Both the position numbers and the translations under genes were made by a program. This document shows positions 1 through 47,864 of a stretch of 47,864 bases of DNA, in pieces; the stretch's first letter is position 1, and every line of letters begins with the position of its first letter. Where the stretch lies: positions 1 to 47,864 of the forward strand of contig DVED01000141.1 of NCBI GenBank assembly GCA_015295945.1, given 5' to 3'. The stretch is from Oscillatoriales cyanobacterium M59_W2019_021 (lineage in GTDB: Bacteria; Cyanobacteriota; Cyanobacteriia; Cyanobacteriales; Geitlerinemataceae). The notes beneath the pieces were generated by a model. The model had not been told where the DNA came from. It saw nothing but the letters and a program-made list of their open reading frames with translations, and ran no database searches.

Positions 1-1316
1 GTCCATTTCAGATAGTTGAGATACTCCCGCTTCAGTTCCCCATCGCTCAAACCCGGCAACCGTTCCCGCAACGCCTCCGCCGCGTAATATTCCTGAATCA
101 GTTGGTGCCGAAACTCGATTTCGTTCCCGGTTTTAATTTGCAGTAGGTGGTATTTCAGCAAATCGTCTAGGCAATCGCGAGCGGTTTTCGGCGGAGATGG
201 CTCTTTCTGGAACAACTTCTCCAGTTCCCGTTCCGCCTCGCTGCGTTCAATCACTACTCGGAAATCGACGGGTTTTTCCCCGCGCATCATCACCTCTGCC
301 AAATGCTTCAGGGCTTTACACCACAGCCGCCTGTCGGATAAGGGTCTCACATCCCCTTTTAATGCCGCGACTGCGTGTTTCCGAACGCTACTCACTTCGT
401 ATGAGCGCGTAAACGCCTGAAAAATTCCGCCCAAATTGCTCGGTAACTGAGCATTCGGAAATAGCTGAACCACCTCGCACAACATCCACAGCAGCAACGG
501 CGTTTTCCCGAACTCCCGCACCCGTCCCTGCAACTGCCGCCACATCGCCTCCCCACATTCCGGCAAATACGCCCGCACGAATGCCTGCATCTGTGCTTCC
601 GTCAGGGGTTGCATTTCCAGCTTCTTCTCGATGCCGACATCGCCCCCGAGGCTCAAATCCCGCGTCGTGAAGATTGCCGGAACCCGTGGATACTGGCGGC
701 GAAATGCCTCTAATTGCGATCGAGCTTCCTCCGTTGGCAACTCGTTCACCCCATCCATCAACACCAACACCCGCTTGGCATTCAACAGGTTTTCCAGTTC
801 CGCCTCGCTCAAATTCAGTCTGTGTCGGCGAAAGAAGTCCAGCATCAACGCAGTGATGGAGGTTTGCCAATAGCGCAACTCCACCAACACCGGAATCGCC
901 TTTACCTCCCCTCTCCCAAAATTGGGAGAGGGGTTGGGGGTGAGGGTCGCTTCCTCCAACAGCAACCGCACCAACGCCGTGGATTTCCCCGAACCCGGAC
1001 GCCCGACAAGCAACAATTGCCGGGTTTTCTCGTCAAAAGCGTACTTCCGCAACCCCTCCAACACTGGCAATCGTTCGATTTTTTCTTTCGATTCTTCTGA
1101 GTTTTCGGGGTTTGGCGTTTCGCGTTCGTCTCGCGTCACCGTCTGCACCCTCAACCCAAAATCGAAGGGCGATGCAGGTGTTTCGAGTGCCTGTTTTTCC
1201 GGCACTTTCCGGCGTTCCCGTCCCTCGGCATCCGTGACGGTGTAAACTTCCCACCATCTCGCGTACTCCTGGTGGATGGCGTGCAAATAGGGGCGAACGT
1301 CGGGAATTTCAGACAT
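1..1316 (-). CDS. NACHT-type STAND NTPase, 3' end missing at window edge
   Basis: This reading frame is open from an ATG at 1316 to the left edge (438 codons, no stop), so the C-terminus is missing. A P-loop GRPGSGKST lies at residues 105-113. A Walker B-like strand VLVLMDGVNEL follows at about 183-193, and a sensor-like FTTRD lies at about 216-220. The downstream FRHQLIQEYYAAEAL motif is typical of the helical region that ends the NACHT module in cyanobacterial STAND proteins. STAND NTPases are signalling or defence switches, usually with C-terminal repeats that sense a ligand; those would lie outside the window. The N-terminal 100 residues carry no effector domain I recognise. Residues about 123-137 are encoded by a dispersed repeat inserted between Walker A and Walker B. 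Family assignment is firm; biological role is unknown. Confidence 0.85.
   Translation of the reverse strand, partial: MSEIPDVRPYLHAIHQEYARWWEVYTVTDAEGRERRKVPEKQALETPASPFDFGLRVQTVTRDERETPNPENSEESKEKIERLPVLEGLRKYAFDEKTRQLLLVGRPGSGKSTALVRLLLEEATLTPNPSPNFGRGEVKAIPVLVELRYWQTSITALMLDFFRRHRLNLSEAELENLLNAKRVLVLMDGVNELPTEEARSQLEAFRRQYPRVPAIFTTRDLSLGGDVGIEKKLEMQPLTEAQMQAFVRAYLPECGEAMWRQLQGRVREFGKTPLLLWMLCEVVQLFPNAQLPSNLGGIFQAFTRSYEVSSVRKHAVAALKGDVRPLSDRRLWCKALKHLAEVMMRGEKPVDFRVVIERSEAERELEKLFQKEPSPPKTARDCLDDLLKYHLLQIKTGNEIEFRHQLIQEYYAAEALRERLPGLSDGELKREYLNYLKW
906..950. repeat. Dispersed palindromic repeat inside the NACHT gene
   Basis: The core CTCTCCCAAAATTGGGAGAG is a near-perfect palindrome followed by GGGTTGGGGGTGAGGGT. 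It is read in frame on the minus strand as TLTPNPSPNFGRGEV. The Pro/Asn/Gly-rich peptide looks unlike the surrounding NACHT sequence. The same kind of short repeat is, from my knowledge, common between genes in filamentous cyanobacteria; finding it inside an open frame is unusual. Confidence 0.7.
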
Positions 1317-1560
1317 CTGCGGGGGGAGTTGGGCGGTGGGATTCTGGATTCTGGGTTCTGGGCGGTTGAAACCGCGACGACAGGGGCGAAACCCGCACCA
1401 AGCGGGTTGGGGGAACCGACAGGAAATTCCTTTCTAATGTACCGAAAATTGTTGGAGAATTCAGGGGCGATACAGAGCGAAGAGTCGCTACGCGATCGAG
1501 AGTTCGATCGTTTTCAGTTAGAATCTAACCATCCGATCTCAGTTGCGCGATCGTCTGAAA
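1317..1560. other. Divergent intergenic region with two small hairpins
   Basis: This gap separates the minus-strand NACHT gene from the plus-strand toxin-antitoxin pair and should contain both promoters. Two short palindromes stand out: GCGGTTGAAACCGC at 1363-1376, and AACCCGC/GCGGGTT at 1390-1408 with a five-base loop. They resemble dispersed cyanobacterial repeats more than terminators, since no T-run follows. I see no gene here. Confidence 0.5.
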
Positions 1561-1929
1561 ATGACTACCAAAGATCTGATTATTCAAACCCTCGATCGAC
1601 TGCCAGAAAATCTCTGGCGGGAAGTTCTCGACTTTATTCTCTTCTTACTGCAAAAACAAAGCAAACTGGAAGTCCTGGAAAGCTCGGAAAATCTGGAGCC
1701 GATCAAGAAACCCCAATTCATTTACGATCGCGATCGCCTTGTGGGTGCGTTGGTCAATGCCGAAACGTTTCAACAGTATTTAGCATGGCAGCAGCAACAA
1801 AACGAACCTGCTGACAATTTATCCGATCGACTTGCCGAACTCCAGCAGGCGTGCAAAGAAGAAAACTATACCCTCGAAGTTTCACCGAGAGTCGATCGAC
1901 CTAACGCTTTTCTAGAAATCCTGGAATGA
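1561..1929 (+). CDS. Antitoxin-like protein of a VapBC-type pair
   Basis: A 122-residue protein beginning MTTKDLIIQTLDRLPENLW. The N-terminal 40 residues (amphipathic helix, then EVLDFILFLLQKQ) resemble the short DUF2281-like antitoxins often found before cyanobacterial PIN toxins. The rest is polar and rich in Gln and Glu. The frame could also start at a TTG at 1543, but the ATG at 1561 fits the family better. The stop overlaps the toxin start in an ATGA arrangement, which implies translational coupling. It should bind and neutralise the PIN toxin and repress its own operon. The role is inferred mainly from the neighbour. Confidence 0.65.
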   Translation: MTTKDLIIQTLDRLPENLWREVLDFILFLLQKQSKLEVLESSENLEPIKKPQFIYDRDRLVGALVNAETFQQYLAWQQQQNEPADNLSDRLAELQQACKEENYTLEVSPRVDRPNAFLEILE

Positions 1930-2324
1930 CTTTCCTCCTCGATACCAATATCATCAGCGAACTCTTCCGTCCCGAACCTAATGTTGATGTATTAGCTTGG
2001 CGTTCGGGTATTTCAAGAATTTTCATTAGTGTCATCACACTCGATGAAATTAGCTACGGTTTGACAGCCAAACCCAATGCGCGAGTCCGATCGTTATTTG
2101 ATCGATTAGTCAATACAAGTTGCGAAGTTTTATCCGTTACTGCTGAAATCGCACAATTAGCGGGTGAATTGCGCGGACAACTCAGGCTACAAGGAAAACC
2201 TCGAACCCAAGCCGATATGCTGATTGCAGCCACTGCACGAGTTCATCAACTGACGCTAGTGACTCGAAATATGCGAGATTTTGAGGACTGCCATATTCAA
2301 CTGTTTAATCCATTTCAATCTTAA
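1926..2324 (+). CDS. PIN-domain ribonuclease toxin, VapC family
   Basis: A 132-residue PIN domain of normal VapC/FitB length. The acidic metal-binding residues are all visible: Asp6 in LLDTNIISEL, Glu41 in TLDEISYG, Asp97 in TQADMLIAATA and Asp118 in RNMRDFED. The family cleaves RNA, commonly tRNA or rRNA, in a Mg-dependent way and is held inactive by its antitoxin. It starts inside the stop of the preceding gene (ATGA overlap), so the two form one operon. With all catalytic acids present it is probably active. The RNA target cannot be read from sequence. Confidence 0.9.
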   Translation: MTFLLDTNIISELFRPEPNVDVLAWRSGISRIFISVITLDEISYGLTAKPNARVRSLFDRLVNTSCEVLSVTAEIAQLAGELRGQLRLQGKPRTQADMLIAATARVHQLTLVTRNMRDFEDCHIQLFNPFQS

Positions 2325-2354
2325 GCAACCTGAAGCCTAGCTACCCTACTCGAA

Positions 2355-2385
2355 CGGTGCGTTTCGTTCCGGTGGCACACCCTAC
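2355..2385. repeat. Copy 1 of the GCGTTTCGTTCC intergenic repeat
   Basis: Reads GGTGCGTTTCGTTCC, then a short spacer and GGCACACCCTAC. The same element, in either orientation, is at 4047-4077, 13241-13271, 15391-15418, 39551-39579 and 46872-46900. It lies between the convergent vapC-like gene and glpK. Confidence 0.75.
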
Positions 2386-2387
2386 TA

Positions 2388-2487
2388 GGCTGGCAAGCTT
2401 AAAAATAGGGGTAAAGCGATCGTTCAACCGTATACCAGATAAGTATTTTGGCTTACCTGATGCCCACAATTTTAAGCTTGCCAAGCC
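2388..2487. repeat. Inverted-repeat element of about 100 bp
   Basis: The left arm (2388-2406) begins GGCTGGCAAGCTTAAAA. The right arm (2469-2487) is its complement with one inserted base and ends TTAAGCTTGCCAAGCC. About 60 bp lie between the arms. With AT-rich inner edges it looks like a small MITE or a long hairpin at the junction of two convergent genes. No coding potential is apparent. Confidence 0.6.
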
Positions 2488-2509
2488 ACTACAGTTTACC
2501 AATGACCCA

Positions 2510-4012
2510 TTACCCTTCCACCCAATTTTTCGCCCGTTCTACTGCTTTTTTCCACATCGCGAAATTCTCCTGTGCTGCCGTTGCTCCCTCCTCCGGTTCA
2601 AAGATCCGATCGATCTCGCGACTGGCAACTAATCGATCGTAATCGTCCCAAAATCCCACCGCCAACCCCGCGCCGAATGCCGCCCCCTGTGCCGTCGCAT
2701 CCAGAATTGCCGGACGTTCCACCGGAATCCCCAAAACATCGGCTTGGAATTGCATCAAAAAGTCATTGCGAGACGCACCGCCATCCACTTTTAAGTAAGA
2801 AATAGGTAAGTCACAATCTTGGTTTGCCGCATCCACCACTTCTTTGACTTGATAGGCGATCGACTCTAGCACCGATCGCACCATGTGTTCCCGCTTCACG
2901 CCTCCGGTAATGCCCTGAAACGACCCCCGCGCGTTCATATCCCAATGGGGCGCGCCCAACCCACTCAACGCCGGAACGAAGTAAACGCCGTTGGTATCGG
3001 CAACTTGTCGCGCCATGGGTTCCGTTTGAGCCGCTGACTCAATCAAGCCGATGCCGTCGCGCAACCACTGAATGCAAGCACCGGAGGTAAACATTGCCCC
3101 TTCCAGGGCGTAGTTCGCGCCGTCAGGTTTCGTCCACGCCACGGTAGACAGGAGTTGGTGGTTTGATCGCGTCAGTTGCGATCCCGTTTGCGAAATCAGG
3201 AAACACCCCGTTCCGTAAGTACATTTGAGCATTCCAGGACGATCGCACCCGTGAGCGAATAGTGCCGCTTGTTGATCGCCAAAAATCGCCGCGATCGGAA
3301 TTTCTGCCCCGAATAACGCCGGATCGGTTTTGCCAAAAACCCCCAAACTGTGCTGAATTTGCGGCAGCATCCCCGCCGGAATGCCGAACAGTTCCAACAG
3401 ATCCCGATCCCAATCCCCCGTTTCCAAATTCATCAACATCGTCCGGCTGGCATTGCTGCGATCGGTGGCGTGAACCTTGCCCCCCGTCAGATTCCACAGC
3501 GCCCAACAGTCGATCGTCCCCGCCAAGACATTCTCTAAATTGGTTTCCGGTTTCTCCCGTTTCACCCAATCCAACAACCAAGCTAACTTCGTTGCCGAAA
3601 AGTAAGCATCTAAAACCAAGCCTGTCTTTTCTCGAATGAGTTCGGCTTTGCTTTGTTGCGTAAGCTGGCGGCACAGGGGGGCAGTGCGCCGATCTTGCCA
3701 GACGATCGCCTTATGCAACGGTTCCCCCGTGGTTTTATCCCACAACAAACAAGTTTCTCGCTGCACCGTCAACCCGATCGCCGCTACCGACGACGGCGAA
3801 ATCTTCGTCTCGGCAAAAACGCGATCGATACAGGAACGGGTATCCCGCCAAATCTCAATCGCATCGTGTTCCAGCCATCCCGGATGCGGGTAATGTTGCG
3901 TCAACTCCGCATAAGCTTGCCCCGCCACCCGTCCCGCCGCATCGAACAGAATTGCGCGGTTACCCGTCGTTCCGAGATCCAGAGAGAGAATGTATTGGGG
4001 TTGGGCGATCAT
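2510..4012 (-). CDS. glpK: Glycerol kinase
   Basis: A 500-residue FGGY-family kinase, close to the usual length of about 495. The N-terminal phosphate-binding motif DLGTTGNRAILFD is at about residues 11-23. The C-terminal half has the FGGY signature region around LKVDGGASRNDFLMQFQADV. The enzyme phosphorylates glycerol to glycerol-3-phosphate with ATP in the cytosol. It is divergent from the glucosylglycerol hydrolase gene, so glycerol released by that hydrolase can be recaptured as the substrate of GgpS or GlpD. The ATG start at 4012 fits the family start, directly before the first beta strand. Confidence 0.95.
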   Translation of the reverse strand: MIAQPQYILSLDLGTTGNRAILFDAAGRVAGQAYAELTQHYPHPGWLEHDAIEIWRDTRSCIDRVFAETKISPSSVAAIGLTVQRETCLLWDKTTGEPLHKAIVWQDRRTAPLCRQLTQQSKAELIREKTGLVLDAYFSATKLAWLLDWVKREKPETNLENVLAGTIDCWALWNLTGGKVHATDRSNASRTMLMNLETGDWDRDLLELFGIPAGMLPQIQHSLGVFGKTDPALFGAEIPIAAIFGDQQAALFAHGCDRPGMLKCTYGTGCFLISQTGSQLTRSNHQLLSTVAWTKPDGANYALEGAMFTSGACIQWLRDGIGLIESAAQTEPMARQVADTNGVYFVPALSGLGAPHWDMNARGSFQGITGGVKREHMVRSVLESIAYQVKEVVDAANQDCDLPISYLKVDGGASRNDFLMQFQADVLGIPVERPAILDATAQGAAFGAGLAVGFWDDYDRLVASREIDRIFEPEEGATAAQENFAMWKKAVERAKNWVEG

Positions 4013-4046
4013 GATATCACGAGTTCGACGGTTAGCAATTCCATTC

Positions 4047-4077
4047 GTAGGGTGTGTTGAGGAACGAAACGCACCCG
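4047..4077. repeat. Copy 2 of the GCGTTTCGTTCC intergenic repeat
   Basis: Reads GTAGGGTGTGTTGAGGAACG followed by AAACGCACC, the inverse orientation of copy 1. It lies just upstream of glpK and nearly matches the copy at 46872-46900. Confidence 0.75.
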
Positions 4078-4350
4078 GTGAATGAATCTATAACCACCTT
4101 TACCAGAGAGGGGGAATGTATCCAACCCTACTTTGCGTTTCTTCAAACCAGTCCTAGAAAATTTTCGATCTCTGTATTCCACAAGTCTCGGGGGTTAGAG
4201 CCATCGAGAGGGCGATCGAGGGTTGGCTAAAATGCCGATGCGAATATAAACTTTTATAAACGCGAGCGCGATCGAATCGATCTGAATTTTGCTAAGTTGC
4301 CCCGATCGATCGAACGTCGGTCAAAGTCGATCGACCCTTGCGCGGGGGGT

Positions 4351-4374
4351 CTGGGGGCGGCGCCACGCCCCCAG
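4351..4374. repeat. GC-rich hairpin
   Basis: CTGGGGGC and GCCCCCAG form a perfect 8-bp stem around an eight-base loop. There is no T-run on either side, so it is not a typical intrinsic terminator. It resembles short GC-rich dispersed hairpins of cyanobacterial genomes. Confidence 0.55.
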
Positions 4375-4386
4375 CGACGGTGTAGG

Positions 4387-4449
4387 GGAGAAGCAGTTGG
4401 GCGGTAAATGCCAGGTGAAACCCAAGATCTGCATTCCAAATGCTTCACC
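4387..4449 (-). repeat. Long palindromic repeat, copy A
   Basis: The right arm CCAAATGCTTCACC pairs with GGAGAAGCAGTTGG at 12 of 14 positions. Read on the minus strand, the whole unit aligns base for base with the palindrome at 14355-14417, including the internal CTTGGGT. The hydrolase frame begins inside this repeat, at 4440, which argues that the real start lies further on. Confidence 0.7.
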
Positions 4450-4523
4450 CTCTCCTCTCGAGGAAGCCAACGAGATCGATCGACATTCGCTGCCAACGCC
4501 AACCATTATGGGGAAACCAAATC

Positions 4524-7052
4524 TTGCGAGTCGAAACCAAACCTAACTTAGAAGTACAACCGATCCTCGAGTTACCGCACCCCCGAGTGATCGAAGACGC
4601 CACCCAGGAACTCATCGATTGGGTCGTCGCCGTCGAACATTCCGATGCCAGTATTTTTGAAAAAGCCCAGAAAATCGCCACCCGACTGGGAGCGCACTAC
4701 CGCGCCGACGGACTGACCGAAATCGGCTTCTGGGTTCCAGAACTGATCGGTCAGGTGATGCGCAAACACGAGATCTATTTTGAAGTTCTCACCCCCCTCG
4801 ACGCCATCAATCCCCGTGCTGCTCGACAAACCGTCCGCTTCCAACGAGATCGCCTCAACCTCGTCCAACACGGACAATACTTGTGGGGGGTCGTTTCCGA
4901 TATGCAACCGGGAAAACGCGATCGCCTCGGTTCTTTCTACTGGATTCGCTACATCGACCAACAAGGCACGCTGCAAGCCATTCGCGATGTCGTTGCCTAC
5001 TCCCTTCCCTACGGCGTCTTCGCCCCTGCCGAACTCTACGACATGGAGAAGTTGCAACAAAACCGCGCCGATCTCGACTACTTCACCCGCACCAGCGCCA
5101 TCGACCTGCCCCCCATCTTCAATGCCCGATCCGTACCCATCGACACCTTACCCATTCCCCGAGTCGATGCCCCCCGCAATATCCTGCAACTCCACGTCGG
5201 CACCGCCACAGCGGAAGGAACCCTGGAAGGACTCACCCGCCTCTACCAGCGCATTTCCGACAAACTCGCCGCAGGCGTTCCCCTGACTCCTGCCGAAACC
5301 AACTACATCGGCTACGATGCCGTGCAACTGCTGCCTGTCGAACCGACGATCGAGTTTCGCACCGAATACGGTTTTGAAAGCGAATTTTTCGTCTGTACCT
5401 CGGAAACCGGAGATATCCTCACCATCGATTTAATCAAACCCAATACCCAAGATTGGGGGTACGACGTGCCGATTGTGGGGTCTAGCACCACCAATCCCGC
5501 CTTGCTGGGCAGTTTGCGACCCGACGAGGCGATCGACTTTATCGCCACTCTCCACAACTTCTCCACCGGACCGATTCAAGTCATTTACGACATCGTGTAC
5601 GGTCACGCCGACAACCAATCGGAACTGTTGCTGAATCGGGAATACCTCAAAGGTCCGAATATGTACGGACAGGACTTGAACCACCAATTGCCCAACGTTC
5701 GGGCGATTTTCCTGGAAATGCAGCGGCGGAAAATTAATACTGGCGCCGATGGCATTCGCGTCGATGGCGGTCAGGATTTCCGGTTTTTTAACCCCCTGTC
5801 CGGTTTAGTGGAATATGACGATGCCTACCTTCTGGCCATGAGCGATGTGGTGCAGGAAATCGGCGGACACAAGCGATTGATGTTTACCATTTTCGAGGAC
5901 GGTCGTCCTTGGCCGGCTGAAGGTTGGGAAGAGACTTCGACCTACGCCGATTTGATCCAACTGCGCCCAGAATCTTACCAATGGGGACCGCTGATTTTCG
6001 CCCACAATACGCCGACGTTGAAAGGTTTTTGGGAGAAGAAATGGCGGCGTGTCTGCGAAGTCATCCAACGGGGAAGTAACTGGATTACCGGATGCGGCAA
6101 CCACGATACCGTCCGACGCGGCAACCAAGTCGATCCCAACGAACCGATTAATTGGAATTTGGGCAAAACCCTGCCGGAAGTGCTGCATAACGCTTACGAT
6201 AATCCGGCGGTGACGCTGTGGGTGTACGGGTTTTCTCCGGGTTTGCCCATGGATTTTATTAATGCAACGGCGCGCGCTCCATGGATGTTTTTTCGCAATA
6301 CCGACGAACGCTATGGGGTAAAGGTGGTGTCGGAGGAAATTGGGTTTCTCGATTGGCAAGTGACGCCAGAACTTTACCAAAATCCCGAATTGTTTCCCCG
6401 ATTGAAATCGTTGGGGTTTGAAACTCTCGACCAACTCAAAGAGTTTGGTAAAGCATTGCAGCACGCCATGCTGGAGATGGATTACGATCTTTCAGAAGTG
6501 GCGGCAGCTTGTCAGTCTTGTTTGGGGGAAGATACGACCGCTTGCAACGTCGAGACTTTGAAGCTCTTGAACCGTCCGGGAATGGTGACATTCTTGAAAG
6601 CGTTAGATATTCCTAAGTTGAAGGAGTTTGCGTTGAAGTTTATGGAAGATTGTTATGGGGTTTGTAATGTTTCTCATTACGAAGGAGATGTCGATCGCCA
6701 TCAAGCTGAGTTTAATTTAAACCTGCGGCGTTTCCGCCACGATCGCCCCTGGTTGGGACAAAATCTCATCGGCACCGATCGGTTTGATAAAGTTTCCCAG
6801 GGCGATCGCACGATTTTCTACGGCGTTCGCACCAATCCCAAAGATGGCTCGGAAGGCATTGCCATGGTGGCTCATATGGGCGGCGATCCGATGACCGTCA
6901 AGTTGGGCGAATGGTTGGGATTGAATCTGAAACAATGGCAAATTGCTGTTGCTTCTCCCGGACTCGAGGACAATGGCAATCTCGAGGATTTGAGCCAATT
7001 TGAGTTGCGCGATTCTCAAGGACTGCTCGTTACCTTTTCGCCAAAAACTTGA
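4524..7052 (+). CDS. gghA: Glucosylglycerol hydrolase, GH13-like (GghA/Slr1670 family)
   Basis: An 842-residue protein matching the cyanobacterial GghA type, which splits glucosylglycerol into glucose and glycerol in the cytosol when salt stress ends. The GH13 catalytic regions are visible: GIRVDGG with the nucleophile Asp414, FTIFEDGRPW with the acid/base Glu458, and GCGNHDT with Asp528. The frame is open from an ATG at 4440, but that ATG sits in a repeat. The TTG at 4524, with GGGGAA shortly before it, is a better start. A later start is possible because clear family similarity begins near HPRVIEDATQEL. It lies between glpK and the phosphatase/ggpS genes, which supports the substrate assignment. 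Confidence 0.87.
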   Translation: MRVETKPNLEVQPILELPHPRVIEDATQELIDWVVAVEHSDASIFEKAQKIATRLGAHYRADGLTEIGFWVPELIGQVMRKHEIYFEVLTPLDAINPRAARQTVRFQRDRLNLVQHGQYLWGVVSDMQPGKRDRLGSFYWIRYIDQQGTLQAIRDVVAYSLPYGVFAPAELYDMEKLQQNRADLDYFTRTSAIDLPPIFNARSVPIDTLPIPRVDAPRNILQLHVGTATAEGTLEGLTRLYQRISDKLAAGVPLTPAETNYIGYDAVQLLPVEPTIEFRTEYGFESEFFVCTSETGDILTIDLIKPNTQDWGYDVPIVGSSTTNPALLGSLRPDEAIDFIATLHNFSTGPIQVIYDIVYGHADNQSELLLNREYLKGPNMYGQDLNHQLPNVRAIFLEMQRRKINTGADGIRVDGGQDFRFFNPLSGLVEYDDAYLLAMSDVVQEIGGHKRLMFTIFEDGRPWPAEGWEETSTYADLIQLRPESYQWGPLIFAHNTPTLKGFWEKKWRRVCEVIQRGSNWITGCGNHDTVRRGNQVDPNEPINWNLGKTLPEVLHNAYDNPAVTLWVYGFSPGLPMDFINATARAPWMFFRNTDERYGVKVVSEEIGFLDWQVTPELYQNPELFPRLKSLGFETLDQLKEFGKALQHAMLEMDYDLSEVAAACQSCLGEDTTACNVETLKLLNRPGMVTFLKALDIPKLKEFALKFMEDCYGVCNVSHYEGDVDRHQAEFNLNLRRFRHDRPWLGQNLIGTDRFDKVSQGDRTIFYGVRTNPKDGSEGIAMVAHMGGDPMTVKLGEWLGLNLKQWQIAVASPGLEDNGNLEDLSQFELRDSQGLLVTFSPKT

Positions 7053-7088
7053 TATTTTAGTCGCGATAGTGTTACTATACTTCTAGGT

Positions 7089-7123
7089 AAAGTCGGCAAA
7101 ATAAAATTTGCACGCCGATTTTT
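7089..7123 (+). terminator. Probable intrinsic terminator after gghA
   Basis: AAAGTCGGC at 7089-7097 pairs with GCCGATTTT at 7114-7122 (nine pairs, one G-U) around a 16-base loop, followed by T residues. It lies 37 bp past the gghA stop. The loop is long, so strength is uncertain. Confidence 0.5.
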
Positions 7124-7343
7124 GAGGTTGAAGAAGGTTAAAATAATTTTGCAGGTTGATCGCCGATCTTCAAATTGTTATCTCTCTTAACCGGCAAGGA
7201 TTAGGGAGAGGTTCCGAAAATTCGATTTTTGCGTTAACCCGTCGTTAACCTCCCGCAAAAGTCTAGCGCTTTAACTGGCGTTAGTGGAGATCGAGATTGA
7301 TCGCCAAAACCGAGAGAGTGCTGGTATTGTTTTCTAAAATCCG

Positions 7344-8075
7344 ATGAGTTTAAATCCTGCCTTTGTTTTGGCAACCGATCTCGACGGTACATTTTTGGGC
7401 GGTTCCGAGCGACAAAGGACTGAATTTTACGAATATATCGAACGCAATCGCGATCGCCTGTTGTTGGTGTTCGTCACCGGACGTCATCTCGATCGGATTG
7501 ATCGACTCTATGAAGAAGAACCGGGAGTTCCGCGCCCGGATTATATCATCGGCGATGTGGGAACGACGATCATTTGCGGCAAAACGCACGAGCCTATTTC
7601 TCAAGTGCAAGATTGGGTGAGTTCTTTGTGGAATAACGCCAACGATCGCATCAAAGAAATGCTCGCCGACGAACCCGGAATCGAACTGCAACCCGTCAAT
7701 CCCGCTCGACGGGTTTCTTACTACTACCAACCCGAGAAATTGCAATCGAGTACCGTCCAAAAAATCGTCGATGCCGGATTTGATTGCATCCTTTCCGCCG
7801 ACAAATTTCTCGATGTCATGCCTAAAGGCGTCTCCAAAGGTCCGACTTTGCTGAGATTTATCGAGGCTTTAAATCTCGACGCCGAAAACGTCATCCCCGC
7901 CGGAGATACCCTCAACGACTATTCCCTGTTTCAAACCGGACTGAAAAGCATTGCTGTGGGCAATTCCGAACCCAAACTCGTAGACAAAATCAAAACCATG
8001 CCCAACGTTTACCACAGTTCGCAACCCGGAGCCGCCGGAATTTGGGAAGGCTTGAAATATTACGGAAAACATTGA
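7344..8075 (+). CDS. HAD-IIB phosphatase, candidate glucosylglycerol-phosphate phosphatase
   Basis: A 243-residue cytosolic HAD hydrolase of the sucrose-phosphate-phosphatase-like IIB type. Motif I is DLDGT (nucleophile Asp12, acid/base Asp14). Motif II is FVTGR, motif III includes Lys165 in GVSKG, and motif IV is GDTLND at 187-192. A C2-type cap lies between motifs II and III. The known cyanobacterial glucosylglycerol-phosphate phosphatase (GgpP/StpA) is much longer, about 420 residues, and is not in this window. The position directly before ggpS and after gghA suggests this enzyme does that step. No sucrose-phosphate synthase gene is nearby. Sucrose-6-phosphate phosphatase remains the main alternative. 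Confidence 0.8.
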   Translation: MSLNPAFVLATDLDGTFLGGSERQRTEFYEYIERNRDRLLLVFVTGRHLDRIDRLYEEEPGVPRPDYIIGDVGTTIICGKTHEPISQVQDWVSSLWNNANDRIKEMLADEPGIELQPVNPARRVSYYYQPEKLQSSTVQKIVDAGFDCILSADKFLDVMPKGVSKGPTLLRFIEALNLDAENVIPAGDTLNDYSLFQTGLKSIAVGNSEPKLVDKIKTMPNVYHSSQPGAAGIWEGLKYYGKH

Positions 8076-8163
8076 AAATACTCGAGCGAAAGGCAGAAGG
8101 AGTTGCCATCACGTTATTTAGAGAGTTTAACCAGGAGACTTGCTTTGCTAGCCTGACAAAGCG

Positions 8164-8193
8164 ACGATCTCAGCGCGGTCTCAGATCGTTTTT
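8164..8193 (+). terminator. Probable intrinsic terminator between phosphatase gene and ggpS
   Basis: ACGATCT at 8164-8170 pairs perfectly with AGATCGT at 8183-8189 around a 12-base loop, followed by a run of five T. It would end the phosphatase transcript 60 bp before ggpS, so ggpS probably has its own promoter in 8194-8253 or depends on read-through. Confidence 0.6.
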
Positions 8194-8253
8194 CGATCGC
8201 TATCTCAGTCTACTTATCGAATCGACTTTTATCCACTTACACCCAGCAGAACT

Positions 8254-9762
8254 ATGAAATCATCTCTCGTTATTCTCTACCACCGCGAACCCTACGATGA
8301 AGTGGTCGAAAACGGCAAAACTCACTACCGACCCAAAAAAAGTCCCAACGGCATCGTTCCCACCCTCAAAAGCTTCTTCGCCAACGTCAACCAAGGCACC
8401 TGGATTGCCTGGAAACAAGTGGCAGCCAAAGATCGAGCCAAATTCCAAGAACGAGTCACCGTTGAAGACGAAGGCAACTACAACGTCCGCCGCATTCCCC
8501 TGACTCACGACCAAGTCAAACACTTCTACCACATCACCTCCAAAGAAGCGTTTTGGCCGATTTTGCACTCCTTTCCCTATCACTTCACCTCCGAATCTTC
8601 TGATTGGGAAAACTTCCAAACCGTCAACCGCCTGTTTGCCGAAGCCGCCTGTGCCGAAGCCGCCGACAACGCCTTGATTTGGGTACACGACTACAACCTG
8701 TGGTTAGCACCGCAATACATCCGGGAACTGAAACCCGACGCCCGGATTGCCTTCTTCCATCACACGCCCTTTCCTTCCGTCGATATTTTCAACATTTTGC
8801 CCTGGCGAGAAGCGATCGTCGAAAGCCTGCTCTGCTGCGATATCGTCGGTTTCCACATCCCCCGCTACTCGGAAAATTTCGTCAATGTCGCTCGCAGTTT
8901 GTGCGACGTGGAAATCCTGGAAAAAGAACCCGTTCCCGAAAATTTGACCCCCGTAGGAACGGCACTGGCAGAACCGGAAGCGGTGACTAAACTGTGCTAC
9001 AAAAATCAAATTGTCAATATCGATGCCTTCCCTGTCGGCACTAATCCCCAACAAATTTTGTCAGTTTTGAGCCAACCGGAAGCCGAGGAAAGATTGGCGC
9101 AAATTCGCGCCGAACTCAACGGGCGCAAACTGATTATCGCCGCCGGACGGGTGGATTATGTCAAAGGCAACCGTCAAATTCTCGAATGTTTCGATCGCCT
9201 GCTCGATCGCCGTCCCGAATTGCACGGAAAATTGCATTTGGTGATGAGTTGCGTGCAAGCAGCCGCTGAAATGCGCGTCTATACCACCGCTCAACGGGAA
9301 ATCGAGCAGTTGGTGGGTAAAATTAACGGACGCTATGCCAAATTAGATTGGACGCCCATTTTATTGTTTACGCAACCGCTTTCTCTGACGGAATTGTTTT
9401 GTTACTACAAAGCGGCAGATATTTGCTGGACGACGCCTTTACGAGATGGTTTGAACTTAGTGGCTAAAGAATATATTGTCTGCCACGAAGGACAAAGCGG
9501 TACGCTGGTGCTGTCGGAATTCGTCGGGGCGGCAGTGGAATTACCCGAAGCGGTACTGACCAATCCTTACTCATTCGATCGCATGGATGAGTCGATCGAT
9601 AAAGCCCTCGATATGCCAGAATCCGAACAAAAAGAACGGATGTCTAAAATGTACGAAACCGTCAAAACTTATGACGTGCGATACTGGGCGGATCGACTGT
9701 TCGATCGCTTCGAGCATACCCAACACGAAATCGCTGCCGATCGGGAATTGACAACGGCATAA
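8254..9762 (+). CDS. ggpS: Glucosylglycerol-phosphate synthase
   Basis: A 502-residue GT20 glycosyltransferase of usual GgpS length. It transfers glucose from ADP-glucose to glycerol-3-phosphate, the first step of glucosylglycerol synthesis. The family motif HDYNLWLAPQYI begins at His145, followed by FFHHTPFPS. The C-terminal half has AAGRVDYVKGN and the donor-site region TTPLRDGLNLVAKEY. The start MKSSLVILYHREPYDE and the Asn/Lys-rich N-terminal insert follow GgpS rather than trehalose-phosphate synthase, which shares the fold. Flanking genes for glycerol-3-phosphate metabolism support this. Salt induction is known for the family; no operator could be identified here. Confidence 0.93.
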   Translation: MKSSLVILYHREPYDEVVENGKTHYRPKKSPNGIVPTLKSFFANVNQGTWIAWKQVAAKDRAKFQERVTVEDEGNYNVRRIPLTHDQVKHFYHITSKEAFWPILHSFPYHFTSESSDWENFQTVNRLFAEAACAEAADNALIWVHDYNLWLAPQYIRELKPDARIAFFHHTPFPSVDIFNILPWREAIVESLLCCDIVGFHIPRYSENFVNVARSLCDVEILEKEPVPENLTPVGTALAEPEAVTKLCYKNQIVNIDAFPVGTNPQQILSVLSQPEAEERLAQIRAELNGRKLIIAAGRVDYVKGNRQILECFDRLLDRRPELHGKLHLVMSCVQAAAEMRVYTTAQREIEQLVGKINGRYAKLDWTPILLFTQPLSLTELFCYYKAADICWTTPLRDGLNLVAKEYIVCHEGQSGTLVLSEFVGAAVELPEAVLTNPYSFDRMDESIDKALDMPESEQKERMSKMYETVKTYDVRYWADRLFDRFEHTQHEIAADRELTTA

Positions 9763-9781
9763 AACAGCGAATTGTTAAGAG

Positions 9782-9837
9782 TTATTGGTTATTTGTTGTG
9801 GTTACCAATAACCAATAACCAATAACCAATAACCAAT
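9782..9837. repeat. Tandem heptamer ACCAATA with inverted copy
   Basis: Nearly five perfect copies of ACCAATA span 9804-9837. The complementary TTATTGGTTAT lies at 9782-9792, so the region can fold into a hairpin. It fills the ggpS-glpD gap and ends five bases before the glpD start, leaving no obvious ribosome binding site. Confidence 0.85.
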
Positions 9838-9842
9838 CATCT

Positions 9843-11501
9843 ATGACAAACGATCGACAACAAACTTACGACCTCATCGTTATCGGGGGGGGCGTCAATG
9901 GGGCGGGTGTGGCTCGCGACGGGGCACTGCGCGGTCTGAAGACGATTCTCCTGGAGAAAAATGATTTTGCCTCCGGTACGTCGAGTTGGTCTACTCGGCT
10001 GATTCACGGCGGGTTGCGCTACTTGGAATACTTCGAGTTTTCTTTGGTGCGAGAGTCTCTAAGAGAACGGGAAGTGCTGTTGCAAACTGCACCGCATTTG
10101 GTGAAACCCTTATTGTTAACCATTCCCGTTTATCGATCGCGATCGCGCCCATATTGGAAAATTCAAGCGGGAATGTTGCTGTACGATACCCTCAGCTACG
10201 ATAAAACTTTGCCGCCCCATCGGATGCTGCCCAAGACCAAATTCCTACAGCTTTTACGATCGATCGATCCCGAAGATTTGAGTGGTGGGGCGCAGTATTA
10301 CGACGGACAGGTGGCTTTTGCCGAACGGTTGTGTCTGGAAACCATTATCTCGGCAGCCGAAGCGGGAGCAACAGTGTGTAATTACACGGAAGTCACGCAA
10401 CTGCACCGCCAGGGAAATCGGATTACTCACCTCAGTTGTCGGGACGTGCCAACCGGAGAAGAATTTACGGTAACGGGGAGCGATCGCGCAGTTATTATCA
10501 ATACCAGCGGTCCTTGGGTCGATCGAGTTTGCAGTTTGGGGGTGGAAAATGGCGAGTCTAAACCCATCAGTCAAACGGCAAAAATTGGCGGTACAAAGGG
10601 CAGTCATATCGTCGTCGATCCCTTCCCCGGTGCGTTGGATTCGGCATTATACGTGGAAGCAAAAACCGACGGACGACCGTTTTTTATCGTGCCTTGGCTA
10701 GGGATGTATTTAATCGGAACCACCGATTTGCCCTATCGGGGAAATCTCGATCGCGTTAAAGCCGACGACGATGAAATCGACTATTTGATCGCCGAAACCA
10801 ACGGCATTATTCCCAGTGCAGCACTCACGCGATCGAGCGTTAAATTTACCTACTCCGGCGTCCGTCCTTTGCCCAATACCGAAGGGAAAAAACCGGGCAG
10901 CATTACTCGCAAACACATCTTATTCGACCATACTTCAGAAGGGATCGATAACCTCATTTCCTTAATCGGCGGCAAGCTAACCACCTATCGCCATGTGGGC
11001 GAAGAATTAGTCGATGCAGCATTTCGGAAAATAGGACGATCAGCCCCACCGTGTCCCACCTTAAAACAACCGTTACCGGGGGCAATTTTACCCAGCGATG
11101 ATCGCATCCGCGAAGCTGTCCAAAACTACCGCAAAAGCATACCGTTAAATACCATCGATTACCTCTTTTCAATGTACGGTTCTCGGGCGATCGAGGTGTT
11201 AGCGTTAACCGATAAAGCGCCGGATTTAGCCGAGGCGATCGTTCCCCAACTCCTCGATATTAAAGCGCAAATCGTCTATGCGATTCGCTCGGAATACGCT
11301 AAAACCTTTGTCGATATCAACCGCCGCCGCACGCCGATCGCCTTTCACGATAACTACGGATTTCCCGCACTTTCCGTTTTAGCAGAAGTGGCGATCGAAC
11401 ATTGTGGTTGGACGAGAGAAACCTGCGATCGTTTGATAGAAGAATATCGAATGTATATGGAAAAAAACTGCATACCCGATTACGCGATCGAGGAAAAATA
11501 G
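9843..11501 (+). CDS. glpD: FAD-dependent glycerol-3-phosphate dehydrogenase
   Basis: A 552-residue GlpD/GlpA-type flavoprotein. The N-terminal Rossmann motif DLIVIGGGVNGAGVARDGAL binds FAD, and SGTSSWSTRLIHGGLRYLE is the family signature just after it. The C-terminal DAO_C-like part starts near residue 390. The enzyme oxidises glycerol-3-phosphate to dihydroxyacetone phosphate and passes electrons to the membrane quinone pool. It lies 80 bp after ggpS, separated by a heptamer array. With GgpS and GlpK it sets the level of the shared metabolite glycerol-3-phosphate. Confidence 0.94.
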   Translation: MTNDRQQTYDLIVIGGGVNGAGVARDGALRGLKTILLEKNDFASGTSSWSTRLIHGGLRYLEYFEFSLVRESLREREVLLQTAPHLVKPLLLTIPVYRSRSRPYWKIQAGMLLYDTLSYDKTLPPHRMLPKTKFLQLLRSIDPEDLSGGAQYYDGQVAFAERLCLETIISAAEAGATVCNYTEVTQLHRQGNRITHLSCRDVPTGEEFTVTGSDRAVIINTSGPWVDRVCSLGVENGESKPISQTAKIGGTKGSHIVVDPFPGALDSALYVEAKTDGRPFFIVPWLGMYLIGTTDLPYRGNLDRVKADDDEIDYLIAETNGIIPSAALTRSSVKFTYSGVRPLPNTEGKKPGSITRKHILFDHTSEGIDNLISLIGGKLTTYRHVGEELVDAAFRKIGRSAPPCPTLKQPLPGAILPSDDRIREAVQNYRKSIPLNTIDYLFSMYGSRAIEVLALTDKAPDLAEAIVPQLLDIKAQIVYAIRSEYAKTFVDINRRRTPIAFHDNYGFPALSVLAEVAIEHCGWTRETCDRLIEEYRMYMEKNCIPDYAIEEK

Positions 11502-11508
11502 GGAATAT

Positions 11509-11598
11509 AGGACTTACGCAACGCCTCCAGATGTAGGGTGTGAAGCGCGGAGCGTAACCCACCATCACCCCCATGAGTAGCGTGGCTGCGTAAGTCCT
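11509..11598. mobile_element. MITE-like element, 90 bp, with 12-bp terminal inverted repeats
   Basis: AGGACTTACGCA at 11509-11520 and TGCGTAAGTCCT at 11587-11598 are perfect inverse copies. The inside (GTAGGGTGTG, then GCGTAACCCACC) is itself partly palindromic and resembles the other intergenic repeats here. There is no coding capacity. Terminal repeats of this type are, from my knowledge, common on small non-autonomous elements in cyanobacteria. It sits eight bases past glpD. Confidence 0.7.
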
Positions 11599-11692
11599 GG
11601 ATTTGTAAAGCTCTGTCACACTGTAGCGAAAATTACATATCCTGGGATCGGTTGTCATAAACTGGTTTTAGGCAGACGCAGGAGATGCGATC

Positions 11693-13144
11693 GTGCAACT
11701 TGAAACTTACGATCCCCAGACATTCTACGACGAACTATTCGTCAGCAAAGGACAACCCCGACCCGCCGCCAAACCCCTGATCGATCGGCTGCAAAGCTTT
11801 TCTCCGCAAGAGATTCAGAATCATCAGGAAGCCGCCCAAGTCGCCCTATTTCAAGCGGGCGTCACCTTCAACGTCTACAATGACGATCACGGCGTCGAAA
11901 AAATCTTCCCCTTCGACATCATCCCCCGGATTGTGACTGCCGACGACTGGCAATACCTCGATCGCGGACTCAAACAGCGCATCCAAGCCCTCAACCTCTT
12001 TTTGGGCGACGTTTACGGGGAACAACGCATCCTCAACGATGGCATCATTCCCCGCGAAATCATCGACTCCGCCTCCGGTTTTCTCCAACCCTGCAAAGGC
12101 TTGAAACCTCCCCTCGGGGTTTGGTGTCACATTACCGGAACGGATCTAGTGCGTGATCGCGACGGACAGTGGTACGTTCTCGAAGATAACCTCCGCGTTC
12201 CCTCGGGCATTTCCTACGTCTTGGAAAATCGTCGAGTGCTGAAAACTACCTTCCCCAGGGTGTTTCAGACCATGGCAGTCCAACCCGTAGACGAGTACCC
12301 CAGCTACTTACTCGAAACCCTCCTCGATCTCGCACCGCCCCACCTTCCCGAACCCACCGTCGTCGTCCTCACGCCGGGACTGTACAATTCCGCCTATTAC
12401 GAACATTCTTTCCTCGCCCAACAAATGGGCGTCGAGTTGGTCGAAGGGCGGGATCTCGTCGTCGTCGATGGCTACTTGCAAATGCGCACCACTAAGGGAT
12501 TGCGGCGGGTCGATGTTATCTATCGCCGCCTAGACGACGTATTTCTCGATCCCCAAGCGTTCCGTCCCGACTCGCTTCTGGGCGTCCCCGGACTGATGGA
12601 GGTCTACCGCCAAGGACGGGTTGCCCTCGCCAACGCACCGGGAACGGGAGTCGCCGACGATAAGGTCATTTACGCCTACGTCCCCGAAATGATTCGCTAC
12701 TATTTGGGCGAAGAGATGTTATTGCCCAACGTCCCGACCTATTTATGCTGGCGGGACAAAGACCGAGAATACGTCCTGCAAAACCTCGATAAATTGGTGG
12801 TGAAATCGGCAAACGAAGCGGGAGGCTACGGGATGTTAGTGGGAACGCAATCGACTGCTGCCGAACGGGAAGATTTTGCCCTGAAAATTCAAGAACGACC
12901 GCGAAACTACATCGCCCAACCGACGATTTGCCTGTCTCGAGCTCCCACGTTAATTGGTAGCGAAATCGAAGGGCGTCACGTCGATTTGCGACCGTACATC
13001 CTCCATCGCGGCGACGAGATTTACATTCACCCCGGCGGCTTAACTCGAGTCGCTTTGAAGAAAGATTCTTTAGTGGTCAATTCCTCTCAAGGTGGCGGCA
13101 GTAAAGATACTTGGGTGCTAAATTCGATGAATGGTAATGGGTAA
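11693..13144 (+). CDS. Circularly permuted ATP-grasp type 2 protein (DUF404/DUF407)
   Basis: A 483-residue cytosolic protein. Recognisable stretches are FNVYNDD near residue 60, FLGDVYGEQRIL near 105, and the central WCHITGTDLVRDRDGQWYVLEDNLRVPSG, typical of this ATP-grasp class. The C-terminal part has VVKSANEAGGYGMLVG. ATP-grasp enzymes form amide bonds through acyl-phosphate intermediates; the exact substrate of this group is not established. A GTG start at 11693 preceded by AGGAG fits. It is followed by the alpha-E and transglutaminase-like genes, a trio that recurs in bacteria and is thought to make or process a peptide-like product. Confidence 0.88.
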   Translation: MQLETYDPQTFYDELFVSKGQPRPAAKPLIDRLQSFSPQEIQNHQEAAQVALFQAGVTFNVYNDDHGVEKIFPFDIIPRIVTADDWQYLDRGLKQRIQALNLFLGDVYGEQRILNDGIIPREIIDSASGFLQPCKGLKPPLGVWCHITGTDLVRDRDGQWYVLEDNLRVPSGISYVLENRRVLKTTFPRVFQTMAVQPVDEYPSYLLETLLDLAPPHLPEPTVVVLTPGLYNSAYYEHSFLAQQMGVELVEGRDLVVVDGYLQMRTTKGLRRVDVIYRRLDDVFLDPQAFRPDSLLGVPGLMEVYRQGRVALANAPGTGVADDKVIYAYVPEMIRYYLGEEMLLPNVPTYLCWRDKDREYVLQNLDKLVVKSANEAGGYGMLVGTQSTAAEREDFALKIQERPRNYIAQPTICLSRAPTLIGSEIEGRHVDLRPYILHRGDEIYIHPGGLTRVALKKDSLVVNSSQGGGSKDTWVLNSMNGNG

Positions 13145-13150
13145 TGTTAA

Positions 13151-13190
13151 GGCAGAGGGCAGAAGGAGCAGGGGGAGAAGATGCTTGCCA
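13151..13190. repeat. G-rich intergenic repeat, copy 1
   Basis: Purine-rich stretch ending in GCAGGGGGAGAAGAT followed by GCTTGCCA. Similar stretches end the same way at 23172-23260 and 35766-35825. It starts a few bases past the ATP-grasp gene. Confidence 0.6.
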
Positions 13191-13240
13191 GACAAGTAGA
13201 GCATTTTTCAAGAAAAACCCCAAACCCCAAATGACCCACA

Positions 13241-13271
13241 CGGTGCGTTTCGTTCCGGTGGCACTCCCTAC
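13241..13271. repeat. Copy 3 of the GCGTTTCGTTCC intergenic repeat
   Basis: CGGTGCGTTTCGTTCCGGTG followed by GCACTCCCTAC, one base different from copy 1 over the shared length. It is located 26 bp before the alpha-E gene and is followed by a short AACTAAC array. Confidence 0.75.
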
Positions 13272-13297
13272 CAACTAACAACTAACAACGAACCAAT

Positions 13298-14272
13298 ATG
13301 CTCAGTCGCGTTGCCGATTCTATTTATTGGCTAAACCGCTACGTCGAACGATCGGAAAATGTCGCGCGGTTTGTCGATGTGAATTTAAATTTAATGTTAG
13401 ATTTACCTGCCGGGGTAGAGCAGCAATGGCGTCCCTTGGTAGTCACTACGGGAGATTTAGATCGGTTTGAAAAAAGCTACGGGGAGGCGACGGCGGAAAA
13501 TGTCGTCCGGTTTTTAACCTTCGATCGCGACTACCCCAACTCGATTTTATCGTGTATTCGCTTCGCTCGAGAAAACGCGCGATCGGTTCGAGAAATCATT
13601 TCTTCTGAAATGTGGGAAGATTTAAACTCTTTCTATTTATTCGTCACTGACACCGAAAGTCAACTTCAAGAAAACCCATCTTTAATGGACTCGTCAGAAT
13701 TTTTACATAAGTTTTTTAGAATTGTCAAACTGGCTAGCCATCGCTTTTGCGGAATCATGGACGCGACCATGAGTCACAATGAAGGGTGGCATTTCGGACA
13801 AATGGGACGATTGCTCGAACGTGCCGATAAAACGGCAAGAATTTTAGATGTCAAATACTATATTTTATTACCATCGGCACATTGGGTGGGAACGCCGTTA
13901 GATCAAATTCAATGGATGGCGTTGTTAAAATCAGCCAGTGCTTATGAAATGTATCGCAAATGCCAGCATCGAATCGTGCCATCCTGCGTTGCCGATTTTT
14001 TGATTTTCAATCGCGAATTTCCCCGATCGATTTATTTTTGTATTCGCCAAGTCGAGCAGTCTTTGCATCAAGTTACGGGAATTCCGGCGGGGACTTGGTC
14101 TACCTCCGCAGAACGCGCTTTAGGTCGAATGAGTTCGCGGTTGGGATATACGACGATCGAGGATGTAATCGAAATAGGATTGCACGAATTTTTAGACCGA
14201 ACTCAACTCGAACTCAATCAAGTGGGGAATGAAATTACCTCGGTATTTTTTCAAACTTACTCCGTTTCATAA
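13298..14272 (+). CDS. Alpha-E domain protein (DUF403)
   Basis: A 324-residue, mainly helical protein starting MLSRVADSIYWLNRYVERSE, the diagnostic beginning of the alpha-E family. There is no signal peptide or membrane segment. The family is found almost always beside the circularly permuted ATP-grasp and transglutaminase-like proteins, as here, and its biochemical role is unresolved. The length is normal and the frame intact. It is separated from the ATP-grasp gene by about 150 bp of repeats, so co-transcription is likely but not shown by overlap. Confidence 0.9.
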   Translation: MLSRVADSIYWLNRYVERSENVARFVDVNLNLMLDLPAGVEQQWRPLVVTTGDLDRFEKSYGEATAENVVRFLTFDRDYPNSILSCIRFARENARSVREIISSEMWEDLNSFYLFVTDTESQLQENPSLMDSSEFLHKFFRIVKLASHRFCGIMDATMSHNEGWHFGQMGRLLERADKTARILDVKYYILLPSAHWVGTPLDQIQWMALLKSASAYEMYRKCQHRIVPSCVADFLIFNREFPRSIYFCIRQVEQSLHQVTGIPAGTWSTSAERALGRMSSRLGYTTIEDVIEIGLHEFLDRTQLELNQVGNEITSVFFQTYSVS

Positions 14273-14354
14273 GGCTGTTGGTCGTCACGATCGATCGACT
14301 GCGATGGGCAAAGACGTTTAAAATGAGACTAGGGTTGATTTTCAAACAGCCGAA

Positions 14355-14417
14355 GGCGTAGCATTTGGATTGTCGCTCTTGGGTCTTGCCTAGAATCTAC
14401 AGCCCAAATGCTACGCC
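14355..14417 (+). repeat. Long palindromic repeat, copy B
   Basis: GGCGTAGCATTTGG at 14355-14368 and CCAAATGCTACGCC at 14404-14417 are perfect 14-bp inverse arms. The interior CTCTTGGGT matches copy A at 4387-4449 read on its minus strand. There is no T-run. It lies between the alpha-E and transglutaminase-like genes. Confidence 0.75.
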
Positions 14418-14486
14418 CCTACCAGTTAATTGTGACGATCTCGCAACACGCCCTAGCAAATCAGCTTTTACCTCTCTGCCATCATC

Positions 14487-15374
14487 GTGTACTACCATAT
14501 CAGTCACACCACCACTTACACCTATTCCGCTCCCGTTCGCCTCAAACCCCATTTCGTCCGCTTGCGACCCCGCTGCGATGGTTGGCAGAGGCTCCACAAT
14601 TTTGCCCTGCACGTCGATCCCGAACCCGTAGGTATGTCCCAAATTATCGATCTCGACGGCAATGCGATCGTCAAATTGTGGTTTGAAGGGACGACGGAAA
14701 CCCTGAAAATTGATACCACGTCCCAAGTCGAAACCTACCAAACCAATCCCTTCGATTATTTACTAGAACCGTGGGCGATCGAACTTCCCCTCGACTATCC
14801 CAGTTCCCTATCCGCCCAACTCCAACCCTATCTCCAATTTTACAGCCTCGTTCCTCCCTCTAATATTATCGATTTAGCACAAGATATCGCCTGCAAGGTC
14901 GATGGAAAAACGACCGCTTTTTTAGGTAAATTAAACCAACATCTCTATAAAATTTGCAAGCAAATCGTTCGCGATTCTGGCGATCCTTGGTTTCCAGGAG
15001 TCACCTTGAAAGCCCAGCGAGGATCGTGTCGAGATATAGCGGTTTTATTTATGGATATCTGTCGGGCGATGGGTCTGGCAACGCGATTCGCGAGCGGCTA
15101 CCAAGAAGGCGATCCCGACCAATCGGAACGCCATTTACACGGTTGGGTGGAAGTGTATCTTCCCGGTGCGGGTTGGCGGGGTTACGATCCCACCCAAGGG
15201 TTAGCCGTCGGCGATACGTATGTTGCCGTGGCTGCCAGTGCCGTTCCCGCCTATACCGTTCCCATTTCCGGCGGATTTCTGTCTTTGGGAGAGCAAGCCA
15301 ATACCGATGGCGTCACCAACGCCGACATGACCTTTCACATCGAAATTCGCGCTGAAAATGGCATTGCGGATTAG
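14487..15374 (+). CDS. Transglutaminase-like cysteine protease-fold protein
   Basis: A 295-residue protein with an N-terminal beta domain (YYHISHTTTYTYSAPV, typical of this family) and a C-terminal transglutaminase-like core. The catalytic triad is visible: Cys181 in GSCRDIA, His218 in HLHGWVEVY and Asp234 in YDPTQG. The members act as peptidases or amide-group transferases. GTG at 14487 is the start that keeps the conserved N-terminus. It is the third member of the ATP-grasp/alpha-E/transglutaminase trio. An alternative role as a general cytosolic peptidase cannot be excluded. Confidence 0.88.
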   Translation: MYYHISHTTTYTYSAPVRLKPHFVRLRPRCDGWQRLHNFALHVDPEPVGMSQIIDLDGNAIVKLWFEGTTETLKIDTTSQVETYQTNPFDYLLEPWAIELPLDYPSSLSAQLQPYLQFYSLVPPSNIIDLAQDIACKVDGKTTAFLGKLNQHLYKICKQIVRDSGDPWFPGVTLKAQRGSCRDIAVLFMDICRAMGLATRFASGYQEGDPDQSERHLHGWVEVYLPGAGWRGYDPTQGLAVGDTYVAVAASAVPAYTVPISGGFLSLGEQANTDGVTNADMTFHIEIRAENGIAD

Positions 15375-15390
15375 GAATTTTAAGTAAGCT

Positions 15391-15466
15391 GTAGGTGTGT
15401 TGAGGAATGAAACGCACTACCACCAATTACCAATTACCTATCACCTATCACCCATTACCCATTCCC
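15391..15466. repeat. Copy 4 of the GCGTTTCGTTCC repeat plus heptamer array
   Basis: GTAGGTGTGTTGAGGAATGA and AACGCAC (15391-15418) form a slightly diverged repeat copy. It is followed by degenerate heptamers of the ACCAATT, ACCTATC and ACCCATT type to 15466. The array runs into the last codons region of the convergent moaC gene. Confidence 0.7.
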
Positions 15467-15941
15467 CAGATTTGCCGCCCGTTTTGCTTAACAGCCGAAT
15501 GCAGTCGATTTCCATAGATTTGTCGATCGCCTTTGCCATGTCGTACAGCGTCAGTGCGGCGATGGAAACGGCGGTGAGGGCTTCCATTTCCACTCCGGTT
15601 TCGGCTTTGGTTTTGACGGTGGCTTGAATTTGATAGCCCGGTAACTCGGCATCGGCGACCAGTTGCACGTCAATTTTGTGCAGGGGTAAGGGATGGCACA
15701 GGGGAATGAGGTTGGCGGTTTGCTTGGCTGCCATAATCCCCGCCAAGCGGGCGGTAGCGAGAACGTCGCCTTTGGGAGCATTTCCAGATGCGATCGCCTC
15801 AAACGCCGCCACAGTCATGCGAACCCGTCCGGCTGCCGTGGCTTCGCGCACTGTGGGAGATTTGGCGGAAACGTCCACCATTCGGGCATCTCCAGCGGCA
15901 TCGAGATGAGTTAGGGAGAAATTGGGTTGGGAGTTTTGCAT
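15441..15941 (-). CDS. moaC: Cyclic pyranopterin monophosphate synthase
   Basis: A 166-residue protein of normal MoaC length. The conserved blocks are [21 protein letters not shown] near residue 23, CHPLPLHK near 82, and the C-terminal [19 protein letters not shown]. MoaC converts the product of MoaA (3',8-cyclo-GTP) into cyclic pyranopterin phosphate, the first stable intermediate of molybdenum cofactor synthesis. moaA is also in this window but more than 30 kb away, so the two are not in one operon here. The C-terminal coding sequence overlaps part of the heptamer array. Confidence 0.95.
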
Positions 15942-15992
15942 AATTCGATCGGGTGTGGTATTATAGTTGAGTTGGTTGACAGCCGATTTTAA

Positions 15993-16066
15993 GGGCTTGT
16001 AGCTCAGTGGACTAGAGCACGTGGCTACGGACCACGGTGTCGGGGGTTCGAATCCCTCCTAGCCCG
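15993..16066 (+). tRNA. tRNA-Arg (anticodon ACG)
   Basis: A full cloverleaf of 74 nt. Acceptor arms GGGCTTG and CTAGCCC carry one U-U mismatch at the sixth pair. The D-arm is AGCTCAG...GAGC, the anticodon loop contains ACG, and the T-arm is GGGGG-TTCGAAT-CCCTC. No encoded CCA follows. ACG, with its first base edited to inosine, reads CGN arginine codons. Confidence 0.95.
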
Positions 16067-16076
16067 TCCCCAAACC

Positions 16077-16106
16077 CGCCGATCTGATTCAGATGGGCGA
16101 GTTTTT
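16077..16106 (+). terminator. Intrinsic terminator after tRNA-Arg
   Basis: CGCCGATCTG and CAGATGGGCG form a ten-position stem with one G-G mismatch and a three-base loop, followed by AGTTTTT. It is 11 bp past the tRNA and is also at the 3' side of the convergent glycosyltransferase gene. Confidence 0.75.
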
Positions 16107-16128
16107 AGATCGGCAACGTTCGATCAAA

Positions 16129-16881
16129 TTACCGCGCTGCCAGCACTTTGAACGCAAATTTAGGCAACGCCAGCATCCGCCGCCAGCGCCAGGGTTCCTG
16201 GTAGAGTCGATACGCCCACTCTAAATGATGGTCCCCAACCCAGGCAGGCGCCCGCGACTTGGTTCCCGACCAGACGTCAAAACTGCCGCCAACGCCGATC
16301 CAAACAGCTTGGGGACAGAGATGGCGGTGTTCGGCAATCCACAATTCCTGACGGGGGACGCCCAACCCCACTAAAATTAAGGACGGTTGCAACTGTTGCA
16401 ACATTTCGCAGAATTGCGCTTCTTCATCCGCCGTTTTGAGGTAGCCGTGCTGGGTTCCAGCGATCGCGATTCCCGGATAGCGCTGTTTCAAGTCAGTTGC
16501 TGCTTGGTGCGCCACTCCCGGAGCGCCGCCGTAGAAAAAGATGGGATGCTTGCCTTGTCGCGATCGAGCGATCGTCGATTCCGCCAATTCGATTCCCGGA
16601 CACCGTTTCACCTTCCGTCCCTGCAACCGCAGATACAGCACTACCCCGGCTCCGTCGGGAATCACCAACTCCGCCTGGCGAATCGTTTGTGCCAGAGCCG
16701 GGTTTGTTTCTGCCTGCATCGTCATTTCCGCGTTCAAAGTGACAACGTGGCAACCCGAACCCGCTTCTAGTCGATCGAGCAGCCAGTTCCCATAATCTGG
16801 CAAACAGTGAACGGGCATCCCGAGAACGGAATAGGTTTCTTTCTCGTTTGACATACCTCTACACCACACAATCTCCACCAT
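16129..16881 (-). CDS. WecG/TagA/CpsF family glycosyltransferase
   Basis: A GT26 family enzyme of about 250 residues that adds an N-acetyl-aminosugar to a polyprenol-linked acceptor in exopolysaccharide synthesis. Family motifs are VVTLNAEM near residue 46, LVIPDGAGVV near 72, FFYGGAPGVA near 115, VGLGVPRQELWI near 171 and GVGGSFDVWSGTKSRAPAW near 197. No membrane segment is obvious. The frame opens at 16881, but the ATG at 16854 (MSNEKETYSVLGMPVH) is equally plausible and closer to where family similarity begins. No other polysaccharide genes are adjacent, so the polymer is unknown. Confidence 0.88.
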   Translation of the reverse strand: MVEIVWCRGMSNEKETYSVLGMPVHCLPDYGNWLLDRLEAGSGCHVVTLNAEMTMQAETNPALAQTIRQAELVIPDGAGVVLYLRLQGRKVKRCPGIELAESTIARSRQGKHPIFFYGGAPGVAHQAATDLKQRYPGIAIAGTQHGYLKTADEEAQFCEMLQQLQPSLILVGLGVPRQELWIAEHRHLCPQAVWIGVGGSFDVWSGTKSRAPAWVGDHHLEWAYRLYQEPWRWRRMLALPKFAFKVLAAR

Positions 16882-16943
16882 TACTATACCGGGAGCGCGA
16901 AGAATTATTAAGAAAGGTTGGTAAAGATTGCTAGGGGAGGGGC

Positions 16944-17444
16944 TTAAAATCGCAAACCCACGCCGCCTTGAATGGAAAATGCCGTTCCGCCCTCATCGCG
17001 GAAAGCATCGAAGGCAATAATGGCATTCCCAAATGCCACCATATTACTGTTGGGGAAAGCGTAATCCACCCCCGGCTGAATGGCAAAACTCACTTTGTCG
17101 CCGACGGGAGTTCCTCCTCCGCTAGGAATCACGACCCCCGGACCGATGTAGGCATCGGTTTGCCAGTTAATGGGAATGTCGTACGAGACGCTGGGAACGA
17201 TGGCAACGCCGCTGCCGACCAAGGCTTGAGCGCGGATGGACAGGGGTAATTCCAGTAACTTGTAGCGAGCGGAGATCGCGCCACCTCCCTCGAATCCACT
17301 GCCGAATCCAGCACTGCCGCCGACGCCGACATAGCTGCCATACGCGGCTTGAGCGTGGGCGGGTCGGACGGTCGATAGCAATCCAGCCAGAAGGGCAAGA
17401 CCGCCGATCGCGCCTAGGGTTTGGCGATCTCGACTGAGTTTCAT
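16944..17444 (-). CDS. Exported small beta-barrel-like outer membrane protein
   Basis: A 166-residue protein with a clear Sec signal peptide: MKLSRDRQ, then a hydrophobic stretch GGLALLAGLL and a likely cut after AHA. The mature part is rich in Gly and alternating hydrophobic residues, and ends in GGVGLRF with a terminal Phe. Both features are typical of an outer-membrane beta-barrel. The frame is open further upstream, to 17609, but GAGGAG eight bases before the ATG at 17444 and the signal peptide fix this start. I do not recognise a specific family; function unknown. Confidence 0.75.
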   Translation of the reverse strand: MKLSRDRQTLGAIGGLALLAGLLSTVRPAHAQAAYGSYVGVGGSAGFGSGFEGGGAISARYKLLELPLSIRAQALVGSGVAIVPSVSYDIPINWQTDAYIGPGVVIPSGGGTPVGDKVSFAIQPGVDYAFPNSNMVAFGNAIIAFDAFRDEGGTAFSIQGGVGLRF

Positions 17445-17503
17445 CTGCGGACTCCTCACTTGCATTTGAGTCATTTTAGCAGGGATCGCTCGAGTTGAGG
17501 GGT

Positions 17504-18646
17504 CTAATTTTCGGCACAACGGGGTAAGGTGAAATACAAAGCCGTTCCCGTGCCGAGTTGAGATTCGACCCAAATTTGACCGCCGTGGCGATCGACGATT
17601 TTTTTGCAAGTTGCCAAACCAATTCCCGTGCCTTGAATTTGCCGATTATCGGGACGTTGGAAAAGGGTAAAAATCCGATCGAAATCTTGCGGGTCGATGC
17701 CGATGCCGTTGTCTTTAATGCAAAAGAGCCAGCGATCGTCGCTCTCCTCGGCGGAAATTTCGATTTGGGGAGGGACTTCCGGACGGGAAAATTTGAGAGC
17801 GTTGCCGATGGTATTTTGAAACAGTTGAATGAGTTGAGTTTTGTCACCCAAAACTGTGGGTAATTTTTGGTAAATTAGTCTGGCATTTGTTTGAGAGATG
17901 GAGAGTTGCAAATTGGCGATCGCTTCTGCTACAACGCTATTGCAATCAATGGGAACAAATTGAGAAATAGTAGAAATGCGAGCGTAGTTAAGCACGTCCC
18001 CGATCAGTTGCTGCATCCGTTCGGCAGCCTTGATAATGCGCGTTACATAACGATCGGCATCCCGCTCGAGGTGATCGAGATATTGCAGGCGCAAGATTTT
18101 GGCAAACCCTAAAATTCCTTGAAGGGGCTGTTGGAGATCGTGAGAAACCACATAGGCAAACTGTTCGAGTTCTTGGTTCGATCGCTCGAGTTCGCAATTG
18201 AGTTTTTGCAATGTCTCATTACGCTCTTGCAGTTCTTTTTGTTGCTGGCGCAAGGTCAATTGAGTGCGAATTCGGGCGATCGCTTCGGAAACTTGAAACG
18301 GTTTTGTGATATAATCTACACCCCCCATCTCGAACGCTTTCATTTTATCAAACACTTCATCTAAAGCGCTTAAAAAAATAATCGGAATATCTCGAGTGCG
18401 ATCGTCCGCCTTCAATCGCTGACACACTTCATAGCCATCCATTTCCGGCATGAGAATATCGAGCAAAATCAAATCGGGTGGATTCTGTTTAGCCGTTTCT
18501 AAAGCTCGTTGACCGCTGTTACAGGGTCGAATCTTATACCCTTCCGATGTGAGAACCGACATCAACAACCTTAAATTTTCTGGCGTGTCATCTACGACCA
18601 AAATATTTTCAGAGGAATCGATCGAAGAATTGGAAAAATGACTCAT
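17504..18646 (-). CDS. Response regulator receiver/histidine kinase hybrid
   Basis: A 380-residue soluble protein with an unusual order: an N-terminal receiver domain, then a coiled-coil linker, then a kinase. The receiver has the acidic pair VVDD and phospho-acceptor Asp63 in LLDILMPEMDG. The linker runs to about residue 160. The HisKA domain has His169 in VVSHDLQQPLQ, a motif of phytochrome-like kinases. The HATPase domain shows NAL, DNGIGID and GTGIGLA boxes. It can thus receive a phosphate from an upstream kinase and relay it. The ATG at 18646 is preferred over 18658. It lies downstream of another large kinase on the same strand, with no output regulator nearby. Confidence 0.9.
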   Translation of the reverse strand: MSHFSNSSIDSSENILVVDDTPENLRLLMSVLTSEGYKIRPCNSGQRALETAKQNPPDLILLDILMPEMDGYEVCQRLKADDRTRDIPIIFLSALDEVFDKMKAFEMGGVDYITKPFQVSEAIARIRTQLTLRQQQKELQERNETLQKLNCELERSNQELEQFAYVVSHDLQQPLQGILGFAKILRLQYLDHLERDADRYVTRIIKAAERMQQLIGDVLNYARISTISQFVPIDCNSVVAEAIANLQLSISQTNARLIYQKLPTVLGDKTQLIQLFQNTIGNALKFSRPEVPPQIEISAEESDDRWLFCIKDNGIGIDPQDFDRIFTLFQRPDNRQIQGTGIGLATCKKIVDRHGGQIWVESQLGTGTALYFTLPRCAEN

Positions 18647-19026
18647 TCTTAGCTTCAATTGGGCATCAGGTTTGTCGCGGATCGATCTTCTTCAGCGGCA
18701 AACTCTGAGTGCTAGCCACTGACGCACCTGTTGTCATTCACACATCTTAACGGTCTAGCGACAGAAGACTGACGTTCAGACGAATTCGGGATACTTAACT
18801 CTATATAGTGCGATATTCAAACTCAAAATATACATATTAGTGTATCTCGCGCATGAGTATAGACTCCACTTCTGAGTTGCAAAATTTATATTAGCTAAAA
18901 TCGAGCTAAGCAGAAAGATGATAAAGGGTTGAAACTCATGTCTTTCCGAACAGGGTGCAAAAGTGCGTGAAATTCAATTGTCCTGGATCGATAAAGTTAT
19001 GCGACATATTATATATTCGATGGCAT
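18647..19026. other. Intergenic region between two sensor kinase genes
   Basis: This stretch of 380 bp is AT-rich in places (18790-18900) and probably holds the promoter of the downstream kinase gene on the minus strand. I see no repeat, hairpin or credible open frame in it. Confidence 0.4.
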
Positions 19027-22000
19027 TTACTGGTCGATCGCCCTACACGGGAGTTGAGATCGCGATAGCGGTACGTCGCTATCTCCTTTGGCAATTTGAA
19101 TGAGATTCCAAATTTCATCGTAAGCGAAGTTATGGGCGAGATTGGCTAACTCATTGCCGACATGGGGATGGCTACTCTGAATTTGGACGATCGCGCTGTC
19201 GATTTCTTCCATATCGCAGAGAATTGTCCCGCGTTCGAGTCGATCGAGCAACTCCAGGGGCAACTGATTTAAACTAGCGGCATCGAAGCTCTCGCTCTTA
19301 GCAGACGCGGGAAGCCGTTCCGGTCGATCGTGAATATAGCGAACGCCGATGTGTTTGTGCATCGCGTTAAAGATATCCTCCTCTCGAAACGGCTTGCGGA
19401 CGAAATCGTCGCACCCCGTCGATAAAATCACCGTGCGCTCCTCTTCTAATGTACTAGCCGTTAAGGCAATCACGGCAGTAGCTTGACCTTTTGTCGTCGC
19501 TTTGATCCGTTGGGTTGCCTCGTAGCCATCCAAAACGGGCATTCGCATATCCATCCAGATTAAATGGGGATTCCACTCCTGCCAAATGTCGATGCCTTCT
19601 CGACCGTTACAAGCTTCTCGCACTTCAAACCCCAAAGGAGCGAGGAGTTGTACTAATAAGTGGCGATTGCTCCATTTGTCGTCTACCACTAAAATTCGGT
19701 AGGTGGGTTGGTCGGGTTCCAAGCCGATGACGCGGCGGGTGGGGTGCAATTGCTGGATTTGAGTATCTTCCACAACCTCGACGCCAACCTCGAACGCAAA
19801 AGTCGTTCCCCGTCCGACCTCGCTGCAGACGGTCATCGTTCCCCCCATTAATTCCACAAATTGCCGACCGATGGTCAAACCCAACCCCGTTCCTTCCTGC
19901 GCTTGATGTCCGGTACGAGTTTGCGCGAATGGCTCGAATAAGCTTTCCAACTCGTCCGGATCGATTCCCAGTCCGGTATCTTCGATCTCGAAATGCAGCC
20001 TGTGGGTTTTGGAGTTGGGGGTTGAGGGTTGGGAATTGGAGAACCCATTTTCCAGAGTAGAGACCCGCAGGGTGACGCTGCCCTCTTGGGTAAACTTAAT
20101 GGCATTGCCGAGCAAGTTAATCAAGATCTGACGCAGTTTCACCTCGTCGGCGATCACCCACTGGGGAACCTCTGGCGAACTTTGGCAGATTAGCTGCAAG
20201 TGTTTGTCGGCAGCACGCAGGCGGAACATATCTTCTACTTCGTCGAGCAAGCGGTAGAGGTCGCAGGTTTGCAGGTTTAGGGTGGTGCGTCCGGCTTCGA
20301 TTTTGGATAGCGAGAGAATATTATTAATGAGTGTTAAGAGATGTTCGGCGCTGCGGGTGATAATGCCGAGATGTTCTTGTTGGGAACTCGGCAAATCTCG
20401 AGCGCGGGTCATGAGTTGGGCGAATCCCAGAATCGCGTTCAATGGCGATCGCAATTCGTGGCTCATATTGGCGAGAAACGTACTTTTGGCTTGATTGGCA
20501 ACTTCAGCCGCTTCTTTAGCCCGTTCGAGATCCCGTTCCACCCGCTTGCGGGCGCTGATGTTGCGGGCGACCCAAATGGCGGCATCGTTGGAGATCGGAG
20601 AAATACTCGCGGTAAACCATTCCCGAGTCTCGCCTAACATCAAACTGTAATCGAAATTAACGGTCGATCGCTCGTTTAGAGCTTGGCGCACTTTTCCCAG
20701 CCATTCCGGGGCGGTTTCTTCCTGGAAAAATCGATCGATGGTATGGCTGACGGGATCGATATCGGGTGCGTATTGGTGGCTGAGATCGGTAGGTACGATA
20801 TCGATTGCCGTGGCGTCGGCATCGAGAACGAGGACGATATCGGACATTGCCTCAAACAACGCCCGCATTTTTTCCTCAGACGTCCGCAATTTTTCTTCAA
20901 GGAGTTCTCGCTCTTGGATTTCTTGCTGGAGTTCTCGCGTACGCTGGTTGACTCGTGCTTCCAACGTTCGTGAATAGTGTTCTCGTTGGCGAAACGACAA
21001 TCGCAGTTGTGCCGCCATATGATTGAACGAGTGGGCGAGAACTTCGAGTTCTTCAATGCCCCGAACGGACACTTCGCGATCGAGATCGCCGTTGGCAATG
21101 GCTTGGGAGGCAGCACCGAGTTGCCCCAGGGGTCGTCCGATCCAGCGCAAGGTCAAAATCGCCAACAGGGTGGAGAGTGCCAAGGAAATGGCGCAAAAGG
21201 CGATCGTCGTCCGGGTGGTCGCGGGAATTTGCCCCATTAAGTCGGCTTCGGGAACCACCGCCACGATCGACCAATTCAACCCCCAGTTATCTCGAAAGGG
21301 ATTGACCTGGACGAATTGAGTCTGACCCTGCCACGTTAGCTTCAGTTGGGCGGGTTCGTTGGCGGGCATCGAACCGCCGAGTTGGTGTTTTAACTGCTTT
21401 GCCAAGTCGCCGAGCGAACCCGCTCGATCTTGAAACGGATCGATGCGATCGAGAGTTCCATCTTGTCGGGCAAAGGGATCGTCGAGGGTGGAACTGGCAA
21501 CGAGATGGCCATTGGATTCGACAATAAACGCTCGTCCGCGCTCGCTCACTTTCAAGCTTTTTAAAAAATGACTGATGTGAGAGAGCGGTACGTCTACCAG
21601 AAAAATGCCTTGTAGGGTTTGGGTAGCATCGTAAACGGGATAGACTGCCGATAAATCCATGCGCTGTCGATCGCTGGCGGAAATATCGATCTCCGCCCAG
21701 GTGGGTTTGCCCGCGCGAACGGCGGTTTGATACCAACCTCGTTCTCGAGGATCGTAGTTGGGAAGGGTTTGTAGGAGATCGAGCCGTTCCCCGTCGTCTC
21801 CCAGGCGATATTGTCGCAGGGTTTGTCCGGTAGTCGGGTCGGCAATGACCGCGTACCGTTGGGCGCGGTTTGCCCCGACAAACCGACCGTCTGGAGTCGC
21901 CAGGGCGATCGTGCCGATTTCGTCGGATTGCAAACCCTGCCGCCAAAAGGAACGCAGGAGGCGGTCTGGGTTATCGAAATTTAAGTCCCCTTGCCGATAG

Positions 22001-22248
22001 GCTTCGGCGTTCGATCGCGCGATTTGATGGGGCAGTTCTAGGTAAGCGTGCAAGTGTCGGTCGATGCGATCGACAATCTCCATTCGCAACCGATTCGCCA
22101 GATCGTTGGCGGCAATTTGACCGTTGTGCAGCGATCCCAGGAGGCTGACCACTGCAAAAATTTGCAAGATAAAGGGAATGACTAGAACGAGGCGCAAGGA
22201 CACTTTCCCTCGCGGACAAGTCCGAGCGAGCAGCGTTTTCCAAAACAT
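19027..22248 (-). CDS. Membrane hybrid sensor histidine kinase (Cache-HAMP-PAS-HisKA-HATPase-REC)
   Basis: A 1073-residue inner-membrane sensor. The first membrane helix (LRLVLVIPFILQIFAVVSLL) precedes an extracytoplasmic Cache-like sensor of about 300 residues. A second helix near 345 leads to a HAMP linker, a PAS-like domain (about 460-560), HisKA with His597 in MSHELRSPL, HATPase with GNAIKFT and GTGLGLT, and a receiver with Asp900 in WMDMRMPVLDG. A tail of about 110 residues follows with no HPt histidine motif I can see. The ATG at 22248 (MFWKTLLART) is a better start than the first in-frame one at 22302. Ligand and partner are unknown; the receiver-kinase downstream could be the next relay member. 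Confidence 0.9.
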   Translation of the reverse strand: MFWKTLLARTCPRGKVSLRLVLVIPFILQIFAVVSLLGSLHNGQIAANDLANRLRMEIVDRIDRHLHAYLELPHQIARSNAEAYRQGDLNFDNPDRLLRSFWRQGLQSDEIGTIALATPDGRFVGANRAQRYAVIADPTTGQTLRQYRLGDDGERLDLLQTLPNYDPRERGWYQTAVRAGKPTWAEIDISASDRQRMDLSAVYPVYDATQTLQGIFLVDVPLSHISHFLKSLKVSERGRAFIVESNGHLVASSTLDDPFARQDGTLDRIDPFQDRAGSLGDLAKQLKHQLGGSMPANEPAQLKLTWQGQTQFVQVNPFRDNWGLNWSIVAVVPEADLMGQIPATTRTTIAFCAISLALSTLLAILTLRWIGRPLGQLGAASQAIANGDLDREVSVRGIEELEVLAHSFNHMAAQLRLSFRQREHYSRTLEARVNQRTRELQQEIQERELLEEKLRTSEEKMRALFEAMSDIVLVLDADATAIDIVPTDLSHQYAPDIDPVSHTIDRFFQEETAPEWLGKVRQALNERSTVNFDYSLMLGETREWFTASISPISNDAAIWVARNISARKRVERDLERAKEAAEVANQAKSTFLANMSHELRSPLNAILGFAQLMTRARDLPSSQQEHLGIITRSAEHLLTLINNILSLSKIEAGRTTLNLQTCDLYRLLDEVEDMFRLRAADKHLQLICQSSPEVPQWVIADEVKLRQILINLLGNAIKFTQEGSVTLRVSTLENGFSNSQPSTPNSKTHRLHFEIEDTGLGIDPDELESLFEPFAQTRTGHQAQEGTGLGLTIGRQFVELMGGTMTVCSEVGRGTTFAFEVGVEVVEDTQIQQLHPTRRVIGLEPDQPTYRILVVDDKWSNRHLLVQLLAPLGFEVREACNGREGIDIWQEWNPHLIWMDMRMPVLDGYEATQRIKATTKGQATAVIALTASTLEEERTVILSTGCDDFVRKPFREEDIFNAMHKHIGVRYIHDRPERLPASAKSESFDAASLNQLPLELLDRLERGTILCDMEEIDSAIVQIQSSHPHVGNELANLAHNFAYDEIWNLIQIAKGDSDVPLSRSQLPCRAIDQ

Positions 22249-22399
22249 GGTTGCATCCCCCGTTCGTGGTAGATTGGGCATCGCCTTAACGGCGATCGGC
22301 AAGGATCGCGATCGCCATCTGCTTTGCGTCTAGTACCGTCATATCAAATCAACCATCCGATTTGCAATCGACAACGATCGCTCGGGGCGCAAATCTACA

Positions 22400-22462
22400 A
22401 GTAATAAGTAATAAGTAATCAGTGGTTGATTTTCAATTACCCATTACCCATTACCCATTACC
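22400..22462. repeat. Heptamer arrays AGTAATA and CCCATTA
   Basis: GTAATAAGTAATAAGTAAT is followed shortly by about four copies of CCCATTA. The array lies between the start of the sensor kinase gene and the end of the CBS-CP12 gene. Confidence 0.8.
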
Positions 22463-22467
22463 TAATC

Positions 22468-23082
22468 CTATACGTCGTAAACTCGCGCTTCAGCCGCTTC
22501 GGGATTTTCTTCGATATATTCCTCGAATGCCGTTTTTTCAATGGGTTTGGCACGCTGGTGAGCGGCTTCGGCTTGCAGTTCCTCGACGACATCCCACGCC
22601 GCCGCGCATTCTTTGGAGGTGACCCCTTTTTCGGCACAGACGGCACGAGCTTCGGCGATCGCCTTTTGAATGGCATTTTCCATCACCACTTCTTGGGGCT
22701 CTTCCACGAAGTTACTCTTGCGGAGAATATCGCTGGTGGAAATAATGCCGAGAAGTTTTTCTTGAATGACCGGAGCGCGGCGAATTTTGGTATTAGCAAA
22801 CAACCGCGCCACGTACTCTACGCCGAGATCGGGACGCACGGTAATGCAAGGCTTGGTCATGATTTCGTACACCCGCACTTTTTTCGGGTCTTTGCCGTAG
22901 GCGGCGACTTGGTAAACGATGTCGGTTTCCGACAGGATACCGTAAGCATCGCGACTATCTCGAGGTTCGACGATCAAAGCCCGCAAGTTTTTCTCTTTCA
23001 TCAACTTCACGGCATCGGCAACCGTTGCCGAACCGCGAATGGTGACGACGTCTGCGGTCATAATATCGGACGCTTTCAGCAT
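22468..23082 (-). CDS. CBS-domain protein with C-terminal CP12 domain
   Basis: A 204-residue fusion. Residues 1-128 are a pair of CBS domains (Bateman module) that usually bind adenine nucleotides: ASDIMTADVVTIRG, then YEIMTKPCITVRP. Residues about 137-204 are CP12-like with the core motif AWDVVEEL (162-169), a redox-capable pair Cys149/Cys159, and the ending NPEAAEARVYDV. CP12 bridges phosphoribulokinase and GAPDH to switch off the Calvin cycle in the dark. The second cysteine pair of classical CP12 is absent here, replaced by Ile and Ala. The ATG at 23082 with GGGAG upstream is chosen over a TTG at 23097. It probably couples adenylate state to carbon fixation control. Confidence 0.88.
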   Translation of the reverse strand: MLKASDIMTADVVTIRGSATVADAVKLMKEKNLRALIVEPRDSRDAYGILSETDIVYQVAAYGKDPKKVRVYEIMTKPCITVRPDLGVEYVARLFANTKIRRAPVIQEKLLGIISTSDILRKSNFVEEPQEVVMENAIQKAIAEARAVCAEKGVTSKECAAAWDVVEELQAEAAHQRAKPIEKTAFEEYIEENPEAAEARVYDV

Positions 23083-23171
23083 CGTTCGTACTCCCAATTA
23101 TAAAGTTTTGTTAAACTATTCTACCGTTGGTATTGCCCTTCGCCGTGATTGTCCGCCAAATCCATCGATAA

Positions 23172-23260
23172 AGGCAAAGGGCAGAAGGGGAACAGGGTAG
23201 GGAGAGTAGGGGGAGATGGGGAAACGCGGGGGAGGCAGGGGAGCAGGGGAAGAAGATGTT
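23172..23260. repeat. G-rich intergenic repeat, copy 2
   Basis: Long degenerate purine tract of GGGGAGCAGGGGAAG-type units that ends in GAAGAAGATGTTTACC, close to the ends of the repeats at 13151-13190 and 35766-35825. Confidence 0.65.
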
Positions 23261-23385
23261 TACCGATTACCAACACCCAAACTCCAAACATCCACTCGAT
23301 TTGCCCTGAAGTTCACGGAAGCCAGACCGTTATCCCGAATGGGGAATGACTTCTCGCGGAATCTTTAAAGTATTTGCCCCTTTTC

Positions 23386-23413
23386 TTTACAGTCCCTTTG
23401 ACAAAGTTATAGG
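23386..23413 (+). promoter_or_regulatory. Candidate promoter for a small RNA
   Basis: TTTACA at 23386-23391 and TATAGG at 23408-23413 are separated by 16 bp, a weak sigma70-like arrangement. A start near 23420 would yield a transcript ending at the strong terminator at 23458-23497. A TTGACA at 23398 is also present but has no well-placed -10 partner. Confidence 0.3.
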
Positions 23414-23419
23414 TTGGGT

Positions 23420-23497
23420 GGGAGAAACTAAGAATAGCAAGTGTATCACTGAGCTGTCTCCTCTGGTTTTTTCTGCTTTCACCAGAGGAGTTTTTTT
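23420..23497 (+). ncRNA. Candidate small RNA, no known family
   Basis: About 78 nt between a weak promoter-like sequence and a strong intrinsic terminator, with no open frame and no gene upstream on this strand for more than 7 kb. The terminator therefore has no protein gene to serve. I compared it from memory with Yfr1 and 6S RNA and found no match. It is purely an inference from the orphan terminator. Confidence 0.35.
23458..23497 (+). terminator. Strong intrinsic terminator with no upstream gene
   Basis: CTCCTCTGG at 23458-23466 and CCAGAGGAG at 23482-23490 make a perfect nine-pair stem, followed directly by seven T. The loop is 15 bases and T-rich. It works only on the plus strand, since no T-run follows on the minus strand. 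Confidence 0.85.
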
Positions 23498-23586
23498 ATA
23501 GTTGGGCTTGAATCCAAAATATAAAAAGATTATAGCGAGTTTAAGGCACGAGCGATCGATTTGTCCGAAAAGCGATCGCGAGATCG

Positions 23587-24633
23587 CTAACCCCTAGCAA
23601 AATTCCCGATCGACCGCTCGAGAGTCGCTGCCATCACCTCTGGAGTTTGCCCGGTCACGGTATAGACGAGGGCTTCTCGGTAGGCGCGTCCGGCGGGATG
23701 GTCGTTGAGATTTGCCGCTCCGCCGGATGCCGCGATCGCCGCATGGGTGCAGCGTACGGCGAGTTCGATCGCCGTTGCCCTCAAAATGAGGGGATTGCGA
23801 GCATCGGAATCGAGATGGAAATGAGCGGCAAAAATGGCTTCGCGAGCGATCGTCAATTCTCGATCGAGAGCGGCAAAGGCTTCGAGAACGAATGCCTGTT
23901 TTCGCTTCCTTGCCACCTCTAGCAAAACATCGAGTCCCGCACGAGCGCAACCGAGAGCGGCAAAACTGTGGTGCAGCACGTTTTTCCGACTGTGTTCCTC
24001 CAGCCAACCCGGCGGTTTGAACATCACCACTCGCGAATCGGGAAGAAACCAGCGGTCTAACCGAGCGGTAACCGTTTGCGTCGAGGTCATCGCTGCCAGT
24101 TGCATGGGAGCGCTCAAGGCAATTTTCCCCTCGATCTCGCTCAGGGGAACCACGCCAAAGACCGATCGCCCGTCCGGTAGTGCCGCACCAACGATAAACT
24201 CAGAAAAAAACTCCCACCCCGTCACCCAAGGCACTTCCCCGTCTACGAGATAGCCTCCCTCCGTGGGAACCGCGCGAACGGGGGACGGATGGCGTCGCAA
24301 GTGGGAAAAACCCACGCCGACGAGACGGGAGCCGTTTGCCAGGTGGGGAAGGTATTCCCGTTGCAGCGCTTCGTTGGGGCTGCGTGCCAGCATGGCTGCC
24401 GCGCTTTGATGTTGGGTTTGCAGGAATGCCAAAGCCCCGGAATAGCGAGCGATCGCCTCTTGGAAGTAGCGAAAGGTCTCTTCGTTTGCCGTCACTGACA
24501 ATGCCAGCAACTCGAGATCGCCCAATCCGGCGAGAGCTTGCCCCAATGCCGCTCGATCGCAATCGAGCTCTGCCGCGCGCGGGGCGACTTCTTCCTGAAG
24601 ATAGGCGATCGCTATCTCTAGTTCTCTCGTCAT
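23587..24633 (-). CDS. Acyl-CoA dehydrogenase-fold flavoprotein, catalytic Glu not conserved
   Basis: A 348-residue protein with the three-part acyl-CoA dehydrogenase fold: helical N-domain (1-100), a beta domain with VDGEVPWVTGWEFFSEF that resembles the flavin-binding WITN region, and a helical C-domain ending in ASGGAANLNDHPAGRAYREA. In the usual enzymes the catalytic Glu precedes a GT in a YEGT-type motif. Here the aligned stretch is TVTGQTPEV, with Gly in place of Glu. It may therefore be a flavin monooxygenase-like or non-catalytic member. It lies 37 bp past the anti-sigma-type kinase gene on the same strand and may share its transcript. The start at 24633 is the first ATG. Confidence 0.72.
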   Translation of the reverse strand: MTRELEIAIAYLQEEVAPRAAELDCDRAALGQALAGLGDLELLALSVTANEETFRYFQEAIARYSGALAFLQTQHQSAAAMLARSPNEALQREYLPHLANGSRLVGVGFSHLRRHPSPVRAVPTEGGYLVDGEVPWVTGWEFFSEFIVGAALPDGRSVFGVVPLSEIEGKIALSAPMQLAAMTSTQTVTARLDRWFLPDSRVVMFKPPGWLEEHSRKNVLHHSFAALGCARAGLDVLLEVARKRKQAFVLEAFAALDRELTIAREAIFAAHFHLDSDARNPLILRATAIELAVRCTHAAIAASGGAANLNDHPAGRAYREALVYTVTGQTPEVMAATLERSIGNFARG

Positions 24634-24670
24634 TCAAAGTCCCCGAGGGAAACGGTCGGCATCGCAGGGT

Positions 24671-25093
24671 TTACGCCGCATCGGACAATCGCGCTTCCAA
24701 CTTCAAACAGTTGCGACCGTCTGATTGCGGGACGTATTCCACCCGATCCATCAGTCGATTCATAATCAGCCAACCGTATCCCCCTAAGTCTAAATCTTTT
24801 GGCATAGGCGCCGTGTACTCGCCCGTATCGTATCCCTCTCCGTAGTCCCAAACCTCCAACAACAGATCTCCGGAATTGAGTTCCAAACGAATGGTCACTT
24901 GTAAGTGGGGTTGTTCTTTGTGAGCGTGTCGCACCACGTTCGAGTAGGCTTCCGCTAATACCAAACGCAGTCGATTCGATTGGCGCGGCCAATCTCCATT
25001 TTCGCCCAATTCCATCTCTAAACATCCCAACAGCCAGTTTTCCACAATGGTTAAAAACCGCAATTCGCTGGGAATTTGCAGCTCCGTTTTCAT
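24671..25093 (-). CDS. Anti-sigma-factor-type serine kinase (RsbW/SpoIIAB-like HATPase)
   Basis: A 140-residue GHKL ATPase domain without a histidine domain. The N-box LAEAYSNVVRHAH, the G1 box WDYGEGYD and the G2 region GGYGWLIMNRLMD are present. Such proteins phosphorylate an anti-sigma-factor antagonist on Ser and otherwise hold a sigma factor or other target. It begins three bases after the stop of the PP2C phosphatase gene, so the two are coupled. The matching STAS antagonist is not in this window. The G2 loop is a little unlike the standard form, so activity is likely but not certain. Confidence 0.88.
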   Translation of the reverse strand: MKTELQIPSELRFLTIVENWLLGCLEMELGENGDWPRQSNRLRLVLAEAYSNVVRHAHKEQPHLQVTIRLELNSGDLLLEVWDYGEGYDTGEYTAPMPKDLDLGGYGWLIMNRLMDRVEYVPQSDGRNCLKLEARLSDAA

Positions 25094-25096
25094 CGA

Positions 25097-26770
25097 TTAC
25101 AGAACCTCCAGAGAGAGTATGGTTTGGTCGTCTTCTTGTTCTTGAGAATCGCCCCGAACTCGATCCAATAAATGAGAAAGATCGAGGGGACTGGGTTCTT
25201 GTTGGAGAAGTTTCCACAACCCTTCCTGTTGTAGCATAGTGGTTTTTTTCTGTCCGTTACTATCGATTTGGGTCACGGTTGCTTCGGTAATTCCATCGCT
25301 GGTCAGTAAAAACACATCTCCTGGCTGGAGCGAAATCGTTCCCGATTTGGCTTTCCAAACTGGAAGAATTCCTAACGGCACGCCTCGAGTTTTGAGAAAC
25401 TGCGGTTCCACCTCTACTTCCGCAGAGGGCGATTGTTTGGCAACCGTTCGGTGATGCCAAACTAGGGGATAAATATGTCCGGCATTGGCATAAACAAGTT
25501 GGCGATCGGCGGGAGTATACCGCGCCAAAACCATGGTAATGAAGCAATTATTACTGGTGAGATCCTCAGATAAAATGGCATTCAAATTTTGCATGACGAT
25601 CTCGGGATCGGGAGGGTTATCTTGCGCCAGTTCTCGCCGCATCACCGAAATGGCACTTGCCATAAACAAAGCCGCCGGAACGCCTTTCCCCGATACGTCT
25701 CCCAGTGCCAGCCAGACGTCCCCTTGGGGATGGACGTACACTTCAAAGAAGTCGCCGCCAACTCCCCGCGCGGGATAGCAACAGGCTTGGACTTTTTCTC
25801 GTTCGAGTTCGGGCAAGCTTTGGCGGAGGAGATTCGACTGAATTTGACGCGCCACCTCCAACTCGGCGAGCATTTTCTGAACCAGTTCTTGGGTGCGGTT
25901 GTAAAGTCGTGCCTGAGACAGTGCCAGCGCGGCTTGTTCGGCAACGCTTTCGATCAACTTGACATCTTCGAGAGTCCAAGGGCGATCGCTCTCGTCTCGA
26001 TCGAGCGCTAGGATAGCCAGGAGGGTTTGTTCTCGCCGATTGGTCAGGGGGACGGCGAGTTGGTCGATGGATTTGCCGTCGGTGGCATCAAACTGGGTTT
26101 GGCGCGTTTCTAGTACCGACTGGACTAAAGCGCTCTTGGGAGCGATATCGGAGTCGTCCTCCGCCTCGGCAGCCTGGTAGGCAAACAATTCGGGTGTTAG
26201 GTGGTTATCTTCAACCGGGTATAAAATGCAGTGGGTGGCAGCAAAATTTTGACCGACGCTTTCGACGATCGCCCCCAGCATTCGCCGATAGTCGATTTCC
26301 TCCCGAATGGCGCGCATGATGTCGTTAAACACCGATTCTCGCTGGAGGGCGCGACTCAATTCGTTGGTGCGTTGTTTGAGAACTTTATACGTTTCCGCCG
26401 CTCGATCGACGGTTTCTTTGAGTTCTTCCGGCGTCCAAGGTTTGGTAATGTATTTAAACACCTGACCGGAGTTGATCGCATCTACCAAATCTTCGACATC
26501 AGTATATCCCGTCAGCAAAATCCGAATGGTATTGGGAAACCGATCGACTGTTTTACTTAAAAATTCGGTTCCGTTCATTTCTGGCATTCTTTGGTCGGAG
26601 ATAATGATTCCCATTTCTCCGTATTCGTCCAAAATTGCCAGAGCCTTGGGAGCGCTTTCGGCTTTGTAGACTTGAAAATCTCGCCGAAACGTTCTGTACA
26701 GTAAATCTAGGTTGTCCGTTTCATCGTCAACCACTAAAAGTTTGAGTTTTTCACTTTTTCCCCGACTCAT
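25097..26770 (-). CDS. Receiver-GAF-PP2C phosphatase (RsbU/SpoIIE type)
   Basis: A 557-residue soluble regulator. Residues 9-125 are a receiver with VVDDE and phospho-acceptor Asp59 in ISDQRMPEMNG. Residues about 150-300 are GAF-like. After a coiled coil, residues about 320-557 are a SpoIIE-type phosphatase with VGGDFFEVY and the metal-binding GDVSGKGVPAAL, and near the end TSDGITEA and DDQTILSLE. In the family this phosphatase dephosphorylates a STAS protein, releasing a sigma factor or other partner. The kinase gene directly downstream is the natural opponent. The receiver means that an unknown histidine kinase controls the switch. Confidence 0.92.
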   Translation of the reverse strand: MSRGKSEKLKLLVVDDETDNLDLLYRTFRRDFQVYKAESAPKALAILDEYGEMGIIISDQRMPEMNGTEFLSKTVDRFPNTIRILLTGYTDVEDLVDAINSGQVFKYITKPWTPEELKETVDRAAETYKVLKQRTNELSRALQRESVFNDIMRAIREEIDYRRMLGAIVESVGQNFAATHCILYPVEDNHLTPELFAYQAAEAEDDSDIAPKSALVQSVLETRQTQFDATDGKSIDQLAVPLTNRREQTLLAILALDRDESDRPWTLEDVKLIESVAEQAALALSQARLYNRTQELVQKMLAELEVARQIQSNLLRQSLPELEREKVQACCYPARGVGGDFFEVYVHPQGDVWLALGDVSGKGVPAALFMASAISVMRRELAQDNPPDPEIVMQNLNAILSEDLTSNNCFITMVLARYTPADRQLVYANAGHIYPLVWHHRTVAKQSPSAEVEVEPQFLKTRGVPLGILPVWKAKSGTISLQPGDVFLLTSDGITEATVTQIDSNGQKKTTMLQQEGLWKLLQQEPSPLDLSHLLDRVRGDSQEQEDDQTILSLEVL

Positions 26771-27055
26771 CCTCTCTCCCGCATTCAGGCTATTTTATTG
26801 GGAATCGCATTTGCCCTTGCTTGGTTGGGAAGGCAACTGAGTGTGGTTCGACCCGAGCGAGTCGAGCTTGACACAGACCGTTCCGTTGGTTTTTCGGGCA
26901 ATTTTGTTTGGGGTCGCCATGCAAATTTCCATCGGATACTTCGAGGTCATTTCGTCTTGGATTCAAACCAATTTGTTGGTTTGAATTACCAGGTTAGGAC
27001 TATCCGATCGGCTCAATGCTACCATTTTGGGGATCGAAACCATCTCACTATCCTT
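26771..27055. other. Intergenic region upstream of the phosphatase gene
   Basis: Together with the repeat at 27056-27088 this makes a gap of about 410 bp between rsmH and the phosphatase gene, both on the minus strand. The plus-strand open frame here (26798-27067) has no family features and lies over the likely promoter. I see only the inexact inverted ACCAA/TTGGT patches near 26970. Confidence 0.4.
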
Positions 27056-27088
27056 CGATCGCGTTAGCGACTCCCATAGGGAGTATCG
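27056..27088 (+). repeat. Inverted repeat flanking rsmH, left copy
   Basis: CGATCGCGTTAGCGACTCCC followed by ATAGGGAGTATCG. Its inverse, with one extra base and one substitution, is at 28190-28223. The core CTCCCATAGGGAG is itself a palindrome. Confidence 0.8.
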
Positions 27089-27181
27089 AAAGCATTCGAG
27101 AAACGAGATTTCCAACCCAAAATACTCGCTCTATCGCTTCCCCAAAAGCATCAGACCCCGCTGACTAGAAACTCGCAACCG

Positions 27182-28057
27182 TCACTCGATCGACGCAGAT
27201 TCTAGGCGCTCGGCCCATCTCAATTTAGCTGAACGCGAGCGGGGATTCGCATCTCGCTCCTCCGCTTGGGGAACGATCGGTTTTTTGGTCAGCACCCGAA
27301 GCTGCAAAGAATCCCGAAAATGGTATTTGACCGCTCGGTCTTCTAAACTATGAAAGCTAATCACCCCGATGCGACCGCCCGGTTTGAGTAATCCGGAAGC
27401 TTTATTTAAAAACGTTTCCAAGCTCGTTAGCTCCTGATTGACCGCAATTCTCAGAGCTTGAAACGTACGGGTCGCCGGATGAATTTTAGCATATCGATAG
27501 TGGCGAGGGACAGAGCGGGCGATCGCCTCGGCTAGCTCCGTCGTGGTTTGAAACGGACGCTGCCGCACGATTTGCCGCGCGATCCGTCGGGAATACCGCT
27601 CGTCCCCGTATTCGTAAATCAGATCCGCCAGTTCTCGTTCGTCCCAACGATCAACGATTTCCGCCGCCGTGAGGGACTGGCGCCGATCCATGCGCATATC
27701 CAGAGGGGCACTTTGGCGAAAACTGAAGCCGCGTTCGGGCAGATCCAACTGACCGGAACTGACGCCCAAATCGGCGATAATGCCGTCGAATGGGCAATCG
27801 CTCTGGAACTCGGCAAAATTCCCCTGCCAGAACTCGACGCGATCGATCCAAGAGGCTAAATTGGCGGCGGCAGTGGCGAGGGCGCAATCGTCGCGATCGA
27901 TCGCCGTCACCCGCACGTCGTCGGCAGCGGTGAGAATTGATCGGCTGTGTCCCCCCGCACCCACCGTGGCATCGAGGTAATGCCCGCCGGAACGGATGGC
28001 TAATCCCTCCACCAGTTCCCGACCCAATACGGGGATGTGATCGAAAGTTGTCGCCAT
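27182..28057 (-). CDS. rsmH: 16S rRNA (cytosine-1402 N4) methyltransferase
   Basis: A 291-residue SAM-dependent methyltransferase. Motifs are [13 protein letters not shown] at the start, [14 protein letters not shown] (SAM site) at about 29-42, [15 protein letters not shown] near 93, [15 protein letters not shown] and the C-terminal [17 protein letters not shown]. It methylates N4 of C1402 in 16S rRNA and tunes the ribosomal P site. The frame is open to 28165, but the ATG at 28057 ([11 protein letters not shown]) matches the family start. Unlike in many bacteria it is not in a division/cell-wall cluster; it stands alone between two inverted repeats, divergent from ndhH. Confidence 0.94.
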
Positions 28058-28189
28058 CTCGCAATCGGGGGTGAATGTATCTGTTCGAGTCAACCTAATC
28101 TCCCTATAATGATATGAATGAAACAAAAGTAAACATCGATCGAGCTTTATCTCCATAATAGCCATCGGCTGTTATCCCTTGTCCATTGG

Positions 28190-28223
28190 CGATACTCCCT
28201 ATGGGAGTCGCGAAGCGCGATCG
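28190..28223 (-). repeat. Inverted repeat flanking rsmH, right copy
   Basis: Inverse of the 27056-27088 element; the innermost 22 bp (28190-28211) are identical. It lies 66 bp before the ndhH start, so it is in the leader or promoter of that gene. Confidence 0.8.
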
Positions 28224-28288
28224 ATCTCCAACCTCCGGACAACCGTCCCCCAATCCGTTTCTTCGACCGATCTCTCAACCGAAAACCT

Positions 28289-29473
28289 ATGCCCAAGATC
28301 GAAACCAGAACCGAACCGATGGTGCTGAACATGGGACCGCACCATCCCTCTATGCACGGCGTTTTGCGCTTGATCGTCACCTTGGATGGGGAAGACGTGA
28401 TCGACTGCGAACCCGTCATCGGCTATCTGCATCGCGGCATGGAAAAGATCGCCGAAAGCCGCACCAACGTCATGTTCGTTCCCTACGTCAGTCGCTGGGA
28501 CTACGCCGAGGGAATGTTCAACGAAGCCATCACCGTTAACGCCCCGGAACAACTCGCCGGAATCGAAGTTCCCAAACGCGCTAGCTACATCCGCGTATTG
28601 ATGCTCGAACTCAACCGCATTGCCAACCACTTACTCTGGTTGGGACCCTTCCTCGCCGATGTGGGAGCGCAAACGCCGTTCTTCTACATCTTCCGGGAAC
28701 GGGAAATGATTTACGACCTGTGGGAAGCCGCCACGGGTCAGCGGTTGATTAACAATAACTACTTCCGCATGGGTGGCGTTGCCGCCGATTTAACCTACGG
28801 CTGGATCGAGAAATGTCGCGACTTCTGCGACTACTTCGATCCCAAAATCGACGAGTACGAAAAGCTGATCACCAACAACCCGATTTTCCGCCGCCGCATC
28901 GAAGGCATCGGCGTCATCTCTCGCGAAGAAGCCATTAACTGGGGGCTATCGGGTCCGATGCTGCGGGCATCCGGTGTCAAGTGGGATTTACGCAAAGTAG
29001 ACCACTACGAGTGCTACGACGATTTCGATTGGGAAGTGGCGTGGGAAACCGCCGGAGACTGCATGGCGCGGTATTTGGTGCGAATTAAGGAAATGCGCGA
29101 ATCGGTGAAAATCCTGCGGCAAGCTCTCGATGGTATTCCCGGCGGTCCTTACGAAAATCTCGAAGCCCAACGCATAGCAGAGGGTCCTAAATCGAAGTGG
29201 AACGATTTTGAGTACCAGTTTCTCGGCAAGCGCATTGCCCCCACCTTCAAGATTCCCTCAGGGGAACACTACGTGCGGGTGGAGTCGGGCAAAGGCGAAT
29301 TAGGGGTGTTTATTATGGGCAACGATAATGTCTTCCCCTGGCGTTGGAAAATTCGGGCAGCCGACTTCAATAACCTGCAAATTTTGCCCCACATTCTCAA
29401 AGGGGCGAAGGTTGCCGATATTGTTGCCATTTTAGGCAGTATCGACGTGATTATGGGATCGGTCGATCGATAA
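28289..29473 (+). CDS. ndhH: NAD(P)H-quinone oxidoreductase (NDH-1) subunit H
   Basis: A 394-residue protein of exactly the usual cyanobacterial NdhH length. It corresponds to the 49-kDa subunit of complex I, which forms the plastoquinone reduction site in the thylakoid NDH-1 complex used in respiration and cyclic electron flow. Diagnostic stretches include [15 protein letters not shown] at the start, [12 protein letters not shown] near 45, and the ending [14 protein letters not shown]. It stands alone with no other ndh genes adjacent, as is common for ndhH in cyanobacteria. It is divergent from rsmH. Confidence 0.97.
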
Positions 29474-29487
29474 ATTTGGTGTTGGGA

Positions 29488-29514
29488 GTTGGGGTTTGGG
29501 GTTTGGGGTTTGGG
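29488..29514. repeat. GGGGTTT heptamer array
   Basis: Three adjoining copies of GGGGTTT preceded by a GGGAGTT variant, 14 bp past ndhH. Same class of short tandem repeats as at 9804 and 22400. Confidence 0.75.
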
Positions 29515-29634
29515 AATTTTAGATTACTGAACTTCTGAACTCTTGCAACTCCTTCTTCTAAATTCCCCTAGTCCCGCGTAGCGGAATTTGATAGTCTAAC
29601 TAAAATAAATTACGTCTCAAGCCAAGTAACAGTA

Positions 29635-30798
29635 GTGGATATTCAAATTGGGCGAGGAAAAACTGCTCGCCGAGCTTACGGATTTGATGAAATTGCCCTC
29701 GCTCCGGGAGTGCGAACCCTCGATCCGAGTTTAGCGGATACGCGCTGGACGATCGGCGGCATCGAGCGAGAAATCCCCATTATTGCCAGTGCCATGGACG
29801 GCGTGGTGGATGTCGGCATGGCAGTCAAACTCTCGCAATTGGGCGCGTTGGGGGTGTTGAACTTAGAGGGCATCCAAACCCGCTACGACGACCCCAATCC
29901 TATTCTCGATCGCATTGCCTCGGTGGGGAAAACGGAATTCGTGGGGTTGATGCAAGAACTCTACGCCAAACCGATTCAGCCGGAACTGATCGAACGGCGA
30001 ATTGGGGAAATTAAAAGCCAAGGCGGGATTGCTGCGGTTAGCGCGACCCCCGTTGCTGCCCTCAAATACGGTTCGATCATTGCCAACGCCGGAGCGGATT
30101 TACTCTTCGTCCAGGCAACGGTCGTTTCTACCGCCCACTTGTCCCCAGAATCGGTGACGCCGCTGGATTTGGCGCAATTTTGCCAGGAAATGCCCATGCC
30201 CGTAATTTTGGGCAACTGCGTGACTTACGAGGTGGCGCTGAATTTGATGAAAGCCGGGGCAGCCGCTGTGATGGTGGGGATCGGTCCGGGTGCGGCGTGT
30301 ACCTCTCGCGGCGTTCTCGGGGTGGGTGTTCCCCAAGCGACCGCCGTTGCCGACTGCGCCGCCGCCCGAGACGACTACTTCCAGGAAACTGGGAAGTACG
30401 TTGCCGTGATTGCCGACGGAGGTCTGATTACCGGGGGCGATATCTGTAAGTGCATTGCTTGCGGTGCCGATGGGGTGATGATCGGTTCGCCCATTGCCCG
30501 TGCCGAGGAAGCGCCCGGACGGGGTTTCCACTGGGGAATGGCGACGCCGAGCCCGGTGCTGCCGCGAGGGACGCGCATCCGGGTGGGAACGACAGGAACC
30601 ATCGAACAAATCCTGTGCGGTCCGGCACAACTCGACGACGGCACGCACAACCTGTTGGGCGCTCTCAAAACCAGTATGGGAACTTTGGGAGCGAAGGATA
30701 TCAAGGAAATGCAGCAAGTGGAGGTGGTCATCGCCCCTTCGCTGCTGACGGAAGGGAAGGTGTATCAGAAAGCCCAACAGTTAGGCATGGGCAAGTAA
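29635..30798 (+). CDS. guaB3: GuaB3 family IMP dehydrogenase-related protein
   Basis: A 387-residue TIM-barrel protein of the IMPDH/GMPR superfamily, GuaB3 type, without the CBS pair of true IMP dehydrogenase. It starts at GTG (29635) as [20 protein letters not shown], the conserved family start. The active-site loop [15 protein letters not shown] carries the reactive Cys222, and [15 protein letters not shown] binds the nucleotide phosphate. The protein converts or binds purine nucleotides; the precise physiological role in cyanobacteria is less settled than that of guaB. It is followed after 150 bp by the ferredoxin-cyclase gene. Confidence 0.92.
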
Positions 30799-30915
30799 CG
30801 GGGAGTGGGGGAACGGCGTCTTGGCTAGGGGGGGAAGCGTACGAGATTTTCCATCCTTGGGGAATCCGTTTGAGAACTGGGTAAAGATGCCCGAGCTTGG
30901 GTAGCCAACTCTTCT

Positions 30916-30945
30916 CCCATTACCCATCACCCATTACCCATTACC
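30916..30945. repeat. CCCATTA heptamer array
   Basis: Four copies of CCCATTA/CCCATCA in tandem, ending four bases before the ATG of the ferredoxin-cyclase gene, so it covers the place where a ribosome binding site would be expected. Confidence 0.8.
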
Positions 30946-30949
30946 AACA

Positions 30950-31951
30950 ATGCCGATAGTTCGCTGTTTGCCCGATTCTTGCTCGATCGAAATGAGCGAG
31001 TCCGATACGATTTTAGACGCGCTGGTGGCGGAAGAAATTCCCCACACTCACGTCTGCGGGGGCAATGCCTATTGCTCGACTTGTCGGGTGATGATTCTGG
31101 AAGGAAACCAGCATTGCAGTCCGCCTACTTCTGTGGAGAAAGCGCTGGCGAAAAAGTTGGATTTTCCCGTTCACATCCGACTGGCTTGCCAAACCCGCAT
31201 TTCGGGCGATGTATCCATTCGTCGCTTGGTTTTGAATGATGAGGATATCGACATTGTTGACAGCCAAATGTCGGTGGGATTTATCGGGCGTCAGCGGTCT
31301 GTGGGGATTTTATCAGCCCGGATTCGCGGGACGACGAATTTCGACGAAGCGAATTTTCCCTACGACATTATCTATGTGATGAGCCGCTATTTTCACCGAA
31401 TGGATAAAGTCATTGGCGAATATGGCGGCGTTATTAACAACTATACGGGTTGGCGGTTGATGGCGCTCTTTGGGACGGAAGACGACGATCGCGTTCCGGA
31501 GCGATCGGTTTGGGCGGGATTAGAAATGTTGAAAGCTTTACAAGAACTGAATTCTGACCTTTCTAAACTGTCTTACAATCCCCTCAATCTCAGTATCGGC
31601 GTTCACTACGGAACGGCAATTATACTTCCGGTGAGTTGTTCTGCCGGGATGCAGAGAATTACCGCACTGGGAAGGGCGATCGAAGTGGTGGGTCGCGTGG
31701 AATCGGCGAATCGCAAGTTAGGCAGCGAATTGTTGGTTTCCAATTCGATTTACAAACGGTTACCTCAACCGCCTGTCATCCATCGCCACGGCGAGATCGA
31801 CGTGACGAAAAAAGGGACGAAGTATCCTGTTTTTGAAGTGATTCAGATGGTCGGAGATCCGCCGGAAAAGCCGGAAAAAACGACCGAGCAAAATACTCCC
31901 TTGGGGCAACGGATTGCCGCATTTATGCAGAAGTTCGGGCGATCGCGGTAG
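30950..31951 (+). CDS. [2Fe-2S] ferredoxin domain fused to degenerate class III nucleotide cyclase domain
   Basis: A 333-residue soluble protein. Residues 1-95 form an adrenodoxin-type ferredoxin with ligands Cys36, Cys42, Cys45 (CX5CX2C) and Cys80 in IRLACQTRI. Residues about 115-300 align with the class III adenylate/guanylate cyclase domain. The two metal-binding aspartates are lost: the LFADIRG-type motif reads LSARIRG (Arg124) and the GDA-type motif reads TGWRLMALFG (Trp168). In the GDxVNxxxR motif the sequence is GRAIEVVGR, so the catalytic Asn is Glu, although the Arg is kept. The cyclase half is thus probably a non-catalytic binding or dimer domain read out by the iron-sulphur redox state. 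Function unknown; the domain identities are clear. Confidence 0.85.
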   Translation: MPIVRCLPDSCSIEMSESDTILDALVAEEIPHTHVCGGNAYCSTCRVMILEGNQHCSPPTSVEKALAKKLDFPVHIRLACQTRISGDVSIRRLVLNDEDIDIVDSQMSVGFIGRQRSVGILSARIRGTTNFDEANFPYDIIYVMSRYFHRMDKVIGEYGGVINNYTGWRLMALFGTEDDDRVPERSVWAGLEMLKALQELNSDLSKLSYNPLNLSIGVHYGTAIILPVSCSAGMQRITALGRAIEVVGRVESANRKLGSELLVSNSIYKRLPQPPVIHRHGEIDVTKKGTKYPVFEVIQMVGDPPEKPEKTTEQNTPLGQRIAAFMQKFGRSR

Positions 31952-32079
31952 ATGCTCTGTCTTACCGTTTTTTGCCGTTGGCTTCAGGAGAAACAGAACG
32001 TATTTAACATCAGTACGGGATCGGAGAGTTTCGGGTGAGGGCTGGTCAGGGTTCACATCAGGCGTGATTCAGTTGATCG

Positions 32080-32673
32080 CTATCGCTGGCGATCGGGGGT
32101 TTTAGCCGTATTCCCGCGATTCGGTTCCGTTACCACCAACACGGGTTTGAGAATTTCCCACGCAGCTTGAGCTTTCTCGGCAAAGGCATCGTATTCCACT
32201 TTCGCCGTTGCCAACTGACTTAAAGTTTTGGCAAATTCCTTACTTTTGACAGTTTCGATTTGTTCGGAAGTCAGCGGCGCGCTGCCAAACAAGGCTTCGA
32301 TCGCGCTGATGTAGGGTTTCGCCGATTCTTGCAACTCCTGCAATCCCACCCGAACCAGGGAAAATCGAGCGATTTCGGCAGCGGCAACTTCGATCGGCTC
32401 TAACTCGCGATCGATCGTTTGTTTGGATTTGCGAGACGTTTTTTCCCCGTCGGAATCCGGTGCTTCCACCACCACCAATCGATCGGTACCCAATCCATCG
32501 GCGAAACTATCCGCATCTAGCGTGGTATCGCTGTCATCGTCCATTTTTGCCAAAATTGCCTCTAACGCCTGTTCCCGAGCCTCCTGGCTATCCTGACGCG
32601 CCTCGATCGGGATTAATAGCGTATCGGCATATTCCGGCACGGTGTAATAAATAACCTTCTTTCTTCTCGGCAT
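32080..32673 (-). CDS. Uncharacterised acidic protein
   Basis: A 197-residue soluble protein that I do not recognise. It starts with a basic MPRRKKVIYYTVPEYADTLLI, continues through an acidic, low-complexity central part (MDDDSDTTLDADSFADG), and ends in a helical half rich in Glu and Ala (IDRELEPIEVAAAEIARFSLVR onward). Codon use resembles the neighbours. There is no signal peptide or membrane segment. It is convergent with the ferredoxin-cyclase gene, with a gap of 128 bp, and downstream of hemL on the same strand with a repeat-filled gap. The highly basic-to-acidic profile suggests a protein or nucleic acid partner, but nothing more can be said. Confidence 0.65.
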   Translation of the reverse strand: MPRRKKVIYYTVPEYADTLLIPIEARQDSQEAREQALEAILAKMDDDSDTTLDADSFADGLGTDRLVVVEAPDSDGEKTSRKSKQTIDRELEPIEVAAAEIARFSLVRVGLQELQESAKPYISAIEALFGSAPLTSEQIETVKSKEFAKTLSQLATAKVEYDAFAEKAQAAWEILKPVLVVTEPNRGNTAKTPDRQR

Positions 32674-32689
32674 AGATCGGGGTTTGGGG

Positions 32690-32790
32690 TTGGGGGTTGG
32701 TCATGGGTCACGGGTCACTTGTCATTTGTGGTTTGTTCTACGTACGAATAACTAATGACAAATGACGAATGACCGATGACAACTAACAAA
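32690..32790. repeat. Inverted heptamer-type repeat after hemL
   Basis: GGGTCACTTGTCATTTGT on one side and ACAAATGACGAATGACC on the other give an imperfect inverted repeat built from ATGAC-containing heptamers. It fills almost the whole gap between hemL and the next gene. Confidence 0.65.
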
Positions 32791-32792
32791 TT

Positions 32793-34091
32793 TTACAAAC
32801 TCGAAAACACGTCGCGAGCAGCAGCAATCGTGCGATCGATGTCTTCGTCCGTATGCGCTAAGGAGGTAAACCCAGCCTCGAATTGAGACGGCGCCAGATA
32901 AATTCCCCGCTCTAACATTCCGCGATGGAACTTCCCGAACTTAGCCGTATCGGACTTTTTCGCATCCTCGTAATTATGAACCGGACCTTCCGTTAAAAAC
33001 ATCCCGAACATAGCGCTGAGAGAGCCGCCGCACGTCGCGTGACCCGTTTCTTTTGCCGCACAGAGCAATCCTTCTGCTAGCTTTTTCGTCACGCGCTCGA
33101 GTTGTTCGTAAGTTCCGGCTTTTTGCAGCAATTCCAAGGTTTTAATCCCCGCCGTCATTGCCAGGGGATTGCCCGACAGGGTTCCGGCTTGGTAGACCGG
33201 ACCGGCGGGTGCGACCATTGCCATAATGTCCTGACGACCGCCGTAAGCACCGACAGGTAAACCGCCGCCGATAACTTTCCCCAAGGTGGTTAAATCCGGG
33301 GTGATGCCGAACTTCGCTTGGGCACCGCCGTAGGCAATCCGGAATCCGGTCATCACTTCGTCGAACACCAGCAACGCACCGTTTTCTTTCGTAATTTCCC
33401 GCAACCCTTCCAGGAATCCGGCATCGGGGAGGATGAACCCAGCATTGCCGACCACGGGTTCGAGGATGACTCCGGCGATTTCGTTGGGGTTTTCCGCAAA
33501 TAAGGCTTTCACCGCTTCGAGATCGTTGTAGGGCGCCGTTAGCGTGCTGCTGGTTGCCGATTTGGGAACGCCGGGGGAGTCGGGGAGACCGAGGGTGGCG
33601 ACCCCAGACCCCGCCTTCACCAGGAACATATCGGCATGTCCGTGGTAGCAGCCTTCAAATTTAATAACTTTTTCCCGTCCGGTAAAGGCTCTCATCAACC
33701 GCAGCACTGCCATGCACGCTTCGGTTCCGGAGTTGACGAAACGCACCATTTCGATACTAGGAACGGCATCGATGACCATTTCCGCCAGGACGTTTTCCAG
33801 ATAGCAAGGGGCGCCGAAACTCGTCCCTTTTTCCAAGGCATCGTGCAGGGCACCGATGACGTCCGGGTGGGCATGACCGCAAATGGCGGGTCCCCAAGTG
33901 CCCACGTAGTCGATGTACTGGTTGCCGTCTACATCCCAAATATACGCACCTTTGACGCGATCGAACACGATCGGTTGTCCGCCGACGGATTTAAACGCCC
34001 GTACCGGAGAACTGACGCCACCCGGCATGATTTTCTGGGCTGCTGCGAAAATTTCTTCTGATTTCGTAGTTTTCAAGGTCGTGCTAACCAA
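32793..34091 (-). CDS. hemL: Glutamate-1-semialdehyde 2,1-aminomutase
   Basis: A 432-residue PLP enzyme of class III aminotransferase fold, the normal length. It isomerises glutamate-1-semialdehyde to 5-aminolevulinate, the committed C5 route to haem, chlorophyll and bilins. Signature stretches are [17 protein letters not shown] at the start, [32 protein letters not shown] (cofactor Asp) and [18 protein letters not shown], which contains the PLP lysine. The start at 34091 leaves 486 bp of upstream sequence, so it is transcribed alone or from a distant promoter. Confidence 0.97.
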
Positions 34092-34577
34092 AATTCTCTC
34101 CTTAAGCCTGGAAGACTAGCTTTCGCTCGGGCTTGGTTCTCAGTCGAGCTACTATCTTATATCGAAACCAGGGGTCAACTTCGCAGCCTAAAGCTTAATT
34201 AATGTAAACACGAGGGGGAGTCTCGAGCCGGGGGAGAAGAAAGCGACTCGCTTTTGTACGGGCGCACGACCGATCGCGTAAGCGACTCACCAATGATAAA
34301 CCCCAAACCCCAAATGACCCACGATCTGAATCTCTTGTTTGGACTGGGGTTTGGGGTGGGTTAGGGTTGAGTTTTTCGGGGTTAGCGATGGTGGGTTAGT
34401 TGTACAGCACGGGTCACGGATCGCTGTTTTCTCCCCCCGATCGAGAAAGCTCCCCTTCACCGGAAGCGGTCTTATCCCGTACTGACGTTACCCTAGGTCG
34501 GCTCTTTCTTCCCCATTTAGTCTAAACTCCAGTCAAGTGAGTGAGAGAGGGAATTCGTTTTCCGATCGAAGTTCGAG
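34092..34577. other. Intergenic region upstream of hemL with inverted G/C heptamers
   Basis: No gene. AAACCCCAAACCCCA (about 34299-34313) and TGGGGTTTGGGGT (about 34345-34357) form an inverted repeat of the heptamer class. The promoter of hemL should be near 34100-34200 on the minus strand; a -10-like TATAAG (complement of CTTATA at 34154-34159) is visible. A G-rich patch at 34210-34240 resembles the other G-rich repeats. Confidence 0.45.
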
Positions 34578-35756
34578 TTATCTTTTACTGCAAAACCGAT
34601 CGATCGCCTCAACCAACCGATCGATCTCGTCTTCCGTGGTGAAATAATGCACGCAAGCGCGAACGCAGTCCGGATCGAGGATCGTGCGCGCGAACAGACC
34701 TTGAGTTTCCAAAACCTTGACGAGTTTGAGGTGCGATCGATCGGCAAGGGTAAAAGAAACCAATCCCGCTTCCGGGGGTGACTTTTTCAAACAAGTTACA
34801 GCGGAAATTGCCGCTAACTTCGATCGCAAAATTTCGCTCGACCGACAAATTTGCCGATACCGTTCTTCTGCCGTTCCCCACTGATGGTGCAAGGCGATCG
34901 CTGCTTGCAACCCCGCATATAACGGATACGCCGACGTGGCAATTTCAAACCGGCGTCCGTCCGGTTGCCAACCCGTCGGGTTTCCCGTGGCATCCTTGGT
35001 AATTCCCCGCCAACCGATAAAAGTGGGATGCAGCGTTTCTCGTGCTTCGGGACGCACGTACAAACCGCCAATGCCTTCGGGTCCACACCACCATTTGTGT
35101 CCGGTAAAGGCATAAAAATCCGCGCCGATTTCCGCCAAATTCAGCGGCAAAACGCCGACGGATTGCGCCGCATCCACGAGAATGCAAATATCGGGGTCAA
35201 CCTGCCGACAGGCAGCCACGATCGCCCCCAACGGCAAAACTTGTCCCGTATTCCACAGAATGTGACTGAGGACGACGAATCGCGTCTGGGGTTTCAAATT
35301 CCGGAGAACCGCGTCCACCGGATCGCCGTCATTCAGGGTTGCTTGCAAAGGACACCGAGACACTTCAATGCCGTAACGCCGTTGCAGTTCCCCCACCGCC
35401 GCCACGATGCCGGGATGTTCGCAATCCGACAGCAACACATGCTCTCCCGGTTGCCAATCTCGCCCCCACAGGGCAATATTACACCCGACGGTGACATCTT
35501 CGGTGAGGGTAATCTCGGTTGGAGCCACGCCTAATTCCGCCGCGATCGCTCCTCGCGTCGCTTGCGCCTGTTCTTCGATCCAATCATACGACTTTACAGA
35601 AAACGGTCCGAGTTCTTGCAGCAGTTCGTAGGCACGGGCAATCGCCTGGGATGCTTGCCTCGGAAGCGGTCCTTGTCCCCCGTAATTAAAGTAAGCTTTA
35701 TTGCTTAACCCGGGGAATTGCTGTCGGTACGAGTTGAGAGGGTTGGGTATCGGCAT
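34578..35756 (-). CDS. L-cysteine/cystine C-S lyase (C-DES type)
   Basis: A 392-residue class V PLP enzyme related to NifS/IscS. It strongly resembles the cyanobacterial C-DES protein, which lyses cystine to deliver sulphane sulphur, for example for iron-sulphur clusters. Matching stretches are FPGLSNKAYFNYGGQGPLPRQA at the start, DCEHPGI near 115, VDAAQSVGVLPL near 193 and TGHKWWCGPEGIGGLY with the PLP lysine near 220. It lacks the usual SufS-type active-site Cys loop of cysteine desulfurases, as C-DES does. The first ATG at 35756 gives the family start. No suf or isc genes are adjacent. Confidence 0.88.
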   Translation of the reverse strand: MPIPNPLNSYRQQFPGLSNKAYFNYGGQGPLPRQASQAIARAYELLQELGPFSVKSYDWIEEQAQATRGAIAAELGVAPTEITLTEDVTVGCNIALWGRDWQPGEHVLLSDCEHPGIVAAVGELQRRYGIEVSRCPLQATLNDGDPVDAVLRNLKPQTRFVVLSHILWNTGQVLPLGAIVAACRQVDPDICILVDAAQSVGVLPLNLAEIGADFYAFTGHKWWCGPEGIGGLYVRPEARETLHPTFIGWRGITKDATGNPTGWQPDGRRFEIATSAYPLYAGLQAAIALHHQWGTAEERYRQICRSSEILRSKLAAISAVTCLKKSPPEAGLVSFTLADRSHLKLVKVLETQGLFARTILDPDCVRACVHYFTTEDEIDRLVEAIDRFCSKR

Positions 35757-35765
35757 GAAATATTA

Positions 35766-35825
35766 GGGCAGAAGGAGGAGAGAGGAGCGGGGGGAGCTTT
35801 CTTGAGCAGGGGGAGAAGATTTTTG
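35766..35825. repeat. G-rich intergenic repeat, copy 3
   Basis: Purine tract GGCAGAAGGAGGAGAGAGGA leading to GCAGGGGGAGAAGAT and TTTTGCC, the same ending as at 13151-13190. It lies in the gap upstream of the C-DES gene. Confidence 0.65.
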
Positions 35826-35857
35826 CCAATGACCAATGACCAATAATGAATGACCCG

Positions 35858-36463
35858 TTACCAAATCTTAGCCATTGGCAAGCTAAAACCGGGTAATTGG
35901 GGATCGCCGCTCACCCCATCGGGATTTTCCCACACTTCCGGCTCTCGATCGGGACGATAGATATAGACCGCGCGATTTTGGCGGTCGATTAACCAACCGA
36001 GTCTGACCCCATTCTCGATGTATTCTTGCATCTTCGCTTTCAACCCGCTCAAGGTATCGCTTGCCGATCGCAACTCGATGACAAAATCCGGGGCAATGGG
36101 TGCAAAAGACGCTTTTTCCTCTTCGGAAAGGGCATTCCAGCCATCGGCTCGAATCCAAGCTGCATCCGGCGATCGAGTGGCTCCGTTCGGCAGCGTAAAT
36201 CCCGCACTCGAATCGAATCCCAACCCCGTCCCGTCCCGTTTCGACCAGACCCACAAATGAGCGGATAGATTAAAATTACGGTTTCCCGTGTCGGCAAAAG
36301 CGGGCGACATAATCACAACCTCTCCCGTGGCAGTGCGTTCGATTCGCAGGTCTCGATTGGCTTGGCAAAAGGCATAGAACTCATCGCGCGTCATCGGAGC
36401 GGTGGCGGGTAACGAAACCGTCAAAGGCGTCGTTTGGGTTTGGATGAGTAAAGTCGTCGTCAT
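35858..36463 (-). CDS. Uma2 family (DUF820) PD-(D/E)XK nuclease-like protein
   Basis: A 201-residue protein of the Uma2 family, which is greatly expanded in cyanobacteria. Recognisable are MTRDEFYAFCQAN near residue 24, RSPDAAWI near 92 and the nuclease-like PDFVIELRSASDTLSGLKAKMQEYIENGVRLGWLID core, which contains the acidic and lysine residues. The family has the restriction-endonuclease fold, but activity and targets are generally unproven. Many copies ride in repeat-rich DNA. It stands alone here. Confidence 0.9.
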   Translation of the reverse strand: MTTTLLIQTQTTPLTVSLPATAPMTRDEFYAFCQANRDLRIERTATGEVVIMSPAFADTGNRNFNLSAHLWVWSKRDGTGLGFDSSAGFTLPNGATRSPDAAWIRADGWNALSEEEKASFAPIAPDFVIELRSASDTLSGLKAKMQEYIENGVRLGWLIDRQNRAVYIYRPDREPEVWENPDGVSGDPQLPGFSLPMAKIW

Positions 36464-36661
36464 CGTCGTTTTCCCTTTATTAGCGATCGGCAGTCAGCAG
36501 TCAGCATTCAGCTAAAACTTTAGACACGCTCATTCCAGTCGGGTCGGAATTTTTGGGTCTTCGAGATCGAGGGCGAATGCCGCCACCTTAATGGCTACCG
36601 CTATAACCCAGACGTGCGAGTGCTTTTCATTTTATCAAGAAAGGTAGAAGGGCGATCGCGA

Positions 36662-37483
36662 TTAATACAAAACCAACATCAACTTTTTCCGATACTCAGC
36701 AGTTAAGGGATGGTCGTTTCCCAGTAACTCAAAAATAACGAGTGTGGCTTTTCGAGCTGCATCGTCTCGATACTTCCGATCGCGTTCGACAATTTCCAAA
36801 AATAAGGTCAAAGCCTCTTCGTATTGTTGATCGACAGTCAAACAACACGCCCGAGCAAATTGCCGATCGATCTCGCTCTCTCCGGTGGGTTCTTTGCATT
36901 CTCGCGCGAATTCAATTAACGCTTTAATGGCTTGCGATCGCCCGTAATAGGGCTTTTCATCTTCTCTAATTGCCGACACCAATTCCATCGCTTTCTCCGG
37001 ACGATCGAGGGTGACGAAATATTGCGCCGCTGCTAACATCACTCGACGATTTTCCGGATAGCTTTCGAGCAATTCCTCCAGTTTCGTTTGCGCTGGCATT
37101 TTATCGCCTTTTGCCAGGGAAGCTTCCACAGCTTCCAAAGCGCGATCAATCCCCGAAAAAATTTGACAGTTGGCTAAAAACTCTGCCAGTTGCGGTTCCG
37201 GTAACACCCCGACAAAACCATCGATAACCTTGCCATCCCGAAACACTTTCACATCGGGAACGCCTTCGATTTGGTACGCCTTGGCTAAGTATTGATTGTT
37301 ATCGATATCGACCTTCGCCACCACGCAATCGTATTCTTTCGCCACATTTTCCAACATCGGCTTCAGCATTTGGCACGGTCCGCACCAAGTCGCAAAAAAA
37401 TCGACGATAACCGGTATCCGATACGATTGCTCTAAAACTTCTTCTTCAAAATTATGGTCGTAAACTTCGATCGAGTATCCCAT
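36662..37483 (-). CDS. Thioredoxin-TPR protein, CnoX/YbbN-like
   Basis: A 273-residue cytosolic protein. The N-terminal 105 residues form a thioredoxin domain with the active CGPC motif (Cys34, Cys37). The C-terminal 165 residues are helical with TPR-like repeats (EKAMELVSAIRED, and so on). Order and length match CnoX (YbbN), a chaperone-like holdase that passes clients to GroEL and DnaK and protects from chlorine and oxidative stress. The E. coli protein lacks the first active-site Cys, whereas this one has both, so it may also reduce disulphides. Confidence 0.88.
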   Translation of the reverse strand: MGYSIEVYDHNFEEEVLEQSYRIPVIVDFFATWCGPCQMLKPMLENVAKEYDCVVAKVDIDNNQYLAKAYQIEGVPDVKVFRDGKVIDGFVGVLPEPQLAEFLANCQIFSGIDRALEAVEASLAKGDKMPAQTKLEELLESYPENRRVMLAAAQYFVTLDRPEKAMELVSAIREDEKPYYGRSQAIKALIEFARECKEPTGESEIDRQFARACCLTVDQQYEEALTLFLEIVERDRKYRDDAARKATLVIFELLGNDHPLTAEYRKKLMLVLY

Positions 37484-37629
37484 AGCGTATCCGTTTCCAA
37501 TCGGCTAAACCCGCTTGATGTGCGAGTTCGATCGTAGCCGATCAAGCGCAAAATTGGCAGATCGATCGCTAAGCTTTTAGAATCTCGACGCTCACTTTTC
37601 TAGCATCGCTGTATTCAGTTTCTTTTAAA

Positions 37630-37701
<72 letters not shown>

Positions 37702-37798
37702 ACGCATTTATCAGACGCATTATTTATAATAGCGATAAATGCCAACATTGACAAGCCCTTTCTCAATTTTTTTTCCAATTCGAGACAAGCCGTGCCGA

Positions 37799-38347
37799 TT
37801 ACCCCAGTCCCATGCGCATTCTCGCCAGTCGCTGGCGCGCATCGGGATCGAGGGAACTGGACAGGAATCGACCTTGAGAGCGTGCTGGCACGTTCTTTTG
37901 TCGGCGACGCACGCGATTTGCCGTGCATTCGACTTCCGATGCCAATTGTTGCGCCGACATCCATTCCGCCCCGTATCCGATCGCCGTTAACTGCTGCGCG
38001 CGATCGGACGTAGCTACGATCGTCCGCTGTTTGGGGTATCTAGCCTCGCGCTTAAAGAGGGCGCAAGTTTTCTCGATATACGTATCTGCCGTTTGTCCGA
38101 AATCCGTGTAAATCGCTTGCAAATTAGGGACGATCGTCTCGCAGTTCCCCCGGCTGTTGCGATAGTGCGAGTCGAAAACCACTCGCGTATCGAGGTCGTG
38201 AAAGGCACTGTAGCCGATCAGGCGTTCGATTAACTCTCGCCGCGCGGGTTCCAAACCGTGGCGCTCGCGCAAATCTCTCAGTTGCGACCACAACCCAATG
38301 ACGTTATAGCCGTCTACCAGTAAAATCGCTGAAATTGAAGAAGGCAT
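37799..38347 (-). CDS. NYN-domain ribonuclease-like protein (YacP/Rae1 family)
   Basis: A 182-residue NYN/PIN-like domain. The acidic residues of the family are visible in LLVDGYNVIG near residue 9, ADTYIEK near 86 and VATSDRAQQ near 110. The C-terminal tail is basic (RRRQKN). The Bacillus homologue Rae1 cleaves mRNA in the ribosomal A site; in cyanobacteria the target is not known. It is 97 bp past the tRNA-Asn start on the same strand, so read-through into the tRNA is possible. Confidence 0.87.
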   Translation of the reverse strand: MPSSISAILLVDGYNVIGLWSQLRDLRERHGLEPARRELIERLIGYSAFHDLDTRVVFDSHYRNSRGNCETIVPNLQAIYTDFGQTADTYIEKTCALFKREARYPKQRTIVATSDRAQQLTAIGYGAEWMSAQQLASEVECTANRVRRRQKNVPARSQGRFLSSSLDPDARQRLARMRMGLG

Positions 38348-38499
38348 GGTGACTCCGTAAACGCAATCGCATCAATCGTTAATTGCTGTAATTTACTTTA
38401 TATTTACTTAATGATGCAATTTTGTGCCACCCCCAAGCGATCGATCCGCAACCGAAAATGTGCCGATCGACGCCATCGGGTCTTCGCCCCCAACTCATC

Positions 38500-39180
38500 C
38501 TAAGCTTCCATCAACCGAGCTTTCACCCGCTCGGGATCGCCCCAATCCACCACTTCACCGCGATCGAGCAGAAATACCCCATCGCAATAATCCAACTCGT
38601 TCAAGCGGTGGGTCACCCAGAGTGCCGTTAGGTTTCGTTCGGTGACGATGCGCCGCACTTGCCGCACTAAATCCAACTGACTATCGGGATCGAGCAGTGC
38701 CGTCGGTTCGTCGAGGAGTAACACCTCGCAGTGACGGGCGATCGCCCCGGCGATCGCCACCCGCTGCTTTTGTCCCCCACTGAGAGCGTAAATGGGACGA
38801 CGGTAGAGATCGAGCAAATTCACCAGATCTAGGGCTTCTGCCACCCGATCGTGGACTTGACGCGGCGTGAGTTTCTCCGCCACCAACCCGAATGCCACAT
38901 CTGCCCCCACCGTCGGCATTACCAACTGACAGTCGGGATTTTGGAACACAAAACCCACAGGTTGCTGAATTTGAATATCCCCGCTGTGAGGGCGTAACAG
39001 CCCCGCCAGCAACCGCAACAGCGTCGATTTTCCGCTGCCGTTGGTGCCGAGCAGCATCCAAAACTCTCCCCTGGGCACCTCCAGAGAACAAGACGTCAGT
39101 GCCAACTTTCCCGGCGACCACTCGAAACAGGCATCTTTGACGACGATCGCCGGACTGTTCCCGATTTCGGCAGCTTCCAT
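38500..39180 (-). CDS. ECF-type ABC transporter ATPase
   Basis: A 226-residue ABC ATPase of the CbiO/EcfA subclass. Motifs are GTNGSGKST (45-53), FQNPDCQLVMPTV (Q-loop region with the ECF-type extra residues), the signature LSGGQKQRVAIAGAI and Walker B VLLLDEPTALLD with the H-loop WVTHR. ECF ATPases pair with a T-subunit and a substrate-binding membrane protein for vitamins or metals; none is in this window. Its ATG overlaps the stop of the UPF0367 gene by one base (TGATG), so translation is coupled. Confidence 0.9.
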   Translation of the reverse strand: MEAAEIGNSPAIVVKDACFEWSPGKLALTSCSLEVPRGEFWMLLGTNGSGKSTLLRLLAGLLRPHSGDIQIQQPVGFVFQNPDCQLVMPTVGADVAFGLVAEKLTPRQVHDRVAEALDLVNLLDLYRRPIYALSGGQKQRVAIAGAIARHCEVLLLDEPTALLDPDSQLDLVRQVRRIVTERNLTALWVTHRLNELDYCDGVFLLDRGEVVDWGDPERVKARLMEA

Positions 39181-39458
39181 CAGCTAGACGACTCGGCGAG
39201 TGCCGCGAAAAAGCCCGGTTGTTTCCCCGTTGCCGAACCTCCGGATTTCTGAGAGATCTGCACCGCACAGAGTTCTTGGGTGACGATGCAAACTTTCTTG
39301 TCCGGTTGCTGTTCGCAGGTTAACTCCAACACGGCTGGCGAACCCGTCTGCATCGCCGTTTGCACTTGCTCGTAAACCGCATGTGCGTCTTCTTCCGTTT
39401 TGCGTTGCACGGACAGAGGCAGCGGCGTGTACTTCAGAATCAGATCGATAGTGAACAT
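39180..39458 (-). CDS. UPF0367 family protein
   Basis: A 92-residue protein starting MFTIDLILKYTPLPLSVQRK and ending GFFAALAESSS, the profile of the UPF0367 family that is restricted to cyanobacteria and plastids. Its function is unknown. The frame is open to 39482, but the family start is the ATG at 39458. Its stop TGA shares one base with the ATG of the following ABC ATPase, which suggests a working link with that protein, though one-base overlaps also arise by chance in compact operons. Confidence 0.88.
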   Translation of the reverse strand: MFTIDLILKYTPLPLSVQRKTEEDAHAVYEQVQTAMQTGSPAVLELTCEQQPDKKVCIVTQELCAVQISQKSGGSATGKQPGFFAALAESSS

Positions 39459-39797
39459 GAATAATTTGCAATAAAGGGTCAATTTAGCTCGTAGCTCCCT
39501 TCAGTATTATAGCGATCGGCTGTCGGCACTTTCGCACAAAGAACCCAGATGATGCGTTTCGTTCCAGCGGTACGCCCCACTGGACTGGAGAAATTCCATT
39601 TTTGCCGAACTGATTCTGTAACATAGACAGTAAATCAGTTGGGTGCGGCGGGGTATGTTCCTCAAGCAACAACCAGCTATCTGCTATGCTTTCCTGGAAA
39701 AGCTGGGCTAACGGCTAAGAATTTACCCAACAACTGTATTTAGCTTCAAGGGCAGGTGTAAATCCCCCATTCAGTAAACCTTGCAAATTGATTCGGT
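39459..39797. other. Divergent intergenic region
   Basis: No gene. Copy 5 of the GCGTTTCGTTCC repeat lies at 39551-39579. The rest is ordinary AT-rich sequence that should hold promoters for the UPF0367/ABC operon (minus) and the nuclease-like gene (plus). A minus-strand open frame over the repeat (39484-39672) looks spurious. Confidence 0.45.
39551..39579. repeat. Copy 5 of the GCGTTTCGTTCC intergenic repeat
   Basis: GATGCGTTTCGTTCCAGCGG followed by TACGCCCCAC; more diverged than copies 1 to 3, with substitutions near both ends. Confidence 0.6.
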
Positions 39798-40412
39798 ATG
39801 AGTTATCGAGAGTTCACCTGGTTAAAAGCCAAACGAGACTTTAACTTAACCACGCGAGAAGGAGGAAGTTTTTTTCCAGAAATTCCCATTGTTCAACCGA
39901 GTTCTTTATTGCAACAAACGCTCGATCGAGGGATTCCTTGGGCAATTGCCGTTGGCAATGAAAAAGCGAGATCTGAAGCAATTATTAACCCAATTTTATT
40001 AGAAGTTAAACAAATTGCAGAAGGGAAAATCAGTGTTTTCTCGGGAGAAGAGTTTAACGTAGAACCGGAAGTTGGATTGAACGGAACCTGTGACTTTCTC
40101 GTCAGTCAGTCACCCGAACAACTAGCCGTCGAAGCTCCCGTTTTAGTTGTAGTGGAAGCCAAAAAAGAAGATTTAAAGCAAGGGATGGGGCAATGTCTCG
40201 CAGAAATGGTTGCCGCACAGCGGTTTAACCAAACCTATCAAAAAGCAATTCCCTGCATTTATGGTAGTGTCAGTACGGGAACGACGTGGCGATTTCTTAA
40301 GTTAGAGGACAGTTTAGTAACGGTAGATTTGACCGATTATCCAGTTCCTCCCGTCGAAACCGTTCTCAGTATTCTGGTCTGGATTGTGGAAAGTAGGGAA
40401 TCGATCAATTGA
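39798..40412 (+). CDS. PD-(D/E)XK nuclease-fold protein, uncharacterised
   Basis: A 204-residue soluble protein. The core NGTCDFLVSQ (Asp99) followed by VLVVVEAKKED (Glu120, Lys122) gives the D...ExK pattern of the PD-(D/E)XK nuclease superfamily, with an upstream helix containing Glu60 and a downstream Gln132. Similar single-domain proteins of about 200 residues are frequent in cyanobacteria and have no assigned role. Sequence and composition (AT-richer than the neighbours) hint at an accessory gene. It is convergent with the transporter lipoprotein gene, with a gap of only 19 bp. Confidence 0.75.
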   Translation: MSYREFTWLKAKRDFNLTTREGGSFFPEIPIVQPSSLLQQTLDRGIPWAIAVGNEKARSEAIINPILLEVKQIAEGKISVFSGEEFNVEPEVGLNGTCDFLVSQSPEQLAVEAPVLVVVEAKKEDLKQGMGQCLAEMVAAQRFNQTYQKAIPCIYGSVSTGTTWRFLKLEDSLVTVDLTDYPVPPVETVLSILVWIVESRESIN

Positions 40413-40431
40413 AAATTTCAGAGACCCAACG

Positions 40432-42213
40432 TTACTCCTGAATTTTAAGTTCGTATAAATTCCAATATGCACCTCCCAAGGATGAGTATTGAATGTTTTG
40501 AATGTTATTGCGAACGGCTGCCATAGAGAAGGGATTAACTAGATAAATAAACGGTAAATTTTCCTGGGCGATCGTTTGAGTTCTATGATAAATTTGCTTG
40601 CGTTTGTCTTCATCAAATTCTTGCGCGCCTTGGACGTAAAGTTGAGAAATTTCTCGTTCCCAATCGGCAATAACCCGACCGGAAATCGGCGGATCTTCGC
40701 GATTTTGATTGAAAGCATGCAACCGACCTTCCGTTGACCAAATGGTGGAACCGCCATGAGGTTCAATCCCCCCCGTAAAGCCGATTAAGTGGCATTCCCA
40801 ATCGAGGGTATCTTTCAACTTTGTAACCAAAGTATTAAAATCGATCGGCGTAAAATCGACTTGTATCCCAATTTTACTTAAATCCTGTTTGATTTGAGCG
40901 CCGATCGCCTCGCGAATTTGATTTCCGGCATTGGTGAGTAAGGTAAACCGAACGCGGTTGCCTTTCTCGTCGAGGAGTTCCCCTCGATCATTGTATTGAA
41001 ATCCCGCACTTAACAGCAGTTGCTTCGCTTTTTCGAGGTCGTATTCATAAGTTGGCAATCCGTTTTCTGGAGAGAGATAATAGGGACTGGCAACAGAGAG
41101 CGGCGAATTTTGCAAACTGCCCAAACCGCGATAGATATTATTAATCATCGTCTGCCGATCAATGGCATGGGCGATCGCTTTCCGAAATTCTAGACGATTG
41201 AACCAAGCCGACTTAATCGGATCGACTACAGGTTTGCCATTGACATCTTTACCTCGGTTGAGATTGAAAGAAATAAAGGTGGTTCCCAGATCGGGGTCTC
41301 CCCCATGAATGGTAAAGTTGCCGCGACTTTCCTCTTGTTTGAGCAGCGAGAAATATTGCGGAGCAACGCTAACCGAACTCAACCCTCCCGATCGAAATTG
41401 TAATAATTGCGTGTCTTGATTTTCGACAATTTGCCAGATGACGCGATCGATATACGGTTGGGAATTTCCCTCTGCATCTTTTCGCCAATAGTAAGGATTG
41501 CGATCGAAGACCACTCGCTGACTGGGGATATACTCTTTGAGACGATACATCCCATTGACAACAATTCGATCTGGGGGTGTTTCCGTTCCCCATGTTGCTA
41601 GAAACGCGGGTTCTCCCGATTCGTTGGTGGTTTCGATCGACTTTTGCAGAACGTGGGCAGGTAAAATTTCAGCACTGAGCGATCGCAAAATCGGTGAAAA
41701 TGGCTCCGGCAAGAGAAATTCAACACGACGATCGTCGATTTTATTGACTTGCGGTAATGTCCCGCTTTCCCCAATTCTAAACACATCTCGCGTGGAAGTG
41801 GGAATTTTTTCGTTAAAGTAAATTTGGTTAAATGTAAAAACTACATCGTCAGCCGTTAGCGGTTTTCCGTCCGACCATTTCAATCCGGGTTTGAGGGTAA
41901 AAACCAGGCGCTTTTTATCTTCAGAAACTTCGGGGAGCGACTCAGCCAGTGCGGGTTCGATTTCTCCGGTCAACCCATTGGCTGTCAGTAACCCCTCGTA
42001 AGTGTAACCGAAAATATTGGGCGATTCTTGAGAAAGTGCCGCATTAAAAGTCTTCGGATCGCTCAAAACCCCTTCGATCAATTGGGGAACCCGATCGGCT
42101 TCGCTCTTAAAATTATTGAGGCTGCATCCCCCAAGACATACAATGACAACGATCGCCAAAATTGGGAACGTTTTCCAGAGAGAAGTCCGCAGGCATTTAA
42201 AAAATCGAAACAT
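40432..42213 (-). CDS. Peptide-type ABC transporter substrate-binding lipoprotein
   Basis: A 593-residue family-5 solute-binding protein (DppA/OppA type). A hydrophobic signal and the lipobox LGGC with Cys30 show that it is a lipoprotein anchored outside the cytoplasmic membrane. The family hallmarks are EPALAESLPEVSEDKKRLVFTLKPGLKWSDGKPLTADDVVFT near residue 90, and RKAIAHAIDRQTMINNIYRG. The ATG at 42213 is chosen over the earlier in-frame start at 42267 because the latter overlaps cobU and lacks the signal. No permease or ATPase genes are adjacent, so the partners are elsewhere. Confidence 0.93.
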   Translation of the reverse strand: MFRFFKCLRTSLWKTFPILAIVVIVCLGGCSLNNFKSEADRVPQLIEGVLSDPKTFNAALSQESPNIFGYTYEGLLTANGLTGEIEPALAESLPEVSEDKKRLVFTLKPGLKWSDGKPLTADDVVFTFNQIYFNEKIPTSTRDVFRIGESGTLPQVNKIDDRRVEFLLPEPFSPILRSLSAEILPAHVLQKSIETTNESGEPAFLATWGTETPPDRIVVNGMYRLKEYIPSQRVVFDRNPYYWRKDAEGNSQPYIDRVIWQIVENQDTQLLQFRSGGLSSVSVAPQYFSLLKQEESRGNFTIHGGDPDLGTTFISFNLNRGKDVNGKPVVDPIKSAWFNRLEFRKAIAHAIDRQTMINNIYRGLGSLQNSPLSVASPYYLSPENGLPTYEYDLEKAKQLLLSAGFQYNDRGELLDEKGNRVRFTLLTNAGNQIREAIGAQIKQDLSKIGIQVDFTPIDFNTLVTKLKDTLDWECHLIGFTGGIEPHGGSTIWSTEGRLHAFNQNREDPPISGRVIADWEREISQLYVQGAQEFDEDKRKQIYHRTQTIAQENLPFIYLVNPFSMAAVRNNIQNIQYSSLGGAYWNLYELKIQE

Positions 42214-42232
42214 CGAAAAAAATCGTAAATTT

Positions 42233-42763
42233 TTAATCTCGAACGGGCAACGGAGAACCCAACGCACTCAAATTCACAGCGTGACCTCCCGTTACCAAAT
42301 AAACCGGATCGGCAATTGCCCCAACGCGACGAATCAGCATTCCCAAGCGATCGCGAAACGTCCGACCCAGGGGATAGGCGGGAATCACGCCCCACCCCGT
42401 CTCCTCCGCCACCACAATGACCTCCCCCGAGGCGCATTCTAAACTTTGGAGAAAGGCATCTTGGATTGAGTTCCAGCTAGCGTCATCTTCCTCCAACTCG
42501 TTCGCCACCCAAGTGCCTAAAGAGTCTACCAGCAAACATCCCGAACTCGCACGGACGATTTCCCCCAACTCCCTGGTCACTTCCAACGTTTTCCACTCTG
42601 GCGGACGGCGGCGGCGGTGCGCTTCGATCCTTGCGTTCCATTCTACATCAGCCGGATCTCGCCGAGCGGTGGCAATATAGGTCACCGGTTGACCCGTTTG
42701 TCGTGCCAACCATTCCGCCCATTCGCTTTTGCCCGATCGTGCCGGACCGGTTACTAAAATCAT
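42233..42763 (-). CDS. cobU: Adenosylcobinamide kinase/adenosylcobinamide-phosphate guanylyltransferase
   Basis: A 176-residue P-loop enzyme of normal CobU length. The P-loop GPARSGKS is at 6-13, followed by TYIATA and RIEAHRRRRPPEWKT (substrate and phospho-His region), VDSLGTWVANEL near 80, and EETGWGVIPAYPLGRTFRD, with the C-terminal AVNLSALGSPLPVRD. It phosphorylates adenosylcobinamide and then attaches GMP in the lower-ligand part of cobalamin synthesis. No cobalamin riboswitch is visible upstream, and no other cob genes are near. A gap of 19 bp separates it from the lipoprotein gene on the same strand, so they may be co-transcribed. Confidence 0.94.
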   Translation of the reverse strand: MILVTGPARSGKSEWAEWLARQTGQPVTYIATARRDPADVEWNARIEAHRRRRPPEWKTLEVTRELGEIVRASSGCLLVDSLGTWVANELEEDDASWNSIQDAFLQSLECASGEVIVVAEETGWGVIPAYPLGRTFRDRLGMLIRRVGAIADPVYLVTGGHAVNLSALGSPLPVRD

Positions 42764-42792
42764 CTAAACCCCCAGGAGACCCCCGTTAGACC

Positions 42793-43044
42793 CGATAGGG
42801 TTAAAGGATGTACTCCATCCACTATTACCATCAAGCTGACCCCTAGCGGTCGTTGGTATGTGTCCCTGTTGGTAGATGACCGTACAATTAAACCCTTGCC
42901 CAAAACCGATAAAACAATCGGTTTGGATTTGGGAGTGACGGCGATAAGATTGCCAACCCCAAACACTTTAAGCGACTTCGGAAGAAGTTGAGACGGGTAC
43001 AAAAGGCACTTGGCGCAGCGCTGGGAACCGCTACTTTAATATAA
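42793..43044 (+). pseudogene. tnpB (OrfB of IS200/IS605-type) remnant
   Basis: Translation in one frame from about 42806 gives PSTITIKLTPSGRWYVSLLV, followed by DDRTIKPLPKTDKTIGLDLGVT, the region of TnpB that leads into the first RuvC motif (Asp in GLDLG). After 42940 the similarity continues in another frame as GDKIANPKHFKRLRKKLRR and then VQKALG. The residues that normally join these parts are missing, and both ends of the protein (about 400 residues in full) are gone. It is clearly broken, with no tnpA or transposon ends recognised. It lies in the cobU/glcD divergent gap. Confidence 0.88.
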
Positions 43045-43090
43045 TGACTGGATAACCGCAGATTGATCGCCTTCACCTCCCAATTCCCCA

Positions 43091-44566
43091 ATGCTAGCCC
43101 AACCCACCCAACGCGACTGGAAACAAATCGCCCGAGAACTCGAAGCTATCCTCGACAAACAAGGCGTCGTTCGCCGCAAAGAAGAACTCCTCACCTACGA
43201 ATGCGACGGATTGACCAGCTATCGGCAGCGTCCGGCACTGGTGGTACTGCCTCGGACGACGGAACAAGTCGCCGCAGTGGTGAAAATTTGCGATCGCTTT
43301 TCCCTCCCCTGGGTTGCAAGAGGTGCGGGAACCGGACTCTCCGGCGGCGCCTTACCCGTGGAAGATTGCCTCCTCATCGTCACTGCCCTGATGAAGAAAA
43401 TCCTCAAGGTAGACTTAGAAAATCAGCGTGTCGTCGTCCAACCGGGCGTCATTAACAACTGGGTGACGCAAACCGTCAGCGGTGCCGGATTCTACTACGC
43501 ACCCGACCCCTCCAGCCAAATTATCTGTTCCGTCGGCGGCAACGTTGCTGAAAACTCCGGCGGCGTCCACTGCCTCAAATACGGCGTCACCACCAACCAC
43601 GTCCTCGGACTCAAACTCGTCACCCCCAGCGGAGAAATCGTCGAGGTTGGCGGCGAACTCCCAGAAATGCCGGGATACGACCTCACCGGACTCTTCGTCG
43701 GTTCCGAAGGCACCTTAGGCATCGCCACGGAAATTACCCTGAAAATCCTTAAAGTCCCCGAAGCGATTTGCGTTCTGTTGGCTGATTTTAACAGCATCGA
43801 AGAAGCCGGGGCAGCCGTTGCCGACATCACCCAAGCGGGAATCGTTCCCGGCGGCATGGAAATGATGGACAACCTCAGCATCAACGCCGTGGAAGATGTG
43901 GTGGCAACGGGATGCTATCCTCGCGACGCCACGGCGATTTTGCTGGTAGAGTTAGACGGTTTGGCGGTGGAAGTAGACGCCAACAAGAAACAAGTTGCCG
44001 AACTGTGCCGGAAAAATGGTGCCCGCAACATCACCACCGCCAGCGACCCGGAAACCCGCCTGAAACTGTGGAAAGGTCGCAAAGCAGCCTTTGCGGCGGC
44101 GGGTCACATCAGTCCCGACTATTACGTCCAAGATGGGGTAATTCCTCGCACCAAACTAGCAGCAGTCTTAGCAGAAATTGAAGCACTGAGTCAACGCAGC
44201 GGTTATCCCATTGCTAATGTCTTCCACGCTGGAGATGGCAACCTACACCCGCTGATTTTGTATGATAATTCCGTGCCGGGGGCGTTGGAAGAGGTAGAGG
44301 AAGTCGGCGGCGAAATCCTCAAACTTTGTGTCAAAGCGGGGGGGAGTATTTCCGGAGAACACGGCATCGGGGCAGATAAACGCTGTTATATGCCGGAGAT
44401 GTTCTCTGAGGCGGATTTGGAAACCATGAGTTGGGTGCGCGATGCCTGGAATCCCAAAGGCTTAGCCAATCCGGGGAAAATCTTCCCGACGCCAAAAACT
44501 TGTGGGGAAGCGGCAAGGGCGAAAATGGAGATGGTAAAACAAGTGGAAGGCGTTGATTTGTTTTAA
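43091..44566 (+). CDS. glcD: Glycolate dehydrogenase FAD subunit (GlcD family)
   Basis: A 491-residue FAD-linked oxidase. The PCMH-type FAD domain covers residues about 45-225, with VLPRTTEQVAAVVKIC, WVARGAGTGLSGGALP and VGSEGTLGIATEITL. The C-terminal domain has NVFHAGDGNLHPLI and SISGEHGIGADK, characteristic of GlcD/D-lactate dehydrogenases. In cyanobacteria it oxidises glycolate to glyoxylate in the photorespiratory pathway. The iron-sulphur partner GlcF is not adjacent. A D-lactate dehydrogenase role is the main alternative. Confidence 0.92.
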   Translation: MLAQPTQRDWKQIARELEAILDKQGVVRRKEELLTYECDGLTSYRQRPALVVLPRTTEQVAAVVKICDRFSLPWVARGAGTGLSGGALPVEDCLLIVTALMKKILKVDLENQRVVVQPGVINNWVTQTVSGAGFYYAPDPSSQIICSVGGNVAENSGGVHCLKYGVTTNHVLGLKLVTPSGEIVEVGGELPEMPGYDLTGLFVGSEGTLGIATEITLKILKVPEAICVLLADFNSIEEAGAAVADITQAGIVPGGMEMMDNLSINAVEDVVATGCYPRDATAILLVELDGLAVEVDANKKQVAELCRKNGARNITTASDPETRLKLWKGRKAAFAAAGHISPDYYVQDGVIPRTKLAAVLAEIEALSQRSGYPIANVFHAGDGNLHPLILYDNSVPGALEEVEEVGGEILKLCVKAGGSISGEHGIGADKRCYMPEMFSEADLETMSWVRDAWNPKGLANPGKIFPTPKTCGEAARAKMEMVKQVEGVDLF

Positions 44567-45107
44567 CTTCAGTAATGGGTAATGGGTGTAAGCTATCAGC
44601 GTTGGATTCTGGGAGAAAGCTAAGAGACATCTCCGAAAAAGATTTATACCTAACCCCCCTTCCTCTAGAAAGTGTATCGAAAATCAAGACTCACCAACAG
44701 ATTGAATATTTGTTCGTCTCCTCATCCACCCGTTTGCTCCCAAGATCTGCGATTGTTGGATGGCAAACGGGTGGAATCGTCATCTCACTCGCATTCCTCT
44801 CATCGCCTCCCTATCGGGTAGGCGAGAGGCTCCTGCTGCCCAAGCTGAGAGGTCAACGACAGCGTGGTAAAGGTCTTGGGAGACGAAAATCGGGCGAGAG
44901 CTTGTCCGGGCAAAATTACGGGTGATGGTCAAATGTCTGCTGAAAAAATATATTGGGCGGCGTAACGTCGATCGAACGAGTCGGCATTCTGGTGTCGAAC
45001 GCCGATCTGTCGGGTTTGTCCTAAGATGGGAAGGGCATCCGGTCGATCGCGAATTCTCTAACCGGATTCGATCGCCCTTTTACACAACCCTCTGCCTTCC
45101 CTCATTT
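44567..45107. other. Intergenic region between glcD and the ABC exporter
   Basis: This stretch is about 540 bp long. A heptamer pair AATGGGT/AATGGGT follows the glcD stop at 44573. TCCACCCGTTTGC (44725-44737) and GCAAACGGGTGGA (44763-44775) form a perfect 13-bp inverted repeat with a 25-base loop and no T-run. The exporter frame is open back to 44922, but its conserved start is at 45108. No gene is credible in the rest. Confidence 0.5.
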
Positions 45108-46856
45108 ATGGATCGCTCTCGCCTGCAAAAACTTCTGGGGTACTTGCGTCCCCACTGGAAAGCCGCTGCCTTGGGAACGGTGGCACTTCTGATCGTCAAC
45201 GCTTTGGGGGTATACATTCCCCTGTTGATTCGCAATAGTATTGACGAACTGCAAACCAGCTTTAGTTTCGATCGCGTCCGCTACTACGTCATTCTCACCC
45301 TCGTTCTCGCCTCGATCATGTGGGTCATCCGGGTGGCGTCGCGGATGTACATCTTCGGTGTGGGTCGCCAAGTGGAATTCGACCTCAAACAGCGGATTTT
45401 CCAGCATTTACTCACCCTCGACCCCGCCTATTTTGCCGCCACGCCGACGGGAGATCTGATCAACCGCGCCACCAGTGATGTGGAAAATATCCGGCGGATG
45501 TTGGGGTTTGCGGTGCTGAGTTTGGTCAATACCCTATTTGCCTACGCCTTGACGCTACCCGTGATGATCTCGATCGATCCGTTGCTGACACTGTTGGCAC
45601 TGACGATTTATCCGGTGATGCTATTCGTGGTTTGGTTGTTCAGCCATCGACTGCGTGCCGAACAGTTGGACGTACAGGAACGCCTGTCCAATCTCAGCGA
45701 TTTGATTCAGGAAGATATGAGCGGCATCTCCCTGATTAAAATCTACTCGCAGGAAGAGAACGAACGCCGCGCCTTTGGGAAATTAAACCGGGAATTACTC
45801 GATTCTAATTTGGCGCTGGCGAGAACGCGGACGACGTTGTTTCCCATGCTGCAAGGGTTGGCGAGCGGTAGTTTACTCATTTTACTCGTCTTCGGAGCGG
45901 GGGCGATCGCCGACGGTCGGGTGGATTTGGGGGGATTTGTGGCGCTGATCCTCTACGTAGAACGGTTGGTATTTCCCACGGCATTGTTAGGATTTACGCT
46001 AACCGTTTACCAACGGGGAGAAGTGAGTATCGATCGCCTCGAAGGGATTTTTACCACCGTTCCCAAAGTCAGCGATGTTGCTAACCCGATTAACTTGCCA
46101 GAACAGGGATTGAAGGGAACGTTAACGGCAAGACATTTAACTTACGCCTTTGCGGGTGCGGACAGTCCCGCCTTGGACGATGTGAGTTTCGAGATTTCGC
46201 CAGGGGAAACGGTTGCGATCGTCGGACCCATCGGTTCGGGGAAATCCACCCTCGCGAATGCCGTTCCTCGCCTGCTGGATATCGCGCCGGGTCAACTTTT
46301 CCTCGATAATATCGATATTACCCAATTGCGCTTGCGAGATCTGCGAGGGGCGATCGCCTACGTCCCCCAAGACAGCTTTCTCTTCAGCACCACTATTCAA
46401 AATAACATCCGCTACGGCAACCCCGCCGCCGAATTTCCCGAAGTCGAAGAGGCTGCCAAACAAGCGCAAATTCACTGGGAAATTCTCAATTTTCCCCAAC
46501 AATACGAAACCGTTGTCGGCGAACGGGGGATTACCTTATCGGGGGGACAGCGGCAGCGGACTGCCTTGGCGCGAGCGCTGTTACTGGACGCACCCGTACT
46601 CATTCTCGACGATGCGCTATCGAGTGTGGACAACCAAACCGCAACGAATATTCTCAAGAATTTATCGAAGGGAACGCGCAAACAAACGGTGATTTTTATT
46701 TCCCACCAACTCTCGGCAGCCGCCACTGCCGATCGCCTGTTCGTGATGGATCGCGGTCAAATCGTTCAAGTGGGAACTCACGCCGAATTGATGCGGCAAG
46801 ATGGGTTATATCAAAATCTATGGGAAATGCAAAAATTTGAGGAATTATTGCGGTAA
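45108..46856 (+). CDS. ABC exporter, fused permease-ATPase (MsbA/multidrug type)
   Basis: A 582-residue half-transporter that works as a dimer in the cytoplasmic membrane. The first 310 residues hold six membrane helices (for example ALGTVALLIVNALGVYIPLLI and SLLILLVFGAGAIA). The ATPase has Walker A GPIGSGKST near residue 379, Q-loop VPQDSFLFSTT, signature LSGGQRQRTALARAL, Walker B VLILDDALSSVD and H-loop FISHQLS. Note Ala for Glu after the Walker B Asp pair (DDAL). Such a change at the usual catalytic base position is common in heterodimeric exporters and suggests a partner subunit elsewhere. Substrate unknown. Confidence 0.92.
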   Translation: MDRSRLQKLLGYLRPHWKAAALGTVALLIVNALGVYIPLLIRNSIDELQTSFSFDRVRYYVILTLVLASIMWVIRVASRMYIFGVGRQVEFDLKQRIFQHLLTLDPAYFAATPTGDLINRATSDVENIRRMLGFAVLSLVNTLFAYALTLPVMISIDPLLTLLALTIYPVMLFVVWLFSHRLRAEQLDVQERLSNLSDLIQEDMSGISLIKIYSQEENERRAFGKLNRELLDSNLALARTRTTLFPMLQGLASGSLLILLVFGAGAIADGRVDLGGFVALILYVERLVFPTALLGFTLTVYQRGEVSIDRLEGIFTTVPKVSDVANPINLPEQGLKGTLTARHLTYAFAGADSPALDDVSFEISPGETVAIVGPIGSGKSTLANAVPRLLDIAPGQLFLDNIDITQLRLRDLRGAIAYVPQDSFLFSTTIQNNIRYGNPAAEFPEVEEAAKQAQIHWEILNFPQQYETVVGERGITLSGGQRQRTALARALLLDAPVLILDDALSSVDNQTATNILKNLSKGTRKQTVIFISHQLSAAATADRLFVMDRGQIVQVGTHAELMRQDGLYQNLWEMQKFEELLR

Positions 46857-46871
46857 AAATAACGTCAGTTG

Positions 46872-46900
46872 GTAGGGTGTGTTGAGGAACGAAACGCACC
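46872..46900. repeat. Copy 6 of the GCGTTTCGTTCC intergenic repeat
   Basis: GTAGGGTGTGTTGAGGAACG followed by AAACGCACC, identical to copy 2 (4047-4077) over the core. A short heptamer array ATTACCC/ATTACCA follows before the moaA stop. Confidence 0.75.
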
Positions 46901-46916
46901 AATTACCCATTACCAA

Positions 46917-47864
46917 TTACCCCCCAATTTGAGACATGGTACGAGCGTAAATTCCAGTAGTCGTCCCATTTTCTCGTTGCTTGAAATTAATTTCCGGTTT
47001 GAGTTCGAGCAGTTGGCGAACGCGATCGCGCAATTCCTCTATTGAAGTCCCCTCTCGCAACGCCGTTTTCAAGTCCAATTGTCCCGTTTCGTTGAGCAAG
47101 CAGGGACGCAACCAACCGTCGGCAGACAGGCGCATCCGATTGCAACGATCGCAAAAACACTCGGACATCTGGCTGATAAACCCCAGCGTGCCTTTCGCAC
47201 CGGGGATGCGGAAAATATCCGCAGGTCCCGCACCCGTCACTCGAGATTCTTCCAAACCGTAAGCTTCGCGAATTTGGAGCCGCAATTCCTCCGACGGAAT
47301 CCACCCTGCCGTCGAAAATAAATCCGAATTTCCGATCGGCATGAACTCGATAAACCGGACGTGCCACGCGCGATCGATCGACAGTGCCGCCAAATCCAAC
47401 ACTTCGCGATCGTTGACTCCCGGAATTACCACCACGTTCAATTTCAGGGGGTCGAACCCCACCCGATACGCTTCCTGTATGCCCTCCCACGTCTGCTGCC
47501 AGCGGCTCTTTCCCCGATTTCCGATAATTTTGTCAAACGTCTCGGCATCGAGGGAATCCAGGCTGATATTGACGCGGCGCAACCCGGCATCGTAGAGTTC
47601 TCGCGCTTTTTCTGCCAAGAAAAACCCGTTGGTGGTCATTGCCAAATCTTGCGTTTCCCCGAACGCGGCAATTCCCCGAACGATCTCTGCAATATCGGGA
47701 CGCAGTAGGGGTTCCCCTCCCGTCATCCGGAATCGTCGGAATCCTAACGGAATAAACACCTCGCCAATCAGAGTTAATAATTCGTCGCCACTGAGGTAAT
47801 CGAGTTGGCGGAAAGCATCCCACTGGATGCTTTCAGGCATACAGTATTGACAGCGAAAATTGCA
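46917..47864 (-). CDS. moaA: GTP 3',8-cyclase, 5' end missing at window edge
   Basis: A radical-SAM enzyme cut by the right edge; 315 residues remain and the N-terminal ten or so are missing. The window ends inside the radical-SAM cluster motif, of which CNFRCQYC is readable at the edge, continuing into MPES. The second cluster site [21 protein letters not shown] is near the end, and the C-terminal GG, important for activity, is present. MoaA makes 3',8-cyclo-7,8-dihydro-GTP for molybdenum cofactor synthesis; moaC in this window makes the next step. It is convergent with the ABC exporter gene. Confidence 0.96.

Follow-up and report, generated by a model that had tools for sequence, protein, structure and literature searches.

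Does a protein that joins a [2Fe-2S] ferredoxin domain to a class III nucleotide cyclase domain without metal-binding aspartates still act as an enzyme, or has it been kept for something else? The question is raised by one gene in a 47,864-nucleotide stretch of DNA from Oscillatoriales cyanobacterium M59_W2019_021 (contig DVED01000141.1), which is called the window below. An initial annotation, made from the letters of this DNA, had given the coordinates and the strand of the open reading frame correctly.

A ferredoxin–cyclase protein without metal aspartates

In the 333-residue protein, Pfam recognized Fer2 at residues 10–84 (E = 7e-10, above the cut-off) and Guanylate_cyc at residues 115–288 (E = 1.2e-10, 41.7 bits against a cut-off of 21.9). 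The Fer2 domain stands directly ahead of the class III cyclase domain, which is the domain order of the CyaC type, and the six-helix di-haem membrane domain is absent, the open reading frame beginning at the Fer2 domain. The best NCBIfam match of the ferredoxin half was fdx_isc, with a score of 37.8 bits that lies under that family's own cut-off of 132.1. In ISC/adrenodoxin-like [2Fe-2S] ferredoxins, the cysteines follow the pattern C-X5-C-X2-C with the fourth about 35 residues further on, and the C-X5-C-X2-C-X34-C of the window protein agrees with this spacing.

The initial annotation had described the cluster cysteines Cys36, Cys42, Cys45 and Cys80 as intact, which the Pfam match and the alignment bear out. 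It had also taken Arg124 and Trp168 as replacements of the two metal aspartates and Glu245 as the replacement of the catalytic Asn, and the alignment to intact relatives puts all three residues at these positions. The transition-state Arg249 is nevertheless kept, and so is Thr238. Asn164 occupies the position of the substrate-binding Lys; since Asn also stands there in 50 of the 73 intact relatives, it does not point to decay. All features are located in Table 1.

Table 1. Features of the gene and of its predicted protein, with positions in the window.
Feature	Position	Strand	Basis or remark
Putative Fer2-pseudocyclase gene	30950..31951	+	333 aa; start ATG, stop TAG included; frame unbroken, internal stops absent
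[2Fe-2S] ferredoxin domain (predicted), aa 1–94	30950..31231	+	Pfam Fer2; C-X5-C-X2-C-X34-C
Cys36 codon, putative cluster ligand position	31055..31057	+	Alignment to intact relatives
Cys42 codon, putative cluster ligand position	31073..31075	+	Alignment to intact relatives
Cys45 codon, putative cluster ligand position	31082..31084	+	Alignment to intact relatives
Cys80 codon, putative cluster ligand position	31187..31189	+	Alignment to intact relatives
Linker between ferredoxin and cyclase, predicted helix 97–109	31232..31285	+	AF2 secondary structure; some 4 residues shorter than in most intact cyanobacterial forms
Predicted class III cyclase-fold domain, aa 113–302, metal aspartates absent	31286..31855	+	Pfam; Foldseek and VIA-align on the predicted model
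Arg124 codon at metal-aspartate position 1	31319..31321	+	Alignment to intact relatives
Asp132–Phe136, core of the clade-specific motif FDExNF	31343..31357	+	Residue counts, clade against intact
Trp168 codon at metal-aspartate position 2	31451..31453	+	Alignment to intact relatives
Tyr209 codon, clade-specific invariant	31574..31576	+	29/29 aspartate-less, 0/73 intact
Glu245 codon at catalytic Asn position	31682..31684	+	Asn in 73/73 intact, 17/29 aspartate-less
Arg249 codon, transition-state Arg kept	31694..31696	+	Arg in 73/73 intact, 19/29 aspartate-less
C-terminal tail with predicted helix 318–331	31856..31948	+	Predicted structure

The structure predicted by AlphaFold2 from a 20-row alignment had a mean pLDDT of 80.7, with low values at the cluster loop (37–41) and at residues 311–315. 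When Foldseek was run with this model, the top match was 2w01, with a TM score by target length of 0.85 for 2w01_B, the match lists concerning the cyclase half. VIA-align of the model against 2w01_A gave a Z-score of 25.1 and an rmsd of 2.5 over 191 aligned residues. The aspartate-less half is thus predicted to have the class III cyclase fold. Among solved structures, sequence comparison matched the ferredoxin half best to the ferredoxin 1i7h and the cyclase half best to class III cyclases that include Cya2 (2w01).

Tandem CCCATTA-like heptamers lie just 5′ of the start codon (30916–30941), and the window holds 10 copies of a 12-base pattern of such heptamers, with one mismatch permitted, where 0.13 would be expected. 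The promoter scan was at chance level (1 found, mean 1.3), and the terminator scan gave 4 hits, the mean being 2.1 (sd 1.5).

Relatives and origin of the aspartate-less forms

Searching 59 whole genomes brought up five further full-length Fer2-cyclases, of which L002 and L003 are degenerate and three are canonical: L004, L005 and a paralogue from the window's own genome, L038. This intact Fer2–class III cyclase is encoded on contig C18 of G000 (1336–2403 of L038, minus strand) and has both Asp residues, the Asn and the Arg. A scan of the public genome collection with the single protein returned no matches; a search of public genomes with a six-row alignment returned 248 relatives from cyanobacteria and many other phyla, the best 80 of which were retained. 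For classification, we used rows whose match started before model position 40 (45 in the final classification) and ended beyond 240, leaving out partial ones such as L115, and 37 of 51 newer loci were merged as repeats of known sequences over 250 residues. The first classification comprised 88 distinct full-length rows, 68 with both aspartates and 20 with neither. In the enlarged set of 102 distinct full-length relatives, 73 have both aspartates (the intact forms), 29 have neither (the aspartate-less forms) and none has a single one. Although the two classes are defined by the metal-aspartate positions themselves, the division is not circular, since no sequence has a single aspartate and the tree puts all aspartate-less forms on one side of a branch. 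The four cysteines are complete in 101 of the 102 relatives, the exception (L227) starting at a contig end, and their C-X5-C-X2-C-X34-C spacing is found in 29 of 29 aspartate-less forms. Both transition-state residues are present in all 73 intact forms; among the 29 aspartate-less ones, Asn is retained in 17, Arg in 19 and both in 11.

Among the best 80 of 248 and the surveys, all aspartate-less forms are cyanobacterial records save one contig labelled Chloroflexaceae in the public record (L072, the same contig as G022:C214), and this label looks wrong, the genome being assigned to the same order as the window. One aspartate-less form, L260 (2991–4862, minus strand, G731), has a frame that continues upstream to 624 residues, as a possible fusion or an assembly artefact. 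A protein search of a plasmid collection gave 193 records, mostly from Rhizobium and Sinorhizobium and also from Hymenobacter, Burkholderia and others, all of them below 60% identity; in 11, the match spans 80% or more of the query.

The possibility that the window copy is a lone decayed variant among canonical orthologues, which the initial annotation had itself raised, is ruled out, as the loss of the aspartates is common to a clade of 29 distinct sequences. On whether the same substitutions recur in orthologues, which it had proposed to check by alignment, the answer is divided: loss of both aspartates is shared throughout the clade, but the exact replacements differ, with T, S, G, A, R, K or N at metal site 1 and V, N, L, F, G, T, W, H, K, M or S at metal site 2.

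In a maximum-likelihood tree of the 88 rows, the 20 aspartate-less forms fell on one side of a branch with a support of 100/100, which, together with the lack of any sequence with a single aspartate, indicates that the loss is more than chance or sequencing error. Label shuffles matched the division between the two classes on the tree in 0 of 500 cases. A second tree was built from 60 rows, comprising all 29 aspartate-less forms, 15 of 38 intact cyanobacterial and 16 of 35 other intact sequences, with the root chosen on the other phyla. Here the 29 forms make one clade (100/99), recovered in 100% of 200 bootstrap trees and, with this root, nested within the cyanobacterial Fer2-cyclases beside two intact ones, L244 and L247, from G704 and G729. 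The branch uniting these two with the clade has a support of 99/91, and the branch that makes L244 the nearest is weak (92/59). The linker from residue 99 to the metal site has 24 residues in 27 of 29 aspartate-less forms and 28 in 35 of 38 intact cyanobacterial rows, and L244 and L247, though intact, carry the 24-residue linker. Because these intact neighbours share it, the shorter linker probably came first, followed by a single loss of both aspartates. On the tree, the Asn requires eight changes and the Arg three. Judged from sequence, then, the aspartate-less forms are an old family of single origin found in cyanobacteria.

Constraint, distribution and neighbourhood

Several residues set the clade apart. 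D132 and Y209 are found in 29 of 29 aspartate-less and 0 of 73 intact forms, F136 in 29 of 29 against 1 of 73, and L25 in 28 of 29 against 1 of 73; P73 is also invariant in the clade (29 of 29), yet occurs in 14 of 73 intact forms. In place of Gly226, which all 73 intact forms have, the 29 aspartate-less ones invariably carry V, L, I or M. The residue preceding Cys42 is Arg in 38 of 38 intact cyanobacterial sequences and Tyr (19 of 29) or Ala (6 of 29) in the clade; removal of this positive charge from the cluster loop might lower the potential of the cluster. With no metal aspartates, the four cysteines, D132, F136 and Y209, the window protein fits the Fer2-pseudocyclase clade in its residues as well as in its tree position.

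We compared selection on the two halves as the ratio of summed dN to summed dS (NG86, simple method), the pairs within a group not being independent. Among six Pseudanabaena aspartate-less forms (15 pairs), dN/dS was 0.029 for Fer2 and 0.067 for the cyclase half; the single aspartate-less pairs L060/L061 and L074/L077 gave 0.107 and 0.135, and 0.057 and 0.085, respectively. Ten intact Microcoleaceae sequences (45 pairs) gave 0.088 for Fer2 and 0.060 for the cyclase. By these ratios, which come from aspartate-less pairs other than the window gene, the cyclase half is plainly constrained among close relatives. At a Fer2 identity of 0.6–0.7, the identity of the cyclase half is 0.41 between aspartate-less forms (49 pairs) against 0.64 between intact cyanobacterial ones (214 pairs), and this faster divergence over deep time fits a partial relaxation. 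The initial annotation had proposed a conserved cluster half next to an unconserved enzyme half, and this holds in part: conservation of the former is borne out and the latter is very probably dead, but, given its modelled fold, the purifying selection in close relatives and the clade-specific invariants, it is not simply unconserved.

In the alignment searches, where only 5 or 12 candidates each were scored for most genomes and carrier counts are lower bounds, at least eight of 386 genomes drawn evenly across the phylum have the aspartate-less form and at least nine the intact form, one of these having both. In the set of 741 genomes (G000–G740), which includes orders picked for holding the aspartate-less form, the corresponding numbers are at least 28 and at least 30, with both in two genomes (G000 and G704) against 1.1 expected by chance (P of at least two 0.31, kinship ignored). 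An intact Fer2-cyclase as an obligate partner is not supported, as it was not found in 26 of the 28 carriers among the candidates scored. Among those scored in the 13 other genomes of the window's family, there was no match.

A search with the class III cyclase domain family (PF00211) in 11 genomes, nine of which carry the pseudocyclase, found at least one other match in each. There are 17 matches in the window's own 5-Mb genome (G000). In G213 and G362 there are two each, namely the pseudocyclase and one FHA-cyclase with catalytic residues, which we take to resemble Cya1 of Synechocystis; should a class III cyclase be the partner, this FHA-cyclase, as the sole other match, is the only candidate seen in these two genomes. 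Degenerate domains can escape the same search, which did not list the pseudocyclases of G022 and G273.

The neighbours of the window gene include ndhH, guaB3 and hemL. A conserved operon or partner gene was rejected, neighbours recurring among the fetched loci mainly inside Pseudanabaena. In that genus the gene belongs to an island (L064, L066, L067, L068, L069, L071, L169) that also has genes for a GMC oxidoreductase, a glyoxalase-like and a DUF5996-like protein, not every locus having all of them, and the contig of the L069 pseudocyclase is labelled plasmid. Two genes, a DUF4079 gene and one for a protein of 125–133 residues, are common to three Pseudanabaena loci and G125. The DUF4079 gene adjoins the pseudocyclase in G125 (L164, 9046–9759) and lies about 3.4 to 7 kb off in Pseudanabaena (L064, 3866–4570; L066, 402–1106; L069, 1896–2600). 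Other shared neighbour families (histidine kinases, ABC proteins, short-chain dehydrogenases and single pairs) stand in varying places.

G138 encodes a lone 88-residue ferredoxin-like protein without a cyclase domain (L155, 1480–1746, minus strand), which ends just past the fourth cysteine. It is closest to the Fer2 half of the aspartate-less clade, with a best identity of 60% to L058, and may be a remnant or an end point of the loss of the cyclase half.

Candidate functions and known systems

Because both metal ligands are gone in every member, cyclase activity is very unlikely in the clade of the window protein. We favour, with a probability of roughly 0.55, the reading that this protein is a [2Fe-2S] pseudocyclase of an old, single-origin family that acts by contact and not by catalysis. 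An intact soluble Fer2–class III cyclase would have lost both metal aspartates once, and the product would have been retained as a non-catalytic protein. Its [2Fe-2S] domain, with a cluster assumed from the cysteines, would respond to the cellular redox state, the retained cyclase fold would serve as a dimer and a partner-binding module, and the redox state would be relayed through protein contact with no cAMP or cGMP made. In its favour are the single clade, the complete cysteines, the low dN/dS in close relatives, the clade's own invariants, the modelled fold and the published example of the Fer2-bearing CyaC, which is redox regulated and binds regulators of transcription. Against this reading stand the patchiness of the gene among evenly drawn genomes, a neighbourhood that is unshared beyond Pseudanabaena, the two genes of G125 excepted, the faster divergence of the cyclase half over deep time, and the ascription of the redox response of CyaC to haem groups in a membrane domain that the window protein lacks. 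More tentatively, the cyanobacterial clade may be one of cyclase-derived redox sensors that signal without a cyclic nucleotide, with a contact module (FDExNF, Tyr209), once a cyclase domain, handing the state of the [2Fe-2S] cluster directly on to a target; this could be a regulator of transcription or an active FHA-cyclase.

The initial annotation had suggested a sensor that binds a nucleotide or a partner cyclase. As a regulatory subunit, the protein could indeed pair with an active class III cyclase in a mixed dimer and confer redox sensitivity on it, either by completing one active site, in the manner of the second half-site of mammalian cyclases, or by blocking it. Asn and Arg are, after all, kept together in part of the clade, and the Arg needs few changes on the tree, which is what an ancestor that still acted as a second half-site would lead one to expect; the window genome also has an intact Fer2-cyclase paralogue and many class III domain matches, and the FHA-cyclase with catalytic residues is the one known candidate left in each of G213 and G362. 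However, the Asn has changed repeatedly on the tree and is Glu in the window copy, which argues against this copy completing the active site of a partner, and an intact Fer2-cyclase goes with the aspartate-less form in two carriers, close to the chance expectation with kinship ignored. We therefore regard the mixed dimer as unlikely. An electron-transfer ferredoxin for which the cyclase fold is a passive scaffold for dimerisation or docking seems improbable to us. Such a carrier would agree with the stronger constraint on the Fer2 half in Pseudanabaena, the likeness of the ferredoxin half to ISC-type ferredoxins (fdx_isc, 1i7h), the related Fer2 domain without a cyclase in G138 and the oxidoreductases around the gene in Pseudanabaena; but purifying selection acts on the cyclase half, which carries its own invariants, the G138 domain, ending where it does, may be a remnant, and the loci compared show no linkage of a reductase or acceptor gene across lineages.

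It is highly improbable that the protein remains an enzyme, one with a changed active site and a different chemistry. The fold kept in the model, the retention of Arg249 and Thr238 and the low dN/dS in relatives would suit it, but both metal ligands are gone in all 29 forms and the replacements vary widely, which argues against a new active site, where fixed residues would be expected. Hardly credible is a decaying copy without function: catalytic residues have been lost and the distribution is patchy, but the frame is open without stops, the gene belongs to one clade of 29 with shared invariants, and dN/dS is low in close aspartate-less relatives, pairs outside which the window gene stands with no close relative among those collected.

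Regulatory dead relatives are well known for kinases and for GGDEF/EAL proteins; for bacterial class III cyclases, we are aware of no conserved class of dead forms that compares with these, and the open-licence literature searched yielded none. If the clade does consist of redox sensors that signal without a cyclic nucleotide, it would parallel, among cyclases, the signalling by degenerate GGDEF/EAL proteins or pseudokinases. The sequences can be arranged in a series that runs from long-linker intact Fer2-cyclases through the short-linker intact L244 and L247 to the 29 forms without a metal site, in which Asn and Arg are variably kept. Since members occur in named Pseudanabaena strains, the retention of a cyclase domain for redox signalling after the loss of catalysis is directly testable.

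Asymmetric class III pairs are found in mammalian C1/C2 cyclases and in soluble guanylate cyclase, in which one half-site lacks the metal aspartates and keeps the residues it gives to the shared site. In contrast to such partners, the aspartate-less clade has lost the Asn in 12 of 29 members and the Arg in 10 of 29, and in the window copy (E245/R249) the transition-state pair of a C2-like half-site is incomplete. According to PMC4886424, the metal aspartates of class III cyclases are indispensable and come from one subunit, the remaining residues coming from the second, and established cyclases exist without the transition-state Asn. On that account, loss of the Asn alone would be no proof of death.

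A search of the open-licence literature, judged mostly by titles and abstracts, found no description of a Fer2-pseudocyclase or of the aspartate-less clade. The Fer2-cyclase architecture is already known from S. meliloti CyaC, which PMC10463352 presents as a redox-responsive adenylate cyclase that forms complexes with the transcription regulators Clr and CycR. Its response is ascribed there to two haem-B groups in a membrane domain of six helices, and a figure legend marks a [2Fe-2S] cluster. As the response is ascribed to haem and not to the cluster, that paper gives no direct precedent for cluster sensing, a role that should not be presumed. The CyaC it describes is an active cyclase with a haem membrane domain, whereas the window protein has neither the membrane domain nor the metal aspartates. 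A protein annotated as CyaC on pSymB of S. meliloti (L266, maybe not the SMc01818 protein of PMC10463352) has Fer2 at residues 266–331 and the cyclase at 362–543, keeps both aspartates and aligns with the window protein over Fer2 and cyclase at 30% identity.

For the cyclase half, the closest solved fold is that of the Cya2 guanylyl cyclase (PDB 2w01; 22–24% identity), and CyaC of Spirulina platensis (PDB 1wc0–1wc6; 19–20%) is also close, the matched chains of both being without Fer2. The intact soluble Fer2–class III cyclases (73 rows, among them L038, L099 of Microcoleus vaginatus and L108 of Polyangium) share the domain order and cysteine spacing of the window protein, and many are of similar length. 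They differ in keeping the aspartates, the Asn and the Arg, and the cyanobacterial ones mostly have the 28-residue linker in place of the 24-residue linker of the aspartate-less forms.
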